Shown: in pieces, positions 1 to 64,000 of the stretch
How positions within the stretch are numbered: position 1 is the first letter of the stretch
How the letters are laid out: the number at the start of each line of letters is the position of its first letter
Notes under the pieces: model-generated
What the model was told of the DNA's origin: nothing
What the model saw: only the letters and a program-made list of their open reading frames with translations
Databases searched by the model: none
Made by a program: the position numbers and the translations under genes
Assembly: GCA_026874595.1 (NCBI GenBank)
Contig: CM049318.1
Location: 3,037,741 to 3,101,740 of the forward strand
Length of the DNA: 64,000 nt
Source: Sipunculus nudus
Lineage: Eukaryota > Annelida > Sipuncula > Golfingiida > Sipunculidae
Direction of reading: 5' to 3'

Positions 1-2205
1 TTTTCTTTGCATTTAACAATCCAATGCTTAAGGAGCCCTATTATTACACATTTTGTATTCTAAAAGCTATGTATACTTACCATATTTTGTTTAAAATAAA
101 CTTGTTTAAGAGAGATGTGTTGAAATTTATAACAGTTTAAATTTTATTTAAATATAACCAAAAACAAATTTATCTCGGCTCATCTGAAGCATACACAGAA
201 TATATAATTAAATTAATTGAAAGTTTTGATATAAATCCCTAGGCGTTTTTATTGTTTTGTGAGTTTAGTTTAAAATAAACGATTTTACAGGATATTTAAT
301 TTTGAAACCCTCACACATCATTTCATTTTTGACGTGTTCCTAAATAAAATCCTTCCAATCAAGTTTAGGCCTAAAAGAAAAAAAAATGCTTTTGCTTTTT
401 GGCTGACATTTTATCAACTAGATATATCAAAGATGGTATGTTTCGGACAAGATATAACTCAGGTATAACGCTTCGTAAGAGCGACCTGTCAAACAGCACG
501 TGCCCTGCCTGCAGTAGGCAGAGCTTATAGTCTTGGACGAGTGTCAAGGTAGGCTGAGTTCCCTAAAAGCCGAGATCCGCGCATGTACACGTGCCAGGCC
601 GAGCCTAATTGGAAACCGCTAGTTTACACATGAGCTAAGGGAGCGGTGTACTTGACCATTTAAGAAGAACGAAGATTTATTTACTTATCACGGTTAACAC
701 CCTTTATAGGTGTTTGGGAGTTGAAAAAAAACAACGCTCATACATATCTCGCATAACCAAATGCCTAAAAGTCACATGTAAAGTCTTGACTTGTTTCTTT
801 GAAGGAAGCAGGGAGACGAAGGTTTGTAACATCTATACACCATGCCTACACATGTAGCCCACAGAGAGCCTAGTTTTATCATGTAATAAGGTTGATTTAC
901 TAGTATTCAATATATGATCGGAAATATTAAACTATCAAAAAAGAATAGAGAGTCCGAGAAAATCTGGAGGTTCACCAGGTTCGGCACATTGAGACTTGTG
1001 GGGTTCATTCAACATCTGCAGTTTACCAAAGGACATTCGAGGTTTGAGTCGGTGGCCCATTGTATATTCGTTTATTATGTACGTGATATTTAGATGTGAC
1101 ATTAAAAAAAAAAGAATATCAAGACGATAAAATCGGCATATCAAGTAGTTTATTTGGAAATAATTTTGCGTATCTGTCGAAAAGCCAAGGTTATAGCAAA
1201 AATATCATGATGTCATATGACAGTTTGTGTTAAAATATACACGTCAAAAGAGAGAAAGGCCAACAATACTACATCATGACACTGACAGATCATTCTCAAG
1301 GATGTATACGTTTGCACACTAATAAGCTTGAGTTGGGGTTGTTCTTCTGAGCTTCTCAGTAGTATACCCAGCTAATTAGATTGGGCTTTCAAACTTTGGC
1401 CGTCAACTATTGCCGCCCGTGGACGGACATAGCACATCCATTAAATAAATCACTTGCTCCTTGTTATTGGCCGAAAGACCTTGGTAAGGGCTTGGGGTTA
1501 AGTGATCGACAGGCCTTTGGCAGGGCAGGACTTAGTTTCCAACCATCCCGTCAGCACATTGTAGTGTTTCCTGAAGAGAAATCACCTTTTTCACAAAATG
1601 CAACCACCAACTATTTCAAATTAAGTAAACCTTTTATTGCAAAAAGAACAGTTTTAAGAATTTAGCCAGTCCAACTACCTTAAGCTTTTAGCAAACACAA
1701 CTTGTTCCAACCTATTGCCATTATAAGCCTATAATTTGTGAAAAACTCTGTTATTGATTATGTCCCTGCAAGATCGATCATCGGTACGTCTGCATCAGAA
1801 CCTATCATCGATTATAATCGACCATCGGTCATATGTTTTACTTGCAGGTCAAACTGCAACGATATTTCTCTGACTGGAAGTTATATCGTAACTCAGGAAA
1901 ATGTGTAAAATCGTGTAACGGATAAACGCTGAAAATTGTTACAGGATTCACTTCGGTGAAAGTTATTGAAATGATATGAAGAGTCTGTGGTATTTTAAAG
2001 CAAGCTAAACGCGGGTGGAACAACAAGTAGAGGTAGAGTACTGACAGGCGAGACTGAAAAGGATACAGGTGCTCATTTGGGCTTTTGAAAGTTGCAGGAA
2101 TTACAATTCAACGAAGTGACTTGGAAATATAGAACGTGTATTTACTTTACCTTCAAGGTACCTGGAAAATTTTCTGAAAACTATTTTAAAGTCATATACA
2201 GCATT
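1..2205. repeat. Duplication block 1, left copy
   Basis: This block matches 30236-32040 in the same orientation for most of its length, with many point differences and small indels. Clear anchors are the stretch around 1290-1390 (gcttgagttggggttgttct, then an attaga run) against 31050-31120, and 2030-2170 (ctgacaggcgagactgaaaa) against 31865-32030. I see no coding motif in it. The short open frames (for example 1381-1665) are not conserved between the two copies, so they are probably chance. The left edge may extend outside the window. Confidence 0.8.
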
Positions 2206-2809
2206 CTGTTTTTAGGTATCTGTTTCTACAGAGAACCATGTCCAGCCAGGTTGGTCGAGACTTGATGATTCGTTTGCATTTTTAAATATCGTTGACAAGA
2301 GACAAATAACAAAAATGAGTAGACCACAGTTATTGAGGAAACATATTTGTTTTAATAAGAAATTTACATTAAGAGGACAGTAATTAAAATTTAATAGCTG
2401 AATAAATTGTGGAATCATCTTTATAAATAACTTATTTGAATATGATTGAAGTTTTTGTTCACGGAAAAAAGTAAATGAACGTTTAAAAATAATAAGTAAT
2501 TGGATATGTGAATATAATATAATTAAAAAAGTGAAAGGAAAGTTTGAAAAATTATTTAAAGGTATGGATGTATATCATATGGACAAGTTAAGGTAAACAT
2601 ATACTTTCTTATAAATGGTACCAAAATATGTGTTGAAAAACTGATCACTTGGCTTTCAAATAAAGCATCTGTACGTAGACAATTTTGAGAACCAGTTTAA
2701 AAGAAATACAAGTCAAACAAATTTATCTTAAATATAAATAAAGTTGGTCGAAATGCAATGCAGTCCAATGAGGGTGATAAATACACTAAAACCTGACACA
2801 CTTAAACCT

Positions 2810-4560
2810 TTTCGCGATATTTCTTTCGACTTTTTTGTTTTGCTTTTATTTTTTCCCCTTTCTTTATAGGTTGATTTTGTGGCGATTTATGATAATCTAA
2901 ATACATGCAAAATCAATTTATTTCCTTTGCCAGGCGGAAATGGTACTTACCTATCGAGAAAGATCTGCAAAATGGGATGTGTCTTTTTAAGTGGCGGTAG
3001 CGCTTGTTACTTCAAAAGTCAATTATTGACTACAAAAATATACAAAATCTCCTAAAACTCCATAACACGGAAGTTCCTGTATGTCATATCACCTGTTTAA
3101 AACAAATATTTTACATATAGGTTTAAATTAACACATATCTTCAACTCAGGTACTCAGTCATCTATCATTTACAACTCAGGAGTGTATCAATATTGCCTTG
3201 CATATTATCATACAATACAATATAAAAATATCTGCAAGACAATATTCACAATAAAACCTAAATGGTCCAATGGTTTTACATAAGATCTCCTTCTAGTAGA
3301 CATAATTTGGTAACTGGTCTCACAAGAAATCCAGTGACTGTTTTCACCTAAACAGAACGAACAAGCTTATTCTTATCTGCATACACTTCAATGACCCTTC
3401 CTAATCGCCATTTTCCACATGGACAGCTTTCATCTACAACTAATACAAAATCATTAATTTATAAGTTCCTGCTTTGTTTTGTTCATTCTTGCTGCAACTG
3501 CAAAGTTGGCACATATTATCTTAACCATCTTTTCTAAAAGTTATTTGCCAAGTACTGAGCCTGTCGCCAACGGCGATCACAGTAGTTGTCCCTATCACTA
3601 AATACATCAGAAGGAAGACTTGAATTCCCTCTCAGTAACAATAACTTGTTTCTTGTAAGTGGCTCAAGGTCCCTATGGGCATCACTAGGGGGCGTAAGTG
3701 GTTGTCATTGAGAATTTTCTCAGCTTCTGTAGCAATTGTCAACAAAGTCTCATCTGTGACTGTTTGGTCTTTTAACATACGCTCCCAAATTCCAACCATA
3801 TGGCTAGCTGTTGGGGAATTAAAATGCAACCAAAATGTTTCCATATAATCACGTATTTTTTGGTGATTCCACTGCTGCAGAGACTGGCGCTGTTCTCTGT
3901 CATCCCAGGGACATACCTAATAGAATGTTCCTGTACCACATTCATTTCTTTGACTGTTGGTTATTCTACTAACTGGTATCTCTGATCTATTCCTTCCTTT
4001 GGGATAAGCTGAATAACAATAATTCTTGTATCTCAGAAGCCAAGCTACAGCTTTCTGCAGTTTTTACCAGCTTACAAAGTTATCCATAAGAACATCTCAC
4101 TCACTCTGAAAAATGACAAAATGAGTGCTTGTCTCCTGTTTAATTTCTGGATCATCATCTGACATATCACGCATATTTATGGGACATTGTTGCCATTGTG
4201 ATTCGTCCCTATTCAAAATTTCCCTATTTCGTCCCTATTCTGGTCCGATCAGCCAATTCTGTTTTTTCCAGTGTCTCATTAGTTCTGAGACCCATGGAAT
4301 CATAATCTGTTTTGCAATCTATACAGACGATCATCAACATTAAAGTTTCTCTGGACTGTACTAACTGCCTGATCATCAAAATCACCCTGGTTGTCCTGGG
4401 CAGCGTTCTTGAGACTATAACTAGCATAACTGGGAGATGAGGTTGCTCTAAACAAATTTACCACGATCTGATAGTCAGCATTAAAACTCTTTATGACCAC
4501 CATAAAAATTTAAAAACCCTACAATCCTTGGGATATACCCTTGCTCGGTGAAACATGACC
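2810..4560 (-). pseudogene. BEL/Pao retrotransposon relic, left copy
   Basis: Reads right to left. At 4503-4300 is a reverse transcriptase palm fragment of BEL/Pao type, with FRATSSPSYASYSLKNAAQD followed by the catalytic-loop remnant NFNVDD (normally FYVDD). It then jumps to the linker before integrase (about 4250-4120). At 3844-3632 comes the C-terminal half of the integrase core (FNSPTASHMVGIWERMLKDQ), and at 3600-3290 a DUF5641-like end (DRRWRQAQYLANN, then GKWRLGRVIEVYADKNKLVR) interrupted by several stops. Protease, RNase H and most of the integrase core are missing. 2810-3075 is non-coding and matches 33842-34113; it may be LTR remnant. The right copy at 35281-39480 is more complete and shares the internal deletion. 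The element cannot be functional. Confidence 0.85.
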
Positions 4561-4639
4561 TGAATATCAGCGACCAGACCATTCAATTATAGAGGTATAC
4601 TTTTGACTTGTGTCTCCTTCGTATTGGTTTATTTATTCC

Positions 4640-6041
4640 AGATGTTTATGCTTCGGTTTTCCTAAAATTGTCTGCTTTCGGTGGTCACTTTAAAAATATT
4701 TTCCCTTTTCGCTGAAGTTGTTATCATCGGAATGAGAATCTTATTTCCACTAGTTCTAATCACCGGCGAATTTGTGATTGATCGCTCGGGCGTCGCCTGT
4801 TAGATTCTTTTGTTCCTGGCTTGATTTTGTTCTCTTGAGCTTTTGTCGGTGTTTCCCTGGCCTCTCTAGCGACGTCACATCGTAGGCATTTCAGTGATTT
4901 TACGTTTATTCCGGATTTCCCAAATGCACGTGGAGTCTTGTACAGGAATGCATTATTTATTGATTTTCGTAGGGTAGTCTCCCATTGATTACCAAATCAT
5001 ATACCAACACAGAGACATGCAGTGTGTTTATATTTTAAAGTTCTTCCTGTAGATATCCGTCCATTACCCTGCTTTATCCTTTAGATCTTCGTCTGATTCA
5101 CTTTAATTTAAACATTAACTTTTTAAATATGCTGTCCCCAGTAACCCTGCGATTGTTCTTTTTTTTACAATTTTTTGTGTGCTTATTGGGCTTTCACTCT
5201 TGTTCACTAGAGTACTGGCTTGGGTATTGTATTCTTCACTGAACTTCAGGGTACATTTTCATGATATTATCTAAATCTTTAAGAAGGATATTTATTTAGA
5301 ATCCATTTAATTCTGGACTTACCCACTAGGTGTCGCCAGGGTTTTGTTGTATATTCAACACGCTGTCAACAACTTGTGTTGACAGTTAGCATTGAGTGAG
5401 TAATTCAGTAATGGATTTCTGTAACTATTTGATAATTTTTGTATTGTATGGTTCTTTCCTCATGCTACTTTGTATTTTGCATTTACCGTTTCACTAGTGC
5501 TTTTCCTTTTGTTTTGCATGAGATTTGTGGCTCGTCCTTGTTATTACTTTTTGTATCTTTTTCACTGTTGGACTTGTGATGAGCCGTTTGTCTCATATCA
5601 TTGTACGTTTTGTCACTTGATGGACCTTTGTCTACTTTTTCGACTTTGAAGTTGTTTCCAACTGTGCCTTTACGAAACAGGTGTTTCCTTTGGCTTCGCA
5701 TATATGTTTCCAATTATGTTTTCTGTGCTAGTCTTTTCGTGGTTGTTTAGATCCTTTGGAAGCATGACTTTGTCGATGCATGCGTGATGTCGTTGGTTTG
5801 TATCAATAATCTTGTGATCTCAACTGCGGAGTTTTCATTAACATACTTTCGGCTGAGCTTGTGGATGTGGTGTGTTGCCATATTTTTTAATCTCTTAACG
5901 TAATATCTCAATTGTCAATGAGTCTACATACTAAGCGTATTTAGCATACAAAGTTGATATCTTTATTCAGAAGAAGTTTGTGTTAATGCAAGCTAATAAG
6001 TCACTTGCATACATAGATTTAAGTAAGGCGACCTCCAAGCA
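4640..6041 (+). repeat. Ty3/gypsy 5' LTR, left-truncated (left copy)
   Basis: Matches 40070-41432 along its length (for example ccactagttctaatcaccgg near 4748, and the segment around 5340 against 40740). It runs directly into aattggtggcag at 6041, the kind of primer-binding-site junction that follows gypsy 5' LTRs, and then into gag-like coding sequence. The first roughly 250 bases of the LTR are absent here. They are found at 39821-40070 in the right copy and, as a stub, at 12744-12915 downstream of this element. Exact LTR ends are inferred. Confidence 0.65.
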
Positions 6042-6476
6042 ATTGGTGGCAGCCTAGACTCATATTCTCCCTAGAAAGAGTGCCCGGGCGACTCTTATCC
6101 TTCGCGATGATGACCCTTATTTCGGCCTCGCAGATTTAGAATCCGCTGCTGGTGTCCCGTCTGACACTTGGCGACAGTTGTTCGGCAGTTGAGATGTTCT
6201 TATAATCTTCGTTGAGGACTCTCCTAATTCTCGAAGCAAAGTTCAGGTTAACCCCCCTGTCTCGGGTTCTAGCGATCCTCACTTTGGCGATATTCTGCGG
6301 GCACATCAAGAAGCTTGTGTGTAAAGCGGTGATGCTTCACGTGTAGGCATGGATCAGTTACACCACCCACGCCATAGGTCCCATCTTTCTTTGCCGTCCA
6401 CGCCGTCTTCCACAGTAGCGTATTCCCATCACTCCGATGAGGACCCGCTTGTAAACGACGATAGGGTACTCCCAGA
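6042..6476 (+). pseudogene. Ty3/gypsy gag N-terminal segment, left copy
   Basis: A translated segment follows the LTR: DDDPYFGLADLESAAGVPSD, a stop, then VNPPVSGSSDPHFGDILRAH, and a Ser/His-rich stretch ending DDRVLP. Its frame continues exactly at 8220 (DARPRGQQ) once the 6477-8219 insertion is removed, so this is the 5' half of the gag gene. At least two stops break it. The same segment recurs at 41433-41867. I do not recognise a named domain this far upstream; the assignment rests on position and continuity with the downstream gag. Confidence 0.6.
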
Positions 6477-8219
6477 CAAAGTTGTGTCCAAAAGTACTCG
6501 TACTCACAGTACTCGTACTCATGAGTACTTTTTGGGTACACAGTACTCGTACTCGAGTACTTTTGTAAAAATCACAAAATACTCGTACTTATACTCGACT
6601 TCTTTGAAAGTACTCGGTACTCATATGAGCAATTCATAAGTACTTTTGGGTATTTCATATATCATTAAAATTTCTAAATAAACTTTTATCCCAATTAATA
6701 ATATTAGTAATAGTTTATTAAAGTATATTATAGTAAGATATTATATATAATATATAACATATATGATAAAATCAATAATAGTACATAAAGTAATCCATCT
6801 GTAAATATAACTGAAACTATAACAGCTTTTTTGTATAGATAACAACTATTACTATTACTTGGCTTCTATTACTAATACTATTACTATTATTTAATATAAC
6901 ATATAAACTATTTAATTATTAATACATTCACGCAATTCATGTGTACAGCATTATATATTTCCAACAAGATAAGCACAACATAGTGTTCAATAAAACATTC
7001 AATTAGCAAATTCATACCGAGTAATGTTTTAAGAGAAATATTCTAATTTTTGAAACATCCCAAAATTAAAAAAAAAGTTATCGTTTGCCACAATTCATTA
7101 CAATAAAACTTATTCAGGACCTGTTCATCATAACATAAAACTCAGCAGTGCTCTGGGGGATGGGCTAATCGAGCCTGTATTGATTTATATATGAAACTAA
7201 ATGTGAGTGTAGGTTAAGCAGATTTTCAGTGTGAATTACAGTCTTCGATGAGCTCTATGCACTCTGTGGCACAACTAAGACTCAGCTGTTGACTGTCAAC
7301 TGAGTGACCCATGAAAAGCTGTGACTATTAGACCATTCATACTACTACATCAGTAGCTAATACAACATAAGTTGTAGCATCACATTCTACTATCAGCTAA
7401 CAATAACTTGCGCAACATACTGTGTAGGCTCACAAATGACTTCTCCTATGTTAAATTACCAAGCCCACTCAATGGATCAACAAAGAGAACCAGGGGTTAA
7501 CCTCAAGCCAAAGCCTTCTATCTGGTGCCCACTGGACCATGAACGCACCCAGCATTAACTAATCACACTAAACTGGCCCCTTTACTGTGCTCTATCAACC
7601 TAACCAAACAAACACTCAATTCATCAGATAACCTAGGGTTGTAATAGAAAAGTAACAGCTATTATTCTATTACTTGGGATACTATTACCATTACTAGTTA
7701 AAATTTCCTTTCTATCAATAGTAATATTAGTCTTAAAAACTTTGAAGTTTCTGAACATTCCCTAAAGTATTTTGAATTATCATAATACAACATTAAGTAA
7801 ACTATATACCTTTCCTGGCTAAGAAATATATTTTTGAGAACCAACGAGACCAGATGTTTCTTCAATGCAAACCGTCTACCATAATATGTTAATGCTTTGA
7901 TATTTTTCAACTGTATATGGCCTGTTCATATCCCTAAAGGTTGCATTTCGCCTCAGTATTTTGATTAAGCATAACACAACATTGAATATATTTTTAATTT
8001 GTTCTGGGTTTTTTAACTTTGTGAGTATTTATTTATTTTAATAACATTATTAAAGAAGTTTATTTACAAAAAAGTGTACATTAAAGTACTCATGAGTAAA
8101 TTTTGAGAACTGGGTACTTTTATTAAAAAGTGCAAAAGTACTCATAGTTGTACTCGAGTACTTTTAAAGAACATAATACTCGTACTCGAGTACTTTAAAA
8201 GTACTCGGACCCAACTCTG
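6477..8219. mobile_element. hAT-like non-autonomous element with AGTACTCG repeats
   Basis: The ends are inverted: caaagttgtgtcc at 6477 against ggacccaactctg at 8207-8219. Both sides carry dense subterminal repeats of agtactcg/cgagtact (6490-6640 and 8080-8205). CA(G/A)AGTTG-type ends and short subterminal repeats are usual for hAT-superfamily elements. The flanks share ccaga (6472-6476 and 8220-8224); a wider 8-base comparison, ctcccaga against ctgccaga, matches at 7 positions. Joining the flanks restores the gag reading frame, direct evidence of an insertion. No transposase ORF is visible inside (AT-rich, only short frames), so it is presumably mobilised in trans. Confidence 0.75.
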
Positions 8220-11200
8220 CCAGATGCTAGGCCACGAGGCCAGCAAATTAGTTTATTTTCAGTCCATGCTGAGGACATTGACTAACAATTTTCCATCCGT
8301 GCATCTGCTGCTAAGCTTGATTGTTAGCGGAGCTTAGACATCATAGGAGAAAACCGGTAAAAGACGAAAATAGACGACGTCGACATCGCCGATATCGGAG
8401 ATACTCCAGTTCATCCGATCACTTTCTAGCTTCCAGCGACAACACGTCTTCGGATCACCGTAGTCGATGCCGTCTTTCCAGTAGTTTCAATTCTCGTGAT
8501 AGATGAAGCAGCCGCGGTAAAAGTAGAACAAAACGCCATCATAGTCCTACATTGCCGAAGAAGCTGTAGTATAATAGAGATAGCACATGGCAGTCGTATA
8601 CTTTTCAGTTTGAAGGATATGCCAAACGCTTTCTTTGGTCCTCAAGCAGAAAAGCTAGCCATCTGCTTGACGCACTTTCCGGTAAGGCTCTTAACTTTGT
8701 CCGCAAGCTGCATCTAGAACAGGATTACAAATTCCTGAAGAGGAAGCTGGAGAACCGATTCGGCGCATAAATGACCCTATAACGGTAAGGCGGGCTCTCC
8801 AGTTTGTTAGGCAGTGTGAAAACGAAACCCTAGAGGAGTATAGTCAGAGAGTCCTTTTTCTAGTAATGGACGGTTTATCCGGTGCTAGGGAGTCCACGGT
8901 TGAACAAATAAATGATGGGCTGCATTGATAAACATGCAGCAGCCTCTGCTTTGGAAAAAACCCGTACTATCACTAACGCGGTCAGATATGTCACCAGCTA
9001 CATCAATAATAGGTTATTTTTGGTATATCCATCCATCACGCTCGAAGTGTTCGACGTCCCTCAGAGGAGTTGTTGGATGAGGATCCTGAAGTCTGTGTTA
9101 CCAGATTACCAGAGGATAGGTCTGGACCGATAACAAGTAAAGCGCATACACCCCATGTCCAGAATAGTTATAAGAGGGATAAAAAGGAAAGAATTATATC
9201 CCTTTTGAAGGAACAACAGCACTAGATAGCCACATTACTAAAGCGGATGGACATATAAGAAAATAAATTTGACCAGTTGTCTTAATCTAAATAATCTGTA
9301 GCGGTTGCCCAATGCTCTCATAATCCCCCTCGTGTTAATGCCAAGAAGGTAATTTGCTTCTATTGTCATCAATATTGGTCAAGTAACAACAGTAAATCAG
9401 AAATTAGTGAAAAACCTAGTTGGGCCAACATCGGAGGTAGTGAGCCTAAAGGGCATTCGGAATCAGGATTCTGCCCTGCCGGCTTTCAAAGAAAATGATG
9501 TTGAAATTCGTAACGGAAAATCCAATTGTAAATTGAATGTTTATGCGGCAGACTCCAGTGACCCCGTATTGTTGGAATTAGACTTTTATTTTAGGTTGGA
9601 CAACACTGTAAAATTGATTTATATTGCAATAGTCTTATCTTCCAAAATGAAACAGTACCCTGTACTTTGTAACGTACATCGTCTGGTCAAACCTGCTGTA
9701 TTGAAGGGGTAGCTAGCTGTTCCAAAACAAACATACCCCTAGCAACTTTGGCTTCATTACCAGTCGAAATTCTAGAATGTTTTACTGATAAAGATAACGT
9801 AGTTGAACCCCAAAGTGACCTGAAAGGCCTGATCCTTCCTAACGTTTTGTATTGATGTGCTAAATGGGATGCTCAATGAGTCGCCCTTGCGCCGCATACT
9901 TGTCTGGGAAGGGCAATCGAAGTGGAACAAGTCCTTGGCCCTACCTTTTTGCCAATGTCCGTCCCAGATAGTATGCAGGTGCAAGTCAGCCATATCAAAA
10001 GGTCAGACGGCGCTGAACCATTTGATCTTGGTGAAGATAACATCAGCCATAACTTTCCGTCTCTGATTCATATTGAACAGAATTTACCTGCCTATCTTCT
10101 TCCGCTCTTTCATGATTGCAAAGAGAGTTAATCGAAAAACATTTGGAATCTTCAGGAAACCAACTCTCGGAATATTCAGATATATTAGTTAAACATGACC
10201 TAGGATGTTTATAAATTCTTAAACATAAAATTTACACCGGTTCGGCCTCCAGCGTTAAAATGAGAATGCGTAGAACCCCTTTGGGCTTTGAGGATGAATA
10301 AAGAGATCAATAAAACAAAACCTTAGCGGCTGGTGTTATTCAGCCCTCTGAGTCACAATGGGCATCCTCTCCAGTTTTGGTAAGAAAAAAAAAGGGAATG
10401 CCAGATTGTGTATTAACTATTGGCAGTTGAATAGAAAGACCGTGAAATACTGATAACCCCTCCCTTTGTTGTGGATTGTTTAGACATGTTAGTAGGAATG
10501 AAATGCTTTAGTTGTTTAGTTTTGCCTTCAGGCTATTACTAAATCGGAATAGCGGAAGATGCAAAAAGGAAAACTGCCTTCATAACACGTAATGAGCAGT
10601 TCGAACACGTTCGAATGGGGTTCGGTCTTTTCAATGTCCCCCGCTTCACATATGAATGCTATAAATATGGTTTTGCGGGATATTACCTTGAATAAGGTAT
10701 TGGTTTATTTAGATGACGTGATAGTGCTGTGGGACTCTTTTGAAAAACATGTGTCCAATTTCAATGAACCATTTGAAAGTTTTCGACGGTTTAATCTTAA
10801 ATTAAAACATAAGAAATGCTCCTGACTCATAAAGGAAGTAGAGTTCCGAGGACGCATTATTAGTAGCGATGGAATTGCCATAACTCCTAAAAGAGGTCTG
10901 CAAGGCCACTCAAGAAAAAGGATATACCAATTAGCATCGGGCACATGTTGAGGATTATGCTCTGATTATTAGTGTTTTCTACCGCCTGATTATACTAAAG
11001 GCTAATATTGTTTGGGATCAGATCAAGAGGTCAGTTCATACTGGACTGTGATGCATCCGATATTGCTATCGGTGCCGAACTGTCACAAGTCCAAAGAGTC
11101 GAAAAGAGTCATCTAGTTTGATAATCTGGTCTTGTTGCCCCAGCAAAGAAAATATTGCACAACAAGGAAAGAATTGTTTGCAGTAGTCCGCTTCTGTAGA

Positions 11201-12205
11201 CAATTCCGTCATTATTTGCTGGGTTGGCCTTTTCTTATCCGCACTGACCATAACAGTCTTGCGTGGCTAGCGCGTTTCTGATATACAGAGGGCAGTTGGC
11301 AAGATGGCTTGAGGAGCTAGGATAATCTTCATCGCCCTGGTCACGAATATGGCAACGCTGATGCTTTGTCACGCGTCCCTGATGGTATACCAAGATACGA
11401 TTGTTATGAAGCTGTTGGGAGGTGGACTGACTTGCCCTGTAGAGGGTGTACTTACTGCACCAGGGCCATTCAGCAATTGTAACGATTTGAACTTGATGTT
11501 GATGACGTGGTACCCATTGCTGTCTGTTCTTCGTTAGATACCGTACTTGTTATAATGTCCAGTCAGAAGAGCTTGATACAGGCCTCGGAGGAGTGAAACC
11601 GATAGGGCATGTACCTACTATGCCGGACTTTGAGGTCTTAACTCGGTCGGGCCCGGAACTATATGAGCCTATCACTGTCCAAGGGGACCACTAATTCGTT
11701 CAATTGGCGAAGCTGGAGAACGAGTAGGGGAATCCAGAGACAGAGATCGACCATTGTGACCCATGCATCCCAGATATTACATTTCATGTGTTAACTGCCA
11801 GGACCCCGGCTCCAACGCTGAGTCAAGTTCGGAGGACATAAATCCTGAACTTGACGCAACAGGTTATGCTAACTGGGTGGAATGTTATCCCAAGTCTCCG
11901 TTTATTGAATATCAGCAACAAGCCTACCAAAACTCTTCCCCTCTGGCTTCAGAGAGCGAGAAACCATTCTTTTCACGAGGAGGAAGCCTTAGACCGGAGC
12001 CTGAGTGATCAGTCAATCCGCCAAGCTAGGACCGAGCCTCTTGATATAGGTTTGGGGCCAATTCCTTTTGGAAGTACGTCACTAGATACGTCGTCACAAG
12101 AGCCTGAGGAGACATCAAAGGACGCCCCTGCAGCAGACAAAAGTTTACCACGTACTCAATCACGTAGTGGCAAACTGATTCTGCGAACCACCTTTCTGTA
12201 GGATT
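8220..12205 (+). pseudogene. Ty3/gypsy retrotransposon gag-pol relic
   Basis: Frames must be switched repeatedly. About 8590-9000 is gag capsid-like: YTFQFEGYAKRF, LLDALSGKALNFVRKL, FLKRKLENRFGA, ETLEEYSQRVLFLVMDGLSG. At 9407-9660 is the C-terminal half of an aspartic protease (SDPVLLELDFYFRLDNTVKL). At 10210-10880 is reverse transcriptase: RRTPLGFEDE, AGVIQPSESQWASSPVLVRK, KTAFITRNEQFEHVRMGFGL, the catalytic VLVYLDDVIVL, then FNLKLKHKKCS. At 11040-11400 is RNase H (LDCDASDIAIGAELSQVQ, RKELFAVVRFCRQFRHYLLG, RTDHNSLAWLARF) ending GNADALSR. 11420-11500 has a Cys-rich CRGCTYCTRAIQQ segment. Nearly all the integrase is missing; a tail-like segment (RTQSRSGKLILRTTF) ends at 12200. Many stops and frameshifts show long decay. 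Confidence 0.9.
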
Positions 12206-12311
12206 TCCTTTTGTACTAATATAATCATTAAGTGAAAAACTCCTTAGTCAAGAGACCATCATTTGAATATTAAAATTTCATCGCAGACGTTCGGCCAAAA
12301 ATCACTTTAGA

Positions 12312-12730
12312 GATATATATGCAAATAAATATAATGGATATCCAGGACGAATCTATATACGTGCTTGATTACAAAGAGGAGACACCGGAAACCCCACCTA
12401 AAAAAAAAGAAAAAAGAGGTTCATAAGTGTCCAGTTTGTGGAGAACATGATTCCCAACTTCGGAGACATGTTGTACGAAAGCACCTACCTTGGTGGTTTC
12501 AGGCTGAAACTGCCTGCTGGCATTGACGTGTTCAGGAGAAATATTCATCAATAATATATATAGAATATTCGTAAGCATGAGCATGACAGGCGATCTGCGG
12601 AGGCCCAACAATGGAGCCATGGGATCAAAGGGCTTCTGGTCATCTTTCAGCGGCAGATTGGACAGGCGTCTCTTGAACATTTGAGACAATACGTTGTCCA
12701 TTCTGCCTGCCACGCACAGAAGGCCCTCAC
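12312..12730 (+). pseudogene. Zinc-finger-like ORF 3' of the gypsy pol
   Basis: From about 12332 the translation begins MDIQDESIYVLDYKEETPET, followed by a lysine run. After a one-frame slip it reads HKCPVCGEHDSQLRRHVVRK then HLPWWFQAETACWH, a C-x2-C with paired His and a second partial Cys/His group. Around 12570-12700 comes an Arg/Leu-rich helical segment (IKGLLVIFQRQIGQASLEHL). I recall ORFs of this general kind from molluscan retroelements but cannot name the family. It is broken by a frameshift and stops. Its position between pol and the 3' LTR stub suggests it belongs to the element. Confidence 0.45.
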
Positions 12731-12743
12731 TCCTAATGATCAG

Positions 12744-12915
12744 TCAGGAAACCCTTGGCCCTACGCAGAAGAACCAAGGCAGATGATGAGAACAGATGTT
12801 TGTAACCACAGAGACCAATAGTCATCCGACCGCTGCTTTTCTGCCTTCTGCCGTTCAATTTCTCAGGTAGATTAAACCCGCAATGATAAATTAATTATTA
12901 CGGGCGTCTTAATTT
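12744..12915 (+). repeat. Ty3/gypsy 3' LTR stub
   Basis: Starts aggaaacccttggccctacg and matches 39823-39990 (including catccgaccgctgc and ttctgccttctgccg). In the right copy that sequence is the beginning of the LTR that continues through 41432. Here it lies downstream of pol, so it is best read as the truncated 3' LTR of the 4640-12205 element. Confidence 0.6.
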
Positions 12916-12990
12916 GGTTAAAAGTGAAAATCTGCTTCAACAAATGTGTCAATAATGAGCTCAGCTGTTTCAGCCCACTTTGCCTTTATA

Positions 12991-12992
<2 letters not shown>

Positions 12993-13071
<79 letters not shown>
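12993..13071. repeat. (TA)n microsatellite
   Basis: About 80 bases of nearly pure TA with one interruption (ttta near 13037). Open frames across it encode Ile/Tyr runs and are artefacts. Confidence 0.97.
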
Positions 13072-13073
<2 letters not shown>

Positions 13074-13369
13074 TTATTCGTACAGAGGTACATTCAAATT
13101 GTGTTAATAAAAACAGAAAAGAAGTGCTGTAAATATACTCACAAATAATATAAATAAAGTAATAACTAAATGACACAAGGAACCATTATCTATGTTACAG
13201 CATCGCAAGTAGACAGATAGTTTATAATTTCGAATATATCATTAGAGCATCCATCTAACTCCATCTGAACGTCTCGACAATTTATCCGTTCTTTCAGAAA
13301 CTGAAATGTTATTCACACGTATAACTTAAGATTTCAAGATATTACTCTCCACATGTCTAATATTAGCTC

Positions 13370-14250
13370 CTATAAATCCAGTACAGTCGTACTGCGCTCT
13401 CTGTGTGTAATAAAATTTACTACAGAATTCTTTACACAGGACATATTTGCATACATGTTTAAAAACCGTTTTTGGAGTATATCAGTAATTGGTTTAAAGC
13501 CGCTAATCCGGTACACAATATCTGTATGTGAATTTCTAGGAAGTCCCCATACTCTACGTATAGCCATTCTATACATTGTGGACATACGTTCTATTGACTT
13601 GTTATTAAGACACCACGTTAGACATCCGTAAAAAAACAACAAAATTTGTGGATAAGTACATTCAAAGAAACTGATGAAAGAATTCCGAAATTCGCCTTCA
13701 ACTTATTAACCGTGAATATAAAATCACCCCTTTTTTCTAAACATATCTACGTAATCAGTTAAATCATAATCCAAATATACACCCAAATGACGAACATTTT
13801 CTTTCCATTTCAATTTGATATTAGTTAACTCGAGTTCGGGACATGAACATGGTTTCCTGCTGAATATTATACAAGTAGCCTTTTGGCATTATATGTAACT
13901 TTGTATTCCTGGCCAAATTCTACGCAAATTTTAATAATTTCTTGTAATCCATTCCGGGATGGACTTAAAAGTGTAACATCGTCCGCATATACAACAGCTC
14001 CCGCAAAATAACTTCCAGCATAACATCCTACACCCTTTTCCTTCAATCTGCCCACTAGTACATCCATGTAAACACTAAAGAGCAGCGGGGATAATATATC
14101 GCCTTTTCTCAATCCGTTGGACACAGAAAAGTAATTTGAAAGCTTGCTTTTCCATCTCAATACATGCTTTTTGTCTCATATACATATCCAGTAACAGTCG
14201 AATGATAATAGCAGGTACTTTTCCACTTTCATAGGTAAACGCCTAATTAT
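13370..14250 (-). pseudogene. LINE (non-LTR) reverse transcriptase relic
   Basis: Read right to left, 14160-13867 gives SNYFSVSNGLRKGDILSPLL, then FSVYMDVLVGRLKEKGVGCY and the catalytic VVYADDVTLLSPS, typical RVT_1 motifs of non-LTR elements. Continuing, 13866-13650 has KENVRHLGVYLDYDLTDYVD, and 13642-13370 has the thumb and post-RT region with LTWCLNNKSIERMSTMYRMA and RRVWGLPRNSHT. The endonuclease is not visible. Internal stops are present (for example near 13730). The family is in the broad CR1/Jockey/RTE range; I cannot place it more exactly. Upstream (14160-14390) there are possible further RT residues but no continuous frame. Confidence 0.85.
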
Positions 14251-14595
14251 CTTTAGCAAGTTTTTAGGGTTATTCATATCAGGAAGATAAACCATACTAC
14301 GCAAAAGTGAGTCGACATTTTTGCACTTGCATCGACAATCTTAACAAAGCCGAGTTTTTCAAGGGTTGACCATTAACTATTCCAGCTATATATACACAAG
14401 CAATCACATGCAATTGTCCATAACGTATATGCTATTAGTCCCTGGCTCGCCTGTTACAATCCTCTGGCGGCAACACAACACATTCTCGATAACTTCTTTC
14501 GCCTCTCCAGTACAGTCCTGTATCAGGTACGTCAAGGTTGCCCGCGGTTAACTAAGCCGGTTAACCACTTTTGTCTCGAAACGTTTAACAAATTT

Positions 14596-15203
14596 TCAAT
14601 ATTGTGTTGGGTCACCACTAAATATAATAAGCTCCGGCGACGGCTTGCTAAACCTTGCAGGCATTGTTTGAAACATTTTCTGGTAAGTAGCCTGCTGATT
14701 TATCAGTATATGTTCCAAATTATGCTGTTGGGGTGTATAATTTGTATAAGCACTTTCAACCCAAGCTTCATTGTCTTTGACATCATCTCTACTAATACCT
14801 GTATGTTCAAGTCCCTGTTGACTTCTTCTGCTCATCAGCCATTCTCTGACACATTTCAGATTCTTATGTTAAGTCCTGAACTTCATTTTTTGCTTCTAAG
14901 AAGTCTTCCTTTTCAAATCTTCCTTTTCTACGTTTAACTTCTGTTATTTAACCTATAATTTATGTTGCTCTTCCAACTGTGTAACGCTAAGCATGGCTAC
15001 TGCCCTTTTAACTTAACTTTCTCTGACCTTATCGTCCATAGTAGAACGTAAGCATTTCGACTTACTTGACCCATGACGACTGGAACCTTACTCCTGGACT
15101 TACTAAGCTTTCCATCCATGATGCCTGACGGTATCATATGACAAGGCACTGGAGCCTGTTCCACCAGGGTGTTCACATTCGTTGGTTTGCTTCTTGTAGA
15201 CAT
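14596..15203 (-). pseudogene. LTR retrotransposon gag relic (BEL/Pao-like)
   Basis: Right to left, the segment opens with MSTRSKPTNVNTLVEQ at 15203 and then a Ser-rich stretch. Next is a charged, probably coiled-coil region with stops (MLSVTQLEEQHKL, QKLNVEKEDLKRK, about 15000-14880). From 14835 a clean frame ends in ARFSKPSPELIIFSGDPTQY. The last motif, Pro-x-hydrophobic-Phe-Ser-Gly-Asp-Pro, is the hallmark start of BEL/Pao-type gag core regions. No pol follows on the left, so this is an isolated gag fragment. It may derive from the same family as the 35281-39480 element, which lacks this part. Confidence 0.6.
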
Positions 15204-15216
15204 GGCCGGCGTTTTG

Positions 15217-15809
15217 TCAGTTCAAGAATCCTCCGTTACACACCACAGCAGTTACAGTAGGGCCAAAGCTGTATGTTTTATGACAAGCGCGGCACATGGC
15301 CCCACTCAGTGGGGTGTCAGTTTCACCCCTCTGAAGCAGAGCTTGTTGCCCAGCAATAGGACTGCATAAACATGGCCACCCTATGAGAACGGACTGTTTC
15401 GGTGCAGGTTTAAATTCATCCTGCAAGTTGATGTGTACAGCATGTGTATGGTATGTGTCACCTGGGTAGGCCAATTAATCACCCTGTCAGAAACGTGTAA
15501 ACAGTGCCAGTATGTCAGAGCTCTGTTCTTACTACTGCCCATTTTTGTGTTGCTAGGGGACCGAGCAAGAGTGACATTTATGGTCATATGTAAGTTAAAA
15601 TTTCTCTTGAATCTGCATTTTTGCAGGATTCATTTTAACATATAATAACATTTTGTCAATATCAGAAAGAAAAGCAATTATACTATAAGTTAATTAATTT
15701 AAAACATAATTTTTTATATTTATTTACCATTTTTTCAAACGAAACATTTCTGGTGAAAAATTCTATTTATATATATGTATATGAATACATATAAAATGAT
15801 TAAATATTA

Positions 15810-15812
<3 letters not shown>
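15217..15812. other. No identifiable gene
   Basis: Overlapping short open frames on both strands (15217-15474 minus, 15433-15645 plus) have no recognisable motif. The segment becomes AT-rich toward the TA array. Confidence 0.5.
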
Positions 15813-15844
<32 letters not shown>

Positions 15845-15931
15845 CTTCATTCTAACCACATTCACCTGATGATCGGGTCGCATCCCGTGAAACAGACTGT
15901 TGTGAATTAACAGTGTTGTTTTTCTTCAGAG

Positions 15932-15973
<42 letters not shown>
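15813..15973 (+). mobile_element. TA-flanked short element with hammerhead-like core
   Basis: A 90-base unique segment sits between (TA)n at 15813-15842 and (TA)n at 15932-15973. It contains CTGATGA at 15866-15872, a short hairpin (cggg, loop tcgcat, cccg) and GAAAC at 15889-15893, the order of the hammerhead ribozyme core CUGANGA, helix II, GAAA. An ACTGTT/AACAGT helix follows. A related copy is at 51090-51248. Helix I is weak, so activity is doubtful. Such motifs are known from Penelope-like elements and retrozymes; the link here is inference. Confidence 0.5.
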
Positions 15974-15979
<6 letters not shown>

Positions 15980-15984
15980 GTATT

Positions 15985-18900
15985 ATGAAAATGGATGGAT
16001 CTTTAGATTTTCATGTAGCCTTTGTGACCCAACTCTGCAGAGTTTGTAGAAACGAATGTCAAACTTATAAAAAAAAAAACAAAAGTACAAGCCTTTTTAA
16101 TATTCTGATAACCAGCAAAGGATAATAGTTACCTTTGAAATAGATGTGTCACTTGATCAGGCTGATACACATTCTGATCATCTCTGTAGAAAATGTTATA
16201 TCAAGATGTTCAATAACAAAAGAGACTCTTCAAATTCAGTTAAAAAAGGCTAGCTAACCATAAAATTGCATAAAGTGTTAATAATAAATGGCAGGCTCAT
16301 AAACAAGGGTTAGAACATTGCTTTACTTGTAACCAATCTGTTCAGCAGCAAAAGACAGGAAGGCCTTCTAAAATAAAGCAAGGAGCCCCTAAAAGAATTC
16401 ATAATGATCTACAGTTCAATCACAGAAAATCAAATATTTTTTAAGTTCACACTCCGCTGAAGTAAAATTCAGCAATGTTTTGATAACTGGTATGACTGAA
16501 CAACAAAAAGAATTATATATATTTGTGCAATCTGTGATGAAATATATTTTACCCATTCTCTAGCAGGACCATGTAGTCACTAGTTATGATCTGAGTGTCT
16601 CAGTGAGATATTTTGTAAACCTCCCTCAAACAGTGTGAAATGTCCGGTATGCATAGCCAGCTAAGATTATTACTCACTAAACTTTGCAGACCAAAGGATT
16701 GGGCAGCAACTTTTAATGTTACAACTTCAGTGAAAATATGTAAGAAAGAAATAGCTGCAACAGCCATAAGTCAACACTCATGCGAATCTGAAAAAAGTTG
16801 GAGCAGGGTCTAACAAAGAATCTCATCTTTCAACATTTATCTCAAACTCTGCTGAAATATGTCACACCATTTCTAAACCGGTCACACCTAAACCCAAAAA
16901 CAGAACAGAAAAATAAATGAGAGTGAAACATCAGTACCACCAGCTGTAATAGACGTCTCCAGGTTTAATGCCGATGACGTTTGCTGACAGCGTGAGCAAG
17001 GGCATGCAAGAAACACCAGTCCAAGCTGAACACAAATTATTCACCTGTCAGGCAAAGCGAATGCTAAAGTTGCGAAAGTTTTCCACTGAAAAGGGCACAT
17101 TCCGATGCAGGAACAGACGTGGTGAGGTAACCTATATCAAATACAGATATTTTTCTATACTGAAAGATAGTTTTGGCGTATTTCTTTCCTGAAAATGAAA
17201 TACTATGTAACCACTCCTTATATTTTGCAACCAATATTGATACATAGATCTATTGTGCCACGAAAGTCTACAGAGAAAGCACCTAGTGAGCTCGTTAAGA
17301 AAAGGGCACGGCTATTGGTAAAATAAGAGCAACCATATCCGAATCAACAGGAGATTCAATTACATTACATCAAGTTGCTGCACTGAAAAAGCTCAGTCAG
17401 GAGACAAGAAGAGATATGTGTGGCAGAGCAGGGGTACCGAATGGTCTACTTCTGAATAGGTACTCCAGTCTAGCATTAAAATCCAGCCTTGGCCTTTCCT
17501 GGGGTCAAATGAGAAAGCATAAAAGGTACGTTCCTCTCAATAAATATATTTTCTATATTTTTCTATTATATTTTCATCCCTAAAGTTTAACATGCTTTTA
17601 ATGACATAAAATGTATCTTTCAGTTTATGAAAAAGGCAGGTGTTCAGGCGGAGAATGAGCACAACGAGCGTGCTGCCAGAAACGAAACCGTGGGTGAAGA
17701 GCTTAAAGGGAACTTGGTGACCTTGGTGAAACGGGAAAATAAGCACCCGGAACGAGACCAGAAAGGCTTGGTGGAAAAGGAAATTCCCTTTGTGTATGTT
17801 GGGGATATTGCGGGTTTTGTCACGGACCTACTGGATAAATACAAAAGGTATTTATATTTGCCCTTATATCAATGTATATTTCACTGACAAACAAGCCAAT
17901 TAGTGCAAGATGATCTTATATTGTGTTTTTTTTTAATATATTCTCAATCATATCTGTCCTTATATATTGACACTTTTATCTAGGTCATGTGTATGAATAG
18001 ATTTGTTTATCTTTTCAGGAATTATCAACTGGGCTGGAAACTGAATAAGGTGCCAGAAAATGAAATATGGGTTAAATTGGTGGAGACCAGGGAGGTGGTA
18101 CAATGAAGTACACGTTGCAAGTACTGAACCAAGGAGAGCCTAACGCTCAAAAATATACATTTTAAGTTATCTGCTTTGAGGCTCAAGATTTCTTTGAAAA
18201 TCAGCGGCGAACTATTGCAACAATGATAAATGGCATGACTAAGCTGAGACAGATGTCTTTGAGGTGAGTTATTTACCCAAGTACACATACACATATATGT
18301 ACATATGCTTATTAACAATCTTCATTTTAAAAAGGGATACTGTTACTCACTTGAACTTATTTTGCCCAGTTTCCTGTTGATAAATAACATTATAAATTGC
18401 ACTAGACAGTTTATTTACGGGTCCCAAATTCAATCAAGGGACATTATATTGATATATAAATATATTATATCTTAAAAAAAATATCTTTTTTTTTCAGTGG
18501 TAAAAGTCTTCGACTGTTTCTTTACGGCGATTATGACTTTTTAGGCAAAGTGTATGGCCTCTCCAGACCACATGGTAAGTGTCATCATATTACCTACCGA
18601 TTGATCGTTTTACAATAAAAAAAATTACTAGATAAATATGTATTCATTTATATGGTCAAACGTTTTACCTTTCTCCAGGCTCATACCCTTGTCTCTGGTG
18701 TCTAATATCAAAGAGAGCAGTTCGGACCAAGCGCACACAGAGGACAATGACTTAGAGAAAACTATCATAAGTCAAGCTCAACTTTTCAGAATTGATTATG
18801 ATAGGCAGCGGAAAGAAGGTTAATGCATCAAACTTCAACAATGTTGTGCACAAGCCTCTCCTAGAGATCTTCATAAATCACGTAAGTATAGGAACTTTTA

Positions 18901-19304
18901 TGTGATCAAGATAAAGTTTTTCTCCAATACTCTTCATTCTGTATGGCTACAAGGCAAATTATATGTTATCTTACAAAGTATTCCCTCCATACCTTCATAT
19001 CCTGCTTGGAATTGTAAAAAAAAACCACCATGGCATCTTGATAAAGGAATGCTATGTAACTGATATGGCCATAGCAAAAGATATGGTTGTGACCAAATGC
19101 CCTCCAAGCAATCCGGCCATGATGCAATACAAGGAATGCATGCAAGGTGCATGCCCTGGAGGAAAATGAAGACATACGATTGGCATAAATGGAAAAGAAA
19201 AAGTGAAGAACTTGAAAGAAAAATTAATGATATGGTAAGAGTTTAATATATTTTGCATAAAAGTGCTTTACATACCCATTCAGTTCTACCTGCTCACCAC
19301 TGTA

Positions 19305-19364
<60 letters not shown>

Positions 19365-20074
19365 TTCATTCAATAGGAAAATAAGAAGAAATCTGTGATC
19401 ACCCAGACCGTACTTGGTATGAGGTTTTGCCCATAAACCAGAAGCCTAGTTTTAACTCTGCAGAGCCATGGGATAAAGGTACAAGCTTACCACAGTAACA
19501 GCTTTGTTGGCAACCATTGCAACAAATACCTGCAGGTATGTACATTATTACAAGGCACAACGGGGACACTTAGTTCAGTACTAAAGATTTATGTGTTTTG
19601 ATTTAGTTGATCGACCATCTTTACCTGTTTGATAACTCATTATAAAGGGAGAAGGCTTGATTATATACCGGCTAACATTAATCACCTTTTATAATTTCAG
19701 GAAAAGATCTACACTGACCTGTGTGACAATATGGTCAAAAAGGTGTACACCTTCACCAAAGCCATTTTTAAATAAACCAGGCTTTCCGCAATGCACAGAC
19801 CTTCAAAACGCCGAATAGACGCTTTGCAGTAGTCCACCGTATGATATCAAGTGATCGTTCAGTTACTGACAAGGAATGTGATGTCATTGGCGAGTCGAGC
19901 ATTTCCATGCAATATTATTTCTATAAATAAATTTATATTAATGGTGCAAATCTAAGCGAAAATTATTATAACATTAATAACATTAATAATGGAGAACATG
20001 GTGGAGAGGGGATACTTGCAGTCGTAAATAAGCTCAAGCGTATTTTTACGGGGAATGAGGAACCCAATGTCTAG
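15985..20074 (+). pseudogene. RAG1-like gene: N-terminal zinc/RING region plus DDE-type transposase core, decayed
   Basis: Segments by position: 15985-17525, 17624-17847, 18019-18263, 18498-18574, 18679-18881, 18978-19234, 19377-19535, 19701-20074, mostly bounded by GT and AG. The first segment has LCRVCRNE, then HSDHLCRKCYIKMFNNKRDS, then a W-x2-H-x6-C-x2-C unit (WQAHKQGLEHCFTCN). A RING-like unit follows (CAICDEIYF, PCSH, SEC, KCPVC) and a Cys/His segment (VKICKKEI, ISQH). This order parallels the RAG1 N-terminus. The core reads ENEIWVK, one lost base, GGDQGGGTMKYTLQVLNQ, then LRLFLYGDYDFLGKVYGL and, across an intron, PCLWC; later AYHSNSFVGNHCNKYLQ and GEHGGEGI. Likely catalytic residues: Asp at 18085, Asp at 18529 or 18535, Glu at 20006. 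Several stops and frameshifts make it non-functional as written. RAG1-N-type transposons (N-RAG-TP) are known from the sea hare Aplysia; kinship is inferred from motif order. Confidence 0.75.
19309..19361. repeat. (TA)n microsatellite in an intron of the RAG1-like relic
   Basis: Pure TA array lying between the segments ending at 19234 and starting at 19377, just upstream of the acceptor attcaatag. Confidence 0.95.
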
Positions 20075-20214
20075 ATTGTTATCAACAATAAAGGAACAGC
20101 ACATTCAATGTTCATCTGACCTTCAAATCCATATACCAGTTATCAAAAAGAGAAAACTACACAAGTCACGGATTAAACATTTCAGTGGAGCTTTCTTTAG
20201 AGCTGCATTTTTAT

Positions 20215-20306
20215 TCACGTATACATAGACATATATGCCTATAGATATATAGGCATATATATATGCCTAAATATATATATATGCCTATATATTGTTGTGA
20301 CAATGT

Positions 20307-20349
<43 letters not shown>
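20215..20349. repeat. ATATGCCTAT degenerate repeat and (TA)n
   Basis: From 20219 to 20295 the units atatgcctat/ataggcatat recur on both strands (partly palindromic), followed by pure TA at 20310-20349. Confidence 0.85.
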
Positions 20350-20352
<3 letters not shown>

Positions 20353-20578
20353 GTGTTTGTTCATTATTCTAACTTTGCATGTTTTTACAGTTTTATAGTG
20401 TGAAATATGAAATTTAAGCCATTCCACATTTAACCACATTTAAAGCAAATGATTTCATATAGGATGTAAAATATTTTATGATCATATTTGTATGATTGTA
20501 TCCACAGGCCATTAATTGTGTCAGCAGCCTATCATACTGATGTGTAATTTGGTACATATTTTACAGTATCATAAGCAG

Positions 20579-21222
20579 TGTTACGTGTGACTAAACTTTC
20601 AACCGGGTTCCACACACAACCAACTCAACTGAAGAAAAACTCTTTAAATGATTATATTTATAATAGACAAGTCATTATATACAATATATACAAGAATACA
20701 AAATGTTTGGTTAACATAAAAGTCTGTCCAAGTGAGACATCCATATTATAGAATACTTAGCTCAAAATGAAGTGTAGTAGGCGTGCCTCCAATCAATAAA
20801 TCCTATAGTGCGAGTGTGAGTACAAGTGCAGGTATGGGCCCTGGGGCTGCGTAGGAGCCGTTCACGAAAAAAAGTCCATCCTCAAAACACGAAACAAAGT
20901 TCAAACGTCCAAAACCAGGCCTGGCGAGCACCACAACAGTTCAAATAATAATTGCAGCCCATACGGGATGGGGCATGTGAAGCTTTTATAGCTGTACACG
21001 ACGTGACGTCGTACGGTTCACAAAAGAAACAAGTGCTAATCAATATAAAGAGTCCCATGTTTGTCTGTTGTATTCCGTGGTGTTATGCTTCAACGCCCTC
21101 CGTTCGATTGTCCCCCTGTGTTCTCCTGTGTCCTCACAACCGGTAACCTGTAGGACCCCCGACGTCATCAACGACATAAACTTGACATTTATATTTTCAA
21201 ATTGTAAAATAGGTTCGTATCA
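20579..21222. other. Possible solo LTR or mobile fragment
   Basis: This interval is less AT-rich than its surroundings. It begins tgttacgtgtgactaaac and contains CpG-bearing sequence (gacgtgacgtcgtac near 21000; gacgtcatcaacgac near 21162). No coding motif is seen. The TGTTAC start suggests an LTR, but I cannot find a partner copy in the window or a target-site duplication. Confidence 0.2.
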
Positions 21223-24200
21223 CGTTCTGTATATAATATTTTATTGATATATGGATAAGAAAGGCACTTATAACACAGTATGGTTGTTCATAGTTTGTAT
21301 AAACCCCAGTCCGAATTTAGTCCGGCCCCTTCATACTGTTTAATGTGTAGTTCAGTGCAATATATTTATGAAACACACATTGACAATAACATTCTGATCA
21401 TACCCATAATTTGCTCGGTATGTTATATAAATGTATTTAAAATTTCATCTAAAAATGCATTTTAATTTTAATTTTACCAGTTTTGTTTCACAAATCTCAT
21501 CAAATGTTGACTTTTAAATGAACTGAGCTGATGCATAATACTTTGTGCTTGTTGCTAGACAATATCTCCTTTCTCCCATGTCAAATTGAACATGGTATAC
21601 ATATTTAGATTTCTGAGAAAATTATCTTTCTACACATATATAACATGTGAGGTTTGTTGTTTTAGATGATAAGTTATTAAGGGGAAATGCAAGAAACTTC
21701 CCAGTTGATATGCTGTAAACAGGCCCCATCTATCCACTAGTGTGTAACCCGACACCCATGCTGGTTGATGTCTCTCCCTTACACTGAGTGTCTAGGGAGA
21801 ACAGCCTGCTCAGCCCATTAAAGCTCCACCTGCCTAACCGCTGTAATACGAGTACACAGAAAATGACCTAAAAATACCACTCTGACGTCATTTTTATGTA
21901 TCGTCAATACGATGGAGTTCAAGATGTTCAGCTTATTTCGCCACCGATATGCAGGAATACCATATATCCGTTCAGTCATAATTCTTTCTGAATAATATAT
22001 ATTTAATCCACACAATCTGTTGCGGATGTCAAACGAATTAACGCAATTTGTGACGTATACACATTTAGTACACAAGCTTGTCATACACGTTGCAGATAGG
22101 ATGATAACGGTGAGAGGCACAATGTGGTATTACACGGAATGTGGGAGAATAATCAGATTGCCAGAATACACAGATTGATAAATACACGTTAGTATGTCTT
22201 TATATAGAGCTTGGAATGCATACCTGGTTATATTGGTTACAAACCCATGAAAAACCACAACTATACATGTATGACTCCTACATTTAGTAGAGAATTAAAT
22301 ATACAGATTTGTCTAGGGGTTAATGTTTTTCAACTGGGAATCTGTAAATTCCATCACTTCCAGCAATGTTCGATCGCAGATCAGTCAACCAATCAGGGCT
22401 GATTGTGGGTCCAGGTATAATGTAACTGAAAGCGATACACAGAAATTCAGCGCTAAAAACAACATTAAACTCAATTTTTACATCATATTTAAGGCGCAGC
22501 GGTATCAACACGAGAAGGTTAATCGAATATCCTCTCCATGTATAAGGAATGAATAACCTACAATATATAATCTTAGCTCTCGGCCAAATCATTTATACCG
22601 TGGCGGTATCTATTTAGGAGGTTTAGTCTAAGACCCTCTTTTCCATATACGAATGCTACTTTATGCGAGTGATTTACTAACAAAGCTAAAGAGTTAAGAA
22701 TAGTCACAATATCTCCATGCATAAATCAATTTATAATACGTATAAACAGAATGAATCGTAGAGTGAGTTATACGTCTAAAGAAATGAGAAAATACTAGTC
22801 AGGTAATACATAGTGATGTCCTTATAAGCGCATATTTCAGACATCTATATAGCATGATAAGGAGGATGATACAGGACACTAACCATGTATGCCACTTTTC
22901 AGTCCATAGTATTTATCCAAGCATGATGACAATACAAAATACAAAAAGTGTCTAATAACCCATCCGAGTACCTAACACGAAACCTAGTGGTGACATCTGA
23001 AGTAAATTATGCCACACTAACATTTGCATAGTTAGACTAAACACTAAACAATACAACAACATGAGATTAACTGACAAACGGCATGTGTCGGTAACACAAT
23101 CCATTTAATCCATGGGATCATAGTAATATGCAGTTAGATAATCACGACATTAGTCTGATTTGCTTCTTAGGTCTATAAAAGTAAGTTTTAGTGCATTTAT
23201 GGAATTTTAGAAATTTATACCCATAGAGTACAGACCTCTGTCTATTAAGCTCATTATCCCGACAACATGATTTTTTCCTTTAAACAATACGTGGATCCAG
23301 ATCATCTTAAAATTTGTTTCTCATATTGTTGCCGAGCCATCTGAACATTACTTAAAAATCCGTTCATAAATTTTGAGTAATGTTTAACAGACAAACAGAC
23401 AAACAAACGCTACTCCTGTCTGATTCCATACTGAAAAAGTTTTTCGTATGGCTCATCTGAACAGTCAGAATCATGGTTTTATTTTATTTTGAAAAAAATT
23501 TAGGTGTTTTCTTTATTTGCTGCATAATGATAAAACGAACAAGTGATTAACATGAAACAAGTCAGTAGTTTATATTAAGTTCTACTATAAGACAGGCCAC
23601 ATTAGCTGATGCTTTAAGAATTCGGATTTCGATTCACACTCTAGCCAATATAACCGTATATTTTCTTTGCTATTAGCTAATATAACGCTATTGAGCGTTT
23701 GATAAAATATCAACATGTAAATTTTTATTTTAATCGAATATACAATCCGTCTATGTTTTCTGAGAAAATAAAACAACATCACGCTTTACTTTCTTCAGTC
23801 ATAAGGAGCTGTATGCCAGCGCCTTACTCCCACTCTTAAAAATGAAATGCTGGTAAAATTAATGTTTCGATGTACAACTGTAGGCACAGATATCAGTTCA
23901 TATTTTGAGATGTTAGGAAGCATTCTATTTAATAACATATTTATTTTAGGATAAGCAAAATTTTTTTTATGGGAAACAACTGTCAATTATTTTGCTTCTT
24001 TATTTGATGTATATGTATTTTTCCAATAAAAGAAGGGTAATCATTTGAAATACTTTTTTGTTAAACATTACATGGCAGAAAGAGTTGAAGTATGAACGTA
24101 TGTTGTTATAGTATAAACTATAAATTTACAATTCTGATAACATTCCGATAGCTATTGTCACGTTTCCTTAAATTATACTATCAAATACCATCAAAAGCAG

Positions 24201-24590
24201 CCGAGACCGACAGAACCAATAGAAAACGTTCATTGACTTACAGTAACTTGTTGAAATGTTTTTCGTTGACTGCATCGCTGGTTTGTATGTTGATCTTTAA
24301 TTTTAACTGACAATATTTCTTAGTTTACCCTAAGACAATAGTATGTCGATTGACAGAACTACCCACGAAATAAACTACTGCATAAATCCCTAGATTTACC
24401 AGAAGCTAAACTAAAAACTAACATGAAACGCAATGTTCGTTACAATTGTTGTTAACGTTGTTGTACCGTTTAACTAGATGGTTTTATATTTTATTCATTA
24501 TCTAACGGTGGCCTGGGTAGATGAAAGAAAAACAAGCAAATGCATATTAAAAATAATATCAAAGTCCTATTAATCTTGTGCACTCAGTGC
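21223..24590. other. AT-rich DNA without an identifiable gene
   Basis: I find no protein motif, RNA gene or repeat family I can name. The longest frame (21818-22120, minus, about 100 codons) starts from a non-ATG codon and shows no domain. Near 23330-23470 two similar stretches (gccgagccatctgaac and gtatggctcatctgaac) flank a cagacaaacagacaaac run, perhaps a small repeat. Confidence 0.5.
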
Positions 24591-24591
<1 letters not shown>

Positions 24592-24634
<43 letters not shown>

Positions 24635-24830
24635 CTACAGAGAAAGTAACACTCATAGCTGGGTCCCCAAAAAGCGTCAGTTAACTGATGATAGCCCGGG
24701 TGCCGATACCGGCAACGGCGTGAAACTCCGAGAAATAACACGATGCTCCAGCGTGCTTAACGTTTAGTTAACCTGCTCTACCCTTAGCTGTATCGAGCAC
24801 TATACTGCAAGCACTGGAACCAACTTAGGA

Positions 24831-24889
<59 letters not shown>
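24592..24889 (+). mobile_element. TA-flanked short element with hammerhead-like core
   Basis: About 200 bases lie between (TA)n at 24592-24632 and (TA)n at 24833-24889. Inside is CTGATGA (24685-24691), a GC-rich foldable stretch with the hairpin gccg-atac-cggc, then GAAAC (24722-24726). GTTAA just before CTGATGA can pair with TTAAC at 24757-24761 as a short helix I, but no UH cleavage site sits in the right place. Sequence similarity to the 15813 element is limited to the core, so this may be a different family. Confidence 0.4.
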
Positions 24890-24898
<9 letters not shown>

Positions 24899-25960
24899 TA
24901 CTGACATAAATGCTGACCCTTTGGTTGTCATCGTAAATAATACGTCAAAAACTGACCATTGGTTCAAGACAAATATTTGACGCTGACATACTGGATGCAA
25001 AAGCTCATAAATGAAAGTAACGGTTACCTAATTTTCTGTCTACATGGATTGTTTACTACAATCTATCTGCATATTTTTGACATCCAAGGTTACACTAACC
25101 ATTAGTGCCCTTCTCATAAACCACTGAAACTGTAATTAGTTATTTATTAGTTATTAGTTGTTTATGATGATGAGGAATTATAACATAATCGGAAAACCGT
25201 AAACAGAATAATAGCTTATGTGCATTTAAGTGGCCTCAAATTTTAAATGTATACAACATTACAAGAACATGGAATATCCAATTTTTGCTTAATGTAAGTA
25301 TGTCAGTATAAGTGGCACCCGCTGTAGATGTCTACTCATACTAGTTACATGATCAGTACTAGGGTAAAGGGGAAAATGGATACAGTACATACACACCATA
25401 CAGCTGCTACCGTTCGGCATTAAAAAAGAATGGCTGAATGAAAACATAACAAGTAGGAGATCCTTGACCCACATACAATAAGTAATAATCATTATTTCCC
25501 AGAACCACACATCGCCAAGTTCCTTCTACATAAGCCACGTCTGTATATATAGTGACGTCATCGTTTAATCTGATGGCCATGACAATAATTCTGTACTTAG
25601 CTACGTAATCCTGATTAATTATATAATAGGCATAATTCCATGTAATTCCATGTATTTTTCTGATATAGATAGCTCGCTTTCCGAGAAAGCTGACTGAAAA
25701 CTCCGCCTAAACGTATTTCTCAGTCCTCGCCAAAAGAACTTAAAAAACTGTTGTTAGAGCCAGTTTTCGTTCCATTCAGGGACTTCCCTGATTCTGTTTG
25801 TATATGATTCCCCAACAACTTTCCCATTCTGTTTCATTAAACTGTGGTAGCTCTACATCTATCAAAAATGGTTAAATGGCGACTCCAAACCATCGTTACT
25901 TTATACTGTGTACAAGCCTATGTAAAAATTTTGATGCGTCTCAAAAAGCATTCCTATTGA
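24890..25960. other. No identifiable gene
   Basis: AT-rich, without recognisable coding motifs. Part of it is presumably 3' untranslated or flanking sequence of the minus-strand methyltransferase; tttaat at 25565 (ATTAAA on minus) is a possible but unproven poly(A) signal. Confidence 0.4.
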
Positions 25961-27231
25961 TTATATATTATACTTTTCTGAAGAAGTTGAAGACGTCGAA
26001 ATTTCTTGATCCCCTTTAACCTCTGGTTCTAGTCTATTCTTAAACAGGTCATTTCTTTCAAATACCGCGTTCACGCTACATCCCTCATCCGCATTTCTCT
26101 TATATTGAGAAAAACCTTTTCCTTTAAGGTACTCTGATAAAGTAGACAAACCAACTAAGTCATGTTCTATAAGGAAGACTTTCACCGGTATATTCCAGTC
26201 CATTGTCTTCAGGACTATCATCTCCGAGCCCTCTACATCCAGACTGAAGAAGTCGATGTTGCTGATCCCAGCTTCTCTCAAGATTTTACCCATAGGCATA
26301 CATGGAACTTCGACTGTGTTGTCTATTTGTACGCGAAAACGTTTTATATGTTTTTCAGGTAAGTAAGCAATGGCGCCGCCTAGTCCACTTGGTTTTATTG
26401 TGAAATTCACTGATTTCACACCTTCTGGGCATACAGCGAAGTGTTTTGTAGTGGAATTTGGTCGGTTTCTCTGAAGTCTTTTAAAACTGGTAGGATTGCC
26501 TTCTATAAGTAAGCCGGTCCAACCAAGAGCATCTTCAAAGAATTTTGTGTTGGTTATCTGTATGCCATCCCATGCTCCAATTTCAACATAAACCCCCTGA
26601 CATAAAGGTGGGTTCGCGAAATACCGTTCATATATCCAGTGGTCCTCGCAACACTGGGCGTAGCAATTGTGTATTCCTTGCAATGAGCACTCTGTGAAAA
26701 TGCATAAAATCCTCATGTTTGATATTGGGTCAAATAGTACTTCATACTAATTATTCTAATTGTACTTTATCATAACTTTGAGCAATATATATCTACAGGC
26801 TTACTTATGATATTATAAATTATTACATATATAAATAAAAAATAAAAAAAAAGCATTTATGCTATTTGTCAATAATAGACAAGGATTTCCATATTCCCTT
26901 TGATCTTCGTCAATATCTTGCCCAAAGTTTTAAAAAACATTTTATAAAAATTATTGCAGCATGGGTAAAAGCGAGGTATCAGGATCAATATATCTTTTTA
27001 TATCACACATTGCAAGTGCATTGTGAAAGCATAGTTTTAATTATGGATCTAGTTGCAAAAAAAAATACATACAGTACGGAAAGTTTCTCAAGGCATACCT
27101 TTCTCTGCTTTGTTCCTCTCGGGTTCGCCTCCAATGAAGAAATACATCACACAAATGAAGATCCCCGAAATAAGAAGTACAAACCTAAAGCGCCCGAAGC
27201 CAAATATCTCCATAGTGCTTTTCCAAATCAT
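25961..27231 (-). CDS. FkbM-family methyltransferase, predicted type II membrane protein
   Basis: Two coding exons: 27231-27099 (44 codons plus one base) and 26691-25961, giving about 287 residues. The intron 27098-26692 begins GTATGC and ends in a pyrimidine-rich TTTTCACAG; the phases agree (G + AG makes Glu45). The first exon encodes a short N-terminus and one hydrophobic anchor (FRFVLLISGIFICVMYFF, residues about 15-32), then a charged luminal stem. The second carries the Methyltransf_21 (FkbM) fold: GVYVEIGAWDGIQ (the AdoMet-binding loop, normally D/E-x-G-A-x-x-G), FFEDALGWTGLLIEGNP, and ISNIDFFSLDVEGSEMIVLK with the conserved Asp-Val-Glu-Gly. An in-frame stop lies just upstream of the first ATG; a second ATG is seven codons in. 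It has no internal stops. The likely role is methylation of a glycan or other substrate in the secretory pathway; the substrate is unknown. A (TA)n array lies about 70 bases upstream. Confidence 0.85.
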
Positions 27232-27298
27232 GTAGAATTATTAATTCTGTGAGTACAGAATAACCTGAAATATGAAACTTATCATTGAATCGCTGTTA

Positions 27299-27300
<2 letters not shown>

Positions 27301-27355
<55 letters not shown>
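27301..27355. repeat. (TA)n microsatellite upstream of the methyltransferase
   Basis: Pure TA, starting 70 bases 5' of the predicted start codon of the minus-strand FkbM gene, so it may lie in the promoter or 5' UTR. Confidence 0.95.
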
Positions 27356-27357
<2 letters not shown>

Positions 27358-27359
27358 TC

Positions 27360-29760
27360 AAATATTATAGAGAACCTAAAGCCAGTTTTACCCATGCTTG
27401 ACCTTTGACTAGTTTCTACGATGTATTTTGCCATAAGGCTTAAACTACACGTTATTAAGTTGTCGGTTCCTGTGCTAGTAGATGTGAATTTTACATTATA
27501 TAGTGCTTGTTTTTTCCTTTGATTTCGACAATATCTCCTTGGAAAATAAGTGGAAACGTACGGTAGCGTAGTCTTTTGCATTGAAACGTACCATTTTGAA
27601 TGCCTTTCGGAGTAATTTGGATTTAACTGATTGGTTGCGCATTGGTATTGGATTCATTGTTTTCAGTTTTTTTTCTTTTATTCATTTTCACACAATTGAG
27701 AAAAAGTTGGCCGGTCAGCCAAAGCGAGATGTTATTTATTAATATTAATTCTTAATCTTCACACTTACTGGTTATAGATAGGTATAGATAAACTTTAATA
27801 AAAAATATGTCAAACATTTCAGTACATGAAGATTGCATTATTACCTTTGTATGGTAAAGATGTTCGACAACCGTATATATGATACGACTTCCTCAGTGCC
27901 ACGTCAGTACCAGGTGCGCAGAGGTGGAATCGGTGTGACCCAACCTCCAGAGCATATTGCAAATATATGACGATATATAACTATGCCTGAGTATATATAT
28001 ATGAGTTGATACCTATCTATTATTATTATATAGGTCTATTGATTATTTCTGGAACCAGACTCATTACCTCAGGCATACCTCTCTCTCATTGGAACACAAG
28101 AAGATTCACAAGGATATTATATTAGGCAGATCTATCTAGCGGTGACTCATATTAATTCCTTGGTCTTAGTCAAACATTAAATCAGATACGTATTCCGCGA
28201 CACTGCTTCGAAAGTTTCCAAAAAAAACCCAATGGGAAATCTGTATGATGCATCAATGTGAAGTCAGATATGAAGTTTATGAAAAGCCACACAATCAGTT
28301 AATTTACATTTCATAATATTTTTAATGATCCTGAGATACAAACCTTAACCAGCTTCATCTCCCTAAGTCATATAATATTGAGACAAATATTGTGCAATAA
28401 AATGTGTATGTTCTCATGCAATTAGTTCATCATTTTTGCTGATTAAAAAAGTTTACAAGGAAAACGATCCCGATACATCGTCTTACTGGCTCCAGTTTAC
28501 ATGTTTCTAATGCTGTTGTGGACCTGTGTGTGAGTAAACACAGTTCATGTAAGGTTTTTACCATGAAAAGACCAGGCTTCTGATCTTGTCCATGTCCGAT
28601 AACTGTGAAATAATAAAAAAAAAACCACTGGTTCGATTGATGAAATATCTTTATCTGATAAATTACGCTGCACACCCACCAGGTGGCGTGCGCGCTATGT
28701 TAATGATTTGCTCCACCGCATGGTCGCCTGATGCTAGTACATTTCCAAATTTCCACTTTTGTACACTTGCCAAATGACGGGTTTAGAACGAAATATGTAC
28801 AAATGCCATAACATTGTAGGGGGACACACATTCTTCATGTATAGTTAAGATAACCCAGTATGTGATAGGTCCCCTTTAATCAAACAGATGGCATTTGAGC
28901 ATCCAGATATCGTGTTAAATAGTGCGTAACCTAATTTGCCGTCTTATTGAAACTTTGTAGGACATGCTTGAGCATGAGTTACATCATATACTGATACATC
29001 ACAATTGCACCTTATAACGTTTGTGTAATGACTGCCAGATGAAGCAGAAGTTGATAAATCAACTTTACATGTGTCCACGTGAGGCTGTGTACCATTATAA
29101 AGTGCTTCGAGAGGACCCACTATGAAATCGATAGAACAGAATACCGACAGATGCCTGATGCTAGCGATGAGTCTACATATATGTTTCTTTCGACTGCACA
29201 CACAATCGTTTGTATATCCTGTTCTTTATATGTGGAAAATATAAACAAGTATATTAATGTATTATTTGTGCAGTGACGTATAACTGGATAGCTTTGGCAT
29301 CAGGCCAACTTCCATACAATTAAACATTACAAAGAATTGTCTTACTCATTTGGTCAATGTCGGAGGAACAGGTTCTGCTTGATTTTATTGATGAAGGGAG
29401 GTCAAGAGATATTTTAGAGGTATTTAGACATTCAAGCAATTTCAATATGGGGTATATCGATTCCGCAAAACTCTTCCATATTTGGTATCTTATACAATAT
29501 TCAACCGTTCTTCGTTCTTTTAACTGTACGCATATCCTGGGCAGCATTAAACCCGCAGCCTTGTTGGATCTGTTTTAGGTAAAAATGACTCTATTACCCT
29601 TCTTAAAATGTGACTGTTGCTACTATATTCATTTTGATTGCCAGATGAACTATTTAATCTCGTTTACCCGGTGCCATACTACGAAATATAGATCCTTGCA
29701 GGTAGTGTTTGGAGTCGCTTCCTTGATTAAAATTGATTATCGACAGCAAATCACCATTTG
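27360..29760. other. No identifiable gene
   Basis: Short open frames on both strands (28430-28675 minus, 29320-29578 both strands) show no family motif. At 28620 the minus strand has a good acceptor-like run (tttattatttcacag) before a short frame, but no matching donor or homology is evident. Confidence 0.4.
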
Positions 29761-29766
29761 ATGACT

Positions 29767-29830
29767 GGCTGTTGTGGCCTAGGGATAGAGCAAAGCAGGC
29801 TCTGGGAAGGCCGTGACCAAAGACCGTGTA
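29767..29830 (+). repeat. tRNA-derived SINE-like head, degenerate
   Basis: gttgtggcctagggatagagc resembles a tRNA D-arm/A-box (TGGCnnAGnGG type) followed by caggctctggga, a combination seen in tRNA-derived invertebrate SINEs. The B box is not recognisable, so this is at best a degraded head. Confidence 0.35.
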
Positions 29831-30235
29831 TCACTCACAAAGAGTGCACCTTATGGGTTTTTTTTCGGTTGGATGAACAAGGAATGGGGCGATTGCAAAC
29901 CAAGGTCACGCAGGTGCAGTAGTCATCAGGATATAAAATGAGAGGAATCGTTTGATACTGCCCTGTCACGTAAGCCGAAATCGGAATGGAATTTAACAGA
30001 TGTATACACATACTTTGTTAATCTAGCATTAAAAAATATGGAGGAGGTTACCTAAAAAAACGATGGATTATAAGTCAATTTTGAGAATTGTTGAGAATCA
30101 ATTCAAATTTCATTATCAATCATCGGTAAATAATATATGTCATGTCTCTTTAGCCTTAATATGTATATGGTAAACTTAATAAACGAAAGCGTTATAGGGG
30201 CATGACTGGCTCCCCCGCATGACCTGACTTTGTTT

Positions 30236-32040
30236 CAGTTTTTATCTTTGCATTGATTAATCCAATGCATTAGGAACCCTTATTTTACCGTATTCGACGT
30301 ATTATATGCCCCTCCCGTAATAAGCGCCCACCTCCTCCCGGATTTTGGAGATCACTTTAAGAAAAACCAAGGGATGAGCCATCCTTACCTCACTTTTCGC
30401 CCTAGCCAATATAACATGGGGCAACGTTATGCTTTCCTTTTTTCCCCCGCCAAGCTTAAAATAATGTAAATTTACAATATTTTGTTAAAAATAAGCATTG
30501 TTTTAGAGGATTTTTCTGAATTTATAAGCGTGTTAATTTTTTAAATATTTAACAAAAAAATAAAAGAAAATAAATTGATTCCAGCACACCTAAAGCAGAA
30601 ACAGAATATATATTCAAATTAATTGGAAATATAGATAAAAACTCCCTTGGCGTTTTTATTCCCGTTTGTGTTTCTTCGGTTTTAAAAATAAACGATTTTA
30701 CAGAGTATTTAATTTTGAAACACTTACAAATTATTTCATTTTATACGAGTACATTCAACATTTGCAGTTTACAACGGACATTCGGGATTTGCGACGGGGG
30801 CACAGTGTATTTTCGTTTGTTATTTACGTATTATTTAGTTGTTAAGACATTACAAAAAGAATATCAATACAGTATGGTCGGAATATCAAGTAGCCTTTTT
30901 TTTAAATAATTTTGCGTATCTTTCGAAAAACCCATGATATACTAGGAATAACATGATGTTATATGACAGTTTGTGTTAAAATACATACGTCAAAAGAGAA
31001 ACGATACTACATTATAACACTAACCGATCATTCACAGGGATGTGTGCGTTTGCACACCAATTAGCTTGAGTTGGGGTTGTTCTACCAAGCTTATCAGTCG
31101 TATCCCCAGCTAATTAGATTCGGATTTTAAACTTCGGCTGCCGACTCTTGCCGCCCCGTGGACGGACTTGGAACATGCATTAAATAAATCACTTGCTCCT
31201 AGCTATTGGCCGAGATACCTAGGTGAGGGTTGGGGGTTAAGCGATTGACAGGCCATTGGCAGGGCAGGAGTTAGTTACCAACCACCCCGTCAGCACATCG
31301 TAGTGTTTAATGAAGAGAAATAATTTTTTTCCTCAAAATGCAACCGACGACCAAAAACATATTCAGGTGCATTAGATCCGCCAACTATTCAATATTTAGT
31401 AAACCTTTTATTGCAAAAACAACAATTTAAAAAATTAAGCTAGTCCAACTACCTCATGCTATTAGTACACACAACTAGTTCTAACCTACTGTCATTACAA
31501 GCCTAACCTTTGTGAAAAACTCTGTTATCGATTATGTCCCTGCAAGATCGATCATCGGTACGTCTGCATCAGAACCTATCATCGATGATAATCGACCATT
31601 GGTCATATGTTTTACTTGCAGGTCAAACTGCAACGATATTTCTCTGACTGGAAGTTATATCGTACCTAAGGCAGAATTTGTAAAAACGTGTAACGGATAA
31701 ATCCTCTGACTGTAAGTTATATCGTACCTAAGGCAGAATTTGTAAAATCGTATAACGGATAAAACCAGAAAAAAGTTCCAGCATTGACTATGTTGAAAAT
31801 TATTGAAAATACAATATGAAGAGTCTGGTATTTTAAAGCAAGCTAAAAGCGGGTGAAACAACAGGTAGTGCTAGGTACTGACAGGCGAAACTGAAAAGGA
31901 TACAGGTGCTCATTTGGGCTCTTGAAAGTTGCAGGAATTCCAATTCATCGAAGAGACTTGAAAATATAGAACGTGTATTTACTTTACTCTCATGATGCCT
32001 GTAAAATTTATGAAAACTATTTAAAAGTCATATAACTTTG
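30236..32040. repeat. Duplication block 1, right copy
   Basis: Same sequence family and orientation as 1-2205, with scattered substitutions and indels. It contains an extra short internal tandem duplication near 31640-31770 (ttatatcgtacctaaggcag occurs twice) and an insertion at 30291-30440. No coding motif. Confidence 0.8.
30291..30440. mobile_element. Probable small MITE insertion
   Basis: accgtattcgacgtattata, then repeated gcccctcccgtaataagcgc-type wording, is absent from the corresponding point of the left copy (near 50). This style of sequence is common in short invertebrate MITEs, but I do not see a clean inverted terminal pair. Confidence 0.3.
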
Positions 32041-32044
32041 ACAA

Positions 32045-33080
32045 ATTTTTTTATGGGTCACAGGTATGTTGATTGTTATACATTCAGTAATACCTTTCCA
32101 TGATAAGCATGGTTTCAAAAGTTCGGCCAAGTCGTGTTTTATGAAGTTTTTTTTTTCTAAAAGAAGCCCTGCAACTTAATTATCATTCGGGTCGGGTGGG
32201 TTCGGGGTCTCGGGGGGGGGGGGGGGGGGTTCACATAGATTTGATAAGATCCGTTTCCTGTAGGGACGGTGAAAAATAGAAATAATATCACCAGTGCATC
32301 TTTATATTGAAAACAAACTAGAATCTGTAGTCAGGGCGTACAGATCTCCACCATATTCTCCTTAAATATCAGTCATGTATTCACGTATATGGGTTTCATG
32401 TGTGAACACTGTTTTATGTGTGTCATGCTAAAGTAACACGAGTTCACCTTGCGAGTATAGCAGAACAAATAAATAAGAATGGGTGGCTTCCACACGGGGA
32501 CAAAGGAAGTCATTATGGTTTATAAGAAAATATATAAGGTGGTGATTCTTATTACCTCCAAAATGTATTGACTATTGATATGTCTTTACCCTGACCCTCT
32601 ACAAATGTTCTGCAAAATATTTTTCGCCTGTCACGCTTTTACAGGAGGCGACCTGTAATCCCCACTGAACCTCATTTCCGTTATATCGCCTGTTAAGGAA
32701 TTTTACTCTTAATACAGAGCACTTTTCTGTTAAGTGGACACAAAGAGCTGAGACCCTTTACACGATCACCGTTTTATAGATTTACAGTTATGTTGAAATT
32801 TATACATTCAGAAGTATCTTTTCATGATAACCATGGTTTTAACAGATCGGCCCATTTATGGGATGTTTGAAATTTTTTTTTCAAAAGGAAGCCCCGGGGG
32901 AGGAAGCCCCACGGGGGGGATTGCACACACTCCTAAGGGTCCTCAATCCCTTGGGGACTTTGTCATGTTCAGATACACGGGTTCACCAGGCGAGTGGCAG
33001 AAAAAACTGCACACCAATGGGCGGCTTCTACTCGTGGACAAAGGAATAATGTGATTGATTACGGATGCAGTTTTACTCTA
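32045..33080. repeat. Diverged tandem duplication, about 720-base offset
   Basis: 32055-32170 (cattcagtaatacctttcca, tgataagcatggttt) is repeated at 32795-32890, and 32438-32517 (gagttcaccttgcgagt, gggtggcttccacac) at 32977-33050. A pure G run lies at 32211-32229. This segment has no counterpart in the left copy, where block 1 and the BEL relic are only about 600 bases apart. No protein motif. Confidence 0.6.
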
Positions 33081-33841
33081 CCCCTCTACAAATTTTCAGC
33101 AAAAACTGTTGAACAATGTATTGTAACCAATATGTTATTTTGTAAACAATGTATTGTTAACAATGTGTCTAGGTCAAGGCCTAATAAATTTTCAAATCTA
33201 TTCAGCATCCCGGACGAGCCTCCACTTTATTTTACGAAACCTAATATCAACAGATCACGTGGTTATGACGAACATACATTTGGTAATAGAGATAACAAAA
33301 ATCAGATTCTGTAACACTAGGCAGGGTGAAATTTCTAAAGGAATGAATAAAGAAGTCAGTTGTATTTTGTTAACAAATAATTATAATTTATTCTTAAAAC
33401 AATCCTAACATTACAATACACTAAATCAACACAATAACACAGTATAACAACAGTTAAACAGTACATCAATACAAGTATATAAATAAAGTGTACAGTACAT
33501 GGATACCACCACTGTCACAGCGACAAAAAGTCCTTAAAAGCATATAATCCAGATGAACAGTTCACATAAATCTTCTCAGGGAATAACAGTCCAGTTCAAT
33601 CACAAAACAAATTTGTCGTAATTTAAAAGTGAAATCCTGGCAGTGATCCAATAACACGAGCAATCCGAAACACCCAATAATACACACGTTACAAGAAACA
33701 TCTAGAACAACGAACATTGTGTTTCTATATATCAGGGTTCACACTTATTCCGGCCAGGCGAGAAATCCCCAGACTAGCATGACCGCTGTGTTTACACGTC
33801 AGACCCAACGCGTTCGCCAGGTAATGGCGCCATAGCCTGAT

Positions 33842-34113
33842 AAACCTTTTCGCAATATTTCTTACGACTCTTTCTTTTGCTTTATTTTTATCCTTTTTTT
33901 CATAGGTAAATTTTGTGGCGATTTATGATAATTTAAATACATGCGAAATCAATTTATTTCCTTTGCCAGGCGGAGATGGTAGTGTCCTATCTAGAAAGAT
34001 CTGCAAAATGGGATATGTCGTTTTAAGTGGCGGTAGCGCCTGTTACTTCAAAAGTCCCTTATTGACTACAACAATATACAAAATCTCCTGAAACTCCGTA
34101 ACACGGAAGTTCC
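33842..34113. repeat. Duplication block 2, right copy
   Basis: Matches 2810-3075 closely (gtggcgatttatgataat; atctgcaaaatgggat; ttaagtggcggtagcgc). In the left copy it abuts the DUF5641 end of the BEL relic; here 34114-35280 intervenes. It may be the outer part of the element's 3' LTR. Confidence 0.75.
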
Positions 34114-35280
34114 GGACACACATAATTCACCGTTACACACGAAATCTCCCAGACCATTGACCGTCCGGCCTCCATATTAAATACATCACCCGCTAACAAA
34201 CAAACAAATGCTTAATTCCGGAAATGAAGGCCACAGGCCAATAGTTCCAAATATATGTAAATTTAAAGTCAATACAAAAATAAATATAACAACATGTATC
34301 AGTATTGCTTAGATTTTACTAATATATAAGTTATTATAATCACGACTTACAATAAATAAATAAATAAATTTCACAAGAAAATGCAATCCATTCATTCTGT
34401 GCAATTTTCTAATATGCATTTTATAACTGACCTGAAAAAAAATAATAAATTGAATACCTGGGTAAATATTTTGTTAACCTTGGAAAAATTATTTGGGAGC
34501 TGAAAAGTATGAAACCAATTAAATTAATTTTAAAGAAATATTAAATTCAGAAAATCCAACACATATATCAAAATTAGCAATCTTTGTTTAACAGTCATTC
34601 AATGTTCGACAGAATTTTATAGTTGTATAACACACTTTAAACAGATGGCAGAATTAACATTAAGAGTGTACAATATGTTTAACTTACCTGTTTTGTTTTG
34701 CTTAAGATGATAAATAATAAATAGTAAATGCACAATTGTCATTCAGGATTATATTAAATTGTTCTATTTAAATTGAGTAAGAACACAAGAAGACGAATAC
34801 CTTTTATATATATAAAATGTCTACCGAACAGACTTGTACTACACTTTATTCAAGGTGTTTGTCAGTTGTTTGTTTGTTTATTATTTATTTAGTTATTAAT
34901 TTTTTATTTTCCCTATTCTCATTTTTTTGTTTGTTTTTTTTCTTCGCTTCAACTGACATGAATTATTATCTTTATTGTTGGTGTTGATGTTGATGTTATT
35001 ATTATTATTATTTATTACAATATCAGTTTAGTACACATCTCTATATTTAAGTTGAGTAAAGATAAGTTAGAGGAAAAGTAAAGTAGACATTCAAAGCAAA
35101 GTTATCACCCGTGATCTCTAATCGATGACCCCGATACCACCCGACTGGCTCCGTACCATAAAACAGTTAAAAACAAAGCCGCAACCTATTTTTAAAATCA
35201 AATTTTACTCAGTTTTCGTAATATCTATTGACAAACACGAAACCAGTGGTCCTGGACAACTGCATAAGCATATACCTGAA
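34114..35280. other. AT-rich segment present only in the right copy
   Basis: Lies between two stretches that are contiguous in the left copy at 3075. It contains a short ATT run near 34997-35012 and no coding motif. Either the left copy lost it or it was inserted here; an internal part of the BEL 3' LTR is one possibility. Confidence 0.4.
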
Positions 35281-38200
35281 TGGCATATCACCTGTTTAAA
35301 ACAAATATTTTACATAAAGGTTTTAAATTAACACATATCTTCAACTCAGGTACTCAGTCATCTATCATTTACAACTCAGGAGTGTATCAATATTGCCTTG
35401 CATATTATCTTTACAATACAATATAAAAATATCTGCAAGACAATATTCACAATAAAACCTAAATGGTCCAATGGTTTTACATAAGATCTCCTTTTAGTAG
35501 ACATAATTTGGTAACTGGTCTCACAAGAAATCCAGTGATTGTTTTCACCTAAACAGAACGAACAAGCTTATTCTTATCTGCATACACTTCAATGACCCTT
35601 CCTAATCGCCATTTTCCACATGGACAGTTTTCATCTACAACTAATACAAAATCATTAATTTGTAAGTTCCTGCTTTGTTTTTTTCATTCTTGCCTCAACT
35701 GCAAAGTTGGAAAATATTTTCTCAACCATCTTTTCTAAAAGTTATTTGCCAAGTACTGAGCCTTTCGCCAACGGCTATCACAGAAGTTGCCTCTATCAAT
35801 AAATACATCAGGAGGAAGACTTGAATTCCCTTTCAGTAACAAAAACTTGTTTATTGTAAGTGGCTCACGGTCCCTTTGGGCATCACTAGGGGGCGTTAGT
35901 GGTTGTCATTGAGAATTTTCTCAGCTTCTGTAGCAATTGTCAACAGAGTCTCACCTGTGACTGTTTGTTCTTATAACAAGCGCTCACAAATTCCACCAGT
36001 ATGGCTAGCTGTTGGGTGATTAAAATGCCACCAAAATGTGTCTCTTATAATCAAGTATTTTCTGCTGATTCCACTGCTGCAGAGACTGCCACCCCCTTTT
36101 AAGTTTATACCATTATCACTAAAAATGCTCTCATGCTAACCATGCCTACTTTCAAATCTTATCAGTGCATTTAGAAATGAGACAGTATTCAAGCTATGAG
36201 CAATTTCAATATGAACCGCCCTTGATGTGAAACATGTAGAAAACATCTATAACGCTTTATAGTTGGATATCTAGCAGCATGTCTGCTCTCTATGCGACAC
36301 CCGCTCTCAAACTCACCTTCCTAAGTATTGGACTCAACTTGTTTAGTGCGCTTGACTTGCAAACTTGCTTCCTTACCTGATTATCCGATTCTGCTGCTCT
36401 TTCCTGTCATTAGCTCAGTTCATGAATACCCCTGGAACCCAAGAATTTCCCAGGACTGCTCTACATACCTAATGATATGTTCCTGTACCACATTCAATTC
36501 TTTGACTGTTAATCAACCAACTAGTATCTCCGATCTATTCCTTCCTTTGAGATAAACTGAATAACAATAATTCTTGTATCACAGAAGCCAAGCTACAGCT
36601 TTCTGTAGTTTTTACCAGCTTACATAGTGATGTCTAAGGACATCTTACTCACTCTGATGAGTAACAAAATGAGTGTTTGCCTCCTCTTTATTTCTGGATC
36701 ATCATCTGACATATCACGCATATCTATGGGACACTGTGATTGTGATTCGTCCCTATTAAAAAATTCCGGTCCGATCAGCCAATTCTGTTTTTCCAGTGTC
36801 TCATCAGAGATCCATGGAATCATAATCTGTTTTGCAATCTATACGTATGATCATCAACATAAAAGTTTCTCTGAACAGCACTAACTGCTTGATCATCAAA
36901 ATCACCCTGGTTGTCCTGGGCAGCGTTCTTGAGACTGAAACTTGCACAACTGTGAGATGAGGTTGTTCTAAACAAATTAACCGCGATCTGATAGTATACT
37001 GCATTAAACCTCTATATGGCCACCATAAAAATTTAAAAACCTCACAATCCTTGGGATCTACCCTTGCCTGAGGAAACATGACTTGAATATCAGCGACTAT
37101 AGAGCAGCTGGTTCTTGTCTTTACCTTGTAAGACCACCCACCAAATTATTGGTTAAATCTGGTCTCTGTAACAATTGGTCATTTAATGATGTGCCCTGAT
37201 ATCTAGCCACACAATCAAACACAACCCTGACCTTTTCATGTTTCTGTGGATGGAATACTGGATGGTGCGGTAAATATCATATGGTAGTCTCACATGATTA
37301 TGTACCATTCGTCACTAACTTGGCATAACCCTTGTCTATATACCTTGTCTATATACTTCAAATACAGATCACTCTTCCTCTGTAACTTCCCTTTCTCTAG
37401 CTTCTGCTCGGGCTCTGTAATTAGGCAAACTTGTAGCAGTATGTCTCAATGGTAATGCCACCTGGAAATGACCATTAACAAAGGATACTTAACTCTCCAA
37501 AACTGGCAGTGCCCGCTTATCTTCCACTGACATGACTGACTTGCCCACACAATCATTAAAATCAGTCTCAAGAACTGTTCTACCTGAAAATTCAGAGCAT
37601 CGTCTTGAACATTAACACAATTAACATGTTCAGCTGACATCCTTTTTGATATATTTACAGGACCTATCAGAGTCCATCCTATTGGTGACCGAACATCGTA
37701 TGCTTCTAAACGGTTTCCTCTACTATAAAGCCGAAAATAAACCTGCACACCACTGACTAAGGAGTGTAACCTCTCTCTGGTTTTGTGTGGGAAGGCTCAA
37801 CCCTCATTATATGTAATCCTTGCTCTAGATCTCTATTCAATGGAATAACGTTATTCTCTCTTGATACAGGTAATTTGTCTACTGTCCATACCTTGTCAAA
37901 CTCCTTACATACTGTACCATCTACAGATTTACTGCTAGCACCAGCAGTATCAACAGTATGGTTGTTAATTACATGAAGCAAAGTGTGATGTTTAAAGACC
38001 GAGTGCCACTATAAATACCAGGGGGCGTTATTGGGCAACATGGAGTTTAACATAATATCTGCAACTGTATACTTTGGCTCTGACTGTAATCTGAATATTA
38101 GCTGGGAAGGAAGATGTTACTAGAGCTGGATTTTGGCAAACATGTTCCTAGTATTGCAAGTAACTGAAATAAATTATCATTTCTTGGTCAATTTATGTGG

Positions 38201-39480
38201 TTTCTGCAGGAAAATGAATTATATGTGCCCATGCTAGTCCCAGTTCAAATTTAGCGGGGGAGGTGCACAGCCACAGCAGGAGCCAATCAGTTAGCAGCCG
38301 TGATGTGTATATCAACAGCACGTGGCTTTCTTTGTTCCAAATACTGGTACTCACCAGAACAAGCTCTGCTGAAACTCCATTCACTATACAAATCCATATT
38401 GGCTTTTAAATGTTAACTTCATAAGCCCAGTTTAAATCAAGCTTTGTTAGAAATTACACCTTGATGAACAGGATGAGGGTACGCACTATACAGTAACATG
38501 AACCTGTACACCAAGTTTCTGAGTGAAGCTGTGGCTTGGCTGAATAAAAATTCTGGGTCAGTTTATTGCTAGGCCATGGACAGGAAACATGAACCACATT
38601 GGGTTACTTCAATAATGTTAGGAATTTCTCATTTACTTAGGGAAACAAACAACAACATTTGTAGAACAGATTTTAGTGAGTCAACTTGAGATGAAGCTGA
38701 AGTATTTTAAAGCCTGTATGAAGGTGAGAAAAACCTTATTTGGGTTATTGTTAACGAAAGAAAACTAAAATTAATAGCAGGCAAAATGAATTGGAAAATT
38801 AAATATGCATGAAAAATACATTAAACCACATAATTTTCTCGTGATGCCTCTGAAACATGCTTTCCAGATTGAAGCTTGTATACGTCTTTCAATCAAGCCA
38901 TTAATCTTGATTTACCCTTGGAGTTCTGAGCTAGCAAGGTGACAGGCACAGGGGGATTTGTGTAATGTGTGTAATGGCACATACCCAGGCTGTGTACGGG
39001 CAACCTCAGTAAGAGGGTATCTGTTGGTATCTGTTCATTACTATCGTCTTCCTCAGGTTACTCAAAAGCATATATATCATAAAACAGGGTTCATATTTAT
39101 GTCCCATGTTATTACTGAAATGATAATACATTTATGGGGACCCAGGGAGACATGAAGATATTTACTGATTCACACCCATACACGGCTAACCAGCACAGAA
39201 GGATACACTACATGTATACATGTCAGCAGTAAGCCACGTGCTCAGGCTGATGTCTGTGTATGATAAGCTTGCCTCTGGCTGTCAGTCACAGTCACATGAC
39301 TCCAAAGTGAACCGGATGGTTCAAGAACTCGGCCTTTAAGTTTACAAGCTTTAACTGTACATGCACTGTTCTTGTTCAACCTCTGACAAAGTGGCCTCTC
39401 TGAAAGCAATTATCACACATTCTATTCGCCTCAAAAACTTTCTTCGGTCGTCTAGGGATTTGCCAGCAAACACCCTGCAA
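35281..39480 (-). pseudogene. BEL/Pao retrotransposon relic, right copy (more complete)
   Basis: Right to left: a gag zinc-knuckle remnant (FEANRMCDNCFQRGHFV, about 39440-39380); a DUF1758 protease-like stretch (FDKVWTVDKLPVSREN, 37981-37757); linker and start of pol (SPIGWTLIGP, ALNFQVEQFLR, 37720-37560); reverse transcriptase ([20 protein letters not shown] near 37240, MFPQARVDPKDCEVFKFLWW at 37079, then the palm with AAQDNQGDFDDQA). The frame then passes directly to ETLEKQNWLIGPEFFNRDES (36823-36740), skipping RT thumb and RNase H. Integrase follows (TSRAVHIEIAHSLN, then SDNGINLKGG at 36250-36090, TASHTGGICERL near 36000) and DUF5641 (35830-35540). Stops and frameshifts are numerous. The RT-to-linker deletion is shared with the left copy. 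38000-39300 has no clear motif. Confidence 0.85.
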
Positions 39481-39820
39481 TTAGAAATACGATGATTCCC
39501 AACTCAAACATCTTAAACACCTTGTATCTGTTAACATCTGTTAACTATTTGTCACCCGGCTGAAATCTGTTACTGCCACTACCCTGAATGTACAAAGTGT
39601 TAAACCTTGAACTTGTACCATTATTAAACTTTCTGACTCTTCAAAGAGTAGAACCTGTAGGCTTGCTATCAATAAATACAAAATCTTTGCCATACATCGC
39701 ATTAGCAACTCTATCCCTTCTCTAAATGAATTATGTAGTAGTTTTTTCCCCTGCGGGATAGCCCCCTGCTGTTCACAGAAAGCCCGCTCTTATTATTTCA
39801 CCTTGTGGCGTCACTTCCAA

Positions 39821-41432
39821 TGAGGAAACCCTTGGCCCTACGCAGGAAAAACCAGGCAGTTGTTCAGAAAACACTTGTTTGACCACAGAGATCTACAATC
39901 ATCCGACCGCTGCCTTTCTGCCTTCTGCCGCTCAAGTTCTCAGGTAGTTTAAACCTAGAATAATATATTAATTATTGCGGTTGTTTACAAATGGTGTCAA
40001 GAATTAATATCATTATTTTCATTTAATTTTTAGTACGTGTGGAAGTCTGTGTTCAGGTGTTCACTGTCTTTCTGACTGCTTTCGATGGTCACTTTTGACC
40101 AAGTTTCCCTTTCCGCTGAAGCTGTTATCAGCGGAATGAGAATCTCGTTTCCACTAGTTCTAATCACCGGCGAATTTGTCATTGATCGTTCGGGCGTCGC
40201 CTGCTAGATTCTTTTGTCCCTGACTTGATTTTGTTATCACTGGAACTTTTGTTGGTGTTTCCTTGACTTTTCTAGCGACGTCACATAGTAGGCATTTCAA
40301 TGCATTTAAGTTTATTCCGGGTTTCCCCACATGCACGTGGATTCTTGTACAGGAATGCATTGTTTATTGATTTTCGTTGGGTAGTCTCCCATTGATTACC
40401 AATTCTATACCAACACAGAGACATGCAGTGTGTTTATATTTTAAAGTTCTTCCTGTAGATATCCGTCCATTACCCGGCTTTATCCTTTAGATTTTTTGTC
40501 TGATTCACTTTATTTTAAACATTCATTTTGTAAATTCGCTGTCCCCGGTAACCCTGAAATTGTATTTTTTACATTTTTTTGTGTGCTTATTGGGCTTTCA
40601 CTCTTGTTTACTAGAGTTCTGGTTTGGGTGTTGTATTCTTCACTGAACTTCAGGGTACATTTTGTATGATATTGTCTAAATCTTTAAGACGGATATTTAT
40701 TAAGAATCCATTTTGCTCTGGACTTACCCACTAGGTGTCGCCAGGGTTTGTTGTATATTCAACACGCTGTCAACAACTTGTGTTGACAGTTAGCTTTGAG
40801 TCAGTAATTCAGTAATGGATTTCTGTAACTATTTGATATTTTTTGTTTTGTATGGTTCTTTCCTCATGCTACTTTGTATTTGGTATTTACCGTTTCACTA
40901 GTGTGTTTTCCTTTTGTTTTGCATGAGATTGATACTTGATGGCTCGTCCTTTTTATCATTGTTGTGTATCTTTTACACTGTTGGACTCGTGATTGGCCGT
41001 TTGTTTCATATCATTGTACGTTTTGTCACCTGATTGACCTTTATCTACTTTTTTGACTTTACGAAACAGGTGTTTCCTTTGGCTTCGCATATATGTTTCC
41101 TATTATGTTTTCTGTGCTAGTCCTTTCGTGGTTGTTTAGATCCTTTGGTACCATGACTTTGTCGATGCACGCGTGATATCCCTGGTTCGTATCACGTAAT
41201 CTTGTGATCTCAACTGCGGAGTTTCCATTAACATACTTTCGGCTGAGCGTGTGGATGTGGTGTGTTGCCCTATTGTTGAAAACTCTTAACGTGATATCTC
41301 AATTGTTATAGAGTCTACATACTAAGCATGCTTAGCATACAAAGTTGATATCTTTATGCAACAGTAATTTGTGTTGATGCGAGCTAATAAGTCGCATGCA
41401 CACATAGACTTAAGTAAGGCGACCTCCAAGCA
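39821..41432 (+). repeat. Ty3/gypsy 5' LTR, right copy
   Basis: Starts tgaggaaacccttggcccta and ends just before attggtggcag (41433). Its first part matches 12744-12915 and its remainder matches 4640-6041, so it appears to be the only near-complete LTR in the window, about 1.6 kb. Exact termini (TG and CA) are inferred. Confidence 0.65.
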
Positions 41433-41867
41433 ATTGGTGGCAGCCTAGACTCATATTCTCCCTAGAGAGAGTGCCCGGGTGATCCTTATCCTTCGCGATG
41501 ATGACCCTCATTTCAGCGTCGCAGACTTAGAATCCGCTGCTGGTGTTTCGTCTGACATTTGGCGATAGTTGGTCGGCAGTTGAGATGTTCTTATACCCGT
41601 CGTTGAGGACTCTTCCGGTTCTCGGAGCAAAGTTCTGGATAACCCCCCTGTCTCGGGTTCTAGCGATCCTCACATTGGCGATATTCTGCGGGTTCATCCC
41701 AAAGAGTGTGTGTAAAGCGGTGATACTTTACGTGTAGGCCTGGATTAGTTTCACTTTCGCCATAGGTCCCATCGTTCTTTGCCGTCCACGCCGTGTTCCA
41801 CAGTAGCGTATTCCCATCACTCCGATGACGACCCGCTTGTAGACGACGATAAGGTACTCCCAAACAG
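41433..41867 (+). pseudogene. Ty3/gypsy gag N-terminal segment, right copy
   Basis: Aligns with 6042-6476 throughout, with its own substitutions and stops. It is cut at the same position by a hAT-like end (cagggttgggtcc at 41868). No pol follows; the copy ends with the hAT fragment. Confidence 0.6.
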
Positions 41868-42478
41868 GGTTGGGTCCAAAATTACTCGTACTCACAGTAC
41901 TCGTACTCATGAAAACTTTTTTGGGGACTCAGTACTCGTTCTCGAGTACTTTTTAAAAATCATAAAAGTACTCGTACTTTCATACATCATTAAAATTTCT
42001 AAATAAACTTTTATCCCAATTAATTATATAAGTAATAGTTTATTTAAGTATATCATAGTAAGGTATTATATATAATATAAAACATATATGATATCATATA
42101 TAGATAATAGTACTTAAAGTAATCCATCTGTTACTGTAACTGAAACTATTACAGCATTTTCGCATCGATAACCACTACTATTACTATTACTTGGCTTCTA
42201 TTACTAATACTATTACTTTTATTTAATATAAAATATAAATAAATTGAACTATGTTATTATTAATACATTCACGCAATTCATGTGTACAGCATTATATATT
42301 TCCAACAAGATAAGCATAACACAGTGTTCAAGAAAACATTAAATCAGTGAATTCATACCGAGTAATGTTTTAAGAGAAAAATTCTAATTTTTGAAAGATC
42401 CCAAAATGAAAAAAATATGGTTTGCCACAATTCAATACAATTCTACATACTCAGAACCTGTTCATCATAACATATTTC
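41868..42478. mobile_element. hAT-like element, 5' fragment (right copy)
   Basis: Matches the left end of the 6477-8219 element, including the agtactcg repeats and the internal AT-rich part up to about 7135. Similarity stops at cctgttcatcataacat (42465-42481), where an unrelated tandem repeat begins. Confidence 0.7.
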
Positions 42479-42483
42479 CATCA

Positions 42484-42970
42484 ATGGCATTCGAAATTTG
42501 CATATTAAATTTCAGATAAACCGTTGTTCACATGGTTAAATTTGAATTTTTCTAGAAGAAATCTTTGCTCTACACACAATGTTTGACCAATTATCTTGTT
42601 TAATTTTCAGATATTTAAGGATTTGATTCTCAATAGATGGCGGCCTTAAATTGTAAAATATTTATTTCAATAAGATCTAAACTGCTTTGAACATGGTTTC
42701 ATTTGAACCTTTGACCACGAAAACGTAGGTCTAGACAAAAAGAATGACCAGTTATCACGGTTAGTTTTAAAGATGTTTTAGAGCAGAATTATCATAAATG
42801 GCGGCCCTGATTTGCATATTAAAATTTAATCAACTGACTAAACCGTTGCTTGTATGGATTTACTTGAATCTATGACCATAAAAACTCAGGTTTAGACACA
42901 ATATTCGACCGTCTATCTTGTTTAGTTCTTGATATATCGAAGAAAATAGTTTTCGTCAATGGCGGACCTA
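42484..42970. repeat. Diverged tandem repeat, period about 155-161 bases
   Basis: The phrase atggcgg(c/a)c-tnnatttgcat recurs at 42484, 42637, 42798 and 42959, and later parts of each unit also correspond (aaaccgttg, tttgaccaattatcttgtt). About three units, strongly diverged. Confidence 0.65.
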
Positions 42971-45900
42971 ATTTGCATTTTGCAAAAATTGCCCAAGGAT
43001 GTGGAGAGGATAAACCATCTCAAAACTATCACTGGATACCATTACAAATCCATGAACAAAAATTCTACTATAGACAACTCGATTATTCGGAAGGACTCGT
43101 TAGTATCCAGAGACTCAAAGCGTTTTTGTAAGTTAAGTTATTTTTTCCTCGTATTAATCTTGATTAGTTAATGAAATCATTGGAATAATCTTGAGTTAAC
43201 AATATATTTTCATATCGACATAAAGTAGCGTTCCAACTTGTGTGTAGCTATCGTTGTTACAGACGACTGAGCCATCGGTAGGGAGAATAAAACATGGGCG
43301 ATAATACGAGAATATCAACATCAGTGAAGCAGCAGGCAAGTGCTTACAGTTCATTTTAGTGAAAATGAAAGTCATCCGAACATGAGTGGCATAAGTTTAT
43401 CTGTCCATGGAATACTACAAACAAGACTTTAATATGTGTTGTTTATGTGTAGAACAACATATATATGACATTTGTTAAAGGAAATTATGGTTGATACTGA
43501 CCAGAGGTCCCTCATTTATTACGGCAAATATTGATGAGAAGTGACCGCATGCGTTCAAAAATTGCAAATCTGCACATTCATAATTCTGGATTCTCTTATC
43601 CCTGTAATTTTATCGCTGAGTTACGGGTCTCAGTCCGACGAGCAGCTTCGGACTGCGTCAGTTACATCCGACGGCTGGATATATCAAAGGCTGTGCCTGA
43701 TAACGCGGGTACAATAAGGGAACAATAGGGTTAACAGGCTTATTGCGTTCTAATTGCAGTTAGTGCACGGCTGACACTTGAGTTCAAGCAGGGCTTCCAT
43801 TTGGATCTCCATTTATATAAAGTTCTTGGTTTTAGCAAAAGTAAAGGGCCTTTGTTCGTCGTCCATCAGTCTGGACATTTTTTGTCTCGTTGTATATTAG
43901 AATAAATTGTCGTCCGGCCATCCGATAACATAGTACACAACATAACTAAAGATCCATTGGGGTCTTTGAGAAATATCCATGGAAACACAGTATTATGTCA
44001 CAATGACCAGTATTCTGCTAGGCTATATGACTGGCTTGTCTGTTCCAGCTGCAGGTGGCGACACTCATGATTTCTTAGTATAATGTGGGTCTAAGGATCT
44101 TTTCGATTTCTTCCTGCTAAAGTCATTTTAATATAAACAATATTTTTTTTTTTCAAACAGCCGCATAAAATGCAGAATGCTAGCAGCAGCATTATGTTAG
44201 TGTAGTATTTCCTTTTGCTTCTTAAACCTAGTACTGATCATGTATCTAGTATGTGTAAAAATCTAAGAGGTGGACCACTTATGTTGACATATTTTCTTGA
44301 ATCGTTAATTGGTTATTCCATTTTTAAAAAAATACACCAATTGCACCACCTATAATGGGCTACAGCTGGTTTCGTTTTTACTTTTGTCACAGGTCTCTCT
44401 TGAAAATGAAAAAAAAATAGTGTGAATCTTGGAAGAGTAAACATGGTTACCGTTACCTGGAATGTCCAACATTTGAAGATAGGTTGTAGTGAGCGATAGT
44501 GAAGGAGATAGCAAATTTCGTCACGGTAACCTATTAGCTGTCCGATTCAACTAATAGTCTTTAATGAAAGGACACTTTTGTCTCTTTTGTATTTTTTAAA
44601 GGTTTTTTGGGGTCCGCATTCATGCATGTGAACTAGGCGATATACGCTCTGAGCAGGTGTACATGATGAACGTAACTTATATTTAGCCATACTTATACTA
44701 TAATAATCATATGTTTAATATATGTCCGCTGTCTTCTTCTTTCATCGAGACCAGGCCGCAGGTATAGATATAGAAAATAAAATATGGTTAATAAAATATA
44801 TGTGAAACACTCGCGTTGAATGGTATGTCAACGTTAAATCATATTGTAAGGCACATTGTATTTCATGTTTATTTAGCTTCTGTTTATACTTGGGATTTAT
44901 GAAATAGTTTATTGCCCTGGGAATTTTAACATTCTACAACCTATTGATTTTTAACACTCAGGGTAAACAATGAAATGGTTGTCAGTGGAAATTTCATATC
45001 ATCATACAAACCAACAGTCTTCTTTATTGGTCCTGTTGGTTCCGGCGGCTTTGCTGGTTTTGGTAATTTCAAGAAACTGGACAATTGCTTTGCTATCAGA
45101 ATTGCTAATATATTGTTCATACGAAATGTCTCACTTGCACCCTCTGACCATTTCATGCCATGTTATATAACAAAATTATGTATCAAATGATTGCCATTCT
45201 TTTTATTAGTAAATTGCAGATACGTCAAGCACAGAAGCAACAATAATAAAAAAATGTTCCACGTGAGGAAGTGTGTGTATTCTAAATATGATTTAACTGA
45301 ATATAGTCCATCCTAACATGTGCAGACTATTAACTGAAGTCCATGCCTTCAGTTGTAAATCGAAAACTGTATTTTTACAAGGATAAGCGTGCCAGAAAGG
45401 CAGCGGCTAGTAGGTGTTTATTGCTGTAGACAGCAAAGAGTGATGTTGTTTTTTTTTCTTGAAAACTTTAGAAAACAAAGCCGGATTGAAACTTCCGTTT
45501 CCACTGAAATGGAAAAAGGTATATGTTGAAATTTGATTTAAATTCATCATTATACAATAAAGCAAAGACAATATTCTTGTAATATTGGAATTCGAAAGAA
45601 AATCCCATACTTATAATATCATCTAGAGAAGCCTTTTAAATTGCAGATAAAACTCTCCTAAAAAGATAACAATGTAAACTACTGATTTGCTTCAGCATTT
45701 GTTCGTTTTTTCAAGATACCATTTTTTTTGGGGGGGGGGGGGGGGAAGTAGTCATGATTTCATAATACAGAATTAAAAAAGTGTTTATTTCTTTAAAAAA
45801 ATAGTTAAATAAATTGATGATTCTGAATGTTCAGGAGCCAGGAAGAGAAGCATATTAAAAATGGATTCAGATACGAGTAGCATTTGTCGTTGGAATGCGG

Positions 45901-46270
45901 GTTGTTGTCATAAAACCTTATTGAGTGAAGATAAACTGTTTTTTTATGATACTGGAAGATAAAGGACCCTTATGTTTTCCTTGAATTATATAAATTTGTC
46001 AAACAAGTTCTACAAATATGCACAATTAGCTCATTTATAATAGTATCTATGATCCAGTTGTCATTATAAGCGTATATGCATAACAAAGCAAATTTCCAGC
46101 TCCACTAAAACGACTCACTCAATGGGTAGTGCTAAGAATACACTCCGTAATAACTAAACATCTTTCATATTTACGATGACTTATAGCTCCTTCCATCTTG
46201 TTTATACTCTTAAGGAAGTCGCACCAGTTAAATCATACAAACAGATAAACATATTTACCTTCGATTTTCG
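42971..46270. other. No identifiable gene
   Basis: A frame at 43531-43728 (plus) and a region at 44960-45190 open on both strands show no recognisable domain. The latter follows an acceptor-like ttaacactcag. A poly-G run lies at 45730-45746. The remainder is AT-rich without motifs. Confidence 0.4.
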
Positions 46271-46273
46271 TGA

Positions 46274-48881
46274 TTACCATTTTTGGCAGCCATGTGTACA
46301 GTCCGGAGGTGAATTTTCATGAGGGCAGCATTTGCATCGAAAAGTAACTCCACTGCGGTAGTGCTTCGTATGACACGTGTCGGGGCGATTCATATCACCA
46401 CACACAACCACGTAGTTACAAAGTTTGGTGGTCCTCAAGTAGCGTATCACAGGGCTGCGCCACCACGAACAGCTTCTCTTCGCCCGGCCTTTTGCCAAGG
46501 CTACATTTGCAGCTAAGGCTCCTTTAGAAAGGTGCTAACATTGTGAAATCAAACGTGGTAATCTTTAATTATATGCGTTGAGGATAGCACTCAGTCAAAT
46601 ACTATACACTCATCTGGCAACTAGATCTCACGATGGGAAAACTTATGTCACACTTACATTAAGAAGAGTTTCTTTAGAATATTTTTAGAATTCAGTTAAA
46701 ATACATATTTATATATAAAATAAACATAATACTTCAAGAACATACCCTTCAGAATCTTAGCCCCTTTCGGTAATGGTTCTTCCCGGTAGAGGGCGTAGTT
46801 ACCAACAACTTTACGCATCGCATGGCTGATGGTGGACAGGTCATTGATTTTTTCAGAAATCACCGTGTCTTGGTTTGATACCTCGGTCAAACCTGCCTCC
46901 TTCCTCGGGGAAATATGTAAGCGCTGTGAAGTAGAAAGTATAAACAAGAGATTTCGCTACGCGCAATCACATGAGACTATCGACACTGTTTAAACGTCTG
47001 CATTATACCACGATATTCAGACGGGTCTATCATTGCAGATATCCCATATTCTTCATCAGTATTCATGCTAAAAAGATTGTGCTTGAAGTTTTTGGGTCAC
47101 ATTTGACACTAACACGTCATAGTTCTATCTGTATTGAAAATTCAATATTTCGACCAGTAAATAAGGGAGAAAAATTAGAGGGACAGCCAAAGCGAGGTTA
47201 CATTGACTGGACAGGGAAAAACGGTACCAGTCCAAAATTGGAATTTATGCTCCATCCACCACGCCTGTACACATGTTTTAATATCATTTTTATAAAATGC
47301 ACTACAGCTTGCCTGTATTCTTGCCTCAGAAGCAAATCAGACAAATGTGGCGATTATCTAACTACAAATGAATAATCTCTAGTATATGGATTCCATATCA
47401 ATGATTCAGAAAAAGTATGATTTAACAGACCTAAGTGACGACCTAAGCTGATAACCATTTGATTTATAGAGATGACGTAACAGTTGTATTTATTGGTTAC
47501 ACGTTTGTAGGGTCGCACACATGTCCACCTACATTATATGGACAGACATATGTGGCCACTTAAAATCACGCCATCGTTTTTGCACCCTTTTCTCTACAGA
47601 TCACCGCCATCCCGGGCGGGGCAAAGTAAATCTGATTTCCATGCTTATTTGAAATATTAGAAAACGCCACATTACCTACTTGGAAAACAAAAGCTATTTT
47701 TTTGTGGTAAAAGCTTTCCAGAAAAAAATCAGGTGGAAAGGGGTGTAGGTAAATATTATAATATCACTGTATTAGAGTTTATGGAAAACGAGTTAAAACA
47801 GGTATATTGTCAAGTATTTGAGTGACATGGTGTTACTCCTCTGGTTCCAGTGTTACGATTGAGAAGCACAGATGTGTATTAATTTTCGAGTGCAGGTTTA
47901 TGAATGACACAGGGATATTTTTACATACCGAGAATGCTTTCACGTCCATTTCTTCTTCTGCAGGGTCCGGCAGAGCTTTGGTGTCAAAGTTGCTCAAGAG
48001 ACATCGCTTCAGCGACCGGAAGCACTTCAGAAGGCGGCCCTGAAATACATAAAGGCCACATATAAATAGAATCAGGACAACGGAAATCACAGAATAATTA
48101 ACTTTAAACCAGGTATTCATCTGTCTTCCCTTCTCGGTAGTATTTATGCGATTTCTCTGACAGCATAGATTCAGTAGCTGGCACGGACGGTGCTTCAGGA
48201 TTTAAACCTGTCGCTCCAACCGTGCAGGGATTTGGCCGGTCGTGAAGATTGAATGAACTCTCATCGGTAGGCCTCTGGGAAGGAGAAACATGCACTATCA
48301 TGAATATTAATGAGTCGACCAATGGAAGTTAGCCGATCTAATATGATTTCAATTGCCTGTGTCTCACCGTAGGGTACTCGTACATATACTGGCATTCGGA
48401 GATGTCTCTGTGGGCCGGGACGTGCATGTAGATAACTCGGTTTTTCACGTCTATGTCAATTGTCTGTTTGAAAGTAGTTCCATTCTCATACACCGACAGA
48501 GAGTGATGCTGAAACAATAATGGACTATGTATATATATATATATATATAAATATATATATATATTTATATATATATATATATATATATATTTATACACAT
48601 ACAAATACAATATTTTTTCTAGGCTGTTTGCAATGCACTGATGGCAAAGTGCTCGACGGTACAACCAGAGCGTATAAATATATACTATGTGTAAGGAATC
48701 AAATGTTTGTAAGCATCATGTCATTGATCTCTATTTTGTTTCGTACCGTTGTACAGCACTCTTCAGCTCGGTATGACTGGAGGGGTTGTACATTGAAAAT
48801 CTTGTTGAAGCCTGTCCAGTCATACTGATCCGAAGAGTGCCTTACAACGGTACGAAACTAATTAGTAATCAATAACACTCC

Positions 48882-48936
<55 letters not shown>

Positions 48937-49626
48937 AGTATTTATGTATGTATGTATGTATGTATAAACCCTGTTTTGTACAATTTGCATGTGCTTGGCT
49001 TGTTTATGATAATAGCGTGTGTTTTTTTTATTATGTGACTGTTTATTGAAGCTTTGTTTAAATGTTTAAGTAATTTAAAGCATGCTCTACATTGATTAGC
49101 GTGCTCAATGGACAAAATAAAAACCTTAGATAGGAAATTTAAGCCGAGTATACATTTACAATTCTGACAATCGCAATAGTTTCTTAGCTTTAATAAAAAA
49201 AAAGACATTGAATTCATACTTTTCTAATCCTACCGTTACTGCAAATAAAAAAAAATGAAATTTTGTTAAGGTTTGAGTAAAAGTATGATAGAATGAGACA
49301 TCTTTCTTAAATGTAATGTTAAAGGTTTCAAGTCGTAAATAAAGTTGAAAATATACAAGATAACCCAACAATTAACTCTTCTGATTAAACTTAAATTATT
49401 CAGCCGAAACATTTTACAAGACAGGAAAGCTAAAATTAAAATCTTTTAAAAAAAACAACATCGCATATCAATAGTCCAATCTTGAATTCCGGTATATTAA
49501 GAAACACTGTTAGCTCTAGTTTTAAGCAAAATTTTATGTGCAGTTCAATATAAATACCTTGAGTTTCACTCCCCAAGACACAGAAACCATCAAAGCTGCC
49601 ACGAACAGTGTAGCAATTCGAGCCAT
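46274..49626 (-). CDS. Secreted BRICHOS-like protein, five coding exons
   Basis: Exons on minus: 49626-49558, 48508-48368, 48039-47929, 46923-46746 and 46500-46274 (or from 46512, with an alternative acceptor), about 241 residues. Donors are GTATTT, GTGAGA, GTATGT and GTATGT; acceptors end TTTCAG, TTTCAG, TTCACAG and TAG. Phases are 0,0,0,1 and all join in frame. Exon 1 is a signal peptide (MARIATLFVAALMVSVSWG). Exons 2-3 give TFKQTIDIDVKNRVIYMHVP, CQYMYEY and KRCLLSNFDTKALPDPAEEE, which match the layout of BRICHOS domains (beta strands, conserved Asp, then C-h-h-x-x-h-D...P). The last exon is Cys-rich (CKCCPHENSPPDCTHGCQKW, stop). BRICHOS proteins act as chaperone-like secretory or extracellular proteins; the role here is unknown. 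No internal stops. The acceptor of exon 5 and the absence of extra exons are unproven. Confidence 0.7.
48530..48591. repeat. (TA)n microsatellite in intron 1 of the BRICHOS-like gene
   Basis: TA with two aaat/ttta interruptions, ending about 22 bases upstream of the exon 2 acceptor on the minus strand. Confidence 0.9.
48738..48858. mobile_element. Foldback MITE-like element
   Basis: 44-base arms 48738-48781 and 48815-48858 are inverted copies (outer parts gtttcgtaccgttgta and tacaacggtacgaaac, with the variant agcactcttcagctcggtat in between), with about 5 mismatches and a 33-base loop. It lies in intron 1 of the minus-strand BRICHOS-like gene. Confidence 0.8.
48882..48962. repeat. (TA)n and (GTAT)n microsatellite
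   Basis: TA array with a tgta interruption, turning into gtat repeats at 48925-48962. Confidence 0.9.
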
Positions 49627-50009
49627 TCTCCTTGCTTTCCTAATCAGAGAGATCAAGGAGACATTTTATACAATCTCATACACAAAAACAAACCCTCGCG
49701 CGCACACACACACACACATATATATACACATAATATGACCTATTACAAATGTTTGAGAACATCCAGTTAGGAACGTATACAAGTGTTTCCAGAGACAGTT
49801 GGGGACAGACATGTAAAACATGAATTGATCACGCAAAGTCTACCTACAGGTAGCATGAAATTACTACAAATTGGACACTTCGCTATACGACAAAATTATA
49901 AGGAGACAATGAAACCTGGAAATACAAAAGAGTCAACAAGGCTAACGTTACAAACACCAACAGGTGTCTGCACACAGCCTCCGATTTGGGCATTGTCAAC
50001 AGGAACGAG

Positions 50010-50640
50010 AACAAGGCGGAATAGCAGGCCTTTCTAATCCTCAAAGGTCATAAAACCAACATCATTACCATCATTAGCTGTCGTGTTGTAAATCCAGTCA
50101 AAACTGAGATAGGCAGACCTAAGAAAATCATCCTGGGATCGATCAACAAGTCAATCAGGTCAGCAACCTCGGTAAACTAACTGAACTAACGCACTAGAAT
50201 GGTTCAAAAGAATCCCAAACCAAAATTACTACACATTAATTTTGTCTCACATTATCGAGTTTTATCCTTCCAAACAACTACTCACTCGCGCAATCAGATC
50301 AAACCACAGAAATCTCCATCCTAGACACAAGCCATAATGCGCTCACGAGAGTCCGTCCTAATTATCAACGACCCGTTATGGTCGGAAGTGTGCGAACTAG
50401 TTGGGCTATACATCCTTTATTAACTCTGATACCCCTCTGATAAACAAGCTATCGGTTTCTATTGTTACGACCGCGGTGTTCAGGAACATCAGGGCAAGGA
50501 CCTTGTCCAAAATCACAGCAAAATTTAAAGGCCTTTTCTCGGATTTCGGCCTAAGAATCGTCACCGACAGGGACAAAGCCGGGATTAAATGTAGGGGCGG
50601 AGCGTTACGGGGGTCAGGGAGCTGCATTCATACCTGATAG
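50010..50640 (+). pseudogene. Reverse transcriptase relic of the FYPSI / YRDDG-like type
   Basis: Frame from about 50019: AFLILKGHKTNIITIISCRV, then VNPVKTEIGRPRKIILGSIN and KSIRSATSVN. After a slip, EFYPS-like wording (IEFYPSK near 50255), VCELVGLYIL (about 50390), and IGFYCYDRG at 50450 in place of the usual YRDDG catalytic loop, then FKGLFSDFGLRIV (50520-50570). I recall this order from a family of invertebrate reverse transcriptases distinct from LINE and LTR types, whose elements are poorly characterised. Catalytic Asp residues are damaged and stops are present, so it is inactive. Confidence 0.6.
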
Positions 50641-51089
50641 GTAAATGGTCCACACGCCTATATCACTGAAGAAAAACAACACTGAAATTCGCTAGAGACT
50701 TTGCAGTGTAAAGGGACGTGGCTTTGCCACTACTACCCCATGGAGTCCACTTGGTACGATCGTAGTACATTCGCCATTTATATTTTATATTGTTATTTTT
50801 ATAGTATATGTGTATTTTTAAATCATATGTGTCTACAACTGAAACGTTCACTGTACCCAGGGGCCTATAAAAATTAGCATATGCTGAATGGGCATACTGT
50901 TAAAAATTTCTTTGTAATAAATAATAAAATAATAAAACAACAACAAACCTCTTTCCCGTGTTGTTTCAGCATTACACGTGTACCCTGACGCCCGAGGAAA
51001 ATAGAGTCAGTGTCAGTCATTTACCTCCTCTCCCAGATACGCACAAAGCATAATCCCGTAATATCGAAAGTTTCGGTTTTTCAAACCAT
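50641..51089. other. No identifiable gene
   Basis: AT-rich; an aataaataataaaataataaa run at 50918-50938 is the only notable feature. Confidence 0.4.
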
Positions 51090-51245
51090 GCCGTTAGCTT
51101 TATTCTAACAACATTCATCTGAGGATCGGGTCGCATCCAGTGAAACAGTCTGTAGTAAATTAACAGTGTTTTTCCTCAGTGTTATATCGCTCTGGCCTTG
51201 TCTGAAGGCCATAGAGCACTTTGCGACGGAGGATAATTCTGCCTT

Positions 51246-51288
<43 letters not shown>
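51090..51288 (+). mobile_element. TA-associated short element with hammerhead-like core, second copy
   Basis: Similar to 15841-15935 (ttagctt-attctaac, gatcgggtcgcatcc, aattaacagtgttttt). Core CTGAGGA at 51119-51125 still fits CUGANGA, and GAAAC is at 51142-51146; helix II has one mismatch (cggg/ccag). Downstream a further hairpin, gctctggcctt/aaggccatagagc (51189-51217), precedes (TA)n at 51249-51288. Confidence 0.5.
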
Positions 51289-51289
<1 letters not shown>

Positions 51290-51619
51290 TTCCATGTGCG
51301 TGTGTGTATATAATTGCAAGTTTGTGTGAAACAGTCGAGACTTGAAATCCAAGAAAATTTTTAAATTCTACCAATAAACAGTGTAGAATTCCAATATTAC
51401 TGTAACATTTTTTATAATTATTAAAGCAAAAAGCAGGTGTCTTAGCATTAAGCAAACTGAGAATGGGTGAAAAAATCAGGTATAACAATCAACTTATTAG
51501 TCTTCAGTTTGGAATGTAAGAATCCTTATTTTCAGTTTCTTAGTTTCCTCATGACAGATTCAGATATGGTGTCTCTGGGATAGCTCTGTGTTATTTGTTG
51601 CAGATGAAAGGATGAAGGA

Positions 51620-51838
51620 TTAAACTTTACTGATATTTTCATGTTCTGAAAATTCTTTTCCATCAAAACATTTTCCTAGGAAAGTATCCTCAATATTACA
51701 TGGAAAGTAGCAATGTGTGGGTGGAGGACATGGCTCCCTTGACCGAAGTGAGCAAACACTTTGTGAATTTGCTCGATGTCGCACTAAGTCTTCAGATGGG
51801 CACCCACCAACCATACTGAAAACCATAGTGACCGTCCT
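51620..51838 (-). CDS. Possible 3' terminal exon, unknown protein
   Basis: On minus, an acceptor-like gtttgtgtttcgtacag precedes an open frame of about 72 residues ending in a stop at 51620. It has six cysteines (GGCPSEDL, SVCSLRSREPCPPPTHCYFP, CN, GKCFDGKEF). I recognise no family and no upstream exon. It could be a chance frame. Confidence 0.25.
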   Translation of the reverse strand, partial: RTVTMVFSMVGGCPSEDLVRHRANSQSVCSLRSREPCPPPTHCYFPCNIEDTFLGKCFDGKEFSEHENISKV

Positions 51839-52921
51839 CTGTACGAAACACAAACTCCAACCCCCCCCCCCCCGGAACTAAAGCAAATCACCGCAGGAGA
51901 CTCACAACTTACAACGTATATCCACTTATATACAATTATCACGACGTATAAACATAGACGCTCTTACTCATACCAGTATACCCAACACGGCCAAGGGACG
52001 TCATACATAAGCGGCAACAGTTAAAAGAACAAAAACGTAAAGGCTGACCATTTCTCGGTTTAAACAACCATTCATTTGGAAAGTAACAAAAAGTAGCCAG
52101 ATTAGTTTTAAAGCTAAAACAAAAAGCAACTCCCAACCAAACATATACCATACAAAGAATTTAATAAAGTGACAAAGTTAGAGACAGTGCCATAGCTAAC
52201 ATGCAAAATACAATTAATAAGCATAACAACCAGGTGAGAAAAATAACGCATCCTAGCAGCTGAAACTGCCGAGACAAACCAGAAATAGAGAAATATGAAA
52301 ATCTTATTACTTGACCTTTTTACCAGAAACACCGAATTCAAGTTAAAGCCTTTGATTAAGACCATGCATGATAAAAGCTTGTATTGTTTAAAGGCACATA
52401 CCTAGATACAGACCTGTCTAGCTTCAGCAGTATATGAGCCCTGCTTGGAACTCGCCCCAGTACTTATGGCGTTGAAAAGAGGAAATTTATAAAAGGTGAC
52501 TGGTAAGCCTCAAATTCAGTCAACTGATAACATGTTGTTATTCACTTCACTGACACAAGGTGTGTGCTTGTATTCACAGATCAGATATGTTTTATCGACA
52601 CCATGTAAATAATCTGACATTTCCGAAAAAAAGTCCCACAGATGCTGATAATATATAGTCCCATAATAATACAATTGCTTCATATATGCGGCTACCTGCG
52701 CTTTCGATATGTTATCAGTATTTTCCTGACTGATACTTCCTTCTTGTTTTAAATCATCACCCTATCTTCCATTTCTGGAGATGAGCCTCCCATCATTACA
52801 GTAGAATATTCCTCCTTTCAGTGTGGTTTATAGATGTTTCGCCCTATCTTGTTCCCAGTTTTCAGGTATTTTCATATAGGTATTTAATGTTGTAATCTCT
52901 TCTCTGTCTCTCCTTCTTCTT

Positions 52922-52923
<2 letters not shown>

Positions 52924-52999
<76 letters not shown>
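52924..52999. repeat. (TA)n(GA)n compound microsatellite
   Basis: TA at 52924-52963 followed by AG/GA at 52963-52999. Confidence 0.97.
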
Positions 53000-53004
<5 letters not shown>

Positions 53005-53040
53005 AGAGAGATGGAATTAATAAACAGAGAAAAGTCTGTT

Positions 53041-53190
53041 CACTGCCGGTGAGAATCGAACCCACGATCTTCCGATTTATGATGCGGCTGCCTTAGCCAC
53101 ATGGCTAAGACAGATCCCAAACCCCTCTGTGTATTTTCACACTTTTATAGGAACCAGAAAGGTGACGTCACGTTAGTGACGTCATAGTCT
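53041..53190 (-). repeat. tRNA-derived (SINE-like) unit with upstream TATA and CRE
   Basis: On minus, 53112-53041 reads as a tRNA-like sequence: A-box-like tggctaaggc, anticodon-arm-like ccgcatcataaatcgg, B box gggttcgattct. The anticodon stem is imperfect, so it is not a functional tRNA. Upstream on minus lie cctataaaagtg (53150-53140) and gtgacgtcac (53171-53162), with a second tgacgtca at 53184-53176. The arrangement recurs at 62056-62190. Confidence 0.55.
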
Positions 53191-54672
53191 CAACCTCTTC
53201 ATGTGTCGGTACGGCGACATATATATTTGTGTGTGTGTAGGGGTGGGGATGTAGATGTGTATGTGTTAGGTGTGGGTAGGAGGCAGTGTATGTAAGTGTG
53301 CCGTGCGTGTCCCTGTAGATAGTGACGGAGGGAGGACTTGCATAACATTCGTTGTTAAACATTCATTGTAAGCATGATAATTTTGCATGACAAATCTGCG
53401 TGATAAATTTCTGCCTTTCACAAATTATGAAACATGAAATCAAACCTATCAGAAAAGTGATGGGACATGGCAATCAACTGGATCCATAACTATAGGAGTA
53501 GCTTATTTCACGAACTGCTGGCAAACATTGCCAACAGTCTCAAAATTGCAGTGAATGTCCAAATTGGACAGACTCTTAATTGCTCGCGGAGTATAAGCCG
53601 TCCACAGGCTATGGTCAAGGTCACGCAACATTGGCTTTGTCAGCACACAGCAGTATCTGCACGAATACAAGAGTTTACAAGGCATTAACGTTACACATAG
53701 TTTGAGGGGTATTTAAGCAGGGTGAGTGGTAGAGCAAGGCACCATTAAAGACCTGCAGCGACAAAATTCACAGGAATTTCAACTTAAGAACACAAAGAGA
53801 AGAAGCAGGAGAAGAAAATTAAAATATGTAGAGGAAATTTCAGGCAGGAATATTTACAAACACACAAACATACACACACGTATATATATACATACACACA
53901 CATATATATAATGTGTCAGCTGTCACACCAGGAAGTCGCACACCACCAGGCAATAACCTGCATTATATTTCCCTGTTGACCAGTGCGATAAGGGAGCAGA
54001 ATATGCATCGAAAACCACCTGGGTATCTAGAGATCGAAGCCAAAACTCAATACGGTTTCACTTTTGGTTTACTTGTTTATGGAATGGGTTTTACGTCCTG
54101 GTTTAACGTATGGTTTAGGAATGTTTTATGAACAGAATATTTGTATGTTTAATGTCTGTTCATATACTTGTCTAATGTTATATGCTGTATTTTACTTTTT
54201 GTGTGTTCCTGAGATCTCAATAATGTTGGGCCTGTCTTAGAATGACACCAAAAGCCCGATGCCATCTAAACTTATTTAAAGTAATTCAGGTCACTCAGAG
54301 ACTGGATTTATAACACAAATTGACATCTGGATCAAGATCAGCCTTCTTTAATATAACTCCTACGATGTCTTCTCTGGAATTAATATGAAACTATGTCCAT
54401 ATACTAATTAACCAGACAGTACGTCATGGGGAAATGAGTAAACAAAGCCCTTGTTGAATTATATAAGTTTAATGACGAATTGTAACCATATTTACAAAAA
54501 ATATAATATTTAAAAATATATTTCAAGATGGCCATGATTTTACAGAATTAGGGCACCGATATATATGTTCGGTCTGTTTAAATGTCCTTCTTTGATATTG
54601 AACTATTATTCGTTAGCCTCCACTTAACATTATGAATTCTGGGTTGTCCATAGGTTTTCCTTTTTCCCACAG
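53191..54672. other. No identifiable gene
   Basis: Contains GT-rich sequence at 53225-53300 and a CA/TA run at 53865-53910. Open frames at 53467-53688 and 53913-54131 have no recognisable motif. Confidence 0.4.
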
Positions 54673-54801
54673 TTGTTGTTGCTATATCTTGACAAGTCCA
54701 GTATCCATCACGCCAGGGGACTTCCACAAGCGAGACTTCCACATGGATGAAACCCCTGCAGATGAATATCTTAGTGTACTGGCTAGTAATTTTTCAATTA
54801 G
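54673..54801 (+). CDS. Possible internal exon, unknown protein
   Basis: Bounded by a strong acceptor (cctttttcccacag) and a donor GTGCGT. The open frame includes ITPGDFHKRDFHMDETPADE and YLSVLASNFSI, which looks protein-like in composition. Entry phase 1 and exit phase 2. No neighbouring exons recognised and no family assigned. Confidence 0.35.
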
Positions 54802-56118
54802 GTGCGTATTCGCTGTATTTACTGCAGCTTAAGATTCCTAGTACACTTTGGCTTATAGTTATATGTAAATATACGTTGTTAAAAAAAACATGTCATCTCT
54901 TATGATAAATATATTATAAAATAAAATAAGCCTATTATTTCTTAAGCTATCATAACAATATACACGATATATTCGGTCGCATGTGTTCTCTATCAAACAT
55001 TTAAAAAGTAATCATAAAGCATTGTAGCTGTACCTCTCTATCGTTTTAGTTGCGTCCTGAAAGCATAACACATACGTTCAAAGTGATAACCATGTTACAA
55101 TGCGATTCATGAGAGCAAGCCCAATCAGCTCTTAATTCAAACTTATAAACACCCTACTTATACCATATTTGGTTTGTTACCTCGCAACGAAGTCATGTGT
55201 TCATGTGCATTTTGTCAAGGGTATGATGTCTGAAATTTTTATGTACATTTTACTTGACGTTATGTTTGAAAAAGAAAGGTAAACAATAACACGGCTATAA
55301 ACACATAGAGACAATGAATATAAAGGGACTGCTTTAAATAACACCTCTTAAATTCTATATAGATAAATATTACACATCTACCATCAACACAACACGTTAT
55401 GTTAAGAGTATACATATGGTCGCCTGTGTACACGAATTGAAAACAATCCTTAATGTTTCCTGGTTTACTTAATCATTACCTTCTGTTAATTGTAATAAAA
55501 TATCAAAAGCAACATAAGGATGCATAACTTTGTATTTTGTTACAATAAAAAAATAATAAATTACAGCATTTTTAGGCTCGTGCTTCCACATTTTCCATTA
55601 GTTTATAATTTTGCCACTAGATGTCACTGGCCAGTTTCAAGGCGCAGTGGTTCCTTTCCTTGTTAATCAATGTCTATGTCTCATCAGCCTCCGCACAGGG
55701 TCAAGATCTGTTGAGGCAATGATAGGAACTTCATAGATAGACCTCATGTGTGGAGATTGCTGCTGTTGTATTCAATGACCGGTAGGTTAGCGGACTCTAA
55801 ACAGACCATCACTTCATACAGAAATGTATAAGTTTTCTTCCTACCCTAGTTGGTCTGTCTGGCTTTTATATCTGTTCGTCTCTCTGTATCACATCAGTCC
55901 ATATTTAAGAAGCACGCCAAGGTAAGAAAGGAGTTTGACACACACACACACACACATGTGAATCTTGATTAATGATCCTTCATGGATCCTTCAGAGGACG
56001 CCACTTAACAAAACACCAAACATGGATAACAATGAATTAATATCAATTCGTTATCCTCACGTAATCCCAAAATACTACCCATGAATGCTATTTTTTTCTC
56101 ATTGGTGATAATTTGACC
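54802..56118. other. No identifiable gene
   Basis: AT-rich; a short CA run at 55940-55955. No motif seen. Confidence 0.4.
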
Positions 56119-56594
56119 CAGTGATGTAGATCTAGAGTCCTAGATCTAGATCTTAGACTCGATTTCCGGAGTCGAGTCAAATTATTTAGGGACTCGGACT
56201 TGGACTCGAGGGCCCTGGAGTTGGACTTGTACTCGGACTCGGAAGCAAGGACTCGAGAAATTAGGCAGCGTCTATCCCAGAGTCCAGCATAAATATAGCT
56301 CTTTTACATATTGCATAATAAGTTAATATAGTATTATATATACATTTGCCCTGCACCTGGAACTAAATGTTATAAAACAATCAAATTAAAAGGCATGTGC
56401 AAACTAACATTAAAATACGTCTGGTAATCTCAAATGTCCATATTCAATTTCTTAATTAGGAGAATTGTATAAGACTCTGACTCTGACTCCGACTTTGGTT
56501 CCAAATGACACCTACTCGAAGAAGGTGGACTTGGCCTCGAGTGGCCTGAACTGGGACCTGCAGTCAGACCCGGATGGTGTGGACTACATCACGG
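56119..56594. mobile_element. hAT-like MITE with GACTCG/GACTC subterminal repeats
   Basis: Terminal inverted pair cagtgatgtag (56119) and ctacatcacgg (56584-56594), with runs of gactcgga/ctcggact (56155-56260) and ctctgactctgactccgact (56472-56493) near the ends. Flanks atttgacc (56111-56118) and gtttaacc (56595-56602) match at 6 of 8 positions, as for a decayed 8-base hAT target duplication. No transposase inside. Confidence 0.7.
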
Positions 56595-56829
56595 GTTTAA
56601 CCCCTAAATTCAGCGGTATTAATTGCTGTGTCGTCCAACAGATGGCGCTTTTCCAATGTTAGACGCCTCCGTTTTCTTCGAGTTTTAATAATGACTACCT
56701 TCCACTGTATTTATAGTTAAACTGTCTATGCAGTTTAACCTTTAGAACCCACTTCTGGAAACATGACGAGCTACATTTTTTCGGCTGTGAGTTGGATGAT
56801 GTCAAGATTACGGTAAATCTGGTCACCAT

Positions 56830-58040
56830 GGTAAATCCTTATGAATTGTCAAATTTATCTATACTTATGTATGCAGATGATATCGTTTATTAGGAGACAC
56901 AGTTGAAAACCTTCAAAACCACATTAAAACGCTCGAGTCCTTCTGCCACGTATATGGGATTAATGTCAACCTTAAGAAAACAAAGGTAGTACTAGTAGTA
57001 TTCAGAAATGATGGAAAACTAAAAAAATGAAAACAATTGATTTTTTTGGAGTTTGTTATATTGAAACAGTGAGCTCATATAAATATATCAGAACAGTTTT
57101 TTTCAAGTTTTAATAATTGGTCTCAATTTCATAAATACATGTATAAAGCAAACCAAGCACAGAAGACAGAAGGATTAATAATGAAATACTACGATCAATA
57201 CAAATCTACATTTTTCAATCAATTATTTTACATATTTGATATTAGTGTTTTACCAGTCGTGACATATGGAAGTGGATGAGGAGAATGTGATGCCTTAGAA
57301 ATAGTTCAAACTTAATTTTGTTAGTTCGTGCTTAAACTGGGCTCATCAACTCCCACACCTGCTGTTTAGGTGAATGTGGAAGATTACTTATTAAAATAAA
57401 CTGTATTACAAAACTGATGATATATGGGTCAAAATATTGAACATGCCTGACAAAAAAACTTTGTCAAACAGGCATATTATTGTTTGTACCAGCTAGACAC
57501 CGCTGGTAGAATCAACTGGGTAACAAAGGTGAAAATCATCATATTTAGTTATGGATTTGGTTTTGCCTGGATTATCCAGGATGTTGGGGATGTGAATGTA
57601 TCCTTATACATGTCCCAGCAAGAAGTTTACGACATGGGTAAACAAGAATGGTATGAACAAATGGTCAATAATAAAAAACTACAAAGTTATATGCATTACA
57701 AGTGCTTGCTGGATACAGAATATAATTGACCTGTGTACTTAATATGAGATACAGTCAAAGTCTGTCCGGACTAAGATGTGCACAACATGTCCTAACAATT
57801 GAAATAGGAAGAAGACATAACACCAAAATTATGCATTTTCTGTTTCAATCAGGGGGTGAATGTAAAAGAGGATGAAAGTCACTTTATCAAGAATGCAATT
57901 TATATGATGAAAATATCTAAGTGAATAAATGTTAAAAACAACACGAATAGTTTTATTCAGCTAATGTCGAGCAAGAATATTTACACAATAAATAATCTTG
58001 CTATATATATTTATCACTCATTTAAAAAAAAGGGCATACA
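56830..58040 (+). pseudogene. LINE reverse transcriptase C-terminal relic
   Basis: Frames switch several times. Catalytic LSILMYADDIV at 56850-56890, then DTVENLQNHIKTLESFCHVY, GINVNLKKTKVV, thumb-region FDISVLPVVTYGS near 57240, FVLKLGSSTPTPAV near 57330. A long clean piece at 57484-57729 begins LDTAGRINWVTKVKIIIFSY and continues FAWIIQDVGDVN. After that VNVKEDESHFIKNAIY (57855-57910) and LMSSKNIYTINNLAIYIYHS (57965-58020) resemble the Cys/His-containing tail of RTE/I-like LINEs. Stops abound. It is a different family from the 13370-14250 LINE. Confidence 0.85.
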
Positions 58041-58714
58041 TGTATATATTAATCACGGTCGAGTGTATATAACATCTGCATAATAATGGTCACTCCAATA
58101 ATTGATTAATGTATGTTGTATAATTATATTTCCTTGTGTGAATGCATTTAAACCTTTATGTAACACTGTTCTGTATATCATAAATGATTATCATAAAATC
58201 ATTATGTCAATATATGTATAAACATTCAAAAATTAAACGTGTGGCCCCCGCCACCACCTACATTGAAAATGACCAGCGTGGCCGACTAACGACACATGAC
58301 GACACGGTTGAACGCGTGTGTATGAATACTAATTAACCCCCCCCCCCCCCACACCCACACACACACAGAACCTTCCTAGTGTACAACGGTGATCAGCGTG
58401 TCAAGGTGCATTACATTATACCTGTATAATGGGACCGCATTCCCATTATACCTTCCAAAAACATTCAAGTTTAAAGTTTCAGTTTAACTTTCAATCAACA
58501 CCAGAGGATATGGTGAACCGTAAATCTGCCAGTAGGTGGCAGCACACTAATAATCAAGTACAAATGTATTGTTGTCATTTTAGGAGACTTTGGAAACATT
58601 TAGATATGTCAGAGCCCCCATAGTATGACATAATGACTAACATAGTGTCTTTACACCATATTTCAAATTTAAGATAACTTATGGCTGATTTCATATTTAT
58701 ATCAAGTATTATTG

Positions 58715-58733
58715 TTATAAATATTATTATTAA

Positions 58734-58775
<42 letters not shown>

Positions 58776-58801
58776 CATTATTATTATTATTATTGTTGTT
58801 A

Positions 58802-58887
<86 letters not shown>

Positions 58888-58889
58888 GC
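58715..58889. repeat. (ATT)n microsatellite
   Basis: About 175 bases of ATT with a few ATC and GTT variants. The long Ile, Leu or Tyr frames across it are artefacts. Confidence 0.97.
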
Positions 58890-59579
58890 GCCTTTTTATA
58901 CTTTATGTTTGTACATTACCTTTGATGAGCACCACAGACTTATGTGTATATAATTATATTCATTACAGTACTTTGTTTATTGTTCTAGTTCTATGGGCCT
59001 GAGGCCTTCATACCTGAATAAAATAATCATTCATTCATTCATTCTTTATGGGATAAAGTAACAACAAGACGTTAAACCAGGGGCGTGGCCAAGGGGCCGC
59101 AGGGGGGCATAACCGCCTCCCCCCCCCCCCGGTTCGCATTTGGTACTCCATTCATACATTCATACTGGAATGATAAGCATACCTTGATCTTACAGTCACT
59201 ATCTATGGACCTTCTTATGTGAGTGAAGCAAAGAAACTGCTGTAGTTAATACCATGAGAGGATAAGCTGCTCATTCACCCAATTACTAGGTACTCTGAGA
59301 TAAGGTAATAGGGTAAGGTGCCCTTGTCTCAGTGCAACGTTTAATTTGCAGTTGTACTTGATGATCTACACCAAACACCGGTCTTTCGCATGCATTCTGT
59401 GTCATATTAACTGTTACTGTAGAATTATAAAATGTCAACCTAAGACTAAAATATAAACGTGTAGCTGTTCACAGAATCTGAGTGTGGCTTGTCTTACAGA
59501 AGATTATGGTATGTTTGAAAGAGTTGAATACAGGATCAATGTTTGAAGATTATGTCCATCGATATACTAGTATGTTTTA

Positions 59580-59580
<1 letters not shown>

Positions 59581-59626
<46 letters not shown>

Positions 59627-59640
59627 CATATATATATTAA
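59581..59640. repeat. (CA)n(TA)n microsatellite
   Basis: CA from 59581 to about 59620 followed by tatatacatatatata. Confidence 0.95.
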
Positions 59641-59788
59641 TAATTATAGATTTTTACTTATTATTCTTTATGATTAGAAAAAAACAGGAAGAATTTCCAT
59701 CCATCAAGTTAATGAAGTACCGGTATACTTAAAAGTGGCGCAACTCTAGCAATATTTCAAAGTAGGTGGCAACACTGAATGTGGAAGC

Positions 59789-59875
59789 TATAACCTCCAT
59801 AAAGAGGGCACCTCTATAAAGTGGGCAGTTAAGCCCAGTCCCAAAGGGTGCCCACATTATAGAGGTTCGACTGTA
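59789..59875. mobile_element. Foldback MITE with pogo/mariner-like terminus
   Basis: Ends tagaggttcgactgta, whose complement tacagtcgaacctcta resembles pogo/Tc1-mariner ends. Inside, acctctataaagtgggc (59810) and gcccacattatagaggt (59850) are inverted copies with one mismatch around a 22-base loop. Confidence 0.5.
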
Positions 59876-60499
59876 TATAAATGTACAATCCTCTGCATTA
59901 AAAATATATTATAGTGATAATTATATTATTACCTGAACAAAAATAACGGATTGTTACATGTGACGCTCTACACATTTTGGCAGATTGTGTTAATAAAACA
60001 ACTAACAAACTCAACCAACTAACCATCCAACCAACCACCTAACCAACCAACCAGCCAGGCACCCAGCAATGAAAAAACGTAATACCTGCGCGGTGAATAG
60101 TACATAAATCTTATAGAATTAGTTTTCCCTTTGGTCGCCAGATGGCTCCCTAGTGTCAAGATTTTGAGAAAATTGCCAGCAGACTTGCACATGGATTAGA
60201 AGTAAATTATGTCGTTAAAGACATCGGGACCACTTGTTCTATATTAATCTAAAACAAATTGTTTTCGCAAAACAGTTGTCTATTCCATGTGCATACGGAA
60301 AAGGTAGTTTTTATATCACGTTTCCCGCTAAATGAATCTCTTGGATACAATTAAAATGTAGCAACAACATACATGGTCAGTCGTATAACATTAAATATTG
60401 CTTAAAATCAATATTTGATACACGAGATGAGACAGCATCAAGCTACTATTTTAATAACATCAATAATAATCGAACCCTTCAAACGTTATCGCATTCACA

Positions 60500-60985
60500 A
60501 GACAATAAATATAATAAGGCTGATTTGACCTTGAAGATATTGGTCAAGATCACTAGCTTTCGAACTCCTTTGAGAACTTTGTAGGAAAAATCGGTCTACA
60601 AAATTTGAGGACAAAATGTGAAATACATCAAAAGTAATGGGCTTCACAATAATTTTCTATTTCGGCTGATCTGACCTTGAAGATAAGGGTCAACGTCCCC
60701 GGGTTTCAAACTCGTTCAAGAAATCAGAAGGAACCATTGGTGTGTAAAATTTCGGCGGAGAATATGCAGCTATTCAAAAGTTATCGTGTTCACAAAATAA
60801 CCCCAAATCATTTACATTTCGGCAGATTTGATCTTGAAAATGAACGGCAAGGTCTACGGGTTTCGAACTCGTCCGAGATATTGGTGGGAACCATTAGTGT
60901 GTCAAATTTTGGAGGAAAATATGCAGCCATTCAAAAGTTATCCCGTTCACAAGATATCCTACAGACGACGACGACAGAGAACGAC
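60500..60985. repeat. Diverged minisatellite, period about 145-157 bases
   Basis: ggc(t/a)gat-tgacctt-gaa recurs at 60518, 60664 and 60820, each followed by a gttcg/tcgaactcgt segment and aaagttatc-cattcacaa. It ends in a gacgacgacgacag tail at 60964. Open frames here (60677-61042) only reflect the repeat. Confidence 0.75.
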
Positions 60986-61139
60986 AGACGAAAAACAACT
61001 TGTCTCCCCCTCCATGGAGAAACGATGGACAGGGGGCAGTGAATGTAGAATTATTAACAAGCAAGGCTTGTGGATATAGGATTTTAAACAGACAGCGAAT
61101 TACAATGATGAGAATAATAATATCAACAACTACAAAAAT

Positions 61140-61340
61140 AATAATAATTAAGTAATAATAAAACTAATACTACTACTACTACTACTACTAATAATAATAA
61201 TAATAATAAAATAATTATAATACTACTACTACTTCTACTACTACTAATAATAATAATAATTAAATGATTATAATACTAATAATACTAATACTACTACTAC
61301 TAATAATAATAATTATAATAATAATAAAGTATTAAAATAA
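61140..61340. repeat. (ATA)n/(ACT)n compound microsatellite
   Basis: Alternating blocks of ataata and actactact. Confidence 0.95.
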
Positions 61341-62040
61341 TGATAATAAATATAAACTTATTTATTTTACATGTATTGCACAAAGAGTTATTATAACTAA
61401 TCACGGCACTCTCCATGGCTCAGATGGTGGCGTTTAGTAGTCTGTAGGTAAGGGTGAAACCGGGGACCCGGAGAAACCCACCGGCCTTGGACGGGCCACC
61501 CCAACCCACTCTCATAGCCACGCATGGGATCTGTATTAAACTTTTTGCGGGCCAGACGCTGTTTCTGCTCATGAAGACCTTTGAATGTTTTTATCATTAA
61601 TCTTTTTGGGTTGCTTCCCCTTTCCAAAACCCTGCATCTTGTACTCACGCATGGCTCAAGGTGTAGCAAGCAAGATGTGAAAGACATTCAGTCCGCTGTT
61701 TTGCAAAGGGAAAACTAGGAACAGCCCTAATGGGGTGGGAATGGGCGGATGAGGGATCAACCGGTATATGTTGTGCGCAGAGGCGAAAAGGAGGCTATTC
61801 TAGGCCTGAAGTGTCTTATAATTGACTTTTCTAACATAAATATGCAGTAAACCATCTTCACACTCCGTAAACTATCATTTTTTTATAACCGTATCACGTG
61901 GAACATATAACTCCTATATAAACGCAGGACTTTTTATAAACAAAATAAAAGCTAAATTCAGTGAGAGATTAAGACCCTGGTTCAGAAGTTGGTGGAGGAA
62001 TGCGCTCCCAAAGTGTTTTCTAGTTATAGTGTACTATGAG
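61341..62040. other. No identifiable gene
   Basis: A GC-richer island around 61400-61690 is open on the minus strand (96 codons) but has no recognisable domain. Confidence 0.35.
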
Positions 62041-62055
62041 TGTGTGTATGGTTCA

Positions 62056-62190
62056 CTGGTACAGCAACCGGATCCATGACGTCCGATTTCCGGTCGGATA
62101 CAACACCGCTGAGCTACCAGAAATCCCCAGCTATCCCACATGCGTATCATGCAGCACACTTATATATAGGAACTAGCGAAGTGACGTCAC
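62056..62190 (-). repeat. tRNA-like unit with upstream TATA and CRE
   Basis: On minus, 62120-62056 (65 bases) folds tRNA-like: terminal pairs ctggta/taccag, A-box-like tagctcagcggt, perfect five-pair anticodon stem tccga/tcgga with loop ccggaaa (GGA in the anticodon position). The T arm is degenerate. Upstream lie tatatata (62168-62161) and gtgacgtcac (62190-62181), the same order as at 53041-53190, and the intervening wording also matches (aggaacyag). Confidence 0.5.
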
Positions 62191-62199
62191 AGCTGTATT

Positions 62200-64000
62200 C
62201 CTGCACAGCAGGTCTCTATAATCACCACCAGGGTTAGACATTTCTTCTACAATGAAGCCTTAAACTTTTGTGAACAGTTGCCATGATGAAATAATGATCT
62301 TGGACAATTTCATCTATTGTTGTATTGTCTTTTCTCCTTTTTTAAAGCATTGAGTGAGATAATAGAAGTTAATTTTTCTCACCTAAATCACGGGTACTAT
62401 GCAAAGATTGACATAAAACAAACTGATAAGAGTTTCAGTATGTTTGTGGACTCAGTTGTGAATTACTAAACTATCCTATTTTCCCTTTTTATATTCATTA
62501 CTATCAATGAAATCTGGGACAAGTTCTTAGGCGATTTATCTTCAGGAGGCATAGGTTAGGTTAAGATCCTCTTTGATCAAACCAACCAATACTGAAATAT
62601 TCCTTTCCTCTGTTTGAGTACATATATATATATATATAGTCTATCACCTAAATTATACATATAATTCATATTAACATCAATGAAATGTCACTCATTAATT
62701 TGTAATAATTCATATTTTTAATATATAAATGTTATTTTCTGGATAGCTGAATGGGGTGATCAAATTGATACCTCCCAAATGGTCAAAAAGTTGCTAAAAT
62801 ATACCCTCACCCCCCCCCCCCCCCTGTATCGACACCCCTGCTGCTCAGCTGCATACGAGCCCTGAGAGCTGTGTCACTTTATCCAAGTATATATATATAT
62901 ATATTTAAGCATATATACCTGAACTGAGCCCCCCCGCAACCAACCCACAAGGAACATCAATTGTGTGTGTGTGTTGGGGGGGGGGTACAATTCCAAGCGG
63001 GCGCAGGGTAAGAAATATGTTGGGTCATATATATATATATATATATATATTGATGATTTAGGATAATTTTTAAATAATCACTTTGTATACCACCAGCTCT
63101 TAGCATCCCGCTAATAGAGGGATATATATATATATTCCTATGTGAAAACGACCGATACTAACCATGCAGGGACATCCCTGTGGTAAAAAATACAGGTGTG
63201 GAAAATTTAAAAAAAAATCATTTTGTTTATGGGCACAGTTCCTTATATTTTTTAGGTCAATGCCTTATACTTTAAACATTTCAATGAATGTTAAACAATA
63301 TGAATTCCCCCCTTTCTTACGCTTGGCTATCAAACTCCAAAACCCCTCTCGCCCGACACAGCCTCTCTGCTAGGTGAGCATGTTCTGTTATACAACCACG
63401 ACTTCCCCGCGGTGATCGTCAGTAAACACCGGCATCTCAGGGCCGGTACAGGTGTTTATATTTACCAGTCTTTTCTTGTGTTCGGAAGTGTATAAACAGG
63501 TAGATATGTGCGAAATCTCCCTCCTGGCCGGGTATCAAGAAATATGCGCTGACATATCTGGGATGGCGACGGAGTATTTTTTATGAGGCGATCTAGGCAC
63601 GGCATGGGAGGGGTGGATAAAGGTACATCATAGGCAATTACACGCAGTGGTGTGCCCTTTGAGGTTTTAAGCCCTGTATACTTGTGTACAGGCAGCACGT
63701 GAGTTTTAGAAAAGAAATTGTAAGATTTATGGCAGTGAAGATGCTACTCTAATAATCTTGTATTACATAGATGTTTTAACAGAGGTTCTAAATATTGCAC
63801 TAACATTATCCACTACGGCAGGCAGTAAGGTCGCTCCTCACTTATGCCGCATTTTGGTGCTACATTATTCCATGTCTTACCGCCTCCTAGATGTCATATA
63901 GCTCTCATCACAGAAGCCCGTCGTTCGTTTTATCGATTATTTGGCCCAGAACTGCCTAGCTCTTTCTATAGTTCAAGTTGGGACGAGCGCAGTGTTCATG
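62200..64000. other. No identifiable gene
   Basis: AT-rich with short TA runs (62622-62638, 62889-62904, 63030-63050), a poly-C run at 62811-62824 and a poly-G run near 62975. Frames at 63164-63373 and 63462-63698 show no domain. Confidence 0.4.

Follow-up and report, generated by a model that had tools for sequence, protein, structure and literature searches.

A decayed RING-bearing transposon, very probably of the Chapaev (CMC) group, in the genome of Sipunculus nudus

The sequence described here lies in a 64-kb stretch of the Sipunculus nudus genome (the window, meaning the whole length of DNA analysed) and is almost certainly a dead copy of a RING-bearing cut-and-paste DNA transposon of the Chapaev (CMC) group. 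This identity follows from the core motifs, the Pfam DUF1280 match, the CAC/GTG tips and the length of the target-site duplication (TSD), the class being assigned from these hallmark features. RAG1 is the gene behind antibody diversity, and the Chapaev transposase is its distant cousin: the likeness of the relic to RAG1 is one of deep homology, in the N-terminus and in the core fold, without membership in RAG1, and the relic transposase is neither RAG1, nor RAG1L, nor Transib. We observe directly the terminal repeats of the Chapaev element, its copies and their 4-bp target duplications, its domains and its decay; the RAG1 fold is a prediction made on its relatives. Frameshifts, stops, an insertion and an eroded 3′ tip have left the window copy inactive, and taken by itself it is an ordinary fossil.

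A first-pass annotation had read the interval 15,985–20,074 as the relic of a RAG1-like gene, quoting a series of zinc and catalytic motifs. In a three-frame translation of 15,900–20,300 on the plus strand, all of the quoted motifs are present and in the order given, from about 15,991 to 20,153, scattered over the three plus frames with stops between them. The zinc motifs are LCRVC (about 16,033), HLCRKC (about 16,179), W-x2-H..HCFTC (about 16,289–16,330) and VKICKKEI..ISQH (about 16,730–16,777). The reading frame is interrupted many times, and at several of the breaks the coding blocks have what look like GT..AG splice borders, which we chose by eye. Most of the gene does fall inside the annotated interval, the coding remnant occupying about 15,991–20,153, but the interval does not cover the whole mobile element, which extends from 15,244 to 21,845.

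The remnant begins with a frameshifted Chapa, or RAG1 N-terminal-type, zinc domain (15,991–16,420, plus strand), located by tblastn with P0003/P0001 and P0035. Taken alone, the N-terminal pieces of the relic match PF12560 at E 7.4e-5 with 22.9 bits, just under the cut-off of 23.3; when the N part is scanned joined, PF12560 is not listed and the best Pfam entry is ZCCHC24_C (0.00053), under its cut-off. There follows a RING finger (16,524–16,652, plus strand), found by pattern search and Pfam, in which seven of the eight ligand positions are readable and a stop stands at the fifth; this piece gives zf-C3HC4 at E 0.0016 and 18.7 bits, the cut-off being 21. Behind the RING, a partly lost small zinc finger (16,720–16,790, plus strand) is recognized from the C-x2-C...H-x2-C of fresher copies, the relic piece giving no Pfam match, and a linker toward the core (16,953–17,186, plus strand) is placed by tblastn.

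Since the window copy is badly decayed, one might suppose that its open frames and zinc-like motifs arose by chance in DNA rich in AT. We regard this as next to impossible. With 22 relatives as tblastn queries (E ≤ 0.01), the matches are collinear along the stretch and none falls elsewhere in the window; for example, P0003 residues 1–79 match at 15,997–16,235 and P0001 residues 530–750 at 18,684–19,535. The RING pattern, which allowed a stop as fifth ligand and was drawn up post hoc, after the relic had been viewed, has a single match, at 16,524, when all six frames of the 64 kb are searched, and none among 60 Markov-1 sequences of equal length. Moreover, genomic copies exist, and the fresher ones encode the same exon with a complete RING.

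The core follows, likewise on the plus strand. The DUF1280 (PF06918) region, interrupted by two splice-like introns, lies at 17,299–18,262 (Pfam 2.2e-8, 34.4 bits, cut-off 25), and the first catalytic Asp is read in the translation as GGDQGGGT at 18,079–18,102. The second catalytic Asp is carried by an exon at 18,496–18,573, with LYGDYDFL at 18,520–18,543. The C(2)C and LH motifs of the CMC group, so named in PMC4079192, occupy 18,677–19,250 (PCLWC at 18,687–18,701, PPYLH from 18,984), and the catalytic Glu motif and C-terminus lie at 19,960–20,153 (GEHGGE at 19,991–20,008). The D-D-E, C(2)C and LH motifs are all seen in the window copy, where H(4)H is not recognisable; two genomic copies, L005 and L006, have H(4)H as well.

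These features are those by which Chapaev elements are known. Hallmarks listed in PMC4079192 are a TSD of 3–4 bp, CAC/GTG tips and the C(2)C, LH and H(4)H motifs, and DUF1280 has been equated with Chapaev (PMC3985635). According to PMC4411706, two Chapaev subgroups carry Chapa and then RING, for which common ancestry with RAG1 was proposed, so the Chapa-RING architecture is already known. The relic family shares with Chapaev (CMC) the DUF1280 core, C(2)C/LH/H(4)H, D-D-E, CAC/GTG tips and 4-bp TSD, and with those two subgroups the order of Chapa, then RING. We see no difference of kind from known Chapaevs; the relic family has a small zinc finger behind the RING.

A search with the read-through of the relic returned 22 proteins at E ≤ 1e-3, with PF06918 in 21 of them; four of the 22 bear an organism name, one each of Littorina saxatilis and Nucella lapillus and a pair of Plakobranchus ocellatus. 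A second search, made with the alignment of the relatives, brought up 14 proteins and added 11 to the set; one was named Haliotis asinina. Littorina, Nucella and Haliotis are gastropods, and so, as we checked, is Plakobranchus. A RING is missing from all 33 database relatives, and Chapa is kept, by eye, in only 13; the RING class therefore rests on the Sipunculus nudus genome together with the published statement. A homologue search with the N-terminal 265 residues of the relic returned nothing at E ≤ 10.

Five of the 33 relatives have an organism name, and these come from Littorina, Nucella, Haliotis and Plakobranchus, which would suit the idea that the relic is a copy of the N-RAG-TP of Aplysia and that N-RAG-TP is itself a Chapaev. 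This idea is compatible with our explanation, and we consider it possible but rather doubtful. In N-RAG-TP of Aplysia californica, too, a RAG1 N-terminal-like protein is carried by a transposon, and PMC8355894 does attribute RAG1 N-terminal-like sequence to it. That later paper, however, describes N-RAG-TP as entirely N-terminal-like sequence, whereas the relic element has a core; the two are compared here by description alone.

The ends of the Chapaev element were set only through genomic copies. A search for terminal inverted repeats inside the window alone gave nothing convincing, because erosion has left the true 3′ tip hidden among chance matches. In the window's own assembly (1.43 Gb, 153 contigs), L005 and L006 keep their tips intact and are flanked by perfect 4-bp TSDs (TCGG and ACCT); both end in CACAGCAGTTA, they are 99.0% identical to each other, and the window copy is 89% identical to both. 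Alignment to them gives a whole element of 6,602 bp on the plus strand, including a later insertion of about 600 bp at 20,579–21,179 that is absent from L005, L006 and L007. The 5′ terminal inverted repeat (15,244–15,254, plus strand) is intact when compared with the tips of the copies, and the 3′ repeat (21,835–21,845, plus strand), placed by alignment to the copies, is eroded to TAACCGCTGTA. Flank comparison identifies a 5′ TSD remnant, ACAC, at 15,240–15,243, whose 3′ partner, ATAC at 21,846–21,849, matches in three of four positions. Outside the element, on the minus strand at 13,867–14,175, there is a fragment that, from a YADD motif seen by eye, resembles a non-LTR reverse transcriptase.

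Among 15 loci scanned, nine have the same tip sequence at both ends (L005, L006, L028–L032, L035 and L036), with identical 4-bp flanks at eight of them and three of four positions matching at the ninth. A second family, L028–L032, consists of five copies that are 99.6–99.7% identical and all have perfect TSDs (TGCT, GGGG, TTTA, ACCT, AGAT); in a sixth copy, L033, no exact 3′ tip was found. To a third family belong L035 (flanks TTAT/TTGT) and a shortened relative of 2,430 bp, L036 (TACT). The tips and TSDs of the copies demonstrate mobility, and the near-identity within the second family suggests that it moved recently. Separately, four truncated copies of the relic with similar break points (C12:20.05–20.46 Mb) and five 3′-end copies (C8:14.60–14.84 Mb) give the impression of local segmental duplications in which the transposon was copied along.

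Much less damaged copies do exist in the genome, among them the young, near-identical ones, with open first exons and a complete RING. The first-exon frame is open for 373–414 codons in eight copies (L005, L006, L028–L033), for 299 in L035 and for 155 in L038; in L006 an insertion splits off the start of exon 1. This exon encodes Chapa (H..LCRVC, HLCRKC, W-PHKRG..CF.C), a complete RING (CPIC..CGHYFC..C..CPVC) and, behind the RING, the small finger (C-x2-C..H-x2-C or H-x1-C), so that the proposed RING and then small zinc finger, in RAG1 order, is seen in the copies. Of the 15 fetched copies, 10 have the RING pattern, and a search for it in the remaining five (L007, L034, L036, L037, L039) gave no match; all three of the more diverged members read, L046–L048 (36–51% identity), have it too. 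RING scores over the Pfam cut-off in P0034 and P0035 and under it in P0036, and PF12560 (cut-off 23.3) reaches 25.3 bits in P0035 and 22.6 bits in P0034. Two of the diverged RING-Chapaevs, L046 (C5) and L047 (C11), have open frames and are 36–39% identical to P0035, the frame at the C5 place running to 598 codons. As for the core, GGDHGGG, GDYDFL, PCLWC, PPYLH, H-x4-H and GEQGGE are all found in L005 and L006 and, slightly varied, in L028 and L030–L032; a readable LH motif was not found in L029 and L033, nor several core motifs in L035 and L038. In L031 and L033, the tblastn blocks are broken around the first Asp by stops or by shifts from one frame to another.

In the living element, a spliced gene, as the splice-like borders suggest, would have encoded one transposase. 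This would start with Chapa, the zinc domain of RAG1 N-terminal type, and continue with the RING, the small finger behind it and a disordered linker, ending in a core that is a predicted RAG1-fold RNase H (D-D-E) with a C2/H2 zinc site. Judging from the ends and TSDs, the transposase would bind the CACAGCAGTTA ends, its D-D-E site would make double-strand cuts at the CAC/GTG ends and so excise the element, and the excised element would be joined to the target with a 4-bp stagger, the overall mode being that of other cut-and-paste DDE transposons. On the grounds of the shared fold, a hairpin intermediate as in RAG/Transib is plausible. The RING may provide a putative ubiquitin ligase activity.

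The claim of homology between the zinc region and the N-terminus of RAG1 is supported: a nine-sequence profile matches a RAG1 N-terminal chain of solved structure at 4.5e-9, and it also finds full-length RAG1, at 1.2e-5. In hhalign, the Chapaev relatives align with RAG1L of the same genome at 1.5e-10 over 71 columns, in the N-terminus only, and the whole relic read-through reaches the RAG1 N-terminus in the PDB at just E 0.0075. The Chapa/RAG1 N-terminal profile also weakly matches insect zf-AD (PDB 7po9_A, 0.03; Pfam zf-AD, seven of nine members at E ≤ 1), hinting at a shared fold of these domains.

The RING-zinc finger profile is collinear with RAG1L over 83 columns (E 2.2e-5, probability 76%), a score that any RING pair could give, and it finds vertebrate RAG1 at 3e-4, at rank 60 of 71 matches, with RNF4 and TRAF6 scoring above. 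As a control, the RING profile of RAG1L likewise ranks RNF4, BRCA1 and TRAF6 above RAG1; because RAG1L shows the same tendency, we use the RING alone neither for nor against RAG1 descent. Chapaev might have captured its RING independently of RAG1, so that the Chapa-RING-core order would be a convergence; this concerns the origin of the RING only, is compatible with the Chapaev identity, and we give it somewhat less than even weight. The lack of a RING in all 33 database relatives, 13 of them Chapa-bearing, fits such a capture, as do the better matches to RNF4 and TRAF6, though the control makes that ranking weak evidence. On the other hand, the Chapaev and RAG1 RINGs stand at the same position, each with a following zinc finger; the collinearity with RAG1L points the same way, and a parsimony argument for common origin is made in PMC4411706.

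It is in the core that the description as a RAG1-like gene fails: the core belongs to DUF1280/Chapaev, and the RAG1 recombinase profile has no match to it at E ≤ 10. The proposal that the core has the RAG1-core fold nevertheless finds support in predicted structures of the relatives P0008 and P0001, a comparison that covers these models rather than the relic protein and in which their N-terminal zinc part is barely tested. The match of the modelled Chapaev core to that of RAG1 extends over almost the entire core, where profile searches saw none; in the structure-comparison lists, P element, ISCth4 and Hermes (both lists) and HIV integrase (one list) rank well below RAG1 and Transib. A search of PDB sequences with the Chapaev profile found no RAG1. 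In both P0008 and the RAG1L protein P0039, a C-x2-C stands 19 residues behind the second Asp, followed by H-x4-H and Glu.

Could the relic nonetheless be that of a true RAG1-like (RAGL) transposon or of a domesticated RAG1L gene? Its domains stand in the same order, with Chapa first, the RING and the zinc finger next and the core last; it has the homology to the RAG1 N-terminus and, in the models of its relatives, the predicted RAG1 core fold; and RAGLs with a RING (ZDD) are known in molluscs (PMC7204232). We find this very improbable, however. The RAG1 recombinase profile that misses the relic core gives 230 and 268 bits on two RAG1L proteins of the same genome, and the 34 PF12940 matches in the genome include neither the relic nor any of its copies. 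The TSD of the Chapaev copies is 4 bp, as against 5 bp in Transib/RAG, and Transib is without a RAG1-type N-terminal region (PMC8355894). A short N-domain tree groups RING-Chapaev with other Chapaevs, placing RAG1L apart from all 15 Chapaev rows, RING-bearing included (91/97, not starred), a weak indication given its 125 columns, 3 starred branches out of 14 and long RAG1L branches. In contrast to RAG1/RAG1L, the Chapaev core is not alignable by sequence profile and is split by splice-like introns. No RAG2-like partner was seen in L028, where the nine ORFs scanned, out of ten (≥60 aa, outside the transposase frames), had no Pfam match; a gene spliced together from short exons would escape this search.

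The proper RAG1-like genes of the Sipunculus nudus genome are L040–L045. PF12940 matches at least 34 stretches, all over the cut-off and to be counted as pieces, not genes, and six loci were examined (L040–L045, on C2, C17, C7, C11, C10 and C14). L044 (956 aa) and L040 (994 aa) are open frames encoding full-length RAG1L with Chapa, RING and a RAG1 core, at 230 and 268 bits, and there are two groups, L041/L043/L045 and L042/L044, each about 97–98% identical internally. At L041:3–995, on the plus strand, a kelch-PHD frame has its 3′ end facing the 3′ end of a RAG1L remnant on the minus strand. With Kelch at 5.3e-15, PHD at 24.0 bits (cut-off 24) and the RAG2 profile at 14.7 bits (cut-off 21), this frame is, as predicted from sequence, RAG2-like with a PHD.

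The origin of the zinc and RING region in the N-terminal part of RAG1 is still argued. In one view, a Transib core was fused with an N-RAG-TP-like element (PMC8355894); in another, that of PMC4411706, the N-terminal part was inherited from an ancestor shared with Chapaev. Several Chapaev lineages with the full RAG1 order, some of them young, stand here beside multicopy RAG1L, one with a kelch-PHD neighbour. If the order was inherited, the full RAG1 architecture would be older than the divergence between Chapaev and Transib/RAG, and RAG1 would not be a composite in which a Transib core was joined to an N-terminal element of separate origin; we put this forward tentatively, as a conclusion that falls a little short of an even chance. 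A genome with both less damaged RING-Chapaev copies and RAG1L genes provides material for testing the origin of the RAG1 domain order.
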